Shown here in pieces: positions 1 to 43,551 of a DNA stretch of 43,551 bases. The notes below the pieces were generated by a model that worked only from the letters and a program-made list of their open reading frames with translations, was not told the origin of the DNA and ran no database searches. Origin of the DNA: an uncultured Clostridia bacterium (GTDB lineage: Bacteria; Bacillota; Clostridia; Christensenellales; Borkfalkiaceae); assembly GCA_947626935.1 (NCBI GenBank), contig CANQUD010000016.1:1-43551 (forward strand), given 5' to 3'. The first letter of the stretch is position 1. Each line of letters begins with the position of its first letter. Made by a program: the position numbers and the translations under genes.

Positions 1-14
1 TAGACTATCTCCAT
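1..14 (-). CDS. 5 prime end of an unidentified gene
   Basis: Only the first four codons (MEIV) of a minus-strand gene are inside the window. The start is supported by a strong ribosome-binding site, GCAGGAGG on the minus strand at 20-27, five bases before the ATG at 14-12. The gene runs off the left edge and is divergent from the XRE gene at 88. Function cannot be told. Confidence 0.55.
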
Positions 15-87
15 GACGGCCTCCTGCACTGATTTTTTTCTTTCCCACCCTGTCTCATATGTTTGACAAACCTACATTTCGGAAAAA

Positions 88-321
88 ATGGAAGAAAAAA
101 GAACTTTACGGGAACTCCGCGTCGGCATTGGACTTTCGATTGCCGACGTCGCCAATGCGCTGGGCGTGAGCGTACAGGCGGTATCCAACTACGAGCACGG
201 GATCCGCTCGATCAACATCGAGCAAGTACTGATCCTCGCAGAACTCTTTGGGGAACCTGCCGAATCTATTATAAAGGCGCAGCTCAATAGTCGCTACGCC
301 CGAGAAGATAGTCGGCAGTAA
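88..321 (+). CDS. XRE-family helix-turn-helix protein
   Basis: This 77-residue protein is almost entirely one Cro/C1-type helix-turn-helix (about residues 7-60), with the recognition part around GVSVQAVSNYEHG. Proteins of this size are DNA-binding regulators of phages and integrative elements. The ribosome-binding site before the ATG is weak (only GGA about seven bases upstream), so poor translation or another start is possible. Its 3 prime end overlaps the convergent XRE gene at 284-490 by 38 bp. Together the two could form a lysogeny-type switch; that is inference. Confidence 0.75.
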   Translation: MEEKRTLRELRVGIGLSIADVANALGVSVQAVSNYEHGIRSINIEQVLILAELFGEPAESIIKAQLNSRYAREDSRQ

Positions 322-490
322 CGCCGAAAAAATCGCATAATTTCACAAGGATAGCAAAGGAAGGCTCCCTGATAGCAAGTTCATAATTCGTGTATGCACT
401 ACGCGTAATTCCCAGTGCTTCGGCAACAACTTGCGAAGAAAGATGCTTTTCTGCCCGTAGATCCCGCAATCGTTTCGAGAAAATACTCAT
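284..490 (-). CDS. XRE-family repressor (C1/Cro-like)
   Basis: This 68-residue protein is a single Cro/C1 helix-turn-helix (about residues 5-60; recognition segment near GITRSAYTNYE), ending in the DYLLGRSD motif common in Bacillota repressors. It is transcribed divergently from the gene at 586. The control region between them holds three copies of an ACAC-N5-GTGT operator, so it is the likely repressor of that promoter and perhaps of itself. The 3 prime end overlaps the convergent XRE gene. The DNA-binding family is clear; the operator assignment is inferred from position. Confidence 0.8.
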   Translation of the reverse strand: MSIFSKRLRDLRAEKHLSSQVVAEALGITRSAYTNYELAIREPSFAILVKLCDFFGVTADYLLGRSDY

Positions 491-502
491 AATTTTATTT
501 TA

Positions 503-572
503 ACACAAATTGTGTAAAAATGCTTGACTTTACACATCTCGTGTCGTATAATCAAAATGACACATATCGTGT
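503..572. promoter_or_regulatory. Three ACAC-N5-GTGT operators
   Basis: Three 13-bp dyads lie at 503-515 (ACACAAATTGTGT), 532-544 (ACACATCTCGTGT) and 560-572 (ACACATATCGTGT). Their centres are 29 and 28 bp apart. The middle one sits between the -35 and -10 boxes of the promoter at 524-552, the third just downstream of the -10, and the first next to the repressor gene. Such spacing is typical of cooperative phage-type repressor binding. Confidence 0.8.
524..552 (+). promoter_or_regulatory. Strong sigma-A promoter of the element operon
   Basis: TTGACT at 524-529, a 17-bp spacer and TATAAT at 547-552 form a near-consensus promoter reading into the gene at 586. Operator copies overlap it. Confidence 0.85.
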
Positions 573-585
573 AATGGAGGAATCT

Positions 586-990
586 ATGAACAAGGCAGAA
601 CAAGAGAGAACATGGCGGGCTTTCCGAAAAGCTTTCATCCAGAGCAACAAGCACTGGGAATACAACGGGCAAGCATTTGAGACGAGGGTAGAGATCTACC
701 ATTCCAACGTGTACATCTCGGCGTTTTTGGAAAGCCGTGCAAACAGCGTTACCGCGCGGCTCCACATCGGAAGAGCATTCCGTGAGATCGTAGACGTCGA
801 TGGACCGCAAAAGATCTTTTGCGGAGCGGAGAGCATGTTCTCCGCGCTCGAATATCTTGCGGACTGTTATCTGCAGACGATCGGACGGATCCGCGACCTT
901 GAGCAAGAAGCGCTGAAACAGATCGCGCCAAGGATCGCACCCGAGGCGTTTGAGAAGATCTTCAACGATATTGACCAAGAATTTGCTTAA
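586..990 (+). CDS. Hypothetical protein, first gene of the element operon
   Basis: A 134-residue soluble protein with no family I recognise. The start at 586 is chosen because GGAGG lies five bases upstream. An ATG further upstream at 520 falls inside the promoter and operators and cannot be used by that transcript. The protein is mixed charged, with Trp and aromatic residues near the N terminus and a helical, Glu-rich C terminus. As the first gene behind the repressor-controlled promoter, it could act early in the element's life cycle (inference). Confidence 0.7.
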   Translation: MNKAEQERTWRAFRKAFIQSNKHWEYNGQAFETRVEIYHSNVYISAFLESRANSVTARLHIGRAFREIVDVDGPQKIFCGAESMFSALEYLADCYLQTIGRIRDLEQEALKQIAPRIAPEAFEKIFNDIDQEFA

Positions 991-1012
991 AATAATTCAT
1001 CGGAGATAAAAA

Positions 1013-1192
1013 ATGGAGAAAAAAGTTTGCCCGTGCCGCACATGTAAGCAAGCGGCGGAATGTAACTGGACCTGTGACGCTCTCAGTAGCTGGGCAGAGG
1101 ACAAGACCTTTACAGAGGTAGCGGATGAGTTCATCGCTGCCTATAACCGTGCCGCCAAGGAGCAGCGCATGCGCAGGAGAAAACGGGCATGA
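1013..1192 (+). CDS. Small Cys-rich protein
   Basis: A 59-residue protein. Its first 21 residues hold five cysteines in a CPCRTCKQAAECNWTC arrangement, which suggests zinc binding; a helical, basic tail ending in RRRKRA follows. GGAG lies seven bases before the ATG. The stop overlaps the start of the next gene (ATGA at 1189-1192), so the two are probably translationally coupled. No family recognised. Confidence 0.65.
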   Translation: MEKKVCPCRTCKQAAECNWTCDALSSWAEDKTFTEVADEFIAAYNRAAKEQRMRRRKRA

Positions 1193-1542
1193 AGATCAAC
1201 ATATATGATTTCAGCGGACGTTTTTGGGGCGGGATCTTCTCGCAATTCAGCAAGAAGTACTATAATGACGCCATTGTAATGCAACGCTGGGTCGAAGCGA
1301 AAGTCACAGAGCGCAAGGCGGATTGTTACGAGACGCCGATGTATCATGCGGGCGAAGGGTATATCAGCTATATCCTAAATATCCCGAAGCCATTGCCGCT
1401 TGTCTGTACGGGGACGATCATTTTGCGCCGCATGAGCAAGAACCGCTACCGTGCGGCTATGGATAACGGGACCGCTGTACGGATCGAGACATTCGCTACC
1501 CTCAAGGAACTGGAGTTATACTGCGAAAAATTCTTTGCATGA
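1189..1542 (+). CDS. Hypothetical protein coupled to the Cys-rich protein
   Basis: A 117-residue protein of unknown family. It has no signal peptide or membrane segment, and a basic middle part. Its ATG overlaps the stop of the preceding 59-residue gene by four bases, so it belongs to the same operon driven from 524-552. Function unknown. Confidence 0.65.
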   Translation: MKINIYDFSGRFWGGIFSQFSKKYYNDAIVMQRWVEAKVTERKADCYETPMYHAGEGYISYILNIPKPLPLVCTGTIILRRMSKNRYRAAMDNGTAVRIETFATLKELELYCEKFFA

Positions 1543-1573
1543 CGTCGCCGTTTCCCCGCATAGAGGGACGGAA

Positions 1574-1623
1574 GATCTTCCGATCCGCTTGGGGTTCGAA
1601 GTCGCTATCCCCGTCGACGGGGA
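1574..1623 (+). repeat. Left copy of inverted dyad cluster
   Basis: Two conserved blocks, GATCTTCCGATCCG (1574-1587) and the perfect palindrome TCCCCGTCGACGGGGA (1608-1623), are separated by 20 bp with a central TTCGAA dyad. The same arrangement, inverted, occurs at 3528-3577 beyond the replication-initiator gene. Confidence 0.7.
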
Positions 1624-1650
1624 CAAGACGACGTCGGAAAGGAGAAGGCA

Positions 1651-1782
1651 ATGATAAAAAGGTATCACAAATGTGTCTGCTGCGGGAAGTTCATGCGCTG
1701 CGTCCATGAAGAATGGGCGGGGAGCGGAACACTGCTTCATTATATGTGCAAGTGTGGCGGATATGAAATCGTGAGCAAATGA
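1651..1782 (+). CDS. Very small zinc-ribbon-like protein
   Basis: A 43-residue protein with CVCCG near the N terminus and CKCGG near the C terminus, a pattern like the paired knuckles of a zinc ribbon. AAAGGAG lies six bases before the ATG, a convincing initiation site. It lies between the left dyad cluster and the replication-initiator gene. It may be a small accessory DNA-binding or regulatory protein; that is inference. Confidence 0.6.
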   Translation: MIKRYHKCVCCGKFMRCVHEEWAGSGTLLHYMCKCGGYEIVSK

Positions 1783-1894
1783 GCGCTACGGCTCTGAAGC
1801 GGCACGGCAAAGATCTCAAATGACCTCTCAGAGGCAAAATCAGAAAAAGGACAAGTCATTTCCTCGGTATTTTCAGGGATAAAAACGTGAAATC

Positions 1895-2995
1895 ATGGCA
1901 CAAACGGCTTCGGTAAAATCGAATATTCCCAGCGAATCGGTCGGGTATCTCCGTATTCCTTATCCGTATGACCCGCGGTTCAAAGAGATGACGAACGCAG
2001 AGAAGAAACTCTATGCGCTCGTCTTTTCGCGCACCGCGCTCAAGGACAAGCCCGATGCCGTCTGCCGCGCATCGTACAGCGATCTCATGGCGCCGCTCGG
2101 CATCGGCTCAAGAAGTACGCCGTCCGTGTGCTTGGAGCGTCTGATCGAGAAAGGACTGATCGAGCGTCACAAGCATTTCCACGCCAAGACAGAATATAGA
2201 GCGATCGATGCGGATCCGAAAGCGCCCGTCATGGAAATGGAGCTGTACTTCAAGACGGCTGAGTTTGCCGTTCCTCGCGAGAACTGTAAACGTCGGCTCC
2301 GTGATTCCGAGTCGCTTATCTTGGCGCTCATCGCCACGCACACAAAGAACCCGCAAGCCAAATGTTTTACAGGCTCCGTAAGCCAGATCGCAGGGATGAT
2401 CGACGTCTGCGAAAAGACGGTCCGCATGGCGCTGGATGTTCTCATAAGCGCGAGGCTCATCCGTTGTCAGGAACGTTACCGCGGATTCCGCTATACGAAG
2501 GTGCTGCATTTGAGGGCAAATAAATCGATCGTCCGTACAATGCGCCATAAACGCGGCAGGAGAGCCGCAGAGCCGAAGGAGCGTCGGACCGAACAGGAGA
2601 TCGCTCACGACATGCGCACAACAAGAGACCGATTCTACGCGGCGCTCAGGTGGAACGCGGAGAGGAAAGCGGATAGCTGCCGCAGGCGGCTCGAGCTGGA
2701 TGAGCGCTATTGTAAGCTTCAGAAGGAGATGCGGGCGTTGGATCCAAAAATCGCCCGCGCCGAGCTTGCAGAGGAGAGAGGGGACCGTACGGGTGAAAGC
2801 GATAGGCTTCGGGATGAGCAAGCCATGCTCAAGGCGCAGATGCTTGCGATCATGGCAGAGATAGGAATATCTCCGCCCGATCTCGATCCAAGTACATATT
2901 GCAGATGCAAAAAATGCAGCGACACGGGTTTCCTGCCAAACGGGAAGGCGTGCGACTGCTACACCGCATCGGAGGAGGATGACGAGAGGAACTGA
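1895..2995 (+). CDS. Replication-initiator-like protein (tandem winged helix, C-terminal zinc motif)
   Basis: A 366-residue protein. Two winged-helix domains are visible: about residues 32-95 (starting near MTNAEKKLYALVFS, like the HTH_36 domain of plasmid and phage initiators) and about 135-208. A long, charged, probably coiled-coil region follows (about 225-325). A C-terminal four-Cys motif, CRCKKCSDTGF...CDC, resembles zinc knuckles of helicase loaders and replisome organisers. The architecture suggests the element's replication initiator or replisome organiser. No good ribosome-binding site precedes the ATG. Inverted dyad clusters lie on both sides. The role is inferred from domain layout. 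Confidence 0.65.
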   Translation: MAQTASVKSNIPSESVGYLRIPYPYDPRFKEMTNAEKKLYALVFSRTALKDKPDAVCRASYSDLMAPLGIGSRSTPSVCLERLIEKGLIERHKHFHAKTEYRAIDADPKAPVMEMELYFKTAEFAVPRENCKRRLRDSESLILALIATHTKNPQAKCFTGSVSQIAGMIDVCEKTVRMALDVLISARLIRCQERYRGFRYTKVLHLRANKSIVRTMRHKRGRRAAEPKERRTEQEIAHDMRTTRDRFYAALRWNAERKADSCRRRLELDERYCKLQKEMRALDPKIARAELAEERGDRTGESDRLRDEQAMLKAQMLAIMAEIGISPPDLDPSTYCRCKKCSDTGFLPNGKACDCYTASEEDDERN

Positions 2996-3004
2996 ATGAA
3001 TTGA

Positions 3005-3028
3005 GGAGAGCGGTCGATCGCTCTTTTC
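3005..3028 (+). terminator. Terminator after the initiator-like gene
   Basis: AGAGCG (3007-3012) pairs with CGCTCT (3019-3024) across a six-base loop and runs into TTTT, ten bases after the stop codon. Confidence 0.65.
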
Positions 3029-3111
3029 GGCGTTGCCGAATTTGTGCTGATCCCTGTCTGGCATCGATGTCGGACGGGGAAATTTTTTTGCCGCGAAAAC
3101 TCGGAAAAAAC

Positions 3112-3150
3112 TGTACTTTGACTGTTCGATTATTTCAAAATCAAAGTACA
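3112..3150. repeat. 10-bp perfect inverted repeat
   Basis: TGTACTTTGA (3112-3121) and TCAAAGTACA (3141-3150) are perfect inverted repeats 19 bp apart in a non-coding AT-rich stretch. They could be an operator, a recombinase site or a small hairpin. Confidence 0.5.
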
Positions 3151-3202
3151 AAAATTTCCAAGTTCATTCCTATCTATATATCAACCCTTTTAACAAGAAA
3201 AG

Positions 3203-3233
3203 ACGGGCGAGCCACGAGAAGTGGCTTCGCCCG
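3203..3233. terminator. Strong hairpin, possible minus-strand terminator
   Basis: ACGGGCGAGCCAC pairs with GTGGCTTCGCCCGT (one extra T) around a GAGAA loop. On the minus strand it is followed by CTTTTCTTGTT, so it could end transcripts entering the element from the tRNA side. Further small hairpins follow to 3345. Confidence 0.45.
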
Positions 3234-3355
3234 TGGGGCGACTACGTCGCTTCATAGCGACAAGCCCGCCTATGCACATTTGCGAAAAAAGCGGAAGGGC
3301 GCTGCCCTTACCCCGTATTCAGAATTTTTTATAAGGCAGGGCTACGCCCTGACCC

Positions 3356-3448
3356 AATTTGAAATACAACAAGGGCAAACGGTATCCGCTCAAACACAAG
3401 GCAAGCCTTGAACATTTGAGCGGATACACGTTGCCCTGTTGTCAAATT
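3356..3448. repeat. Long imperfect hairpin
   Basis: The left arm 3367-3394 and right arm 3415-3441 pair over about 27 bases, with weaker pairing extending out to AATTTG/CAAATT. The apical loop carries its own perfect hairpin, CAAGGC-AA-GCCTTG (3397-3410). No T-run follows, so it is not a simple terminator. It could be a structured RNA, an origin hairpin or an element end. Confidence 0.55.
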
Positions 3449-3499
3449 TCCAATAAGAAATTATGTGCGGCGCCGACATCTCTGTTTTGCTCTCGCCAA

Positions 3500-3620
3500 A
3501 AGATCCTCGAGGAGATCGGTATGATGATCCCCGTCGACGGGGAATTTTCCCTCGAGCACGGCACGGATCGGAAGATCCTCGGTCCCCGCCGAAAGGGATA
3601 TCTTCCTCGAGGAGAGGATT
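3500..3620. repeat. Right dyad-rich region, includes inverted copy of 1574-1623
   Basis: TCCCCGTCGACGGGGA (3528-3543), then 20 bp with a central CTCGAG, then CGGATCGGAAGATC (3564-3577) is the inverted partner of 1574-1623. Two more CCTCGAGG palindromes flank it at 3505-3512 and 3605-3612. The cluster of short dyads suggests a protein-binding array such as an origin, partition or recombination site. Confidence 0.6.
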
Positions 3621-3690
3621 TCAACAAAATTTTCTTAAATTTTTGCGGGGCAAAATTGCGGGGCAGAATTATTCAAAATGGCTTTTTTGA

Positions 3691-3733
3691 CACAAAAACA
3701 GGGGTTTTTCACGTAAAAACCCCTGTTTTTGTG
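3691..3733 (-). terminator. Terminator of the tRNA-Pro gene
   Basis: A perfect 19-bp stem (3691-3709 with 3715-3733, loop CACGT) directly follows the tRNA on the minus strand and even includes the last two bases of its CCA end. The T-rich stem makes it bidirectional. Confidence 0.75.
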
Positions 3734-3808
3734 GTTGAGGTGACGTGACTTGAACACGCGACCTCTTGGTCCCTAACCAAGCGCGCTACCAAACTGCGCT
3801 ACACCTCA
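3732..3808 (-). tRNA. tRNA-Pro(AGG)
   Basis: A complete 77-base cloverleaf. The acceptor is TGAGGTG/CACCTCA, the D-stem GCGC/GCGC, the anticodon stem CTTGG/CCAAG with loop TTAGGGA, and the T-loop TTCAAGT. CCA is encoded. The anticodon AGG reads the Pro codon CCU. Two features are unusual: A at position 34 (bacterial tRNA-Pro is normally GGG, UGG or CGG) and a U1-A72 first pair where bacterial tRNA-Pro normally has C1-G72. The 3 prime end faces the mobile element, as expected for an integration site. Confidence 0.9.
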
Positions 3809-3881
3809 ATAAAAGCATACTCTATTATATTCATCGGACTCCGTTCTGTCAAGCGTTTTCTTTATCCGTGACAAATATTTC

Positions 3882-3910
3882 TTGACAAAATCCGCAAAAT
3901 GGGTTACACT
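3882..3910 (+). promoter_or_regulatory. Promoter of the CmpB-like gene
   Basis: TTGACA at 3882-3887, 17-bp spacer, TACACT at 3905-3910, reading to the start at 3983. Confidence 0.75.
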
Positions 3911-3982
3911 TCTCTCGTTGCTCCCGCCCGCCGCCGCATACGTGCCGAAACTTTCCCGCGGGAACCTCAAAGAGGTGCATCC

Positions 3983-4726
3983 ATGTCATTCATCGACGGT
4001 TTCCTCGTCGCCTGCTTCTTGTTCTTTGTGGGAAGCGTGCTCGGCTGGTGTCTGGAAGTCCTGTTTCGCCGCATCTGCACCGCCAAACGCTGGATCAACC
4101 CCGGCTTTTTGACGGGACCCTATCTCCCGCTCTACGGCTTCGGCGTCGTGGGGCTGTTCGGGATCTCTCTCATCCCCATCGAGACGGGCATGCCGTGGCT
4201 CGACGCGATCCTCATCATCCTCATCATGGGCGTCGCGATGACGCTCATCGAGTACATCGCGGGACTCATCTTCATCAAAGGAATGAAGATCAAACTGTGG
4301 GACTATTCCGATCGGTGGGGGAATGTGCAGGGCATCATCTGTCCGCTCTTTTCCTTCTTCTGGCTGCTCGTCAGCACCTTTTTCTACTTCGTGATTGACC
4401 AGCCCGTCATCGAGGCGGTCGCGTGGTTCGTGCATCATATCGAATTTGCCTTTGTCGTCGGCATCTTCTTCGGCGTGTTCTTTGTGGATCTCGGGCATTC
4501 GCTGAACCTCTCCGTCCGCATCAGAAAGTTTGCGGACGAACACGGCATCGTGGTCCATTTCGAGAAGCTCAAGGAGAGCGTCGCGGAGCGCAGAGAGGCG
4601 TTGAAGGAGAAAGTCAGCTTCGTCTTTCCCCTGAAATCTCTGTCCGAACTCAAGGAGGATCTGACGCAGGTCATCGAGAAATTCTCCTCGAAAAAGGACG
4701 ACGACGTCAAGCCGCCGAAACCCTGA
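3983..4726 (+). CDS. CmpB-like multi-pass membrane protein
   Basis: A 247-residue integral membrane protein with about five or six hydrophobic segments in the first 185 residues, then a charged cytoplasmic tail with heptad-like Leu/Lys/Glu content. It resembles the Bacillota family named putative ABC transporter permease (ABC_trans_CmpB, PF06541), recognised from GWCLEVLFR near the start and a glycine/proline-rich loop GFLTGPYLPLYGFG. True transport function in this family is unproven. The start at 3983 is chosen because AAAGAGGTG lies just upstream and the promoter is at 3882-3910; an in-frame ATG at 3899 would fall inside the promoter. Confidence 0.75.
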   Translation: MSFIDGFLVACFLFFVGSVLGWCLEVLFRRICTAKRWINPGFLTGPYLPLYGFGVVGLFGISLIPIETGMPWLDAILIILIMGVAMTLIEYIAGLIFIKGMKIKLWDYSDRWGNVQGIICPLFSFFWLLVSTFFYFVIDQPVIEAVAWFVHHIEFAFVVGIFFGVFFVDLGHSLNLSVRIRKFADEHGIVVHFEKLKESVAERREALKEKVSFVFPLKSLSELKEDLTQVIEKFSSKKDDDVKPPKP

Positions 4727-4764
4727 TTTTTCCTCAAAATTGTGACCTGTGGTGAAAAAAACAA

Positions 4765-4798
4765 GAAAGTCCGTGACTCCGAAGAGTCACGGACTTTC
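4765..4798 (-). terminator. Terminator between convergent cmpB-like gene and hydA
   Basis: GAAAGTCCGTGACTC (4765-4779) pairs perfectly with GAGTCACGGACTTTC (4784-4798) around a CGAA tetraloop. On the minus strand it runs into a T-rich tract, so it mainly serves the hyd operon, and possibly both genes. Confidence 0.85.
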
Positions 4799-4821
4799 TA
4801 TTACACAAAGGAGGTGTATGA

Positions 4822-6546
4822 TCAGATCCTCTTGTCCTCGTGGTAATGCGTGTGGAGGACTTTATGCGCCTTTTCGCTGTTGGGCGTTCCGAAGTATTCG
4901 TCGTAGATCGTCTTGATGACGGGCGTCTCATCGGAGCGGCGGTATGTGTTCTTCTTGTCGCTCTTGTAGAGGGCTTCGGCGCGGAGAGACTTCAGGTCGA
5001 GGCTGTTGCGGATGCTGTCGGGAAGGGTGGGCTGACCGCCGCCGTTCACGCAGCCGCCGGGGCAAGCCATGATCTCGACGAAATCATAGTGGCGCGTGCC
5101 GTTCTTGATCCCCTCGATGATCTCTTTCGCATTCGTGAGACCGCTTGCGACCGCGACTTTGATCTCCTTGCCTGCGACCTTATAGGTCGCTTCCTTGATG
5201 GGCTGGGTGCCGCGGACTTCCTTGAAGTCGACGACTTCGAAGGCGCCGTCGAGCATCTTTGCCGCCACGCGGAGCGCCGCTTCCATGACGCCGCCGCTCG
5301 CGCCGAAGATCGTGCCGCCGCCCGAGCAAGCCGCGAAGGGATCGTCGAACGCTTCCTCGGGCAGGGAGTTGAAGTCGAGACCCGCCGTCTTGATCATGCG
5401 GGCAAGTTCCCTCGTCGTGAGCGCCGTGTCGACCTCGCCGCCCATTTCGGGACGGGTCGTCTCGTACTTCTTCGCCGTGCAGGGAATGACGGAGACGACA
5501 TAGAGATCCTTGGGATCGATGCCATGCTTTTCGCAATAATATGTCTTGAGGACGCCGCCGAACATCTCCTGCGGGGATTTGCAGGTGGAAAGGTGGGGGA
5601 TCATCTCGGGATACTTCTGTTCCACGAACTTGACCCAGCCGGGGCAGCAGCTCGTGAACATGGGCATCGTGCCGCCCGTCTGGATGCGGTTGATGAGTTC
5701 CGCCGCCTCTTCCATGATCGTGAGGTCTGCCGTGAAGTCCATATTAAAGACTTCGACGTTGCCGAGCCGTCTGATCGCCGCGACCATCTTGCCTTCGACA
5801 TTCGTGCCGACGGGCAGACCGAAGGCTTCGCCGAGCGTCGCACGGACGGAAGGGGCGGTGAAGAACACGACCTTCTTGGACGGGTCGGAAATGGCTTTCC
5901 AGACCTCGTCGACGGTGGTGCGTTCCTTGAGCGCTCCGACGGGGCAGGCGACCACGCATTGCCCGCAGCCGACGCAGACGGAGGACATGAGGTCCATCTC
6001 GAATGCGCTGCCGACATGGGCGTTGTACCCTCTGCCGATCGCGCCGATCGCGCCGACTGCCTGTTTGTTGCAGGCTGCGACGCAGCGCATGCAGTTGATG
6101 CACTTATCCCTGTCGCGGACGACATAGGGCGCGGAGACGTCGATGGGATGGCGGGTATCGTCGCTTGCGAAATAGTTCGGATCGCAGTTGTACTCGATGG
6201 AAAGCCGCTGCAGTTCGCAGTTCCCCGCTCTCTCGCAAGCAAGACATTCCTTCTTGTGCTTTGAAAGCATGAGTTCGAGGGTCATCCGGCGGCTCTTTCT
6301 GACTTTTTCGGTATTCGTCTGCACTTCCATGCCTTCGGCGGCGGGATAGACGCAGGCTGCGACAAGCCCGCGCGCCCCTGTCGCTTCCACGAGGCACATG
6401 CGGCAGGAACCGACGCAGTTCACGTCCTTCAGGTAGCAGAGAGTGGGGATGACGACGCCCGCCTTTCTCGCAGCGTCGAGAACGGTGGAACCCTCGGGTA
6501 CGGAAACGGGGATGTTGTTGATTTTCAAATTGATCATGTTAGCCAT
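4822..6546 (-). CDS. hydA: NADH-dependent [FeFe]-hydrogenase, catalytic subunit
   Basis: A 574-residue catalytic subunit of a trimeric, probably electron-bifurcating [FeFe]-hydrogenase, which makes H2 from NADH and reduced ferredoxin or runs in reverse. In order: a [2Fe-2S] domain (Cys37, 48, 51, 65), a His-Cys3 [4Fe-4S] motif (HKKECLACERAGNC, 97-110), two [4Fe-4S] ferredoxin motifs (CINCMRC and CVGCGQC), and the H-cluster domain with TSCCPGW (298-304), IPCTAKKYE (354-362) and MACPGGC (493-499). The second H-cluster motif has Ile where Met is usual (MPC). It is the last gene of hydC-hydB-hydA, 11 bases after hydB, and is cytoplasmic. H-cluster maturases are not in the window. Confidence 0.95.
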   Translation of the reverse strand: MANMINLKINNIPVSVPEGSTVLDAARKAGVVIPTLCYLKDVNCVGSCRMCLVEATGARGLVAACVYPAAEGMEVQTNTEKVRKSRRMTLELMLSKHKKECLACERAGNCELQRLSIEYNCDPNYFASDDTRHPIDVSAPYVVRDRDKCINCMRCVAACNKQAVGAIGAIGRGYNAHVGSAFEMDLMSSVCVGCGQCVVACPVGALKERTTVDEVWKAISDPSKKVVFFTAPSVRATLGEAFGLPVGTNVEGKMVAAIRRLGNVEVFNMDFTADLTIMEEAAELINRIQTGGTMPMFTSCCPGWVKFVEQKYPEMIPHLSTCKSPQEMFGGVLKTYYCEKHGIDPKDLYVVSVIPCTAKKYETTRPEMGGEVDTALTTRELARMIKTAGLDFNSLPEEAFDDPFAACSGGGTIFGASGGVMEAALRVAAKMLDGAFEVVDFKEVRGTQPIKEATYKVAGKEIKVAVASGLTNAKEIIEGIKNGTRHYDFVEIMACPGGCVNGGGQPTLPDSIRNSLDLKSLRAEALYKSDKKNTYRRSDETPVIKTIYDEYFGTPNSEKAHKVLHTHYHEDKRI

Positions 6547-6557
6547 TTGTTGTCACC

Positions 6558-8471
6558 TCACTTTCTCTCAACTGCTTTGAACTTGCAGTTGCTCTGGCAG
6601 ACGCCGCACTTGATGCACTTTGCGGGGTCGATCGCAAAGGAAGCGAGCTTATGACCGGGCGCGACATAGTCCGTCCTCGAGATCGCCGAAACGGGGCAGT
6701 TCCTCGAGCAGAGACCGCAGCCGATGCACTTCTCCTTGTCGATCGTGAAGCTGAGGAGCGCCTTGCAGACGCCCGCCGTGCAATGATGGTTGTAGATGTG
6801 ATCCTCGTATTCCTTTCTGAACTTGTTGAGCGTCGAAAGGACGGGGTTGGGAGCCGACTGACCGAGGGCGCAGAGGGAAGAGGACTTCATGTGCTCGGCG
6901 AGCGCTTCGATCTTCTCGATGTCGCCGTCCTCGCCCTTGCCTTCCGTGATCTTGGTGAGCAGGTCGAGAAGCCTTCTCGTGCCGATGCGGCAAGGCGTGC
7001 ACTTCCCGCACGATTCATCGGCGGTGAATTCGAGGTAGAACTTGGAGATATCGACCATGCAGGTATCTTCGTCGAGGACGATGAGACCGCCCGAACCCAT
7101 CATGGAGCCGATGGCGACGAGGTTATCGAAGTCGATGGGGGTGTCGATGAGGTCCGCGGGGATGCAGCCGCCCGAAGGACCGCCCGTCTGGGCAGCCTTG
7201 AACTTCTTCCCGTTCGGGATACCGCCGCCGATCTCCTCGACGATCTCGCGGAGCGTCGTGCCCATGGGGACCTCGACGAGTCCGACGTTGGTGATCTTTC
7301 CGCCGAGCGCAAAGACCTTCGTGCCCTTGGACCGTTCCGTTCCGATGGAGGAATACCACTTCGCACCCTTCATGATGATGGGGTTGATGTTCGCCCACGT
7401 CTCGACGTTGTTGAGGATCGTAGGCTTGCCGAAGAGACCCTTGACGGCGGGGAAAGGCGGACGGGGACGGGGTTCGCCGCGGTGACCCTCGATGGAAGTC
7501 ATGAGCGCGGTCTCCTCGCCGCAGACGAACGCGCCCGCGCCGAGACGGATGTCGATGTCGAAATCAAACCCGAGACCCAGAATGTTCTTGCCGAGAACGC
7601 CGTACTTGTGCGCCTGCTCGATCGCGATTTTCAATCTCTGGACGGCGACGGGGTACTCCGCACGGACGTAGATGTAGCCCTGATGTGCGCCGATCGCGTA
7701 GCCCGCGATGGTCATGGCTTCGAGCACGCTGTGGGGATCGCCCTCGAGCACGGAGCGGTCCATGAATGCGCCGGGGTCGCCCTCGTCGGCGTTGCAGCAG
7801 ACATACTTGATGTCGCCCTGCGAAGCCTTCGCAAAGCTCCACTTTCTGCCCGTGGGGAAGCCTGCGCCGCCCCTGCCGCGAAGTCCCGAGTCGAGCACTT
7901 CCTTGATGACATCGTCGGGAGTCATGGTGGTGAGGACCTTTTCGATGGCGGAATAGTCGCCCGCGGCGATCGCTTCCTCGATGTCCTCCGCCGCGATCAC
8001 GCCGCAGTTGCGGAGCGCGATCCGCATTTGTTTTTTATAGAAGGGCGTCTCTGCGAAGGGGGTGATGGAGCCGTCGGGGTGGACGGTATCCTTGTAGAGC
8101 AGTTCCTTGACGACTTCGCCGCCCTTGATGAGATGCTGTCTTACGACCGTCTCGACATGTTCGGGCGTCATCTGTGCGTAGAAGGCGCCTTCGGGATAGA
8201 CGATCATGATGGGACCGAGCGCACAGAGACCGAAGCAGCCCGTCTTGACGACGAGGACGTCGTCGATGCCGAGTTCCTTCATGGTCTTTTCGAGATGCTC
8301 GATGACCTGCATGGAGTGGGAGGATGTACAGCCCGTGCCGCCGCAGACGAGGACTTGCTTTCTGTACCCCGTGTGCTTCGCCATCTCTTCGGCTTGTTCC
8401 TTCACGAGCCGTCTGACGTCGATGAGTTCCTTTTTGCTTTGACGGATGGCGTCCAGTTCTTTCGTTGTCAT
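6558..8471 (-). CDS. hydB: [FeFe]-hydrogenase NuoF-like flavin subunit
   Basis: A 637-residue NADH-binding subunit, homologous to NuoF of complex I. It has an N-terminal thioredoxin-like [2Fe-2S] domain (CGGTGCTSS), then the NADH/FMN domain (GRGGAGFPTGRKW; CNADEGDPGAFMDR), the [4Fe-4S] motif CGKCTPCRIG, and two extra C-terminal ferredoxin motifs (CIGCGLCSRNC, CIKCGVCQSNC). That layout matches HydB of bifurcating hydrogenases, where the flavin splits electrons between NAD and ferredoxin. Its start overlaps the stop of hydC by four bases (8468-8471), so translation is coupled. Confidence 0.95.
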   Translation of the reverse strand: MTTKELDAIRQSKKELIDVRRLVKEQAEEMAKHTGYRKQVLVCGGTGCTSSHSMQVIEHLEKTMKELGIDDVLVVKTGCFGLCALGPIMIVYPEGAFYAQMTPEHVETVVRQHLIKGGEVVKELLYKDTVHPDGSITPFAETPFYKKQMRIALRNCGVIAAEDIEEAIAAGDYSAIEKVLTTMTPDDVIKEVLDSGLRGRGGAGFPTGRKWSFAKASQGDIKYVCCNADEGDPGAFMDRSVLEGDPHSVLEAMTIAGYAIGAHQGYIYVRAEYPVAVQRLKIAIEQAHKYGVLGKNILGLGFDFDIDIRLGAGAFVCGEETALMTSIEGHRGEPRPRPPFPAVKGLFGKPTILNNVETWANINPIIMKGAKWYSSIGTERSKGTKVFALGGKITNVGLVEVPMGTTLREIVEEIGGGIPNGKKFKAAQTGGPSGGCIPADLIDTPIDFDNLVAIGSMMGSGGLIVLDEDTCMVDISKFYLEFTADESCGKCTPCRIGTRRLLDLLTKITEGKGEDGDIEKIEALAEHMKSSSLCALGQSAPNPVLSTLNKFRKEYEDHIYNHHCTAGVCKALLSFTIDKEKCIGCGLCSRNCPVSAISRTDYVAPGHKLASFAIDPAKCIKCGVCQSNCKFKAVERK

Positions 8472-8965
8472 TTGGTTGCCTCCTTGTAGGAATCGAGGAT
8501 CCCCTTGACTTTATCGGGGGTGAGTCTGCCGTAGACCTCTTCGCCGATCATCATGACGGGAGCAAGCCCGCAGGCGCCGACGCAGCGGCAGCTGTCGATG
8601 GAGAACAGCCCGTCCTCGGTGCATTCGCCGCACTTGATGCCGAGTTCCTTCTCGACCTCTTCGAGGATCTTATCGGAGCCTTTGACGTAGCAAGCCGTCC
8701 CGAGGCACACGCTGATGCGGTTCTTTCCCTTGGGTTTGAGGGAGAACTGCGAGTAGAAGGTGACGACGCCGTACACCTCCGACAGAGAAATGCCCAGTCC
8801 TTCGGCGATCTTTTTCTGCACAGACATGGGCAGGTACCCGTAGATGCCTTGCGCTTCCTGCAAAATGTGCATCAGGCAACCGGGCGTTGAGCGGGATGCT
8901 TCGATGAGGGCGGAGAGGGCTTTTTCCTGTTCCGCCGTTCCGCATTTCGCTTCACATTGTTCCAT
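8468..8965 (-). CDS. hydC: [FeFe]-hydrogenase NuoE-like subunit
   Basis: A 165-residue NuoE/thioredoxin-like [2Fe-2S] protein, first gene of the hydrogenase operon. The four cluster cysteines appear as CLGTACY and, about 40 residues later, CRCVGAC. It pairs with HydB as the small electron-input subunit. A strong AAGGAGG lies just upstream of the ATG. The promoter at 9039-9067 leaves a leader of about 70 bases containing a perfect hairpin (8995-9015), which could be a control element. Confidence 0.93.
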   Translation of the reverse strand: MEQCEAKCGTAEQEKALSALIEASRSTPGCLMHILQEAQGIYGYLPMSVQKKIAEGLGISLSEVYGVVTFYSQFSLKPKGKNRISVCLGTACYVKGSDKILEEVEKELGIKCGECTEDGLFSIDSCRCVGACGLAPVMMIGEEVYGRLTPDKVKGILDSYKEATK

Positions 8966-8994
8966 ACCAACCTCCTTATGTTGTCATTCGGGAC

Positions 8995-9015
8995 ACCGTT
9001 TTCCGCAAAAACGGT
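8995..9015 (-). promoter_or_regulatory. Hairpin in the hydC leader
   Basis: ACCGTTTT (8995-9002) pairs with AAAACGGT (9008-9015) around CCGCA, between promoter and ribosome-binding site. No T-run follows, so it may act on mRNA stability or regulation rather than termination. Confidence 0.5.
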
Positions 9016-9038
9016 CCGTTTGAATTTACTGTATGAGT

Positions 9039-9067
9039 ATTATAACATAGACAAATTTATTTTTCAA
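9039..9067 (-). promoter_or_regulatory. Promoter of hydCBA
   Basis: Reading the minus strand, TTGAAA (9067-9062), a 17-bp spacer and TATAAT (9044-9039). No Rex-type TTAACAA dyad was seen. Confidence 0.8.
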
Positions 9068-9126
9068 CCTGTTTTTCGAAAATGACAGAAATTGTCGCAA
9101 AATTTATTTTTTTCCGCAAAAGAAAG

Positions 9127-9151
9127 CCGTCCCCCCGAAAAGAGGGGACGG
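9127..9151 (-). terminator. Terminator after ridA
   Basis: CCGTCCCC (9127-9134) pairs with GGGGACGG (9144-9151). On the minus strand the stem is followed by CTTTCTTTT. Confidence 0.75.
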
Positions 9152-9166
9152 AACATGAAAAAAAGT

Positions 9167-9538
9167 TCAAAGTTCGGCGATGCACTCGACTTCCGCAAGC
9201 ACGTTTTTGGGAAGGGCCCTGACGGCGACGCAGCTGCGTGCGGGCTTTTCGGGAAAGTACTTGCCGTAGACCTCGTTGAAGGGGGCAAAATCGCCCATAT
9301 CTGCGAGAAAACAGGTGGTCTTGACGACCTTGCCGAGGGACGTTCCCGCCGCTTCGAGCACGGCTTTGAGGTTCTTGCAGATCTGCTCCGCCTGCTCCTT
9401 GATGCCGCCCTCGACGACGTTCCCCGTCGCGGGATCGATGGGGATCTGCCCCGAAGTGAAGAGAAGGTTTCCCGTCCTGATCGCCTGCGAGTACGGTCCG
9501 ATCGCCGCGGGAGCCTGTTCAGTGTGGATCTTTTGCAT
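9167..9538 (-). CDS. ridA: RidA family 2-iminobutanoate/2-iminopropanoate deaminase
   Basis: A 123-residue RidA/YjgF protein, full length for the family. Hallmarks are GPYSQAI near the N terminus, [16 protein letters not shown] and [20 protein letters not shown], which includes the imine-binding arginine. RidA hydrolyses reactive enamine/imine products of threonine and serine dehydratases, protecting PLP enzymes. The next gene upstream on the same strand is a threonine ammonia-lyase, the source of its substrate, so the pair is functionally consistent. AAAAGGAG precedes the ATG. Confidence 0.93.
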
Positions 9539-9551
9539 AGAAAACTCCTTT

Positions 9552-9833
9552 TTTTGAATTCAGAATTGAGAATGGAGAATGGAAAATTGTGGTGCTGTTA
9601 CCCTCTCCATGGGAGAGGGATGTCGCATCGCGACAGGGAGAGGGTCACCGCAGCCGTTCATCCAGAGCGAAGCGAAGGATCCCGGCAAACGGGCGGAGCA
9701 ACATTGTACCCCGTTGGTTTAATGGGATGCTTCACATTCGTTCAGCATGAGCGGGCGGGGCAGTATGAGCACGGGGCAGCATGAGCACGGCGGCGGTCCC
9801 TGACCCCCAAAGTAGGTGGGTCACCGCAGCTGT
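9552..9833. repeat. Intergenic repeat cluster
   Basis: No gene is seen here. CCCTCTCC-AT-GGGAGAGGG (9601-9619) and TGTCGC-ATC-GCGACA (9621-9635) are hairpins; 24 bases from 9617 recur exactly at 28573-28596. AGAGCGAAGCGAAGGATCCC (9664-9683) is a short repeat seen again near 31340. The 42-bp segment 9722-9763 recurs at 14121-14162 with one change. Confidence 0.7.
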
Positions 9834-11027
9834 TCACGAGATCTTAAACCCGTGCTCCTTGAGGGTGCGGCGGATGTGCGCGATGTGCTCAAAGTCGCGC
9901 GTCTCGATGTCGATGCGCACGAAACAGCCGATGATGCCCGTCTCGCCCGCATGTTCATGGTGGACGCTCGTAATGTTCGCCCCGCAGTCGGCGATGATGC
10001 CCGTCACCTTGACGAGCTGACCGGGCTGGTCGAGCAGCTCGATGTTGAGCGTGCACTTTCTGCCCGACATCAAGAGACCGCGGTCGATGATGCGGGAGAG
10101 AATGGTCACGTCGATGTTTCCGCCCGAGACGACGCAGCAGACGCGCTTTCCCTTGAGTTCGGGGAGCTTCCCCGCAAGGAGCGCCGCAACGGGGGTCGCA
10201 CCCGCCCCCTCGGCGATCATCTTTTCCTGTTCGAGAAGGGCGAGAATGGCGCGGGCGATCTCCTCGTCGGAGACGGTGACGACGCCGTTCACATACTTTT
10301 TGCACAGTTCATAGGTGAGGTTCCCGGGCTGCTTTACCGCGATCCCGTCTGCGATCGTCGAGACGGAGGGGAGACGCTCGATCCTGTTGTCACGGAGAGA
10401 ATTGAGCATCGAGGGAGCGCCCGCAGCCTGCACGCCGTACACTTTCACGTCGGGCGCGACGGACTTGATCGCAAAGGCGACGCCCGAGATGAGTCCGCCT
10501 CCGCCGACGGGCACAACGACGGCGTCCATGCCCTTGAGCTGTTCGGCGATCTCCAGCCCGATCGTTCCCTGCCCCGCGATGACGTCCTCGTCATCAAAGG
10601 GATGGATGAAGGTATATCCGTGCTCCTTCTGAAGTTCCAACGCCTTTTGGTAGGCGTCGTCGTAGACCCCGGGGACGAGACAGACCTCGGCGCCGTACTT
10701 CTTTGTCGCTTCGACTTTGGAAATGGGAGCGCCGGCGGGAAGGCAGATGAGGGAGCGGATGCCGTTCTTCGTCGCGGCGAGGGCGACGCCCTGCGCGTGG
10801 TTGCCCGCCGAACATGCGATGACGCCCCGCTTCTTTTCCTCGTCGGAGAGGCGGGACATCTTGTAGTAGGCGCCCCTGATTTTGAAGGACCCCGTCGTCT
10901 GCAAGTTTTCCGTCTTGAGGAACAGGTCATATTCGCCCGTGAGTTTTCCCGCCCGTATGACGTCCGTCCTGTGCGTGGCTTCGGAGAGAACTCTTTGAGC
11001 GTCTTTGATTTTTTCAAGTGTAAGCAT
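9834..11027 (-). CDS. ilvA: Threonine ammonia-lyase with ACT domain
   Basis: A 397-residue PLP enzyme that deaminates threonine to 2-oxobutanoate, for isoleucine synthesis or threonine breakdown. The PLP lysine is K49 in GSFKIRGAYYK. The cofactor-phosphate loop GGGGL is in VVPVGGGGLISG. The C-terminal 75 residues form one ACT domain, typical of the 400-residue type and probably a ligand-controlled switch. It has its own promoter (11048-11076) and GAGGAG before the ATG. ridA follows after a repeat-filled gap of 295 bp. Whether it acts in biosynthesis or catabolism cannot be settled. Confidence 0.92.
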   Translation of the reverse strand: MLTLEKIKDAQRVLSEATHRTDVIRAGKLTGEYDLFLKTENLQTTGSFKIRGAYYKMSRLSDEEKKRGVIACSAGNHAQGVALAATKNGIRSLICLPAGAPISKVEATKKYGAEVCLVPGVYDDAYQKALELQKEHGYTFIHPFDDEDVIAGQGTIGLEIAEQLKGMDAVVVPVGGGGLISGVAFAIKSVAPDVKVYGVQAAGAPSMLNSLRDNRIERLPSVSTIADGIAVKQPGNLTYELCKKYVNGVVTVSDEEIARAILALLEQEKMIAEGAGATPVAALLAGKLPELKGKRVCCVVSGGNIDVTILSRIIDRGLLMSGRKCTLNIELLDQPGQLVKVTGIIADCGANITSVHHEHAGETGIIGCFVRIDIETRDFEHIAHIRRTLKEHGFKIS

Positions 11028-11047
11028 GATTTCTCCTCGTATGCACC

Positions 11048-11076
11048 ATTATAGGCTTGTCGGAAGGAAATGTCAA
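11048..11076 (-). promoter_or_regulatory. Promoter of ilvA
   Basis: A perfect consensus on the minus strand: TTGACA (11076-11071), 17-bp spacer, TATAAT (11053-11048), about 20 bases before the ATG. Confidence 0.88.
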
Positions 11077-11085
11077 ACCCTTTCG

Positions 11086-11118
11086 GAAAAAAACGCTCTC
11101 CGTCAAGGGGAGCGCTTT
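11086..11118 (-). terminator. Terminator after the GDPD gene
   Basis: AACGCTCTCC (11092-11101) pairs with GGGGAGCGCTT (11107-11117). The minus strand continues into seven T residues. Confidence 0.75.
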
Positions 11119-11125
11119 TCGCAGA

Positions 11126-12973
11126 TCATTTTTTTGACCGATGACGCTTCGCCGTCAGCACGAGCGCACCCGCGGCGAGGAGCAGGAAGGAAGAGAGGGC
11201 GACCGCGGAAGAGACGCCGACGACGCCGAAGCAGCCGCCTCTGCTGCCGATCCCGCCTCCGCCCGACCCCAAATACACGTGGAAAACGGGCGTATAGTAG
11301 GTCATATCTCCCGAGACATACTTGGCGATGACGGAATAGAACCCGCTGTCATTGGGATCGTCCGAACCGCCTGCCCGAAGATAGACGACTTCGCCGATGA
11401 CGTCGACGGTCTCCCCGTCGTATCTGACCGCAGTAAGAGGCGCCCGATCGCCGATGGAAGCGGACTTCGCCCCGATGACGGTTTGCCCCATCACGACGCG
11501 ATAGATGTCGGCTTTTTGGTTGAGATGGTCGGCGACGTTGTTGGTAAGACCCGTGAGACCCTTCTCAAAGGCTTCGTCCACGGCGTTTCCGTCCGCTTGC
11601 GTCCAGTACCAGCCGATGACGCCCCTGTCGCGGAGGTATTTTTCGTTGAATTCCTTGGTCGAGGAACCGTTCGTGCTGACGGCGCAGCTGTACTGCCCGA
11701 GTTTGGGGAGCATTTCGGCGAAATTCTTCTCGCTGTAACTGTTGAGATCGGCGGTCGGGATTTCGGGCAGAAGGCGGCGCATCTCCTCGAGATTGGGATA
11801 GTCGAAGGCGATGACGACGATGTTTTCGTAGAAGTTTTCCTTGTCTAAAATTTCCTTTAACCGTGTAACAAGCGCGGTATTTTTCGTCTTGATCTCAAAG
11901 ACGAGGATGGCGTCCGAAAACCGAAAGGCGGAGAGGATCTCTGTGAGCGTGGGGATCTTTTCCTCGGGAGAATGGGCAATGAGGGAGTACTCTTTCACCT
12001 CGGCAAGGGTCATCGATTCGATGTTTCCCTCGCCGTTCGTCGTGCGGCGGATATCGTCGTCGTGCATCATGACGATCTCGCCGTCCTTCGTCAGTTTTCC
12101 GTCCAGCTCCACATGGGTCGCACCCGCCTCGATCGCCGCCTTCGTCCCGCTGACCGAGTTCTCATTGTACTGCATCTGCAGTCCGCGGTGGGCGACGTTG
12201 AAGGGCATCCGCGCATGGACGGGTTCCGTAAAACTCTCAAACACGTCATAGGTAGCCGAAAAATCTTCGGTCACGATGCCGTACGCGCCGTTTACGATCG
12301 CGCCAATGTCGTCGAATTCGTCGGAAGAGATCGCCCAGACGGCTTTGAAGCGGCTCTGGAGATAGGTCACTCTCTCCCAAGTCGCTTCCTCGGCGGAGAG
12401 CATGACGACGCCCGCCCCACAGAGGGACGCCGCTCGGACATATTCATAGTTGCTCTCTGACCATGCGGCATCCGAACGGATGTGCAGGACGCCGCGGATG
12501 TTCGGGCAGGCGTCGCGGACGGACTTGACGAGCACGGGGTCGGAAGAGAGCACGGCGGTGTCGACGAGTCCGCTCTCCCTGATGTAGGAGATGAGCGCTT
12601 CCGCCTCGGGAGCCGTCTCGACGGCGAGGATGGGAATGACCTTCGCGCGGATGGAATTGACCGTATCCGCAAGCGTCCCGATCGCGTTTCCGTCCTCATC
12701 AACGACGTTTTTTTGCGCACTGATGTGCAGAATTGCGCTCCCCGGGCGCCTTCCCGTCAGGGAACTGCGCAGCTCGGTGAGGTCGGGGGCGCTCTTGACG
12801 TCAAAGATGACCGTCGGCGGATTGATGAGGGACGTTTCCGCCTGATAGGTGTCGGAGAGGAGAACGTTCTCCGCCGCGTGCGCCTGTGCGGCGGGGACAG
12901 AGAAAAATGCGCCGCCGAACGCGAGACAGACCGCCAGCAACGCACTTGTCACAAAGAATTTCGATTTTCGCAT
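11126..12973 (-). CDS. Secreted, membrane-anchored glycerophosphodiester phosphodiesterase
   Basis: A 615-residue extracytoplasmic protein with an N-terminal signal peptide (about 1-33) and a C-terminal membrane helix (about 583-607) followed by basic residues, so the enzyme faces outward. The catalytic GDPD barrel covers about 255-500: AHRG (261-264), NEN (270-272), ELD (289-291) and HDDD (from 304). These are the usual metal and substrate residues for splitting glycerophosphodiesters, perhaps from lipids or teichoic acids. Residues 50-245 look like a second, degenerate barrel (ending GIVTEDF) without the HRG motif. A beta-rich segment (about 515-575) and a Gly/Ser linker precede the anchor. 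Confidence 0.85.
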   Translation of the reverse strand: MRKSKFFVTSALLAVCLAFGGAFFSVPAAQAHAAENVLLSDTYQAETSLINPPTVIFDVKSAPDLTELRSSLTGRRPGSAILHISAQKNVVDEDGNAIGTLADTVNSIRAKVIPILAVETAPEAEALISYIRESGLVDTAVLSSDPVLVKSVRDACPNIRGVLHIRSDAAWSESNYEYVRAASLCGAGVVMLSAEEATWERVTYLQSRFKAVWAISSDEFDDIGAIVNGAYGIVTEDFSATYDVFESFTEPVHARMPFNVAHRGLQMQYNENSVSGTKAAIEAGATHVELDGKLTKDGEIVMMHDDDIRRTTNGEGNIESMTLAEVKEYSLIAHSPEEKIPTLTEILSAFRFSDAILVFEIKTKNTALVTRLKEILDKENFYENIVVIAFDYPNLEEMRRLLPEIPTADLNSYSEKNFAEMLPKLGQYSCAVSTNGSSTKEFNEKYLRDRGVIGWYWTQADGNAVDEAFEKGLTGLTNNVADHLNQKADIYRVVMGQTVIGAKSASIGDRAPLTAVRYDGETVDVIGEVVYLRAGGSDDPNDSGFYSVIAKYVSGDMTYYTPVFHVYLGSGGGGIGSRGGCFGVVGVSSAVALSSFLLLAAGALVLTAKRHRSKK

Positions 12974-12980
12974 AGGATCC

Positions 12981-12997
12981 TCACAAATGATTTGTGA
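12981..12997. promoter_or_regulatory. 17-bp palindrome in the GDPD leader
   Basis: TCACAAATGATTTGTGA is a perfect dyad around one central base. It lies between the -10 box and the ribosome-binding site, where a bound repressor would block transcription. Confidence 0.5.
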
Positions 12998-12999
12998 AT

Positions 13000-13028
13000 A
13001 TTGTACTATAAATGAAAATATTTGTCAA
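13000..13028 (-). promoter_or_regulatory. Promoter of the GDPD gene
   Basis: TTGACA (13028-13023), 17-bp spacer, TACAAT (13005-13000) on the minus strand. The -35 overlaps the stop codon of the EamA gene. Confidence 0.82.
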
Positions 13029-13921
13029 GATGTTTTTCTCTTTTGTTCATTTTTTCTCTTGAAAGAGCGATAGATCTGATTCCCGACGGCGGCGGAGATG
13101 ATGACGACGTAGCCGATGATGCTCATTGTCTTGGGCGTCTGCGAGAGGAAGAAGAATCCGAGGAGCGCCGCAAAGAGCACCTGCGCGTAGTCGAACACGG
13201 CGATCTCCTTCGCGGGCGCCTGTCTGTAGGCGGCGGTGATGAAGAACTGTCCGCCCGTCGCCGCCCCGCCCGCAAGGAGCAGATACAGCCACTGCATGCC
13301 GCTCATGGGGGTGAATCCGACGATAAAAAAGGGGAGCGCGACCGCCGTCGAAAATGCCGAAAAGAAGAACACCGTCATCAGCCCGCGTTCCCCCTTGACC
13401 GCCAAAATTCTGACACATGTGTACGCAAAACCCGCACATGCCCCGCTCAAAAATCCCGAGAGGGCGGGCAGGATTTCGATGTCGAATTTGGGTTCGATGA
13501 CGCACACCGCCCCCGCAAAGGCGAGGAGCACGAAGATGATCTCGGGAATGGACGGACGTTCCCGCAAGAGGAGAACGGAAAAGAGGATGGCGAAGAAGGG
13601 GGAGAGCTTGTTGAGAATGGACGCGTCGGAGATGGCGGGCAGGTGATCGATGGCGTAAAAGTTCAGGATGACGCCGAGGAAGCCGAGCGCCGAACGGAGA
13701 AAGAGCCAGAGAAGGCTTCCCTTTCCCGCGATCCTGAATTTTTCCTTCTGAAAGAGGAGGATGAAAAAGACGACGACGGTCGTGAGGGCGTTGCGGAAAA
13801 AGACCTTCTGCATGACGGGAAGGTCTCCCGCGAGGTTCACGAAGAGGTTCATGCAGGCGAAACATGCCGCCGCACCCAAGATAAACAGGACCCCAAGTCC
13901 CTTTTTTGTCGTCCTGTGCAT
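13025..13921 (-). CDS. EamA/DMT-family transporter
   Basis: A 298-residue integral membrane protein with ten hydrophobic segments in two repeated halves, the drug/metabolite transporter (EamA) layout. Such proteins export or import amino acids, nucleosides or small drugs; the substrate cannot be inferred. The start at 13921 (MHRTTKKG) is chosen because the frame upstream is not membrane-like and overlaps repeats. TATAAT of the promoter ends only six bases before this ATG, so the transcript is probably leaderless. Confidence 0.85.
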   Translation of the reverse strand: MHRTTKKGLGVLFILGAAACFACMNLFVNLAGDLPVMQKVFFRNALTTVVVFFILLFQKEKFRIAGKGSLLWLFLRSALGFLGVILNFYAIDHLPAISDASILNKLSPFFAILFSVLLLRERPSIPEIIFVLLAFAGAVCVIEPKFDIEILPALSGFLSGACAGFAYTCVRILAVKGERGLMTVFFFSAFSTAVALPFFIVGFTPMSGMQWLYLLLAGGAATGGQFFITAAYRQAPAKEIAVFDYAQVLFAALLGFFFLSQTPKTMSIIGYVVIISAAVGNQIYRSFKRKNEQKRKTS

Positions 13922-13927
13922 GGTATT

Positions 13928-13956
13928 ATTATATGCTGCTTCCAGCAAAATGTCAA
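13928..13956 (-). promoter_or_regulatory. Promoter of the EamA gene, leaderless arrangement
   Basis: TTGACA, 17-bp spacer and TATAAT on the minus strand, followed by AATACC and then the ATG. The expected transcription start falls at or within a base or two of the start codon. Confidence 0.8.
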
Positions 13957-13979
13957 GTTTCTTGCCCAACACAAAAAAA

Positions 13980-14004
13980 CGGGAGCGTCCCTCGCTCCCG
14001 TTTT
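13980..14004. terminator. Orphan terminator-like hairpin
   Basis: CGGGAGCG (13980-13987) pairs with CGCTCCCG (13993-14000), with A-run before and TTTT after, so it can work on either strand. No gene ends beside it. Confidence 0.55.
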
Positions 14005-14220
14005 CGGATGAGATCTGTTCAGGTGTTTTCCGTCCGCCCGCGGTCGCGCCGCCCTTCGACACCATAAAAAACGTGCTGGCGGGGCGAAATGACGTAGAAC
14101 AATGTTGCTCCGTAGGTTTCATGGGATGCTTCACATTCGTTCAGCATGAGCGTGCGGGGCAGCGAGGGGACACTCCGTCATTCCGTCCCGTCCGACGCGT
14201 CATTCTCTCCCGCGTGCATA
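14005..14220. repeat. Gene-free stretch with a 42-bp repeat
   Basis: No gene is supported here. The segment 14121-14162 is a near-perfect copy (one change) of 9722-9763, beginning ATGGGATGCTTCACATTCGT. The preceding ACAATGTTG resembles, inverted, the CAACATTGT beside the other copy. Confidence 0.65.
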
Positions 14221-14261
14221 ATCTCTTTCCGAACGTCCAAACTGCTTGCAGGAGGGAAGAA

Positions 14262-14507
14262 ATGGTCATTGCAAACATTATCTCTTATATCCTCGTGCTG
14301 ACGGGTGCGCTGAACTGGGGTCTCTTCGGGATCTTCAACTTCAACCTCGTATCCGCCATCTTTCAAGGACCGCGGGCGATCGGCTCCATCATCATCTATT
14401 CGCTGATCGCGCTTGCGGCGCTCTGGCTCATCATTTCGCCGATCATCACGAACGGCGCTCTCAAATTGATGGGGAACAGGGAAGTGCGCGAGACGAACCG
14501 TACCTGA
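14262..14507 (+). CDS. DUF378 small membrane protein
   Basis: An 81-residue protein with two hydrophobic segments separated by a short turn. The family signature GALNWGLFGIFNFNLV identifies DUF378 (YuzA-like). The start has an excellent GGAGGG six bases upstream. The function of the family is unknown. A strong terminator follows at 14525-14562, and feoA starts right behind it. Confidence 0.85.
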   Translation: MVIANIISYILVLTGALNWGLFGIFNFNLVSAIFQGPRAIGSIIIYSLIALAALWLIISPIITNGALKLMGNREVRETNRT

Positions 14508-14524
14508 AAAGGTGCGGCAAGGCG

Positions 14525-14562
14525 TGCGGACGGGCATATTTTTGCTCCCGTCCGCATTTTTT
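14525..14562 (+). terminator. Terminator between DUF378 gene and feoA
   Basis: TGCGGACGGG (14525-14534) pairs with CCCGTCCGCA (14547-14556), followed by six T residues. The feoA start lies only five bases beyond the T-run, so the hairpin may also act as a leader attenuator. Confidence 0.85.
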
Positions 14563-14567
14563 ATGAT

Positions 14568-14792
14568 GTGACGGTATGCGATCTGAAGCGAGGGGACACC
14601 GCCCTCGTGCTGTTCGTCTCGGGGGACGGAGCTGTCCGCGAGCGATTGAAAATCTTGGGCATTCATGCGGGCGCGAGAGTTCTTCTCCTCAAAACTTCCC
14701 TTCGGAGAAGGACCTTTCTCCTCGGGACGGGAAGCGGGAAAGTCGCGCTCGGGCGGAGCGTTGCGTCGGGGGTGAAGGTATGCAAGATGTAA
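14568..14792 (+). CDS. feoA: FeoA-family ferrous iron transport protein
   Basis: A 74-residue SH3-like FeoA protein, cytoplasmic partner of FeoB, with the family pattern RLKILGIHAGARVLLL. It appears to start at GTG (14568), only five bases after a terminator and without a visible ribosome-binding site. The family's normal N terminus fits this start well. It overlaps feoB by 13 bases. Expression may depend on read-through from the DUF378 gene or on a promoter I cannot see. Confidence 0.82.
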   Translation: MTVCDLKRGDTALVLFVSGDGAVRERLKILGIHAGARVLLLKTSLRRRTFLLGTGSGKVALGRSVASGVKVCKM

Positions 14793-16567
14793 AAATTCTC
14801 CTCGTCGGCAACCCGAACGCGGGGAAGAGCACCCTCTTCAACCGCCTCACGAAGGGACACGCCAAGGTGGGGAACTGGCACGGCGTCACGGTGGGGGCGA
14901 CAGAGCGGCATGCTACGCTCGGCGGGAGAAAGTATCTCGTCTGCGATCTCCCGGGGATCTATTCCCTCGACAGCATGAGCATGGAAGAAAAGGTCTCCCG
15001 CGACATCATCGTTTCCGAGCGGGACGCCTTCTTGTTGTTCGTCGTCGAATGCGCGGGGATCCGAAGGGCGTTGCCTCTCTTTTTCTCCCTCTCGGAAGGG
15101 CGCAGGGCGGCGGTCGTGCTGACGAAGAGAAAGCAGCTTCTCCGCGCGGGCGGGAAGATCGATAAAGAGGGGCTTTCCGCGCATTTGGGCGTCCCCGTTC
15201 TCTATGCCGAGGAGAAGGGCTTTAAGGAAAAACTTGCACATATTGTCGAAAAAACGCAGCCCCTCGGGCAAAAGAGGGCGCTTTCTGCCGATTTTCCCGA
15301 CGGCGTTTTCGTGCCGCCGCGCGAGGGGCTGTCACGCGCCGACAGACTGCTCCTGAACGGCTTTTTCTGTGTCCCGCTCTTCCTCTTTCTCATGCTCCTC
15401 GTGTTCTTTCTGACCTTTGCGCCCCACCTTATGGGGGACACGATGAAGGGAGCGATCGAGGACTTTTTCGGAGAATTTTTGGGGAGCTTTGCCGCGCGGA
15501 TCCCGTCTCCCGTCGTCCGCTCCCTCGTCAAAGACGGCATTTTGAACGGTCTCGGCAGCGTCCTCTGTTTCCTGCCGCAGATCGCCATGCTCTATCTCTT
15601 TCTGACCGTCATGGAAGAGAGCGGGCTGTTGAGCCGTCTCGCCTATCTGACGGACGGCGTCTTTTCCAAAGTCGGACTCAACGGAAGGGCGGTATTTTCC
15701 CTTCTCATGGGATTCGGATGCACCGCCGCGGCTGTTTTGACGACGCGCGGTCTCGACGACAAGAAAATGCAGAAAAGGGCGATCCTGTGCCTTCCCTACA
15801 TTCCGTGCAGCGCAAAACTGCCCGTCTTTCTGACGCTCGCCTCTTCCTTTTTCGAAGATCCCTTTCCCGCCGTCGTCCTGCTCTATTTCATCGGCGTCCT
15901 GTTTTCCTTCGCCGTCGCGCGGCTCCTCAGGGGGAAACGACCCGTCTTTTTGATGGAACTCGCCCCGCTTCAGCTTCCCGACCCCGTTTTTGTCCTCAAA
16001 AGCTTGCTCTTTCAGCTCAAACAGTTTATAATAAAGACAGCGACGGTGATCCTGTGTTTTCTCCTTCTCTCGTGGATGCTCTCCTCGTTCGACTTCTCCT
16101 TTCATCTCGTCTCCGCGGAGAACAGCATGCTCGCCGCGGTCTGCGGCGGACTCAAGTGGCTGTTCGCGCCCGCGGGAATGGGGGACTGGCGGATCGCCTA
16201 TGCCGCCCTTTCGGGGCTTGTCGCCAAGGAGAACGTCGCAGGCGCCATCCGCATGTTCTTCGGGGAATTTCCCTACGGAGAGGGGAGCGCCGCGGCATTT
16301 GCCGTGTTCATGCTCACCTGTTCGCCCTGCGTTTCGGCAGTCGCCGCGACGGCGAGGGAAGTCGGCTGGAAACGTGCCGCGCTCTATGCCGCCGTCCAGA
16401 CGGGAACAGCCCTGCTCCTCTGCTATCTGACCTACTTTCTCCGGCAGGGCGGCGCTGTCTATGTCCTGCTTGCCGCCTTTCCGCTCATTGCATTTTTCCT
16501 TGTGAGGGATCTCATTGAAAACGTGCACCGTACAAGAAAAAAACACGCTCAAAAAGTTCACGGATGA
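14780..16567 (+). CDS. feoB: FeoB-family ferrous iron transporter
   Basis: A 595-residue Fe(II) transporter with an N-terminal GTPase domain and polytopic membrane part. Visible: P-loop GNPNAGKST (10-18), G2 in GVTV, G3 DLPG, and membrane motifs GFGCTAAAVLTTR and PYIPCSAKLPVF, the latter with the conserved Cys-Ser. The G4 guanine-specificity motif (NxxD) is not present; the matching place reads LTKRKQL. It is shorter than many FeoB proteins. The start at 14780 is chosen for the direct entry into the P-loop strand and GGGGGTGA upstream; a frame-open upstream part is feoA in another frame. Substrate inferred from family. Confidence 0.88.
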   Translation: MQDVKILLVGNPNAGKSTLFNRLTKGHAKVGNWHGVTVGATERHATLGGRKYLVCDLPGIYSLDSMSMEEKVSRDIIVSERDAFLLFVVECAGIRRALPLFFSLSEGRRAAVVLTKRKQLLRAGGKIDKEGLSAHLGVPVLYAEEKGFKEKLAHIVEKTQPLGQKRALSADFPDGVFVPPREGLSRADRLLLNGFFCVPLFLFLMLLVFFLTFAPHLMGDTMKGAIEDFFGEFLGSFAARIPSPVVRSLVKDGILNGLGSVLCFLPQIAMLYLFLTVMEESGLLSRLAYLTDGVFSKVGLNGRAVFSLLMGFGCTAAAVLTTRGLDDKKMQKRAILCLPYIPCSAKLPVFLTLASSFFEDPFPAVVLLYFIGVLFSFAVARLLRGKRPVFLMELAPLQLPDPVFVLKSLLFQLKQFIIKTATVILCFLLLSWMLSSFDFSFHLVSAENSMLAAVCGGLKWLFAPAGMGDWRIAYAALSGLVAKENVAGAIRMFFGEFPYGEGSAAAFAVFMLTCSPCVSAVAATAREVGWKRAALYAAVQTGTALLLCYLTYFLRQGGAVYVLLAAFPLIAFFLVRDLIENVHRTRKKHAQKVHG

Positions 16568-17342
16568 CACCTTTGCACAGGCATCCTTCTTCTTCCGCAC
16601 CCTTCTCAAGGAGAGGAACATCCGCGTCAACGGAAAACGGGTAAATTGCGACATGCCCCTCGAAGAAGGGGACGTCGTGCAGTATTTTCTGACCCCCGTG
16701 CAGGAGAAAAAGCCCGCCTTTTCGATTCTTTACGAGGATGAGAATGTCGTCGTCGCCGACAAGGAGAGCGGCGTCAATTCCGAAGCCGTCTTTTCGGCGC
16801 TCTGCGAGGAACATGAGACTTACTTCATCCACCGTCTCGACAGGAATACCGAGGGTGTCCTCATCTTTGCGAAAAATGAAGAGGCGGAGCGGGAACTTCT
16901 CGCCTGCTTCCGCGAGCGAATGGCAAAAAAGGTCTACCTCGCCGCCGTTTTGGGCAGCATGGATCCCCGCAGCGGGACGGAAGAAGCCTACCTCTTGAAG
17001 GATGAAGTCTCTTCCACGGTACATATCTCGAGGGAAAAGATCGGCGAAAAGATCGTCACCGAATACGAGACGGTCGAAGAATGCGGCGGCGCGAGTCTTC
17101 TCCGCATCACCCTGCATACGGGCAAGACGCACCAGATCCGTGCCCACCTCGCCTTCCTGCATCATCCCGTCTTGGGGGACGAAAAGTACGGCGACAGCGC
17201 AGCCAACCGCCGCCTTCATTTGACACGGCAGAGACTTCTCTCCAAGGAATTGACCCTCTTTCCCGAGGGTAACCTCGCATATCTTGGCGGAAAGACCTTT
17301 TCTTCACCGAAAAATTTGCAAATTCCCACGGAAAACGCTTGA
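16515..17342 (+). CDS. RluA-family pseudouridine synthase
   Basis: A 275-residue enzyme that would convert uridine to pseudouridine in rRNA or tRNA. A short S4-like RNA-binding segment (about 25-58, with NIRVNGKRVN) precedes the catalytic domain. The signature HRLDRNTEGVLIFAKN carries the catalytic Asp, and KTHQIRAHLAFLHHPVLGDEKYG is the usual C-terminal motif, quoted here in part as HQIRAHLAFLHHPVLGD. The start appears to be TTG at 16515, with GAGGG six bases upstream, inside the end of feoB (53-bp overlap). Target site not assignable. Confidence 0.85.
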   Translation: MKTCTVQEKNTLKKFTDDTFAQASFFFRTLLKERNIRVNGKRVNCDMPLEEGDVVQYFLTPVQEKKPAFSILYEDENVVVADKESGVNSEAVFSALCEEHETYFIHRLDRNTEGVLIFAKNEEAERELLACFRERMAKKVYLAAVLGSMDPRSGTEEAYLLKDEVSSTVHISREKIGEKIVTEYETVEECGGASLLRITLHTGKTHQIRAHLAFLHHPVLGDEKYGDSAANRRLHLTRQRLLSKELTLFPEGNLAYLGGKTFSSPKNLQIPTENA

Positions 17343-17357
17343 CAGCGTTTTTCTTTT
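17332..17357 (+). terminator. Terminator overlapping the arsR promoter
   Basis: AAAACGCT (17332-17339) pairs with AGCGTTTT (17344-17351), loop TGAC, with a T-rich tail. The loop and stem contain the TTGACA -35 box of the next operon. Confidence 0.75.
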
Positions 17358-17367
17358 ATGGTAATAT
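17339..17367 (+). promoter_or_regulatory. Promoter of the arsR-P1B ATPase operon
   Basis: TTGACA (17339-17344), 17-bp spacer, TAATAT (17362-17367). The -10 overlaps the operator that follows. Confidence 0.8.
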
Positions 17368-17385
17368 ATGAACAGTTATTCATAT
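17366..17385. promoter_or_regulatory. ArsR/CadC-type operator
   Basis: ATATGAACAGTTATTCATAT has seven-base inverted arms (ATATGAA/TTCATAT). It resembles the ATATGAACA-type operators of CadC/CzrA repressors, and covers the -10 edge and transcription start. Confidence 0.75.
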
Positions 17386-17403
17386 ATTGATACGGAGGCT
17401 TTC

Positions 17404-17754
17404 ATGACAGTCTGTACCCATGAAGAAGAACACAAGCTCGCGTCCGAGCGGGCAAAGGCGAACATGCCGAGAGAGGAGGACGTCGCCCGCGTGGCGTCCA
17501 CGTTCAAGTCCATTTCCGAGCCTTGCCGCCTCAAGATCCTCTTTGCCCTGCGGCAGGGGGAACTGTGCGTCCTGCACATCGTCGAAGCGGTCGGCGGCAC
17601 GCAGAGCGCCGTCTCCCACCAGCTGCGGCTTCTGAAGGCGAGCGGCGTTGTCAAGGCGAGAAGGGACGGGCAGAACATCCTCTACTCCCTCGACGACGAA
17701 CACGTCCTCGCCGTCCTCGAACTCGCGTGTGCGCACCTTCACTGTCATATATAA
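17404..17754 (+). CDS. CadC/CzrA-like ArsR-family metal-sensing repressor
   Basis: A 116-residue winged-helix repressor that releases DNA on binding a divalent heavy metal. Helix-turn-helix: VGGTQSAVSHQLRLLKASGVV. Candidate metal ligands are the N-terminal Cys (MTVCTHEEEH), the ELCVLH segment matching the CadC alpha-3 Cys region with one Cys only, and a C-terminal D-x-H...H-x-H-C-H cluster matching the alpha-5 zinc site. The start at 17404 is preferred because ACGGAGG precedes it; the in-frame ATG at 17368 lies in the operator. It is followed nine bases later by the exporter it should control. Confidence 0.88.
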   Translation: MTVCTHEEEHKLASERAKANMPREEDVARVASTFKSISEPCRLKILFALRQGELCVLHIVEAVGGTQSAVSHQLRLLKASGVVKARRDGQNILYSLDDEHVLAVLELACAHLHCHI

Positions 17755-17763
17755 GGAGAAATT

Positions 17764-19839
17764 ATGGATAAAGTCATCAAGATCCGCGGGCTGGACTGCG
17801 CCGCCTGTGCGGCGGAACTCGGCGAAGAGTTAGAGTCGATCGACGGCATTTCCCACGCTACAGCGGATTTCATCAACCAACGCGTCAGCCTCTCCTATGA
17901 GAGTGCGGAAGCATTTGACAGGGCGATCGACGTCATCTCCCATTTCGAGGAAGTGGAGATCGTCGACGGCAACGCCCCCGAGAAGAAGGAGAGCCATCTC
18001 AAGGAGATCGTCTCTATTGCGGTCTCCGCGGTGTTCTTCGTCGCGGGACTCATCTTTACACTGTTCTTTGACAGCGGGGAACGCTGGGCTTTTGCCCTCG
18101 GCGTGAGTTTCTGGCTCGTCTCTTTCCTCGCCGCGGGCTGGGAAGTTGCCGTGAATGCGGGAAAGAATGCCGTCCGCGCCTTCAAAGACGGCTTTCATCC
18201 TTCCGTTCTGCTCGACGAAAACCTGCTCATGCTCATCGCCGCGATCGGCGCGATCGCAATCGGTGAATCTATGGAGGCTGCGGCGGTCGTCCTGCTCTAC
18301 CAGATCGGCGAACTTCTGCAGTCCCTTGCCGTCGGCTCCTCGCGGGGGGCGATCAAGCGCCTCATGGAGATGAAGAGCGAGATTGCCGTGCGTCTGATCG
18401 AGAACGGGCAGGAAGAAGTCGACCCCGAAATTCTGTGCGAGGGGGACATTCTCCTCATCCGCAAGGGCGATAAAGTGCCCGTCGACTGCGCCGTCACAGA
18501 GGGAGAGAGCGAGCTTGACACCAAGTCCCTGACGGGGGAGAGCTATCTCAAGGAGATCAAGGTCGGCGACGAAGTGCTTGCGGGCTGCGTCAACGAGGGG
18601 AACCCCTTCAAGGCACGCGTCCTTCGTCCCTATTCGGAGAGCGCCGTCGCAAAGATCATGGAACTCGTGGAAAATTCTTCCGCTTCCAAGGCGAAACCCG
18701 AAAAGTTCATCACGAAATTCGCCCGCATCTACACGCCCGCCGTCGTGCTCCTCGCCGTGCTGATCGCCGTCATCCCGCCCCTGTTTCAGGAATACAACTT
18801 TGCGCTCTGGGTGGGACGGGCGCTCAACTTCCTCGTCATCTCCTGTCCCTGTGCGCTCATCATCTCTGTGCCGTTGACCTACTTTTCGGGCGTCGGTGCG
18901 CTTGCGCGGGCGGGCGTTCTGACGAAGGGCGCCGTCTACCTCGACAAGCTCGCTTCCGTCAAGGTCGCCGCCTTCGACAAGACGGGGACGCTCACCGAAG
19001 GGCAGTTCTCCGTTTCATCTGTCGTCGGCGGGGAGAAGGTGCTTTCCTATGCCGCGGCGGCGGAGAGAAATTCCTCTCACCCCTTGGCACAGGCATTTGC
19101 GAAAGTCGAGACGCCCTACACCGCCGAGCGTGCGGAGGAGATCGCGGGCATGGGTATCGCCTGTGACATCTGCGGGAGCCGCGTCCTCGTCGGCTCCGCC
19201 CGTCTCCTGCGCGAACGGGGCGTTGCGGTCGAAGAGGAAATTTCGGACACGGTCACGGTCTATGTCGCGGAAAACGGCGTCCTGCTCGGGCGGGTGGAGA
19301 TCGCGGACACGCTCCGCAGGAATGCGGCGGAAGCCCTCTCCGAACTCAAAAAACAGGGCGTCAAGAAGCTCGCCGTCCTTACGGGAGACAGCGAGGCGAG
19401 GGCGGAACAGTCCCTCAAGGGACTTCCCTTGGACGAGATCCACGCGCGGCTTCTTCCCGACGAAAAACCCGCCTGTGCCGCACGGCTGAAGGAAGAGGGG
19501 ACCCTGCTCTACGTCGGCGACGGCATCAATGACACTCCCGTCATGGCAATGAGCGACGTCTCCGCGGCGATGGGAGCCTTGGGGAGCGACGCGGCGATCG
19601 AGGCGAGCGACTTCGTGCTTGCGGGAGATGACCTCTCCGCGCTCGCAAAGGCGATCAAGGGAGCGAAAAAGACGCGCAGGATCGTCACGGAAAACATCGT
19701 TTTCTCGATCACGGTAAAGGTTGCCCTCATGATCCTGTCTCTCTTCGGCTTTATTCCGCTCTGGGCGGCTGTGCTCGGCGACGTCGGCGTAATGCTCCTC
19801 GCCGTCCTCAATTCTCTCCGCATGCGCACGTCCCTGTGA
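17764..19839 (+). CDS. cadA: P1B-type heavy-metal exporting ATPase (Zn/Cd/Pb type)
   Basis: A 691-residue membrane pump exporting divalent metals. One N-terminal heavy-metal-binding domain with GLDCAACA (Cys12, Cys15), the TGES actuator motif in LTGES, the membrane CPC motif (361-363), the phosphorylated Asp405 in DKTGTLT, the HP motif in SSHPLAQ, and GDGIND (585-590). The CPC motif with an ArsR regulator that has a zinc-type site argues for Zn/Cd/Pb rather than copper. AAGGAG precedes the start. Exact metal is inferred. Confidence 0.9.
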   Translation: MDKVIKIRGLDCAACAAELGEELESIDGISHATADFINQRVSLSYESAEAFDRAIDVISHFEEVEIVDGNAPEKKESHLKEIVSIAVSAVFFVAGLIFTLFFDSGERWAFALGVSFWLVSFLAAGWEVAVNAGKNAVRAFKDGFHPSVLLDENLLMLIAAIGAIAIGESMEAAAVVLLYQIGELLQSLAVGSSRGAIKRLMEMKSEIAVRLIENGQEEVDPEILCEGDILLIRKGDKVPVDCAVTEGESELDTKSLTGESYLKEIKVGDEVLAGCVNEGNPFKARVLRPYSESAVAKIMELVENSSASKAKPEKFITKFARIYTPAVVLLAVLIAVIPPLFQEYNFALWVGRALNFLVISCPCALIISVPLTYFSGVGALARAGVLTKGAVYLDKLASVKVAAFDKTGTLTEGQFSVSSVVGGEKVLSYAAAAERNSSHPLAQAFAKVETPYTAERAEEIAGMGIACDICGSRVLVGSARLLRERGVAVEEEISDTVTVYVAENGVLLGRVEIADTLRRNAAEALSELKKQGVKKLAVLTGDSEARAEQSLKGLPLDEIHARLLPDEKPACAARLKEEGTLLYVGDGINDTPVMAMSDVSAAMGALGSDAAIEASDFVLAGDDLSALAKAIKGAKKTRRIVTENIVFSITVKVALMILSLFGFIPLWAAVLGDVGVMLLAVLNSLRMRTSL

Positions 19840-19879
19840 CCGAATTTCCTAAAAAAATTTAGAATTTTTGCGCAAAAGA

Positions 19880-19908
19880 TTGACAGACTTTTTTGGGAAT
19901 GGTACAAT
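19880..19908 (+). promoter_or_regulatory. Promoter of the giant lipoprotein gene
   Basis: TTGACA (19880-19885), 17-bp spacer, TACAAT (19903-19908), leaving a leader of about 75 bases. Confidence 0.82.
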
Positions 19909-19988
19909 ATGTTTCGTTCTTTTTTTCGCCCGACAACGCTTGATTTGCAGGCGGAAATGGGGCGAAAAAGGTTCGTGAGGTGGAAAAA

Positions 19989-22900
19989 ATGAAGATCGGG
20001 AAGGCGTTTTCGGCGATGATCGCCACGCTGTTCCTGTTGGCGGCGGCGCTCTTTGCCGTCGGTTGTGACCTCGTCGTGTTCCGCGACGACGCGTCTTACG
20101 GCGTCTCTTTGGATGTGAACGACGATTCGCTCGGCGCCTGCACCCTTTCCGCCGCAAATGACGGGGAACTGTATCGGGCGGGGACTCCCGTCACCGTCTC
20201 CGTGGAGCCGAAAGAGGATTACGACGCCGTTGTCCTCGTCAACGGCAAAGAAGTCTCCTTGAGCGACTGCAAATACACCTTCGACGTCGAAGGCGAAACG
20301 TCCATCATTGTTTATTATTCTTATAAATACACCGTCCACGCCTATATCATGAAAGGGCGTGGCGTTGTCATTTTTTCGGACCCTGCGGACGGTTTTCGGT
20401 ATACGGAAGGAGAAGAAGTCGAAGTTTTGTTCCTTCCCGAGGACGGGTATGCTGTTCAGTCCGTCAAACAAAATGCGCAGCCGATCCGATTGGAACGCAA
20501 CCGCTACACGTTCAGAATGGAAGGACACAACTATTTCGGCGTGCAGTTTGCGGAAGCCGCTTCCGTCACTGTCGAAAACGACGAAACACGGGGCAAAGTG
20601 ACCCTCGACGGCTGGGAAGAGGGCGAATTTCTCTTTGCCGACGGCTCCGAGACCGAACTTGCCGTGACGCCGACAGAGGGGAACGAGGTCGCATCCGTCT
20701 GCCTGAACGGGAAAGAAGTGGCTCTTCGGGACGGAAGGGCGACGGTCAGGATCGAAAAGAACACGACGATCAGTGTCTATTACAATGTCAGGCACACCGT
20801 CTCTTTGCCCGACCCTGACACGTTGGCGGGCGGAAGAGTCTCCCTCGACAAATCCCCCGACGCGGACGGAATGTACCGCGAGGGAACAAGGCTCGTCCTT
20901 TCCCTCTTGCCCGATGAGGGCTACAGGGCGTATTCCGTCAGATTGAATGGGACCGATGTCCCGTTTTCAAGCGATAAGTGTACGTTTTTCGTCAAAGAGG
21001 ACACCGTCATCGAGGTCGTATTTCTGCCGATCTCGGAGATCGACCGCTACACCGTGACCGTCGTCTGCAGCGATGACGCGTACGGCTCCTACACGCTCAG
21101 CGAGCCGCCGCTGGACGGAACGTACGGCAGCGGCACCCGCCTGACGCTCACGGCAATTCCCGCCGAGGGGTATGAACTCCGCTATCTCCTTCTCAATGGC
21201 GAGAAGGTCGACCTCGGCGAAAACGAACTCTCATATACATTCACGGTCGATTCCGATGCCGTCTTTTATCTGAATTTCGCACCCATGTCGCGATTTATCG
21301 TCCGTCTTGAGCGATACGGGCTTGCAGAGGCGGGAGTTTCCGCCCGCCTGCAGGAGAGCATCTACGGCTCTTTGCGGGAAGAAGAGGACTATGCGGAAGC
21401 CTACTACTACGACGGGCAGGACGTCTCGATCTTCGTCGACGACACCGCTCTCGCGGGCGGCGCCGTGTTCTATTCCCTCAACGGGAGCAGGCGAAAACTT
21501 CTGCTTTCGGACAAGATCACCGTCAAGGCGGAGATCACGCGGAATGTCGTCAGCGTCTTTGTCGGCGAACCGACGAAGCCCGACGTGCGCTTCTCGCTCG
21601 GGGAAGGGGAGTCGGACGGCAAGGACCTCTACACGCTCTCCTATTCGAAGGGCTTCTACACGGTGACACTGAAAGATGGTCCCGCGCGGGAAGGCTTCCG
21701 CTTCACGGGCTGGAGCGTCACGCTCAACGGCATTTCCGTGACGTCCGACGGGCAGAATACTTTCTCCGTTCCCTATCAAGAGGGCGGGATGCGCGTCCGC
21801 GTCACAGCGGAGTGGGAAGAGACCGTCCGCCTTCAGATCGTCGGGAGCGAACACGGCGGCATCTCTCTTGCGGAAGGCGGGGAAGGGATCTACGACAAAG
21901 ATGTCTCTGTTTCCCTTCTCGTTCAGCCCGATGAGGGCTACAGAGTCAAGGAAATTGTCCTGTCATTCGGGGACGGGGAGCATGTCGTGACCCGTCCGAA
22001 CACCCTCGGTCCCGTCTCTCTGCAGGCGACTCTGACGAGGGATCTTGCCGTCTCTGCCGTATTTCAACAGATCTTTACCGTCGCTTTCACCGTGAAGAAC
22101 GGCACAGGATCCTTCTGCGAGGCGATTTTCCCCGACGGGACGTTCTGCCTCTATGACAGCGGAACGAACCGCTACACTCTCGATGCGGGGGACATCACCT
22201 TTTCGCTCCCGTCTCTCGGACGCCCGATCTCTTCCGTCTCCGTCGGCGGCGAACTTCTCCTTCCCGACGGGAGAGGAAACTATTCCTTTTATCTTGACGG
22301 GGACAGTCTCGTCGAGATCGCGCTCCTCTCCTCGTTTACGGTCCGCGTGAACGGCTCCGATCGGACGGACGGAACGCTCGATCACGGCAAGTTCTCGATG
22401 CGATGTGTCCCCGAAGAGGGGCAGCTGCAGGCGGAGCGGGCGGAATTCTACACGGGAACGGACGTTGTGTTGACCTTTACCGCCGACGACGGGTGCATGC
22501 TTGAGGCGTTGAACGACGGGACAGCAGAGCGGGACGTCATCGGAAAGACGCGCTATGAACTTCTCCTCGAGGATCTCTCGAGCGACCATGCCGTGACGGT
22601 GACCTTCTCCCTTCTCCCCGTCCTCGGCGAGACCTTCCCCGCAGAGGGAAGGGAGAACGGCGCCCCTGTGCAGGGCGCATGGAAGAATACGGACGAAGGG
22701 GACGGGCACACCCTCGTCATCGGGGAACACGGCATCGCCGTCAACGGCGACCTCGTCGGGGAACTCATCAAGAGCGGAACGGGCGGCGCGAGCGAGTACG
22801 GACTGACGACGCTGCACGGAAGAAGATACTCCCTTTCGTGGTTCGCGGAGAAGGAAGGCTACATTCTCTACCTGACAGAGAAACTTGCGGCGTACGCGAT

Positions 22901-25298
22901 CTCCCCGCAGCCCATCGGAGAGGGGTATGCCTATTTCATCAACCCGCTCCTGAAGGAGAGCGAACTGCAGACGGCGGCTTCCGATGAACTGGAAGGGACT
23001 TGGGTCGGCGAAGATACCGTGACCTTGGCGGACGACGGTGAAAATCTGACCCTTGCCTATGGCGGCAGAGGGGCGAAGTACATCATTCCCGCGGACGGCA
23101 GCTATCTTGCCGTGATGGAAGGGGGCGAGACCGTCCATGTCTTCTCGAAAGTCGGTGAACTTTTGCTCTTCGACGGCGGAGAATACGTCAAGAAGGAGAT
23201 CCTCGGCTTCGGGAAAGCGAGCCTCTTTCATGACGGAGCGCTCGGCATCACTCTGACCGTCCTTCTCCGCGGCTACAGCGAGGAAGAGATGAGATCATGC
23301 TTCTCTCTCCTTGTCGGCGGCAACGTCTATGCGGCGGAGGCGCGGCTTGCGGATGAGACGGCGACCCTCTCCTTCCGCATCGATGACATGGACGACGGGA
23401 GCTATCCCCTGCAGCTCCTGTCCGACGGAGAACTGCTCTCCGCCTGTCCCTGCAGCGAGGCGGGGGAAGAACTTGTCCTCGGCGACATCACCTATACGCT
23501 CTCCGTCGGGGACGAACTTCTCCTCAACAAGAGAACGCTCCGCTATTTCTCCGTGCACATTCTCGAATCGGGAAAGACGGACGGATGCGCATATGTGCTG
23601 TCGAGCGGGGGAGAGAGGATCTCCGACGGCGGAAAGGTCGCCGAGAATGCGGAACTCATCCTTTCGCTCACCCTTCCCGAGGGCTTTACGGCGGAAGTCA
23701 AGGGGAGCGGCTGTACCCTCTCCGAGGCGGACGGGAAGTACATTCTCTCCGAACTTACGGGAGACGTGACGCTGACGGTCGTCTACATTCCTCCCGTCGG
23801 AGAACTGACCGCGGCGGGAGCCGATCTTGTCTGGGACGGGGAAAGGGTGTCCTTCGTCGTTTTCGGCACTTATCGCTATTTCTCGGACGGAGATCTGCGC
23901 ACGGAATTGCTCTCAAGGACGCTTGTACTCCGTCCGACAGACCCTCTCGGGGAACGCAGACTGTTCGCCTCTCCCGCCATCACGGCAGAAGGGGGAAATT
24001 GGACGCTCTCGTATGACATTTCTTCCCTCGAGATCGGCACATATGTTGCGGAATTTGAGGGATTCTCCGACAGCGGCGACATCGTCACGGAGCATGCGGA
24101 AAACGGAAAAGAGGCGGCGCTTGACGGCAGGACGTTCCGCCTCGTCAACCCCTTCGCCGAGGACGGGGGATGCGTGGGTGTCACCGTGACGGAAAGCCAT
24201 GTCTACCTCGACGGCGTGTGCCGTGACTGCGGCGCCGTCTGCGGGCACGAACGGTCGGAGAGCGGCGTCTGTACCCAATGCGGCGCAATCCTGGAAGAGC
24301 ACATCTTCGGGGACGCAGAGAGCATGGCGTCGGGTTTTGACCTTCCCGCAGAGACGGCTCTCAAAAAGGGAAATACGCTCCTCATCTTCGGTACGCAGAG
24401 GGCGGACACGGCGGAAGGCGCGGTCGCATGGGAGATTACCGAGGGCTTCACGGGGACCTTGCTCGGCGGCGAAAAGCGCACGAATAGCGCATTCAAGAAC
24501 GCCGTCTCGAACAGACAAACGACGCTTGTAGACCGCAACGGGGAGACCCTCTCGGGCGTGGACGGTTCGGATCTCTGCGGGGACTGCAAGTGGCTGCTCC
24601 GCTTTGACGCCGTCAACGACCGCATTCTCTCCTTCTCCGCTTCCGTCACGTCCCTTTCGGGCGAATATGTCGGTTGCACCTACACGCGTTCCTATCTCAT
24701 CGAGACGACAAAGACAATTTCGGCATATCACTTCCGCCTGACGGGCGGAGAGGGGCTTGCGTCCTTCACGTTCAGCGGCAGCAAGATGCAGACGTTGAAG
24801 GGCGAAACGGTCGAGGAGATCCCTCTTTCGGAAGAACTGCGGGACCGCCTTCTCATCAAGGGCGGAAAGGTTCGGCTCTCCGCCACGGTGACGGCGGCAG
24901 ATGAGGTGAGCGGTGTCGTCGCCCGCGTGGACCTCGGCGGCGGAAACGCGCTTCTCTTCCGTCCCGACGGGGTCGCAGCCCTCATCGACGGCACGGAGTC
25001 GAGAATCGGCGGGGAAAGTACCCTTTCGATCGGCGGGATCGACTACTCTGTCGTACCCACGCAGAACATGGGCAACCTCGGCGATTCCGCCGTCACGAAC
25101 GGAAGGGAGACGCTCGAATTCCAGTTAGGGACGGACACTTTCCTCACGGCGACCTACACGGTCGAGCTGGAAGGGGTGAAGGTCTATGAATACACGGTGA
25201 CGGTCAACCCGTTCGCCGCCGCCTGTTACACGCTCGGGTTTGCCTGCCGCGGCGGGACATGCTCGGATGCGACCCTCATCCGCTCGTCCGAGATCTGA
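19989..25298 (+). CDS. Giant repeat-rich surface lipoprotein
   Basis: A 1769-residue lipoprotein. The signal peptide ends in the lipobox FAVGC, with Cys26 as the lipid site. At least five tandem units of about 75-85 residues follow. Each has a pattern like G-T-x-V-x-x-x-x-x-P-x-E-G-Y, then NGKEV and a YTF-type strand, matching the bacterial InlB-B/Flg_new-like beta repeats; further worn copies lie beyond residue 600. A four-Cys patch (CRDCGAVCGHERSES followed by CTQCG) lies near residue 1410. No cell-wall sorting signal or C-terminal membrane helix is seen. It probably reaches out from the cell for adhesion or scaffolding (inference). Start chosen for GAGGTG and the signal peptide. Confidence 0.85.
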   Translation: MKIGKAFSAMIATLFLLAAALFAVGCDLVVFRDDASYGVSLDVNDDSLGACTLSAANDGELYRAGTPVTVSVEPKEDYDAVVLVNGKEVSLSDCKYTFDVEGETSIIVYYSYKYTVHAYIMKGRGVVIFSDPADGFRYTEGEEVEVLFLPEDGYAVQSVKQNAQPIRLERNRYTFRMEGHNYFGVQFAEAASVTVENDETRGKVTLDGWEEGEFLFADGSETELAVTPTEGNEVASVCLNGKEVALRDGRATVRIEKNTTISVYYNVRHTVSLPDPDTLAGGRVSLDKSPDADGMYREGTRLVLSLLPDEGYRAYSVRLNGTDVPFSSDKCTFFVKEDTVIEVVFLPISEIDRYTVTVVCSDDAYGSYTLSEPPLDGTYGSGTRLTLTAIPAEGYELRYLLLNGEKVDLGENELSYTFTVDSDAVFYLNFAPMSRFIVRLERYGLAEAGVSARLQESIYGSLREEEDYAEAYYYDGQDVSIFVDDTALAGGAVFYSLNGSRRKLLLSDKITVKAEITRNVVSVFVGEPTKPDVRFSLGEGESDGKDLYTLSYSKGFYTVTLKDGPAREGFRFTGWSVTLNGISVTSDGQNTFSVPYQEGGMRVRVTAEWEETVRLQIVGSEHGGISLAEGGEGIYDKDVSVSLLVQPDEGYRVKEIVLSFGDGEHVVTRPNTLGPVSLQATLTRDLAVSAVFQQIFTVAFTVKNGTGSFCEAIFPDGTFCLYDSGTNRYTLDAGDITFSLPSLGRPISSVSVGGELLLPDGRGNYSFYLDGDSLVEIALLSSFTVRVNGSDRTDGTLDHGKFSMRCVPEEGQLQAERAEFYTGTDVVLTFTADDGCMLEALNDGTAERDVIGKTRYELLLEDLSSDHAVTVTFSLLPVLGETFPAEGRENGAPVQGAWKNTDEGDGHTLVIGEHGIAVNGDLVGELIKSGTGGASEYGLTTLHGRRYSLSWFAEKEGYILYLTEKLAAYAISPQPIGEGYAYFINPLLKESELQTAASDELEGTWVGEDTVTLADDGENLTLAYGGRGAKYIIPADGSYLAVMEGGETVHVFSKVGELLLFDGGEYVKKEILGFGKASLFHDGALGITLTVLLRGYSEEEMRSCFSLLVGGNVYAAEARLADETATLSFRIDDMDDGSYPLQLLSDGELLSACPCSEAGEELVLGDITYTLSVGDELLLNKRTLRYFSVHILESGKTDGCAYVLSSGGERISDGGKVAENAELILSLTLPEGFTAEVKGSGCTLSEADGKYILSELTGDVTLTVVYIPPVGELTAAGADLVWDGERVSFVVFGTYRYFSDGDLRTELLSRTLVLRPTDPLGERRLFASPAITAEGGNWTLSYDISSLEIGTYVAEFEGFSDSGDIVTEHAENGKEAALDGRTFRLVNPFAEDGGCVGVTVTESHVYLDGVCRDCGAVCGHERSESGVCTQCGAILEEHIFGDAESMASGFDLPAETALKKGNTLLIFGTQRADTAEGAVAWEITEGFTGTLLGGEKRTNSAFKNAVSNRQTTLVDRNGETLSGVDGSDLCGDCKWLLRFDAVNDRILSFSASVTSLSGEYVGCTYTRSYLIETTKTISAYHFRLTGGEGLASFTFSGSKMQTLKGETVEEIPLSEELRDRLLIKGGKVRLSATVTAADEVSGVVARVDLGGGNALLFRPDGVAALIDGTESRIGGESTLSIGGIDYSVVPTQNMGNLGDSAVTNGRETLEFQLGTDTFLTATYTVELEGVKVYEYTVTVNPFAAACYTLGFACRGGTCSDATLIRSSEI

Positions 25299-25316
25299 CC
25301 CATCATTCCCAAAAAA

Positions 25317-25361
25317 CCGACCCCATTTTGTCATTTTCGGCAAGACGGGGTCGATTTTTTT
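25317..25361 (+). terminator. Terminator after the giant lipoprotein gene
   Basis: CCGACCCC (25317-25324) pairs with GGGGTCG (25347-25353), followed by seven T residues. The 22-base loop is long. Confidence 0.75.
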
Positions 25362-25411
25362 GCTGCTTTTCCGCATCTTTCAAAAACTTTCCGAAAAATT
25401 TCAAAAAAACT

Positions 25412-25440
25412 GCTACAAAAGCGGAAAAGTGTGATATGAT
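25412..25440 (+). promoter_or_regulatory. Probable extended -10 promoter of helD
   Basis: TGATATGAT carries an extended -10 (TG at 25432-25433, TATGAT at 25435-25440). The -35 place reads GCTACA, a weak match. Confidence 0.5.
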
Positions 25441-25457
25441 ATACCGTAAGGGGAATT

Positions 25458-27821
25458 ATGGATCTCGAAAAGGCACAATCGCTCTTGGAGCCGCATAGGG
25501 AAGCGGACAGATCGTGGTATCTCGACCTTCTTGACGAGGAGAAACAGACTTCGTACGAGGAGGAGCATCTTGCCGCGCTCCTCAAGCTCTTGCGCCTCGT
25601 CTATGTCGCCCGCCATCAGCGGCGCATCGCGTCCCTCAAAGCGGAAGCGGACGCCATCCGTTCCCGCGAGAATTACGGCGCCGAGGACTATCGGGAACTC
25701 CTCACGACGAATGCCGAGATCTCTGCCGAAAGCAGGACGCTCAACTCCTACAAGTGTTTCTTCTCCGAACCCTACTTCGCCCGCATGGACGTCAGAGACC
25801 CCAAAGAGGGTTATAACAGCTACTATATCGGAAAGAAGGGGGACGTCAAGCTCGAGATCGTCGACTGGCGGGCGCCCTTCGCCGTCCGCTACTACCAGAA
25901 GAGCCGCGTCGACTTCTCCATCAACGGGTACGACTATCACACGGTGCTCCGCCGTGCGATCTCGGTGAAGAGCGGGAAACTCATCGACTTCAAGAACGAA
26001 TACCTCTCCGTCAAGGACGTCCTGACGGAAGAGGAGATCGCGGGCAGGGACGAGGAGATCCTCTTCGATCCCTATCTCCGCTCCATCATCAAGAGCAGAA
26101 AGGACGACACGGGCATCCGCGACATCATCCGCACCATTCAGGAGCAGCAATTCGCCGTCATCACCCGTCCCGAGCGGGAGAACTTTGTCCTGCAGGGCTG
26201 TGCTGGCAGCGGAAAGACGATGATCCTTCTCCACCGTTTGAGCTATCTCATGTACAACAACGAGGCGCTCTCCGAGCGGGACGTCCTCGTCATCACGCCG
26301 TCCGATTCCTTCAACGCCTTCATCGACGAACTCTCGCAGATCCTCGAACTCGAGAAGGTCAGGACGACGACGATCCGCGCCTATTTCTTTCAGGCGCTCA
26401 AGAACGAGGGCATCGACCTGCAGGCAAAGCTCACCAAGCAGCGGGAGCCGGAAGAATATCTCTCCTACATCTATTCGTCCCGCTTCCCCGCCGATGTCCG
26501 CCGCAGGATCGGAAAGCTCTACGAGGGACTGCGCGGCTTGTTCGACGCCGAGGAATGCCGCGGCGTTGCGGAAAAGATCCTCGAGAGCTGCACTGCCCGC
26601 CAGAACGGCTATACCAAGATCAAGAACGCTTCCCTTCGGGTCCGCCGCGCCGTCTTGGGAGAACTCAAGGACAGCAAAGAGGGGGGATTTTACTTCACAA
26701 AGCCCTTCCGCACCCTCATGAGCGCCTTTGCGGGCGTGGAGGACTTCCTGCACTTTGCCCTCATGGAAGAACCCCGCACGCCCGACTACTTCTTCCGTCT
26801 CTTCGTGGACTTCTACCGTTCGGTGAAGTATGTCGCAACGGCTTCCGAAAAGGTCATGGATCAGGCGGTGGAAGATCTCAAACTCCTCTCGGAGACGGTG
26901 GATAAGGAGATCGCCGAACTCAAGCGCTACCGCGTCCGCGGGACGGCGGGGGACGGCTATGCCTATGCCGACAGGATCGCGCGGCGAGAAGAACTCAAGC
27001 GCGAGACGGAGAAGATCTCCGCGGTCATCACGGAGATGGGGAAGGACGTCGGACTGCTTTCCGACTTCTATTCCGTTCTCCGCGCGACTTCCGTCTGCAA
27101 CGACCTCGGAAAATGCAGGGACAAGACAGACATCGCCCGCTGGCTGTACCGCGAGACCGTCAAGCGCGTCAAAAACAAATTCGGACTCAAGGGCATCTTC
27201 CCCTCGGACGGCTATGCTCTCCTGTACGTCCTCTCCGCCGCGGGCAGAAAGATCTCTCCCCGCTACGGACTCGTGTTCGTGGACGAGGGACAGGATGTCT
27301 CGGAAGGGGAGTATGAACTGTTGCGGTCCGTCAACGGGGACGCCGCCTTCAACGTGTTCGGCGACCTCAACCAAAACATCACGCCCTTCCGCGGACTCAA
27401 GAGCTGGGAGAGCCTGCATTGCAACGAATATTCCCTCGACCAGAACTATCGGAATACCAACGAGATCGTCGATTTCGTCTCGGGCGTCCTCGATGTCGAC
27501 ATGAAGCCGATCGGACTGGGCGGGGATCCCGTCGAACGGCTCAAACTCCGTCAGGTGACGGGCTTCTTCAAGGGCAAACAGGGACTCAAAGCCGTCATCG
27601 CAAGGGAAGAATATTTGCCTCTCTTCCGCAAGCGGGGATATTGTTTCCTCTCCGAGACGGGCAAACTTTCCAAGACAAAGATCAACGTCATGACCGTATT
27701 TGAGAGCAAGGGACTGGAATTTTCCCTCGTCGCCGTCTACGACCGCGGCATGACGGAGAACGAAAAATACATCGCATACACGCGGGCGCTCAGCCGCCTT
27801 GCCGTTGTGGAGAACGTATGA
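25458..27821 (+). CDS. helD: HelD-like superfamily 1 helicase / RNA polymerase-associated ATPase
   Basis: A 787-residue UvrD/Rep-like protein. An N-terminal charged coiled-coil arm (about 1-110) is followed by a segment with YFARMDVRD and VDWRAPFAVRYY, which is characteristic of HelD, the Bacillota factor that strips stalled RNA polymerase from DNA. Helicase motifs: Walker A GCAGSGKT (247-254), Walker B VFVDEGQD, motif IV-like DQNYRNTNEI, and VFESKGLEF and YTRALSRL at the C terminus. Start supported by AAGGGGA. It overlaps the next gene by four bases. A DNA-repair role is the alternative. Confidence 0.85.
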   Translation: MDLEKAQSLLEPHREADRSWYLDLLDEEKQTSYEEEHLAALLKLLRLVYVARHQRRIASLKAEADAIRSRENYGAEDYRELLTTNAEISAESRTLNSYKCFFSEPYFARMDVRDPKEGYNSYYIGKKGDVKLEIVDWRAPFAVRYYQKSRVDFSINGYDYHTVLRRAISVKSGKLIDFKNEYLSVKDVLTEEEIAGRDEEILFDPYLRSIIKSRKDDTGIRDIIRTIQEQQFAVITRPERENFVLQGCAGSGKTMILLHRLSYLMYNNEALSERDVLVITPSDSFNAFIDELSQILELEKVRTTTIRAYFFQALKNEGIDLQAKLTKQREPEEYLSYIYSSRFPADVRRRIGKLYEGLRGLFDAEECRGVAEKILESCTARQNGYTKIKNASLRVRRAVLGELKDSKEGGFYFTKPFRTLMSAFAGVEDFLHFALMEEPRTPDYFFRLFVDFYRSVKYVATASEKVMDQAVEDLKLLSETVDKEIAELKRYRVRGTAGDGYAYADRIARREELKRETEKISAVITEMGKDVGLLSDFYSVLRATSVCNDLGKCRDKTDIARWLYRETVKRVKNKFGLKGIFPSDGYALLYVLSAAGRKISPRYGLVFVDEGQDVSEGEYELLRSVNGDAAFNVFGDLNQNITPFRGLKSWESLHCNEYSLDQNYRNTNEIVDFVSGVLDVDMKPIGLGGDPVERLKLRQVTGFFKGKQGLKAVIAREEYLPLFRKRGYCFLSETGKLSKTKINVMTVFESKGLEFSLVAVYDRGMTENEKYIAYTRALSRLAVVENV

Positions 27822-28504
27822 AAGACATCTTTTTGTTGGATCTCGACGATACGCTCGTCGATTTTCCCCGTGCGGAAGAGCGGAATTTCTTTGAGACGCT
27901 CTCCGCGGTCGGCGTGCAGGCGTCGGGGGAGCTGTACGGACGCTTCCACCTCATCAACGACGCCCTCTGGCGGGCGCTCGAGCGGGGAGAGATGACAAGG
28001 GAAATTCTCAAAGTCCGCCGCTTCGAACTTCTCTTTCGGGAATTCGGGATCGAAGCGGACGCCCAAAGGGCTTCCGATTTCTACTATCGGAATTTTGAGG
28101 GCATCTGCTATCCCTTCGACGGCGCGGCGGAATTTTTGAGGGAACTCTCCGCGCGGGGCAGAGTGTACCTCGTGACGAACGGCGGGGCGAGGATCCAGCA
28201 TTCGCACGTCAGACTTGCGGGATTCGGGGGATATTTGAGCGGCATGTTCATCTCCGAGGAGATCGGCTGCGAAAAGCCCGAGAGGGCGTTCGCCGAATTT
28301 GTCGAGACGCACATCGAAGGATATGAGCGGGAACGCGCCGTCTGGATCGGCGACAGCCTGACCTCGGACATGCTCTGCGCAAAAACCGTCGGCATCGACT
28401 TCATTCTCTATTTTCCCCGACCCATGCCGAAGCCCTACGACGGTCTCAAGGTACGCTCCTATTTGGAAATTCTGAACAAATTATTCCCGAACGATTTCAG
28501 TTGA
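27818..28504 (+). CDS. HAD-superfamily phosphatase, YjjG-like
   Basis: A 228-residue haloacid-dehalogenase hydrolase with all four motifs: DLDDTLVDF (nucleophile Asp8), VTNG, the Lys in GCEKPE, and GDSLTSD. The helical cap between motifs 1 and 2 matches the YjjG/house-cleaning nucleotidase type, which removes phosphate from (non-canonical) pyrimidine nucleotides. Its ATG overlaps the helD stop (ATGA), so the two are coupled. Substrate not certain. Confidence 0.85.
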   Translation: MKDIFLLDLDDTLVDFPRAEERNFFETLSAVGVQASGELYGRFHLINDALWRALERGEMTREILKVRRFELLFREFGIEADAQRASDFYYRNFEGICYPFDGAAEFLRELSARGRVYLVTNGGARIQHSHVRLAGFGGYLSGMFISEEIGCEKPERAFAEFVETHIEGYERERAVWIGDSLTSDMLCAKTVGIDFILYFPRPMPKPYDGLKVRSYLEILNKLFPNDFS

Positions 28505-29045
28505 GATGCTGCGGTGACCCACACCCCTGCCCCTCCCCCCGAAGGGGTAGGCTCTACCCCCTCCGTGGGAGGGGGATGTCGCATCGCGACAGGGAGTGGG
28601 TCACCTTATTTCCCTAGAGCCTACCCCTTCGGGGGGGAGGCTCCCGCGCAGCGGGTGGTGGGGGGGATAACGCCCACCACATTCTCTTGTCGCCCCTCGG
28701 GGTCCCCGCAAAAAAGACAACGTATTTTTGCGGGGTGGTTTAGGGGAGATGTCACGAGCAATGCGAGTGACAGAGGGGTTTCAAAAACCCCTTTCCCCTC
28801 GCAAGCTCGGGGACTTCCCCTACAGGGGCAGCGAGAGCGTTTGCCACGTTCGCCACTGTCTCGGACGGGTAGAGACCTGTCCTCGGTCACCGCTCGCGCG
28901 GGATAAAGCGCTCGCTCACCGCAAAACGCAGCGCACAGCACACTGTGCTGATGCGCAAGAATTGCGTTTTGCGACCCTCAAGGGGGCGCCAAGGGGACTC
29001 TGTGTCATCCCGTCCTACTTCCGCATCATTCCTCTGCAATTTCAC
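28505..29045. repeat. 540-bp gene-free hairpin-repeat cluster
   Basis: No gene is credible. A hairpin with GGGAGGGGG at 28556-28575 and TGTCGC-ATC-GCGACA at 28577-28591 copies 9601-9635. 28616-28667 recurs inverted near 36053-36105. 28690-28974 is an inverted copy of the module at 31076-31310 and contains hairpin A (28920-28973) and hairpin C (28863-28882, loop TCTCTA on the minus strand). Confidence 0.75.
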
Positions 29046-29088
29046 CCAAAAACAAAACCCCTCCCCCCGCATTCCGCGGGGGGAGGGG
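29046..29088 (-). terminator. Terminator after rubrerythrin gene
   Basis: CCCCTCCCCCCGC (29058-29070) pairs perfectly with GCGGGGGGAGGGG (29076-29088). The minus strand continues TTTTGTTTTTG. Confidence 0.85.
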
Positions 29089-29104
29089 ACTTTTCCTGAA
29101 AGAA

Positions 29105-29647
29105 TCAATAATTCTCTTTCTTGACTTCGAAATACGACTGCGGGTGCTTGCAGACGGGGCAGACCTCGGGCGCCTTCGTCCCGACGACGATGTGTCCGCA
29201 ATTCCTGCATTCCCACACCGTCACGCCGCTCTTCTCAAAGACCTGCTTTGTCTCGACATTGTGAAGCAGAGCGCGATATCTCTCCTCATGCGCCTTTTCG
29301 ATGGCGGCGACGCCCCGCATCTGGGCGGCGAGGTCGTGGAACCCTTCCTCGTCCGCTTCCTTCGCCATGCGGTCGTACATGTCCGTCCATTCGAAGTTTT
29401 CACCCTCGGCGGCGTGGAGAAGATTCTCTTCCGTCGTCCCGATCTCCCCGAGCGCCTTGAACCAGAGCTTTGCATGCTCCTTCTCATTTTCCGCCGTCTG
29501 CAGGAAGAGGGCTGCGATCTGCTCATAGCCCGCCTTTTTCGCGACGGACGCGAAGTAGGTGTACTTGTTTCTCGCCTGCGACTCGCCCGCAAACGCTTCC
29601 CAAAGATTCTTTTCCGTCTTTGTTCCCGAATAAGGATTTTTTGCCAT
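29105..29647 (-). CDS. rbr: Rubrerythrin
   Basis: A 180-residue rubrerythrin, a cytoplasmic peroxide-reducing diiron protein of anaerobes. The ferritin-like domain carries the diiron ligands in [21 protein letters not shown] and EKAHEERY. The C-terminal rubredoxin-like domain has two Cys-x-x-Cys pairs (ECRNCG and VCPVCK). Length is normal for the family. The promoter lies at 29681-29709 and AAAGGAG precedes the start. The monocistronic layout fits a stress gene; a PerR box was not recognised. Confidence 0.95.
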
Positions 29648-29680
29648 GGTATTTCTCCTTTTTTTGGATTTGATGATGAA

Positions 29681-29709
29681 AGTATATCAAATTCCGCGGA
29701 AAGTGTCAA
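29681..29709 (-). promoter_or_regulatory. Promoter of rbr
   Basis: TTGACA (29709-29704), 17-bp spacer, TATACT (29686-29681) on the minus strand. Confidence 0.82.
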
Positions 29710-29724
29710 TACCCAAAGCATTGA

Positions 29725-29944
29725 AATGAAAAATTGCGCACGGCGGGACAGAACGTTACCCACCCCCTTACCCTCGTTCTCGGGAGGGGGTGACCCCCGT
29801 AGGGGAAAGACTTCGTTCTCCCTCTTTCTTGCCCCCTCCATGGGAGGGGGTAGGGGGTGGGTCACCTCATCGCCGCCTCCCCCCTTATACTTGAGGGGGG
29901 AGGGTAGGGTGGGGGTGTCTTTTATTGCCGCCTTCGGAATTCCC
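29725..29944. repeat. Gene-free stretch with palindromic repeats
   Basis: AATTGCGCACGGCGGGACAG starts a truncated half of the perfect hairpin at 31025-31057. CCCCCTCC-AT-GGGAGGGGG (about 29841-29859) belongs to the CCTCTCC hairpin family, and CCTCCCCCC/GGGGGGAGG (about 29877-29905) is another hairpin. No gene is seen. Confidence 0.6.
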
Positions 29945-30727
29945 TCACTGTCCGTCGGAGTGCGTCACATTGCCGCTCTTATCGATCGTGCCGTCCGTGC
30001 AGGTTATGACGTAATTACCCGTTTCATTGTCCCAACTGTCGCCTTTTTCGACCTTCAGCCAGTCTGCCGTCGTGCCCGCAAAGTCTATTTCCGTCAGCGC
30101 GGCGCACCAGTCGAATGCGTTTTCCCCGATCGCGCTCACATCGGCGGGCAGGGCGATCTTCTGGAGTAATTTGCAGTGGCAGAAGGCATAATTTCCGATC
30201 GAGGTCAATTTGCTCTTGCCGCCGAATGTCAAGCTTGCAAGCGAAGTGCAGCCATAGAACGCGCGGTGGCCGATCGAGGTCACGTTGGCGGGAATGACGA
30301 CGCTGGCAAGGGGCGTGCACCCATCGAAGGCTTCCGCTCCAATCGAAGTCACCGCCTTCCCCTCATAGTAGTTGGGAATGACGACCTCCGTGCGATCTCT
30401 GTCATCGCCGATGCCCGAGAGGGTGTAGGTATCAGACGCCTCGTCGAGCTGATACGACAGCCCTTTGGTATAGACGTCGCTGTACCCGCAAGTCTCACAG
30501 GCGTTCTCGGCGTCGAACGTGTGGGTTCCCGCGGAAAATTTTTCGCCGCAGATGGTGCAGACCTTCCAATGCCCGCTGTCGTCCACGCGGAACGTCTCTG
30601 CGGTGTGGAAGTGCCCGTCCGCTCCCGTTTCGCCCTCGGGCGTCCCGCCGCTGCACGCCGCAAGGCCGAGACAAAGGCAGAGAGCCGCCGAAAGCGCAAA
30701 AATGGGCGTCAAAAATTTGTGTTTCAT
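29945..30727 (-). CDS. BspA-type leucine-rich-repeat lipoprotein
   Basis: A 260-residue lipoprotein with lipobox LAAC (Cys25). After a short linker come two Cys-x-x-Cys pairs (CTICG and CETCG, about residues 57-83), probably a small metal knuckle. At least three BspA-like (LRR_5) repeats follow with the pattern VTSIGxxAFxGCTxLASVxIP (about 125-205). Such proteins sit on the outer face of gut bacteria and mediate contacts. The upstream region contains a promoter, a structured RNA and a terminator (30808-30992), so the gene may be controlled by that leader. GGAG precedes the start. Confidence 0.85.
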   Translation of the reverse strand: MKHKFLTPIFALSAALCLCLGLAACSGGTPEGETGADGHFHTAETFRVDDSGHWKVCTICGEKFSAGTHTFDAENACETCGYSDVYTKGLSYQLDEASDTYTLSGIGDDRDRTEVVIPNYYEGKAVTSIGAEAFDGCTPLASVVIPANVTSIGHRAFYGCTSLASLTFGGKSKLTSIGNYAFCHCKLLQKIALPADVSAIGENAFDWCAALTEIDFAGTTADWLKVEKGDSWDNETGNYVITCTDGTIDKSGNVTHSDGQ

Positions 30728-30807
30728 TTTGTTTTTCTCCTTTGAATGTGTTTTTCCCTTCGTTTTGGGGGATCCTTCGCCTATGGCTCAGGATGAGCGC
30801 ATGCGGG

Positions 30808-30841
30808 CAAAAAATAAGGGCGTTCCACATTGGGAACGCCC
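30808..30841 (-). terminator. Terminator of the structured RNA
   Basis: GGGCGTTCC (30818-30826) pairs with GGAACGCCC (30833-30841). The minus strand then reads TTATTTTTT. Confidence 0.85.
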
Positions 30842-30958
30842 GCAGTGAGTATCCCGATGTGTTGCGCCACAACTTTCCACGTTTGAGAATACGGAAAGAA
30901 GGATACACCTTGCCAAAGCTGTAGCCATATCCTCAAACATTTATTCAGTTGCGGCGCA
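30811..30958 (-). ncRNA. Candidate structured non-coding or leader RNA
   Basis: A predicted transcript of about 148 bases runs from the promoter at 30964-30992 to the terminator at 30818-30841. Right at its 5 prime end a closing stem forms (30947-30957 with 30864-30874; AGTTGCGGCGC with GCGCCACAACT, one mismatch). An asymmetric internal loop is followed by a second 14-bp stem (30925-30938 with 30881-30894, two mismatches) and a large apical region that can refold through GGATA/TATCC. No open frame of note is inside. The layout of long rod plus internal bubble is 6S-like, but the terminator 83 bases before the LRR lipoprotein start would also suit a riboswitch. I do not recognise a known family. 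Confidence 0.6.
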
Positions 30959-30963
30959 GTTTC

Positions 30964-30992
30964 AGTATATCACGGGCGGAGAAAAATTGCAA
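30964..30992 (-). promoter_or_regulatory. Promoter of the structured RNA
   Basis: TTGCAA (30992-30987), 17-bp spacer, TATACT (30969-30964) on the minus strand. The expected start is about 30957-30958, the first base of the closing stem. Confidence 0.75.
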
Positions 30993-31024
30993 TATTTTCA
31001 TGAAAAAAATTAAAATTGAAAATT

Positions 31025-31057
31025 GCGCACGGCGGGACGGAACGTCCCGCCGTGCGC
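31025..31057. repeat. Perfect 15-bp hairpin
   Basis: GCGCACGGCGGGACG pairs perfectly with CGTCCCGCCGTGCGC around a GAA loop. A truncated half is present at about 29733-29750. Confidence 0.75.
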
Positions 31058-31075
31058 TCGTCGCCCCTTTTAGGT

Positions 31076-31310
31076 CGCAAAACGCAATTCTTGCGCATCA
31101 GCACAGTGTGCTGTGCGCTGCGTTTTGCGGTGAGTGAGCGCATTATCTCGCGCGAACGGTGACCGAGGGCGGGAATCTACCCGCCCGAGACGATGTCACA
31201 AAGTGACAGAGGGGTTTCAAAACCCTTCAGTCTCGCTCCGCTCGACAGCTCCCCTAAACCACCCCGCAAAAATACTTTGTCTTTTTGCGGGGACCCCGAG
31301 GGGAGCCAAG
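31076..31310 (+). repeat. Multi-hairpin module, copy 1
   Basis: Hairpin A: CGCAAAACGCA (31076-31086), bulge ATTCT (31087-31091), inner stem GCGCA-T-CAGCAC, AGT loop, GTGCTGTGCGC, outer arm TGCGTTTTGCG (31119-31129). Hairpin C: GGGCGGG-AATCTA-CCCGCCC (31167-31186). Hairpin D: TGTCAC-AAA-GTGACA (31194-31208). A long GC/A-rich hairpin follows at about 31262-31293. An inverted copy is at 28690-28974. Confidence 0.7.
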
Positions 31311-31329
31311 TCTCTTACCCCCCTCGTCT

Positions 31330-31440
31330 TGCGTCATTCTGAGCGTAGCGAAGGATCCCGTGGAGGAAAATACGGACTTCGTTCTTCGGGATGTTTCGGC
31401 TACGCCCAACATGACGCGGAGGGATACAACTTTTGATTGT
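31330..31440. repeat. GCGAAGGATCC-type short repeat and gene-free flank
   Basis: CATTCTGAGCGTAGCGAAGG starts at about 31335, related to 9658-9684 and, inverted, to about 30769-30796. Such short repeats are common between genes in many bacterial genomes. No gene is seen before the promoter at 31468. Confidence 0.55.
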
Positions 31441-31467
31441 TAATTTCCGATTCCAAGCTCACAACGT

Positions 31468-31496
31468 TTGCACGTTTGGACAAAATGTGTTATAAT
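31468..31496 (+). promoter_or_regulatory. Promoter of the topoisomerase pair
   Basis: TTGCAC (31468-31473), 17-bp spacer, TATAAT (31491-31496). Confidence 0.78.
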
Positions 31497-31527
31497 TAAC
31501 ATGAAATATTACGCGAAAGAGGTTTCT

Positions 31528-33591
31528 ATGGTACAACAGCAGCATTATGACGCGAGCGACATCACCATTCTCGAGGGTCTGGAAGCCGTCCGTCTCCGTC
31601 CCGGCATGTACATCGGCTCGACGGGCAAGAGCGGACTTCACCACATCCTCTGGGAGATCGTCGACAACGCCATCGACGAGGCGGCAAACGGTTTCGCGGA
31701 CAAGATCGACGTACATATCTACAAGGACAACTCCATTTCCGTCGAGGACAACGGGCGGGGCATTCCCACCGACATCCACCCCAAGACGCACGTCTCGGGC
31801 GTGCAGGTCGTCTTTACCCAGCTTCACGCGGGCGGCAAGTTCGACGAGCACAACTATTCCTTCTCGGGCGGTCTGCACGGCGTCGGCGCTTCCGTCACGA
31901 ACGCCCTTTCCAAGTGGCTGAACGTACGGGTCTGCCGCGACGGAAAGACCTTTGAAATGGGCTTCAAGTCCTACTATGACCCCAAAAAGAAGAAGTATGA
32001 ATCGGGCATTCCGACGGGACCGCTGACGGACGTCAAGAAGCGCACCAAAAAACACGGCACCTTTGTGCATTTCCTGCCCGATGACGCCGTGTTCGGCGAA
32101 GTCGTCGTCGACACCGAGACGGTCAACCGCCGCCTGCGGGAACTTGCCTATCTCAACAAGGGCGTCTCGATCTCTCTCACCGACGACCGCATGACGATGA
32201 ACGAAGCCATCGCGGGCGAGGAGTCCGAAGAGGGGACGCAGGTCCAGCTCGGCATCGACGGCATGCAGCCCTATTCCGTCACATACTGTTTCGACGGCGG
32301 CATTGCCGACTTCGTCTCCGCGATCAACGAAAAGAAGGAGACCCTCTACCGCAAGCCGCTCTCCTACCGCGGGGAGAAGGACGGCATCATCGTCGAATTC
32401 GCCATTCAGCACACGACGGACTTCACCGAGAGCCTGTTCTCCTTCGTCAACAACATTCCGACGCCCGAGGGCGGCACGCACGAGGCGGGCTTCCGCAGCG
32501 GTCTGACGCGCGTCCTCAACGCCTACGCGAGGGATAATAAGCTCCTCAAGGCGCAGGAAGGCTTCCTCGGCGACGACTTCCGCGAGGGACTCAACGTCGT
32601 CCTCTCGGTCAAGATGAAGAACGTACAGTTCGAGGGGCAGACCAAGACCAAGCTCGGCAACCCCGAAGCGAGGGCGAGCGTCGAGAGCGTCACGGTCGAG
32701 GGCTTGAAGGCGCTCTCCTCCGACGCCAAGAACAAGAAGGCGTTTGACGAGATCATCAAAAAGGCGCAGGGCGCGGCGAGGGTGCGCGTGGCGACGCGGC
32801 AGGCGAAGGACACCGCCCGTGCCAAGAACTCCATCGATTCCCTGCAGCTCGTCGGAAAACTTGCTTCCTGTACGGGGAAGAAGCCCGAACTCAACGAACT
32901 CTTCATCGTCGAGGGCGATTCGGCGGGCGGCACGGCGAAACAGGCAAGGGTCAGGCAATTCCAGTCCATTCTGCCTCTCCGCGGGAAGCCGCTCAACGTC
33001 GAGAAGAAGCGTCTCGACCAAGTGCTCGCCAATGAGGAGATCCGCACGATGATCTCCGCCCTCGGCGCGGGCGTGGGGAACGATTTCAACGTCGACAAGA
33101 TCAACTATCATAAAGTCATCATTCTCTCCGATGCCGACCAGGACGGCTTCCACATCCGCTGCATTCTCCTGACCTTCTTCTTCCGCTACATGCGGGAACT
33201 CGTCAACGCAGGGCACGTCTACATCGGCATGCCGCCCCTCTACAAGGTCTACAAGCAGAACAGTTCGGTCGAGGAATATGCCTACGACGACAACGAACTG
33301 CAGGAGAAGATCCAGAAAGTCGGAAAGGGGTACCTCATCCAGCGCTACAAGGGTCTCGGCGAAATGAGCGCCGACCAGCTCTGGAAAACGACGATGGACC
33401 CCGCGCGGCGCAACCTCACGCAGGTGACGGTGGAAGATGCCATCGCCGCCGACGACATGATCACGAAGCTCATGGGCGACGCCGTCGAGGGAAGAAAGGA
33501 ATTTTTGAACAAGCACGCCAATTTCAACAAAGTAGACACATTCCTTGCGCGTGTCAACAAGAAGGGAGGTACGGGCGATGAAGAAGAATGA
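31528..33591 (+). CDS. parE: Type IIA topoisomerase subunit B (topoisomerase IV ParE / GyrB-like)
   Basis: A 687-residue ATPase subunit. The GHKL ATP-binding part has [17 protein letters not shown] and [15 protein letters not shown]. The Toprim part has [12 protein letters not shown] and [12 protein letters not shown]; the usual sequence at the latter is DADxDGAHIRT, so two normally constant positions differ. The C terminus has the usual [15 protein letters not shown]. The start at 31528 has AAAGAGG upstream; earlier ATGs overlap the promoter. The A subunit overlaps by 14 bases. ParE rather than GyrB is favoured because the partner lacks a GyrA box; if wrong, it is gyrB. Confidence 0.8.
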
Positions 33592-36016
33592 GATGCGTGA
33601 AGTCGTGCCGCAAGGGCAGCTCTTTGTCACTCCCTTGGAGGAAGTTTTGCCCCAGTCCATGCTCCCGTATGCGGAGTTCGTCATCCTCGACAGGGCGCTT
33701 CCCCGCGTGGAGGACGGCTTGAAGCCCGTCCAGCGCAGGATCCTCTATACAATGTATGAAATGGGACTGATGCCCGACAAGCCGCACAAGAAATCGGCGC
33801 GTATCGTCGGCGATTGCATGGGAAAATATCACCCCCATGGCGACAGTTCCGTCTATGACGCGATGGTCCGCATGGCGCAGGACTTCAACATGGGCATGAC
33901 GCTCGTCAACGGGCACGGCAACTTCGGCTCCGTCGACGGCGACCCCGCCGCCGCCATGCGCTATACCGAGGCAAGGCTCGAGCCGCTCGCGCTGGAGCTT
34001 CTGAAGGACATCGACAAGGACACGGTGCCTTTCTCGCTGAACTTCGACGACTCGCTCAAAGAGCCGAATATGCTCCCCGGGCGCTTCCCCAACCTTCTCG
34101 TCAACGGCGCCTCGGGCATCGCCGTCGGACTTGCGACGAACATTCCGCCCCACAACCTCGGGGAAGTGATCAGCGGCGTCGTCGCCTACATCGACAACCC
34201 CCGCATCTCCCTTCAGAAGATGATGAAGTACATTCCCGCCCCCGATTTCCCGACGGGCGGCAAGATCATCGGCAGGGAACTCGAACAGGCATATGCGACG
34301 GGCAAGGGCAAGATCTCCGTCCGCGCCAAAGTCTCCGTCGAGATCGCCGAGGGGGAACGCCCGACGGGAGAGGACGATCCCAACGTCAAGCGCAACATCG
34401 TCATCACCGAATTTCCCTATCAGGTCAACAAGGCGAACCTTCTTCGCAAGATCGCAGAACTGCGGGAGCAGAAGAGCGAACTTGCGCCCATCACAAAAGT
34501 CGTGGACGAGAGCGACAGGAGCGGCATGCGCGCTGTCATCGAACTGCGTGGCACGGGCAAGGATGCCGAGAACGTCCTCGCCGCCCTCTATAAATACACC
34601 GAACTCGAGGTGAGCTTCGGCATCAACATGGTGGCGATCGCAAAGGGCAAGCCCATGCTCATGGGACTTCTCGACATCATCGGCTACTATGTGGAATACC
34701 AGCGCGAGGTCGTCCTCCGCAGGACGAAATTCGACCTCAATCAGGCAAAAGAGCGCTGCCATATTCTCGAAGGTCTCATCATCGCCGTCCGCAACATCGA
34801 CGAAGTCATCAAGATCATCAAGTCCGCCGAGAGCACATCCGACGCGCGGGAAAAACTCAAAAAGCGCTTTCAGCTCTCCGAAAAACAGGCGCAGGCGATC
34901 CTCGATCTCCGTCTTGCCCGCCTGACCAAGCTCGAGGTGTTCAAGCTCGAGGAAGAACTCAAACATCTCAAGAAGCTCATCGAGGAATTGACCGCGATCG
35001 TCGGCAGCAACAAGCTGCAGCTCGAGGTCGTCAAAAAGGAGATCACCGAACTGGGCAAGAAGTACGCCGTTCCGAGAAAATCGTCCCTTCCCGAGAGCGA
35101 GGACGAGGCATTTGCGGAGCGCTACGACGTCTATGTCCCCGGGGAACCCGCACAGCTCTTCCTCACCGCCGACGGCAAGCTCAAGTGCGTGGAAGAGAAG
35201 AAACTCAAGGGCGTGACGCAGGAGATCAACGCTTCCATGAAGAAGGGGAACATCATTGTGAAGAAAGTTCCCATCCTCTCCAATGCCGACGCGCTCGTCA
35301 TCACCGACAAAGCGAACTGCTACCGCTTCAACATGCGGGAATGCATGCGCAAGTGGTCGGATGCGGGACTCAAACTCTCCGACATCACCGACGCCGCCAA
35401 GGACGAGAAGGTCGCCGCCGTGTTCTCCGAGGAAGAGAAGGGGACCCTGCTCTTCGTCACGGAGAAGGGCGAGATCATGGGACGCGACCTCGAGGACATC
35501 GCCATGGGCAAGGGGTCTGTTGTCAAGATGGAAGAGGGGGACAGGCTCGTCTCCGTCGAATGGTACGATCCCGACGAAAAGACTCTCTTCTTCGTCACGA
35601 GAGGGGGCATGTGTCTCAACATGAAGATGGACGAAGTGCCCGTCAGAAAGACGGCGGCGACCTGCGTCAAGGGCATGGGCGTCAAGAAAGGGGACGCCGT
35701 CCTCTGGGCAAGCCAGATCGAGGACTACGGCGAACTCGTGCTCGCGACCTCGGGCGGCAGATTCAAGCGCGTCATCGTCTCGCAGATCGATCCGCTCAAC
35801 CGCGGTGCGATGGGTGTCCGCGTCGCCGACATGAAGGAAGATAAGGTCATCTTCGCGGGCTATGTGACGGAGCCGTACTCCCTTGCGGTGTTCACCGAAG
35901 AGGGGAATGTAGAAGCGCTCTCCACCGAGGACATTCCGATCGATGCGACGTACACGCGCGGCAGAACGCTCAAGGTCAAATGGACGGCAAAGGAACTCAT
36001 TCAAATCAAATATTGA
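33578..36016 (+). CDS. parC: Type IIA topoisomerase subunit A (topoisomerase IV ParC / GyrA-like)
   Basis: An 812-residue DNA breakage-reunion subunit. The catalytic Tyr129 is in [10 protein letters not shown]; the helix-turn-helix region has [15 protein letters not shown] beta-propeller C-terminal domain (about 510-812) follows a coiled-coil segment. A canonical GyrA box (QRRGGRG) in the first propeller blade is not visible; the matching region reads [13 protein letters not shown], so DNA wrapping and true gyrase activity are doubtful, and topoisomerase IV is the better guess. Some N-terminal motifs look gyrase-like. GGGAGG precedes the ATG at 33578. Confidence 0.8.
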
Positions 36017-36330
36017 CGAGCCGCCTAATCCGTCCGTGGAGTGATTGGGAATTCCCCCCCACCACCCGCTACGCGGGAGTCTCCCCCCCCGAAGGGGTAG
36101 GCTCTCCCCAGACCTTACCCCCCACGGGGTGGAGCAACGCATTCTGCGAAAAGTCCAGTGAACTTTTCGCGCGTTGCGACAGGAGCGAGCGCATTCTCTC
36201 GCGCGAGCGGTGACCGAATGCGGGTCTCTACCCGCATGAGACAGGTGGCACGGCGAAGCCGTGACGAATGGGGGGGATCACGCCCACCACTACGTCACCA
36301 CCCCCTTCATCACCGTAAAAAAACGCACAA
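36017..36330. repeat. Gene-free multi-hairpin module, copy 2
   Basis: Hairpin A: GCAACGC (36134-36140), bulge ATTCT (36141-36145), GCGAAAAGT (36146-36154), loop, ACTTTTCGC (36162-36170), GCGTTGC (36171-36177). Palindrome CTCGCGCGAG at 36198-36207. Hairpin C: ATGCGGG-TCTCTA-CCCGCAT (36218-36237). Hairpin D: CACGGC-GAA-GCCGTG (36249-36263). The part near 36053-36105 is an inverted copy of 28616-28667. Confidence 0.75.
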
Positions 36331-36356
36331 AAAACTCCCGCAAAGGGAGTTTTTTC
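36331..36356 (+). terminator. Terminator downstream of parC region
   Basis: AAAACTCCC (36331-36339) pairs with GGGAGTTTT (36345-36353) around GCAAA, ending in a T-run. Confidence 0.8.
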
Positions 36357-36429
36357 ATCCATGGAGAAATTTGGAAGCATTCTCCGCGCATTCGGCGGGG
36401 CGGAGAGAACCAAAATTTTTCAAATTCTC

Positions 36430-36458
36430 TTTACACGGGAAAAAATTTGTTGTATAAT
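36430..36458 (+). promoter_or_regulatory. Promoter of the membrane-protein pair
   Basis: TTTACA (36430-36435), 17-bp spacer, TATAAT (36453-36458). Confidence 0.8.
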
Positions 36459-36481
36459 GATACAGAACGAAAGAGGGTCTC

Positions 36482-37312
36482 ATGGGCGTTATTTTCGGAA
36501 ACTGGAAATACATCTTCAAAAATCTCTGGTCTGTGCTGCCGTTCGCAGCCTTACCGGCGGTTTGTCTTGCCGTGACCCTCGACTATGACGCGATCCATAC
36601 CGTGACGCACGCCTTCTTCACGGGCGGTCTGCACGATATGGAATTTTTCTATCTCTTCCGCGCCTTCTCGATCGTGCGGGTGGACCATGTGTGGAGCGCT
36701 CTCATCTCCGTGCTCGCGCTCCTCGTTTCGAGTGTCTGCTTCACTCTCATGCTCATCTTTGTCGAGAAGCACATGCGCATCGGGAAGAGGACCTTGAGCG
36801 GGCTGAAGCGGCAATTCACATGGCTGATCTTGCCCGTGTTCTGCATGGCGATCTTCTACCTCGCCCTCTATGAAGTGTTTGCGGTGATCGTCTCCGCCCT
36901 TCTCTATGTCGTGTGCAGGCTCCCGTCGACGGCGTTTTTGTACATTCTCTTCCTCGCCGTCATCGCCATGTTCGCCTTTTTGCTCCTGTACGTCGTGACC
37001 CTTTTGTATCTCTTCCTTCCCTGCAAACAGGTGACGGGATTCAAGACATATGACGCGTTTTTCTATTCCTACCGTCTCATGACGGGGGTGCGGGGCAAGC
37101 TGCTCTTGTCCTTCGGCATCTCCATCACGGGGAGCTTTGTGATCCTGTCCGCGGCGTCCCTTCTGCCCTTGTCCGTCTTTATCATCATCGTGCTCATTCT
37201 CTGCGCCTTCCTCTTCATGAGCTTCGGCGTGCGCATGGAGACGGTGTACTTCCGCACGGATAAGCTGGACAGAGAGGACCAACTCAAGAGTTATCGGGAG
37301 TTTTCGCTATGA
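36482..37312 (+). CDS. Multi-pass membrane protein of unknown function (1)
   Basis: A 276-residue protein with about six strongly hydrophobic segments, beginning with a short cytoplasmic stretch (MGVIFGNWKYIFKNLW). AGAGGG precedes the ATG. No family recognised. Its stop overlaps the start of a second membrane protein (ATGA at 37309-37312). Both begin with a similar amphipathic N terminus leading into a membrane helix, so they may be distant paralogues forming a complex; that is inference. Confidence 0.75.
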   Translation: MGVIFGNWKYIFKNLWSVLPFAALPAVCLAVTLDYDAIHTVTHAFFTGGLHDMEFFYLFRAFSIVRVDHVWSALISVLALLVSSVCFTLMLIFVEKHMRIGKRTLSGLKRQFTWLILPVFCMAIFYLALYEVFAVIVSALLYVVCRLPSTAFLYILFLAVIAMFAFLLLYVVTLLYLFLPCKQVTGFKTYDAFFYSYRLMTGVRGKLLLSFGISITGSFVILSAASLLPLSVFIIIVLILCAFLFMSFGVRMETVYFRTDKLDREDQLKSYREFSL

Positions 37313-38253
37313 GATTCCGCCATGCCGTCCATATCGCATCGGAAAATTTTTCATCCGTATTCAAATTGCTCCTCTATCGCCTGTTTGTGGCGGCGATCTT
37401 CGGGAGCCTCGCCTATGTCATTCTCTCGCTGGGGCTTTCCGCCATCACGGAGAGCTTGGAAGTCGCAAATCTGAAAGATCTCGCGGGAGAATTTCTCCAT
37501 GCGCTCGTGACGGGGCAGGGTGAGATTCTGCAGGGCTTGCCGCAGCAGTTCAGGGACGCCTTCACGGCGCTTTTGAAGCTCATCGCCTTCAACCAGCCCT
37601 CGATCATCGGGTGCTGCATCGGGATCGTCTTTTTATACCTGCTCTCCCGTTTCGTGAACGGGCTTGCGCTCTTTGCGATCGCGAACAGCGTCAACGACAG
37701 GATGGGAACATACGCGCGGACGTCCTTCTCGCAGTCCTACTTCAAGAGCATCGGGAAGGCGGCGCTCTATCAGGTCATCTATGTGCCGCTCTGCTTCGTC
37801 TATGACGCGCTGATGCTCGCGGCATGCTGGTTTTTCTTCTTCTATGCGCCCTCGTTCCTGCCCTCTTGGGGGTTCGTCACCGTGCTCATCGCCGTGTCGC
37901 TGACCCTGACGGCGATCGTTGCCTTGGAAGCGCTCAAGATGACGCTCATCTCGGCATGGATCCCCGCAGTCGTCGCAGACAAGGACGGGATCACGCACGC
38001 CTTCCGCGCGAGCGTCAGGAGCGGGAAGTCCTTCAAAGCGAGATACGGCGCCTTTGTCACGGCGATCTATCTCATTCTCGCCGTCAACGTGCTGTTCGCG
38101 TTTGCGACGGTCGGAAGCGCCCTGCTCCTCACCGTCCCGACCAGCTACATCTTCCTCTTGAGCTTACAGTTCGTCAACTACTATCTTGACAGCGGCAAGA
38201 AATATTTCATCACCAAAAATACCATTGTGGACGCTTCCGAAATGCAGCCGTAA
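37309..38253 (+). CDS. Multi-pass membrane protein of unknown function (2)
   Basis: A 314-residue protein with about six hydrophobic segments and a soluble loop between the first two (around residues 50-85). Near residue 225 a polar segment, VVADKDGITHAFRASVRSG, resembles cytoplasmic loops of membrane-integral YIHY/DUF-type proteins, but I cannot name the family. It is coupled to the preceding gene by ATGA. A small GGACG/CGTCC hairpin with TTTT (38259-38275) may end the unit. Confidence 0.75.
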   Translation: MRFRHAVHIASENFSSVFKLLLYRLFVAAIFGSLAYVILSLGLSAITESLEVANLKDLAGEFLHALVTGQGEILQGLPQQFRDAFTALLKLIAFNQPSIIGCCIGIVFLYLLSRFVNGLALFAIANSVNDRMGTYARTSFSQSYFKSIGKAALYQVIYVPLCFVYDALMLAACWFFFFYAPSFLPSWGFVTVLIAVSLTLTAIVALEALKMTLISAWIPAVVADKDGITHAFRASVRSGKSFKARYGAFVTAIYLILAVNVLFAFATVGSALLLTVPTSYIFLLSLQFVNYYLDSGKKYFITKNTIVDASEMQP

Positions 38254-38258
38254 GGGCC

Positions 38259-38275
38259 GGACGGAGCGTCCTTTT
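38259..38275 (+). terminator. Weak terminator-like hairpin
   Basis: GGACG-GAG-CGTCC followed by TTTT, between the membrane-protein pair and the phosphoglucomutase gene. The stem is only five pairs. Confidence 0.35.
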
Positions 38276-38292
38276 CAAAGAAGGAGGGATCC

Positions 38293-40008
38293 ATGAACTA
38301 TCAGCAAAACTATCAAAAATGGGTGAACGACCCGAGACTTCCCGCGGACTGCAAAGAGAGCCTTCTCGCGATCGAAACGGACGAAAAGGAGAAGGAATAC
38401 CGCTTCGGCGGGGAGCTTGAATTCGGCACGGCGGGCATGCGCGGCATCATCGGCTGCGGCATGAACATGATGAACTGCTTCACCGTCATGCGGGCGACCG
38501 AAGGGCTTTCCATGTACATCAAGACGCTTCCCGAAGAGGACGTCCGCCGCGGCGTCGTCATTTCATACGACACGCGGAGAAACAGCCGCCTGTTCGCCGA
38601 AAAAGCGGCATCCGTGCTCGCCAAGAACGGCATCAAAGCCTATCTCTTCGACGACGTGCACCCCGTTCCCATGCTCTCCTATGCCGTCCGATACCTGCAC
38701 ACGATCGCGGGCATCATGATCACGGCTTCCCACAATCCCAAGGAATACAACGGCTATAAAGTCTACGGCGAGGACGGAGCGCAGATGTCGCCCGAGGCGA
38801 CGGCGGTCGTCGTGAAGTTCATCAACGGCATCGACGACTATCTGTCCGTCTCGGGAGAACCCGACAGCCCGCTCATCGTCCCCGTTCCCAAGGAAGTCGA
38901 CGAGACGTACATTCGGGAGCTTTCCAAGCTGACTCTCTCCGAGGAAGCCGTCAAGAAATGCGGGAAGGACCTCAAACTCGTCTATACCCCCGTGCACGGC
39001 TCGGGCTATGTCCCCGTCATGACGATCCTCAAAAAGCTCGGCATCCACGTCACCGTCGTCGAAGAACAGACGACGAAGGACACCGAGTTCTCGACGGTCA
39101 AGGTCCCCAACCCCGAATTCAAGGAGACCCTCTCCATGGGCATCGACCTCGCCGAAAAGATCCACGCCGACGTCGTGTTCGGCACCGACCCCGATTCCGA
39201 CCGTCTCGGCGTCGCCGTCAAGAACGGCAAGGGCGAATTTACGGCGCTCTCGGGCAATCAGGTCGGCATTCTGCTCCTCGACTACATTTTGACCCGTCTC
39301 AAGGAAGAAAACGCCCTTCCCGAAAACGCCGCCGTCGTCAAGTCCTTCGTTTCGACGGGCATGGCGAGAGCGATCTGCGAGGACTTCGGCGTCGCCCTCT
39401 TCGAGACGCCCGTCGGATTTAAGTTCATCGGCGAAAAGATCAAGGAATGGGAAAAGGACGGCTCGCACACCTATGTGTTCGGCTTTGAGGAGTCGTGCGG
39501 ATACCTTCGCGGCACGCACGCACGGGACAAGGACGCTGTCGTCGCGTCCATGCTCTGCGCCGAAATGGTCTGCTACTACACCTACATCGGCAAGACGGTC
39601 TGGGGGAGACTCGAGGAGATCTACCAAAAGTACGGCTTCGTCCTCGACAAGAATGTCTCCGTCCAGTATTCGGGTCTCAACGCGATGAAGGAGATGAACG
39701 CGGTCGTCGATGCGCTCAAGTCCGTCAAGGTCACATCCTTCGGGGACTTCTCCGTCGAAGCGGTGCGGGACTACTCGAACGACGTTCGGACGGCGGCGGA
39801 CGGAAGCAAGACGCCCCTTCATATCCCGAAATGCAACTGCGTCTACTATGAACTTTCGGGCGGGAGCTTTGTGTGTGTCCGTCCGAGCGGAACGGAGCCG
39901 AAACTCAAGATCTACTATTCCATCCGCGCCAAGGACGAGGCGGCGGCGGAGGAGAAGATGAACGCCGTCAAGGCGGACGTCGACAAGCTCCTCGCATCCG
40001 TCCGATGA
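38293..40008 (+). CDS. pgcA: Phosphoglucomutase / phosphomannomutase
   Basis: A 571-residue alpha-D-phosphohexomutase, interconverting glucose-1-phosphate and glucose-6-phosphate for glycogen, cell-wall and lipid-sugar synthesis. The phospho-serine is Ser146 in TASHNPKEYNGYKVYG. The metal loop is GTDPDSDRLG, the sugar-binding loop GFEESCGY, and the phosphate-binding motif RPSGTEPKLKIYYSIRA. Length matches the long Bacillota PgcA group rather than GlmM. AAGGAGG precedes the ATG. A strong terminator follows at 40026-40055. Confidence 0.93.
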   Translation: MNYQQNYQKWVNDPRLPADCKESLLAIETDEKEKEYRFGGELEFGTAGMRGIIGCGMNMMNCFTVMRATEGLSMYIKTLPEEDVRRGVVISYDTRRNSRLFAEKAASVLAKNGIKAYLFDDVHPVPMLSYAVRYLHTIAGIMITASHNPKEYNGYKVYGEDGAQMSPEATAVVVKFINGIDDYLSVSGEPDSPLIVPVPKEVDETYIRELSKLTLSEEAVKKCGKDLKLVYTPVHGSGYVPVMTILKKLGIHVTVVEEQTTKDTEFSTVKVPNPEFKETLSMGIDLAEKIHADVVFGTDPDSDRLGVAVKNGKGEFTALSGNQVGILLLDYILTRLKEENALPENAAVVKSFVSTGMARAICEDFGVALFETPVGFKFIGEKIKEWEKDGSHTYVFGFEESCGYLRGTHARDKDAVVASMLCAEMVCYYTYIGKTVWGRLEEIYQKYGFVLDKNVSVQYSGLNAMKEMNAVVDALKSVKVTSFGDFSVEAVRDYSNDVRTAADGSKTPLHIPKCNCVYYELSGGSFVCVRPSGTEPKLKIYYSIRAKDEAAAEEKMNAVKADVDKLLASVR

Positions 40009-40025
40009 CCGAAATAAGAAAATTT

Positions 40026-40055
40026 TCCCTCGGGGTATTTTCCGAGGGATTTTTC
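40026..40055 (+). terminator. Terminator after pgcA
   Basis: TCCCTCGG (40026-40033) pairs with CCGAGGGA (40042-40049), followed by TTTTTC, immediately before the next promoter's -35. Confidence 0.85.
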
Positions 40056-40084
40056 TTGACAGGAGAGGGGAACTGTGCTATAAT
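40056..40084 (+). promoter_or_regulatory. Promoter of the tetR-ABC operon
   Basis: Perfect consensus: TTGACA (40056-40061), 17-bp spacer, TATAAT (40079-40084). Confidence 0.88.
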
Positions 40085-40085
40085 A

Positions 40086-40107
40086 ACAAATGTTATATAA
40101 CACATGT
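40086..40107. promoter_or_regulatory. Likely TetR-family operator
   Basis: A 22-bp dyad with 9 of 11 matching arm positions around the perfect core TGTTATATAACA (40091-40102), directly after the -10 box and before the tetR start. Likely autoregulatory. Confidence 0.7.
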
Positions 40108-40124
40108 CATAAACGGAGGGAAAA

Positions 40125-40697
40125 ATGCCGAAAAAGAGAAGGATCACCGAAGAGATGGCGCTTGCCGCGGCGGCGGAGATCGTCAAGACGGGCGGAGCGG
40201 AAATGCTCAACGTCCGTGCGCTCGCCAAGGCGCTCGACTGTTCTACGCAGCCGATCTATTCGCTCTTCCGCAGCATGGAAGGGCTATGGCGTGCGCTCAT
40301 CGCGGATGCAAAGCGACAGTATCGCCGCCACATCGACGCCTACCTCAACGAAGAGGGAACAAACGGCTACGAGGCGTACGGAAAGGGGTTCGTCAGTTTT
40401 GCAAAGAAGGAGCAGGGACTCTTCCGTCTCCTCTTCCTGACGGGCAAGGGCACGCCCGATCCCTTCCTTGACGACATCGAGACGGAAATGATGACCCTCT
40501 ACCATATGCCCGAGGAGACGGCTGCCGCCTTCCATGCGGACATGAGCGTCTTTTCGTTCGGACTTGCGGTGCTCGTCAACAAACAGGCGGACGCCCTGTC
40601 GGAAGAGCAGATCTCCGAGGCATTCAAGCGGCAATTCTATGCCCTCTATTCCTTCTACTTCCCTAACCGCGAACGCTTTTGGGAGAAAACTTCTTAA
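40125..40697 (+). CDS. TetR-family transcriptional regulator
   Basis: A 190-residue one-component regulator. The N-terminal helix-turn-helix lies at about residues 10-55 (LNVRALAKALDCSTQPIYSL). The C-terminal ligand domain resembles the TetR_C_33/WHG type and has no motif naming the ligand. ACGGAGGG precedes the ATG. It leads an operon with an ABC exporter and should repress it through the operator at 40086-40107 until an inducing compound appears (inference). Confidence 0.88.
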   Translation: MPKKRRITEEMALAAAAEIVKTGGAEMLNVRALAKALDCSTQPIYSLFRSMEGLWRALIADAKRQYRRHIDAYLNEEGTNGYEAYGKGFVSFAKKEQGLFRLLFLTGKGTPDPFLDDIETEMMTLYHMPEETAAAFHADMSVFSFGLAVLVNKQADALSEEQISEAFKRQFYALYSFYFPNRERFWEKTS

Positions 40698-40709
40698 TTT
40701 TATATATCC

Positions 40710-41603
40710 ATGAACAGTATCGAGATCAGACATCTGAAGAAATATTTCGGCGAGGTCAAGGCCGTGGACGACATCTCCTTTTCCGTCGGAGAGGGGGAGT
40801 TTTTCGCGTTCCTCGGCGTCAACGGCGCGGGGAAGAGCACGACCATCTCCGTCCTCTGCGGCAAGGAGCAAAAGACGGACGGGACCGTCGAAATCGAGGG
40901 AAAACCCGTCGACAAGGACACAAAACGCGTACTTGGGGTCGTTTTTCAGGACAGCGTGCTCGACAGGGCGATCTCCGTGCGCGAAAACCTCGCCTGCCGC
41001 GCCGCACTCTATGGAATTACGGGAATGGGGTTCAAAAACCGCCTCGGAGAGCTGAATGAACTGCTCTCCCTCGACGAGATCCTCAAGCGTCCCGTCGGAA
41101 AGCTCTCGGGCGGACAGAGGAGAAGGGCGGATATCGCCAGAGCGCTCATCCATTCGCCCCGCATCCTCATCTTGGACGAGCCGACGACGGGTCTCGACCC
41201 CCAGACACGCATGCAGGTATGGGAAGCTGTGCATATGCTCCGTAAAACGCAGCATATCACGGTGTTTTTGACCACGCACTACATGGAAGAAGCGGCTGAT
41301 GCGGACCATGTCGTCATTCTCGACGGCGGGAAGATCAAGGCGGACGACACCCCGCTCGATCTCAAAAATCGGTACGCCTATGACGCAATTACCCTGTACC
41401 ATGTCCGAGAGGAAGCGCTCCGGAATCTCTCCATACCCTATGAGAGGGTAGGAGAGGGCTTCCGCATCCGCATCGCAAGCACGGCTGAGGCGACGAAACT
41501 CATCTCGGCGTACCCCGATCTTTTCACCGATTACGAGGTGACGAAAGGGGGCATGGACGAAGTTTTCCTTGCCGTCACGGGAAAACGGGGAGGGGACGTA
41601 TGA
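40710..41603 (+). CDS. ABC-2 type transporter ATP-binding protein
   Basis: A 297-residue ATPase of a DrrA/CcmA-like ABC exporter. Walker A GVNGAGKST (36-44), Q-loop VFQDSV, signature LSGGQRRR, Walker B ILILDEPTTGLD, and switch His in TTHYMEE. A C-terminal domain of about 80 residues is typical of multidrug or antibiotic exporters. It begins 12 bases after tetR with no clear ribosome-binding site, and overlaps the permease start by four bases. Confidence 0.92.
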   Translation: MNSIEIRHLKKYFGEVKAVDDISFSVGEGEFFAFLGVNGAGKSTTISVLCGKEQKTDGTVEIEGKPVDKDTKRVLGVVFQDSVLDRAISVRENLACRAALYGITGMGFKNRLGELNELLSLDEILKRPVGKLSGGQRRRADIARALIHSPRILILDEPTTGLDPQTRMQVWEAVHMLRKTQHITVFLTTHYMEEAADADHVVILDGGKIKADDTPLDLKNRYAYDAITLYHVREEALRNLSIPYERVGEGFRIRIASTAEATKLISAYPDLFTDYEVTKGGMDEVFLAVTGKRGGDV

Positions 41604-42505
41604 GAACGCAGCTCTTCTCCCTCATCAAGCGGAACTGTACGGTGTTTTTCAAGGACAAGGGAGTATTTTTCCCGTCTCTCCTCTCGCCGCTCATCCTGCT
41701 CTTTCTCTTCATCGCTTTCTTGGGGAATGTCTACCGCGACAGTATCCGATCCATTGTCGAGGGATTTGAAATTTCAAGTTCTCTCGTCGAGAGCATCGCG
41801 AGCGGCTGGCTCGTCTCGTCCCTTCTCTCCGTCTGTGCCGTGACGGTCGCCTTCACCGCAAACACCGTCATGGTACAGGACAGGGTCTCGGGCGCCCGCA
41901 ATGATTTTTTGGTCTCTCCCGTCTCCGAACGCGTCCTCGCGCTCTCCTACTTTCTCGCGACCTATCTCGTCACCGCGGCGATGTGTTTCGTTGCGCTCGG
42001 GGCGGGATTCATCTACATTGCCGCGGCGGGCTGGCACCTCTCCGCCTTGGACGTCCTATGCACGGTCGGCGACCTCTTGCTCCTGATCCTCTTCGGAACG
42101 TCCCTTTCCACGCTCGTCTGTACGTTCCTGAAGTCGCAAGGCTCCGTCACGGCGGTACAGGCGACCGTCTCCGCCGCTTACGGCTTCCTCTGCGGCGCCT
42201 ATATGCCCCTTTCGAACCTCACTTCATGGCTGAAAAACGCCCTCATGTTCCTGCCGGGGACGTACGGCACGGGACTGACGCACCTGCACCTCATGGGCGG
42301 AGCGATCGGGGCAATGGCGGATGAGGGGATCCCCGCGCAGATGATCGACGGAATGAAAGAGGGCTTCGACTGCACGCTGACCTTCTTCGGAAGCGACGTG
42401 AAAGTCTGGGTCTGCTATCTCGTGCTTGCCGCGGCGGGTGTTTTGCTCCTCGGCGTCTGCCTTGCGATCCATTTGAGACCGAAGAGGGGGGCATCTGAAA
42501 CTTGA
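41600..42505 (+). CDS. ABC-2 type transporter permease
   Basis: A 301-residue membrane protein with six predicted helices, of the ABC-2/DrrB type (partner of the ATPase just upstream). A large polar loop lies after the first helix. The motif GAYMPLSNLTSWLKNALMFLPG between helices 5 and 6, quoted here as LSNLTSWLKNALMFLPG, is characteristic. Start overlaps the ATPase stop (ATGA). The pair probably exports a hydrophobic compound, drug or peptide; substrate unknown. Confidence 0.88.
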   Translation: MRTQLFSLIKRNCTVFFKDKGVFFPSLLSPLILLFLFIAFLGNVYRDSIRSIVEGFEISSSLVESIASGWLVSSLLSVCAVTVAFTANTVMVQDRVSGARNDFLVSPVSERVLALSYFLATYLVTAAMCFVALGAGFIYIAAAGWHLSALDVLCTVGDLLLLILFGTSLSTLVCTFLKSQGSVTAVQATVSAAYGFLCGAYMPLSNLTSWLKNALMFLPGTYGTGLTHLHLMGGAIGAMADEGIPAQMIDGMKEGFDCTLTFFGSDVKVWVCYLVLAAAGVLLLGVCLAIHLRPKRGASET

Positions 42506-42531
42506 CAAGGACACCCATAAAATGGTATAAT
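42502..42531 (+). promoter_or_regulatory. Promoter of dut
   Basis: TTGACA (42502-42507), 18-bp spacer, TATAAT (42526-42531). The -35 box contains the permease stop codon. Confidence 0.8.
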
Positions 42532-42553
42532 GCTTCCTACAGGTCAAACGGCT

Positions 42554-42982
42554 ATGAAAGTCAATGTAAAAAAACTCGATCAAGACGCAAAAATGCCCGC
42601 ATATTCGTCGAATTTTGCGGCAGGCGCCGACCTCTATGCTTTGGAAGGGGCGGAGATCGGAGCGGGCGAGACGAAATTCCTGCATACGGGGATCGCGATC
42701 GAACTTCCCGAGGGGACGGTCGGTCTCGTCTACGCGCGGAGCGGTCTCGCGTCGAAGCAGGACCTTGCGCCCGCCAATAAGGTGGGGGTCATCGACTGCG
42801 ATTACCGCGGCGAGATCATCGTCGCCATGCACAATCACGGAAGGGAGACGCGCACCGTCCTCGCGGGGGACAGGATCGCCCAGCTCGTCATCGCGCCCTA
42901 CTATACGGCGGAGTTTGAAGAAGCGGAGACACTCTCAAATACCGTCCGCGGCGTCGGCGGCTTCGGCTCGACAGGGAAATAA
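42554..42982 (+). CDS. dut: dUTP diphosphatase
   Basis: A 142-residue trimeric-type dUTPase that splits dUTP to dUMP, keeping uracil out of DNA and feeding dTMP synthesis. All five family motifs are visible: AGADLYA, ARSGLASKQ (usually PRSG), GVIDCDYRGEI with the catalytic Asp, GDRIAQLVI, and RGVGGFGSTGK. The start at 42554 is preferred; an in-frame ATG at 42530 lies within the -10 box. There is no strong ribosome-binding site (AGG about 10 bases upstream). Confidence 0.93.
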   Translation: MKVNVKKLDQDAKMPAYSSNFAAGADLYALEGAEIGAGETKFLHTGIAIELPEGTVGLVYARSGLASKQDLAPANKVGVIDCDYRGEIIVAMHNHGRETRTVLAGDRIAQLVIAPYYTAEFEEAETLSNTVRGVGGFGSTGK

Positions 42983-42987
42983 GTGTT

Positions 42988-43202
42988 TCGAACGTATTTT
43001 GTTTTTTTCGTCCACCCCTTGCCCACCCCTTGAGGGAAGAATTTTGCATTCTGCCAAAGATTGATAATCTTTGGCGCAAAATTCTTATAGCATTTGCCCA
43101 TATGCATGGGCAAATGCCGACCAAACGCGGGTCTCTACCCGCGCGCGAGGGTGCCCCCGAAGGGGGGCGGAAGGGGTGTCCTTCAAAACAAAATACGTTC
43201 GA
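42988..43202 (+). mobile_element. 215-bp MITE-like element carrying a multi-hairpin module
   Basis: Perfect 18-bp terminal inverted repeats: TCGAACGTATTTTGTTTT (42988-43005) and its reverse complement (43185-43202), with weaker similarity continuing inward. Inside: hairpin A AAGAATTTTGC-ATTCT-GCCAAAGATT-GAT-AATCTTTGGC-GCAAAATTCTT (43037-43086), given here in its parts; hairpin B GCATTTGCCCAT/ATGGGCAAATGC (43090-43117); hairpin C CGCGGG-TCTCTA-CCCGCG (43126-43143); hairpin D CCCCC-GAA-GGGGG. No open frame of note, and no clear target duplication. Confidence 0.65.
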
Positions 43203-43474
43203 GCGATGTAACACTGTTCATCAATTAGGTCTGTCCGAATACGTTATATGTACGGACATTAAGGTTCCCGTAGGGTACCGCGTCGCGACACTGCGCAGTT
43301 TGCGCAGCTTTGCGGAAACGCAAAGCCGTCGCCTGAAACGCAGGTCGCTCCTTTTCCAAAAAATCTTGCTTCGCAATATTTTTTGGATGCCTTTGGCTCT
43401 GGCGGGGCGCCACGCGCAGTGATTGGGAAATGTTCCGCTTTCATACCCTCTCCGTGGGAGAGGGTCACCGCATT
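43203..43474. other. Gene-free stretch with small hairpins
   Basis: No gene is supported. GTCCG/CGGAC flank 43230-43257; a CCAAAAAAT/ATTTTTTGG hairpin is near 43357-43385; CCCTCTCC-GT-GGGAGAGGG with GTCACCGCA (about 43445-43472) belongs to the family at 9601 and 28556. GTGATTGGGAA near 43420 recurs at about 36041. Confidence 0.5.
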
Positions 43475-43551
43475 CCTTGCCCACCCCTTGAGGGAAGAAT
43501 TTTGCATTCTGCCAAAGATTGATAATCTTTGGCGCAAAATTCTTATAGCAT
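43475..43551 (+). repeat. Direct repeat of 43017-43093 at the window edge
   Basis: 77 bases are identical to 43017-43093 and run to the end of the window. They contain the whole of hairpin A with its ATTCT bulge, but the terminal inverted repeat of the first copy is absent on the left side. Confidence 0.85.

Follow-up and report, generated by a model that had tools for sequence, protein, structure and literature searches.

A three-hairpin cassette with a conserved fold, placed within repeats and tRNA-gene copies of gut Clostridia and perhaps mobile

The DNA analysed here, referred to throughout as the window, is a stretch of 43,551 nucleotides from an uncultured Clostridia bacterium whose genome is a MAG of 93.7% completeness (G000). 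It contains four copies, and one further copy that is cut, of a DNA piece of about 115 bases (size range about 110-170 nt) that comprises three hairpins, A, B and C, and is spread among the genomes of gut Clostridia; we term it cassette V. The cassettes and the palindromic modules that hold them, here called host modules, lie in the window as follows.

28858..28973, minus strand: cassette V1, inverted copy; hairpin A 28920-28973, hairpin C loop TCTCTA
31057..31310, plus strand: host palindromic module M1, holding V1; ends set by eye
31076..31191, plus strand: cassette V1; hairpin A 31076-31129 with its ATTCT bulge at 31087-31091, hairpin B 31134-31157 (GTGA-GCGC...GCGC-GAAC), hairpin C 31167-31186 (loop AATCTA), end GAGAC
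36053..36290, plus strand: host module M2 around V2; ends set by eye, right arm GGTGGCACGGCGAAGCCGTGACG
36130..36242, plus strand: cassette V2; TGGA lead, hairpin A 36134-36177, end GAGAC
36185-36208, plus strand: hairpin B of V2 (GCGA-GCGC...GCGC-GAGC)
36218-36237, plus strand: hairpin C of V2
43017..43180, plus strand: part of host module M3 around V3, reading CCTTGCCCACCCCTTGAGGG, then V3, then GGTGCCCC and onward; includes hairpin D
43037..43149, plus strand: cassette V3; hairpin A 43037-43087, hairpin B 43090-43117 (a plain helix), hairpin C 43126-43143
43495..43551, plus strand: second V3 cassette, ending at the contig end; a match to model R1

All hairpin coordinates given in a preliminary description of this DNA agree with the letters of the window: each hairpin A carries ATTCT on its 5' side between outer and inner stems, and the hairpin C loops, AATCTA and TCTCTA, sit on the differing stems GGGCGGG, GGACAGG, ATGCGGG and CGCGGG. 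The same description regarded the stems of the versions as unrelated; they do differ, but the difference does not extend to the unit in full: across a 60-nt B-C stretch V1 and V2 are 85% alike, and V3 62%. The GAA/AAA-looped hairpin D, which it counted as part of the repeat, is real, but we assign it to the host module because the same V1 continues into different right sides. V starts with TCGC, TGGAG, AAGAAT or GAAAAT and ends with GAGAC, GCGAG or GAGAAN; GGAG leads hairpin A in V2, V4 and V6, and the leads of V1 and V3 differ. By repeat search, the inverted V1 is 91% complementary to the other V1, and the two V3 copies share 77 identical nt, with an exact hairpin A copy at 43495-43544. Model R1 scored V2 at 116.1 bits and V3 at 115.2 bits; it also matched the inverted V1 and recovered V1 at 31075-31192 (71.5 bits), a version that was not among its source sequences.

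V is abundant beyond the window. The own genome holds at least 64 R1 matches (150 of 684 candidates scored), as well as a fourth version, V4, absent from the window. BLAST searches of this genome with the V versions covered the best 40 of 55, 58 and 105 candidates, and among the best 40 of 58 V2 has at least four copies at 100% identity, the window copy included. At least 64 of the 103 genomes of the window's genus (18 candidates scored per genome) and 36 of 57 genomes of a second, sister genus carry V; outside both genera it is rare, the class-search counts being lower bounds with nine candidates scored per genome. The model search has thus added many copies to the family that the preliminary description had proposed. 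A phage link was considered and dropped: the first V pattern had no match in viral contigs, and looser patterns gave 61, 0 and 11 viral stretches, which we take as chance since model R2 found nothing in those 72.

At gathering score, the single Rfam match in the window was a tRNA at another place, and V was left unmatched, in keeping with the earlier remark of knowing no described repeat with this layout; relaxed scans, which among the versions covered V2 and V3 and were extended to out-of-genus stretches, gave only matches far below cutoff. The lack of a gathering-score match also speaks against V being a terminator, attenuator or leader RNA of the adjoining genes. In the sister genus g3, V does lie in a tRNA-Arg leader behind promoter-like sequence, in a layout shared by several species, yet there are tens of copies per genome, adjoining different genes, and among 59 copies inspected the neighbour orientations occur in every combination, so that we consider such a cis-regulatory role very improbable. 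Along the V strand of these 59 copies, GC skew was positive in 21 (p 0.036); neither AT skew nor coding bias was significant.

The central structural observation of the preliminary description, that stems change while pairing stays, is borne out by three alignments. Two-sided changes occur in 15 of 32 pairs in alignment A3 (20 sequences, aligned by MAFFT), in 27 of 30 in A4 (48 distinct sequences) and in 26 of 30 in A6 (37 sequences), the latter two having been fitted to the model structure. None of 500 shuffles of each alignment reached the observed pairing or covariation; the further pair types in A3 number 23, below the shuffled mean of 26.3. Selection would accordingly be expected to act on a fold of three hairpins in which hairpin A bears a bulge on one side. 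A process free of selection, in which template switching between hairpin arms repeatedly corrects the stems, must be weighed against this. Within three subfamilies, compensated pair states (23) outnumber single-change states (19), so that single-change intermediates are scarce, and G-T and A-C variants are about even within subfamilies (10 vs 7, no clear excess of G-T); over all cells the counts are 65 vs 13, with 47 of the 65 G-T from one pair. Such template switching would, however, fill the one-sided bulge as well, and the bulge persists across stem families and genera; the loops are also kept, as is the G-A mismatch of helix B (59 of 94 distinct rows have A across from G). We therefore hold this explanation to be improbable and retain selection on the fold as our reading.

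The bulge itself is less constant than first described. ATTCT does recur over four stem families of the own genome, point variants included, but it drifts: TTTCT and ATCCT occur in V1 and GTTCT in V4 of the own copies, GTTCT, GTCCT, ACTTCT, AGTTCT and one ATTGC in relatives, and mostly GTTAA or near forms in g3. A scan of the window and 60 own-genome loci, these fetched for holding V, found ATTCT as a 5-nt 5' bulge between stems in nine distinct hairpins, vs a mean of 0.455 and a highest count of 5 for 200 random 5-mers; seven of the nine are point variants of V2/V3, one is V4 and one lies away from V, by chance, V1 falling outside the count owing to a mismatch. The copy number given by R1 is the stronger support.

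Comparison of empty and filled host sites in the window's genus defines the placement of V to the letter. Within M1, V1 occupies the place of the GGA of the empty module; empty sites read GGG-GGA-GCTG and AGG-GGA-AGT, and in filled sites V replaces GGA or GA. More generally, V replaces 2-4 host letters on the 3' side of the host helix, with no duplication at its edges in this comparison. M1a sites were empty in 48 cases and filled in 23; M1b sites were empty in 46, and five rows scored as filled consist of four V and one false hit. Of 105 copies whose flanks are distinct, 94 have a C3+..G3+ strand directly upstream of V, a context found at 3.7% of random positions (n=4000). When the own genome and relatives are pooled, four V types and six host sites, to which 103 of the 105 copies could be assigned, are combined in 16 of the 24 ways available.

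These data bear on which partner moves. The modules themselves may be mobile in a MITE- or REP-like manner, with V an inner segment that is shuffled by recombination and carried along. The modules are highly repeated with symmetric ends, some V1 copies join the left half of one module to the right half of another, and of the full own-genome copies listed, all 16 of V2 and all 21 of V3 lie in one host arm each, only V1 and V4 having several hosts there; because of this restriction of V2 and V3, the host may indeed be the mover in the own genome. Against host movement as the general account stand the 16 type-by-site combinations across the genus, the frequent V-less modules (M1a above), and the other genus, where V resides in tRNA-gene copies and no module of this kind surrounds it; on balance, we find it unlikely, if a serious contender. 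By eye, no target-site duplication of M1 was obvious in 34 copies. A locus lacking V in one genome but carrying it in another was not encountered: in close relatives the two genes flanking V2 match at separate places, and ten loci read for an orthologous empty site gave none that was comparable.

In g3, V copies often lie where helices meet in partial tRNA-gene copies. At loci that also hold an intact tRNA, ten copies stand between nt 27 and nt 30 or 31 of a tRNA-Arg copy, three between nt 47 and nt 51 or 52, and two are antisense after nt 9 of tRNA-Gly; the fit to a tRNA junction was poor or one-sided in 3 of 18 copies tested (L179, L300 and L304). Contexts are mixed on the V tree, which requires 15 changes where the least possible is 3. 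Shuffled labels require 18.6, with counts as low in 5 of 200; the tRNA contexts are thus more clustered than chance labelling gives, and are in part inherited.

A RAYT-like partner, suggested in the preliminary description, is not supported, given that neither Y1_Tnp nor RVT_1 had a match in the own genome; the absence of RVT_1 leaves room for a missing contig or help from another cell. Across the genus, Y1_Tnp is present in 25 and RVT_1 in 24 of 103 genomes. A link to IS200-type Y1_Tnp was dropped, given its absence from G000 and two Y1_Tnp loci (L143, L145) without V or host patterns; a third (L146) has one loose host pattern, and L144 carries, about 250 bp behind its Y1_Tnp gene, a host-like module, as well as one loose V-pattern match before that gene. 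An HUH Rep (PF23343), with V as its origin, was likewise rejected: the idea came from a V lying 48 bp from a rep gene (L177), V occurs in one of 25 rep loci, the idea's own place (L181), and G000 has no rep match.

None of the repeat families with which we compared V fits it. REP sequences are imperfect hairpins with one-sided irregularity, intergenic and present in many copies, as is V; they have RAYT (Y1) transposases and a conserved tetranucleotide 5' of the palindrome, whereas the own genome lacks Y1_Tnp and V1, V2 and V3 share no 5' tetranucleotide. Group IIC introns insert behind hairpins and so resemble V as structured elements placed at a hairpin foot, but V is far shorter, has no Rfam intron match and resides in a genome without RVT_1. 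Rickettsia palindromic elements are short, palindromic, located inside genes and have no known mobiliser; V is also short with no mobiliser found, but, as far as descriptions go, differs in that it retains its fold of three hairpins and occupies a fixed position beside a helix. BOX elements of Streptococcus are not known to carry an enzyme of their own. Like V, they are small, interspersed and predicted to fold into stem-loops; they are composites in the layout boxA-boxB(n)-boxC whose modules are lost or gained (PMC3049150), whereas V, with layouts compared from that description, is one three-hairpin unit inside hairpins or tRNA-gene copies, where it replaces 2-4 letters. MITEs, defined as short, highly base-paired and gene-less (PMC3049150), share these traits with V; unlike them, V has no terminal inverted repeats by eye, and host letters are lost, not duplicated.

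We consider it somewhat better than an even proposition that selection maintains V for its fold and that V, as a non-autonomous mobile cassette, takes up a structural position, namely the 3' side of a host helix. V would move as a unit, its placement would follow structural position more than target sequence, and an enzyme acting in trans would read the fold; its hosts are palindromic repeats in the window's genus and partial tRNA-gene copies in the sister genus. RNA or single-stranded DNA may be the moving or recognised form; the G-T variants within subfamilies, not clearly in excess of A-C, do not separate the two, and we prefer RNA on account of the tandem G-A and AGTA/GAA motifs that helix B carries and the g3 tRNA leaders behind promoter-like sequence. 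A more specific version, which we rate as rather unlikely, holds that V is a mobile RNA cassette inserting by structure: a folded transcript or single-stranded form would be joined between two helices of a second structured RNA, or of the gene for it, such as tRNA arms or palindromic repeats; it would take the place of 2-4 linker letters there and be fixed in DNA by a trans-acting enzyme. If so, V would be a short bacterial element whose targets are folds, and tRNA-gene copies would be among its niches.

Bacteria commonly contain short structured repeats, and for most of them it is unclear how sites are chosen and why folds persist. In V, paired changes conserve the fold and the site is legible to the letter across many genomes, tRNA-gene copies included; with a conserved fold and letter-exact sites in so many genomes, structure-guided insertion becomes directly testable.

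The hairpins of the window for which the preliminary description had noted covarying stems, a constant ATTCT bulge and a (T/A)(C/A)TCTA loop belong together and, apart from a hairpin D that falls to the surrounding host module, make up a single unit, here termed V. This cassette of ~110-170 nt consists of hairpin A, with a 5-nt bulge in the 5' arm, a short hairpin B and hairpin C, whose loop is TCTCTA or a near form, followed by a GAGAC or GCGAG end. Copies of three sequence types, V1 to V3, lie in the window:

31076-31191, plus strand: V1 cassette
28858-28973, minus strand: V1 cassette, inverted copy
36130-36242, plus strand: V2 cassette
43037-43149, plus strand: V3 cassette
43495-43551, plus strand: second V3 cassette, cut

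The window is one of the 55 contigs of its genome (1.675 Mb), in which near-full copies number 22 for V1, 16 for V2 and 21 for V3 among the BLAST matches listed, together with several fragments at contig ends. A fourth type not seen in the window, V4, accounts for 23 rows from the fetched stretches, including two that are truncated at an end. In the window, eight of ten neighbouring proteins scanned between 25458 and 42979 match common families (UvrD-type helicase, HAD hydrolase, rubrerythrin, BspA-type LRR protein, type II topoisomerase B and A subunits, ABC-2 transporter protein and dUTPase), and those at 36482-37309 and 37309-38250 have no family match.

A model, R1, was built from alignment A3, which holds 20 sequences of V2, V3 and V6 type and leaves V1 out; its 64 matches in the window's genome include the V1 copies, although these are absent from the model's sequences. 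In A3, 97.6% of cells pair and 15 of 32 pairs have two-sided changes. Such changes occur at 27 of 30 pairs in A4 (49 rows, 48 distinct, with V1 and out-of-genus copies added) and at 26 of 30 in A6 (37 copies, mostly from g3, a sister genus of the same family), both alignments being biased towards the structure by their fitting to a model. In all three, none of 500 shuffles matches the observed pairing or covariation score, and shifting the partner by one to three columns lowers pairing to 25-52%; further pair types in A3 number 23, below the shuffled mean of 26.3. Covariation support for the fold is thus strong, as judged by shuffles that related sequences can exceed rather than by R-scape. 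Helix B is either plain or has GTGA/GAAC and GCGA/GAGC flanking GCGC, an A facing a G in 59 of the 94 distinct rows, and longer variants carry at this position AGTA/GAA, which we take to be a loop E motif; these motifs lean towards RNA as the form of V. Within three subfamilies G-T and A-C variants are about even, at 10 to 7; over all cells they stand at 65 to 13, one pair supplying 47 of the 65.

At E 0.001 and with 18 candidates scored per genome, R1 has matches in at least 64 of the 103 genomes in the genus and in at least four outside it (201 searched). In a class-wide sample of 391 genomes, with nine candidates scored in each, it matches at E 0.0001 only the genome already known. A second model, R2, finds V in 36 of 57 g3 genomes at E 0.01. 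The V core pattern returns 62 stretches from genome_contigs, all titled uncultured Clostridia bacterium and from bins named Lapin-0xx, which we read as rabbit gut origin, and has no match among viral contigs. V has no Rfam match at the gathering score, and relaxed scans of V2, V3 and out-of-genus stretches give nothing close to the cut-off except tRNA genes. V departs in a tested feature from each of four known kinds, REP/RAYT, MITEs, group II introns and HUH origins. BOX elements are nearest in spirit, their layout being compared by description (PMC3049150). V does not appear in the titles and abstract openings of the open-licence papers listed; a human-microbiome RNA survey mentions 250 palindromic candidates (PMC8040213), which may or may not include V.

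V lies within larger palindromic modules, M1-M5, where the empty sites AGG|GGA|AGT, AGG|GGA|GATGTC and GGG|GGA|GCTG correspond to filled sites of AGG or GGG, V and an unchanged right side. By host site pattern, empty and filled sites number 48 and 23 for M1a, 46 and 5 for M1b (one of the five a false hit), 25 and 10 for M3b, and 5 and 3 for M2. A C3+..G3+ strand stands directly 5' of V in 94 of 105 copies with distinct flanks, a situation shared by 3.7% of random positions in the fetched loci; among the remaining 11, eight follow a similar strand with two terminal G and three are the tRNA-linked loci L178-L180. Of the 24 ways to combine four V types with six host sites, 16 are occupied by 103 of the 105 copies in this genome and its relatives, and V and host are therefore exchangeable across the genus. 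In the window's genome V1 and V4 are exchangeable in this way, but every full V2 (16/16) and V3 (21/21) copy listed sits in a single host arm, one for each type.

Nested palindromic modules of several kinds, many within one another, occupy intergenic positions 28510-28720, 29740-29915, 36053-36096 and 43444-43470 of the window, with ends CCCTCTCCGTGGGAGAGGG, CTTGTCGCCCC..., GGTGGGCGTNATCCCCCCC and TTTCGAACGTATTTTG, and a further nested hairpin (CACCCCGCAAAAATAC...GTCTTTTTGCGGGGACC) lies at 31248-31306, in the loop of the far M1 arm around V1. Some copies of V (L063, L070, L101, L112, and V4 copies such as L009:462-623) hold within hairpin B a module of ~55 nt, mostly CCGCCC...TTCT...GGGCGG, then ...GAAGTA, and V thus itself serves as host.

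Genes for tRNA provide another setting. Taking one best locus from each of 29 g3 genomes with matches (L278-L306), ARAGORN locates an intact tRNA no more than 300 bp from V in 13, and tRNA pieces are visible by eye in four more (L294, L299, L301, L305). Flanks were placed on the tRNA for 18 copies, which come from the 16 loci where the tRNA is intact; these loci include L178-L180. Upstream partial copies of tRNA-Arg(ACG) stop at nt 27 and restart after V at nt 30 or 31 (10 copies, including L180); downstream partial copies stop at nt 47 and restart at nt 51 or 52 (three copies), the L294 junction being the same by eye and L300 fitting on the right side only. In two tRNA-Gly copies V is antisense after nt 9; L179 and L304 fit poorly. 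These positions imply that V takes the place of two to four letters next to a helix, the pattern also shown by the palindromic modules. In L283 and L286, V sits in partial copies on both sides of tRNA-Arg(ACG): the 5' half and V upstream, V and the 3' part downstream of a terminator-like hairpin. On a V tree in which half of the inner branches (17 of 34) are weak, the contexts need 15 changes, the minimum possible being 3, and shuffled labels need 18.6 on average, with a value as low as observed in 5 of 200; the contexts therefore point to repeated entry or exchange, though part of the pattern is inherited.

The orientation of V has no tie to that of genes (59 copies). Searches of the window's genome, which is 93.7% complete, gave no match for Y1_Tnp, RVT_1 or the HUH Rep seen beside one distant V copy. 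A PF23343 rolling-circle Rep gene lies at L177:1672-2355, with relatives in 50 of 201 genomes searched; in the loci read these seem to be part of small integrative elements, one with an integrase-like gene behind it. At L144, a Y1_Tnp locus of a relative, a host-like module lies ~250 bp behind the gene and a loose V-pattern hit before it, an arrangement that may be due to chance. The site pattern and the mixing of V with its hosts suggest that V moves on its own. In our reading it is a non-autonomous element whose insertion, at the 3' side of helices, would be guided by structure and carried out by an enzyme.
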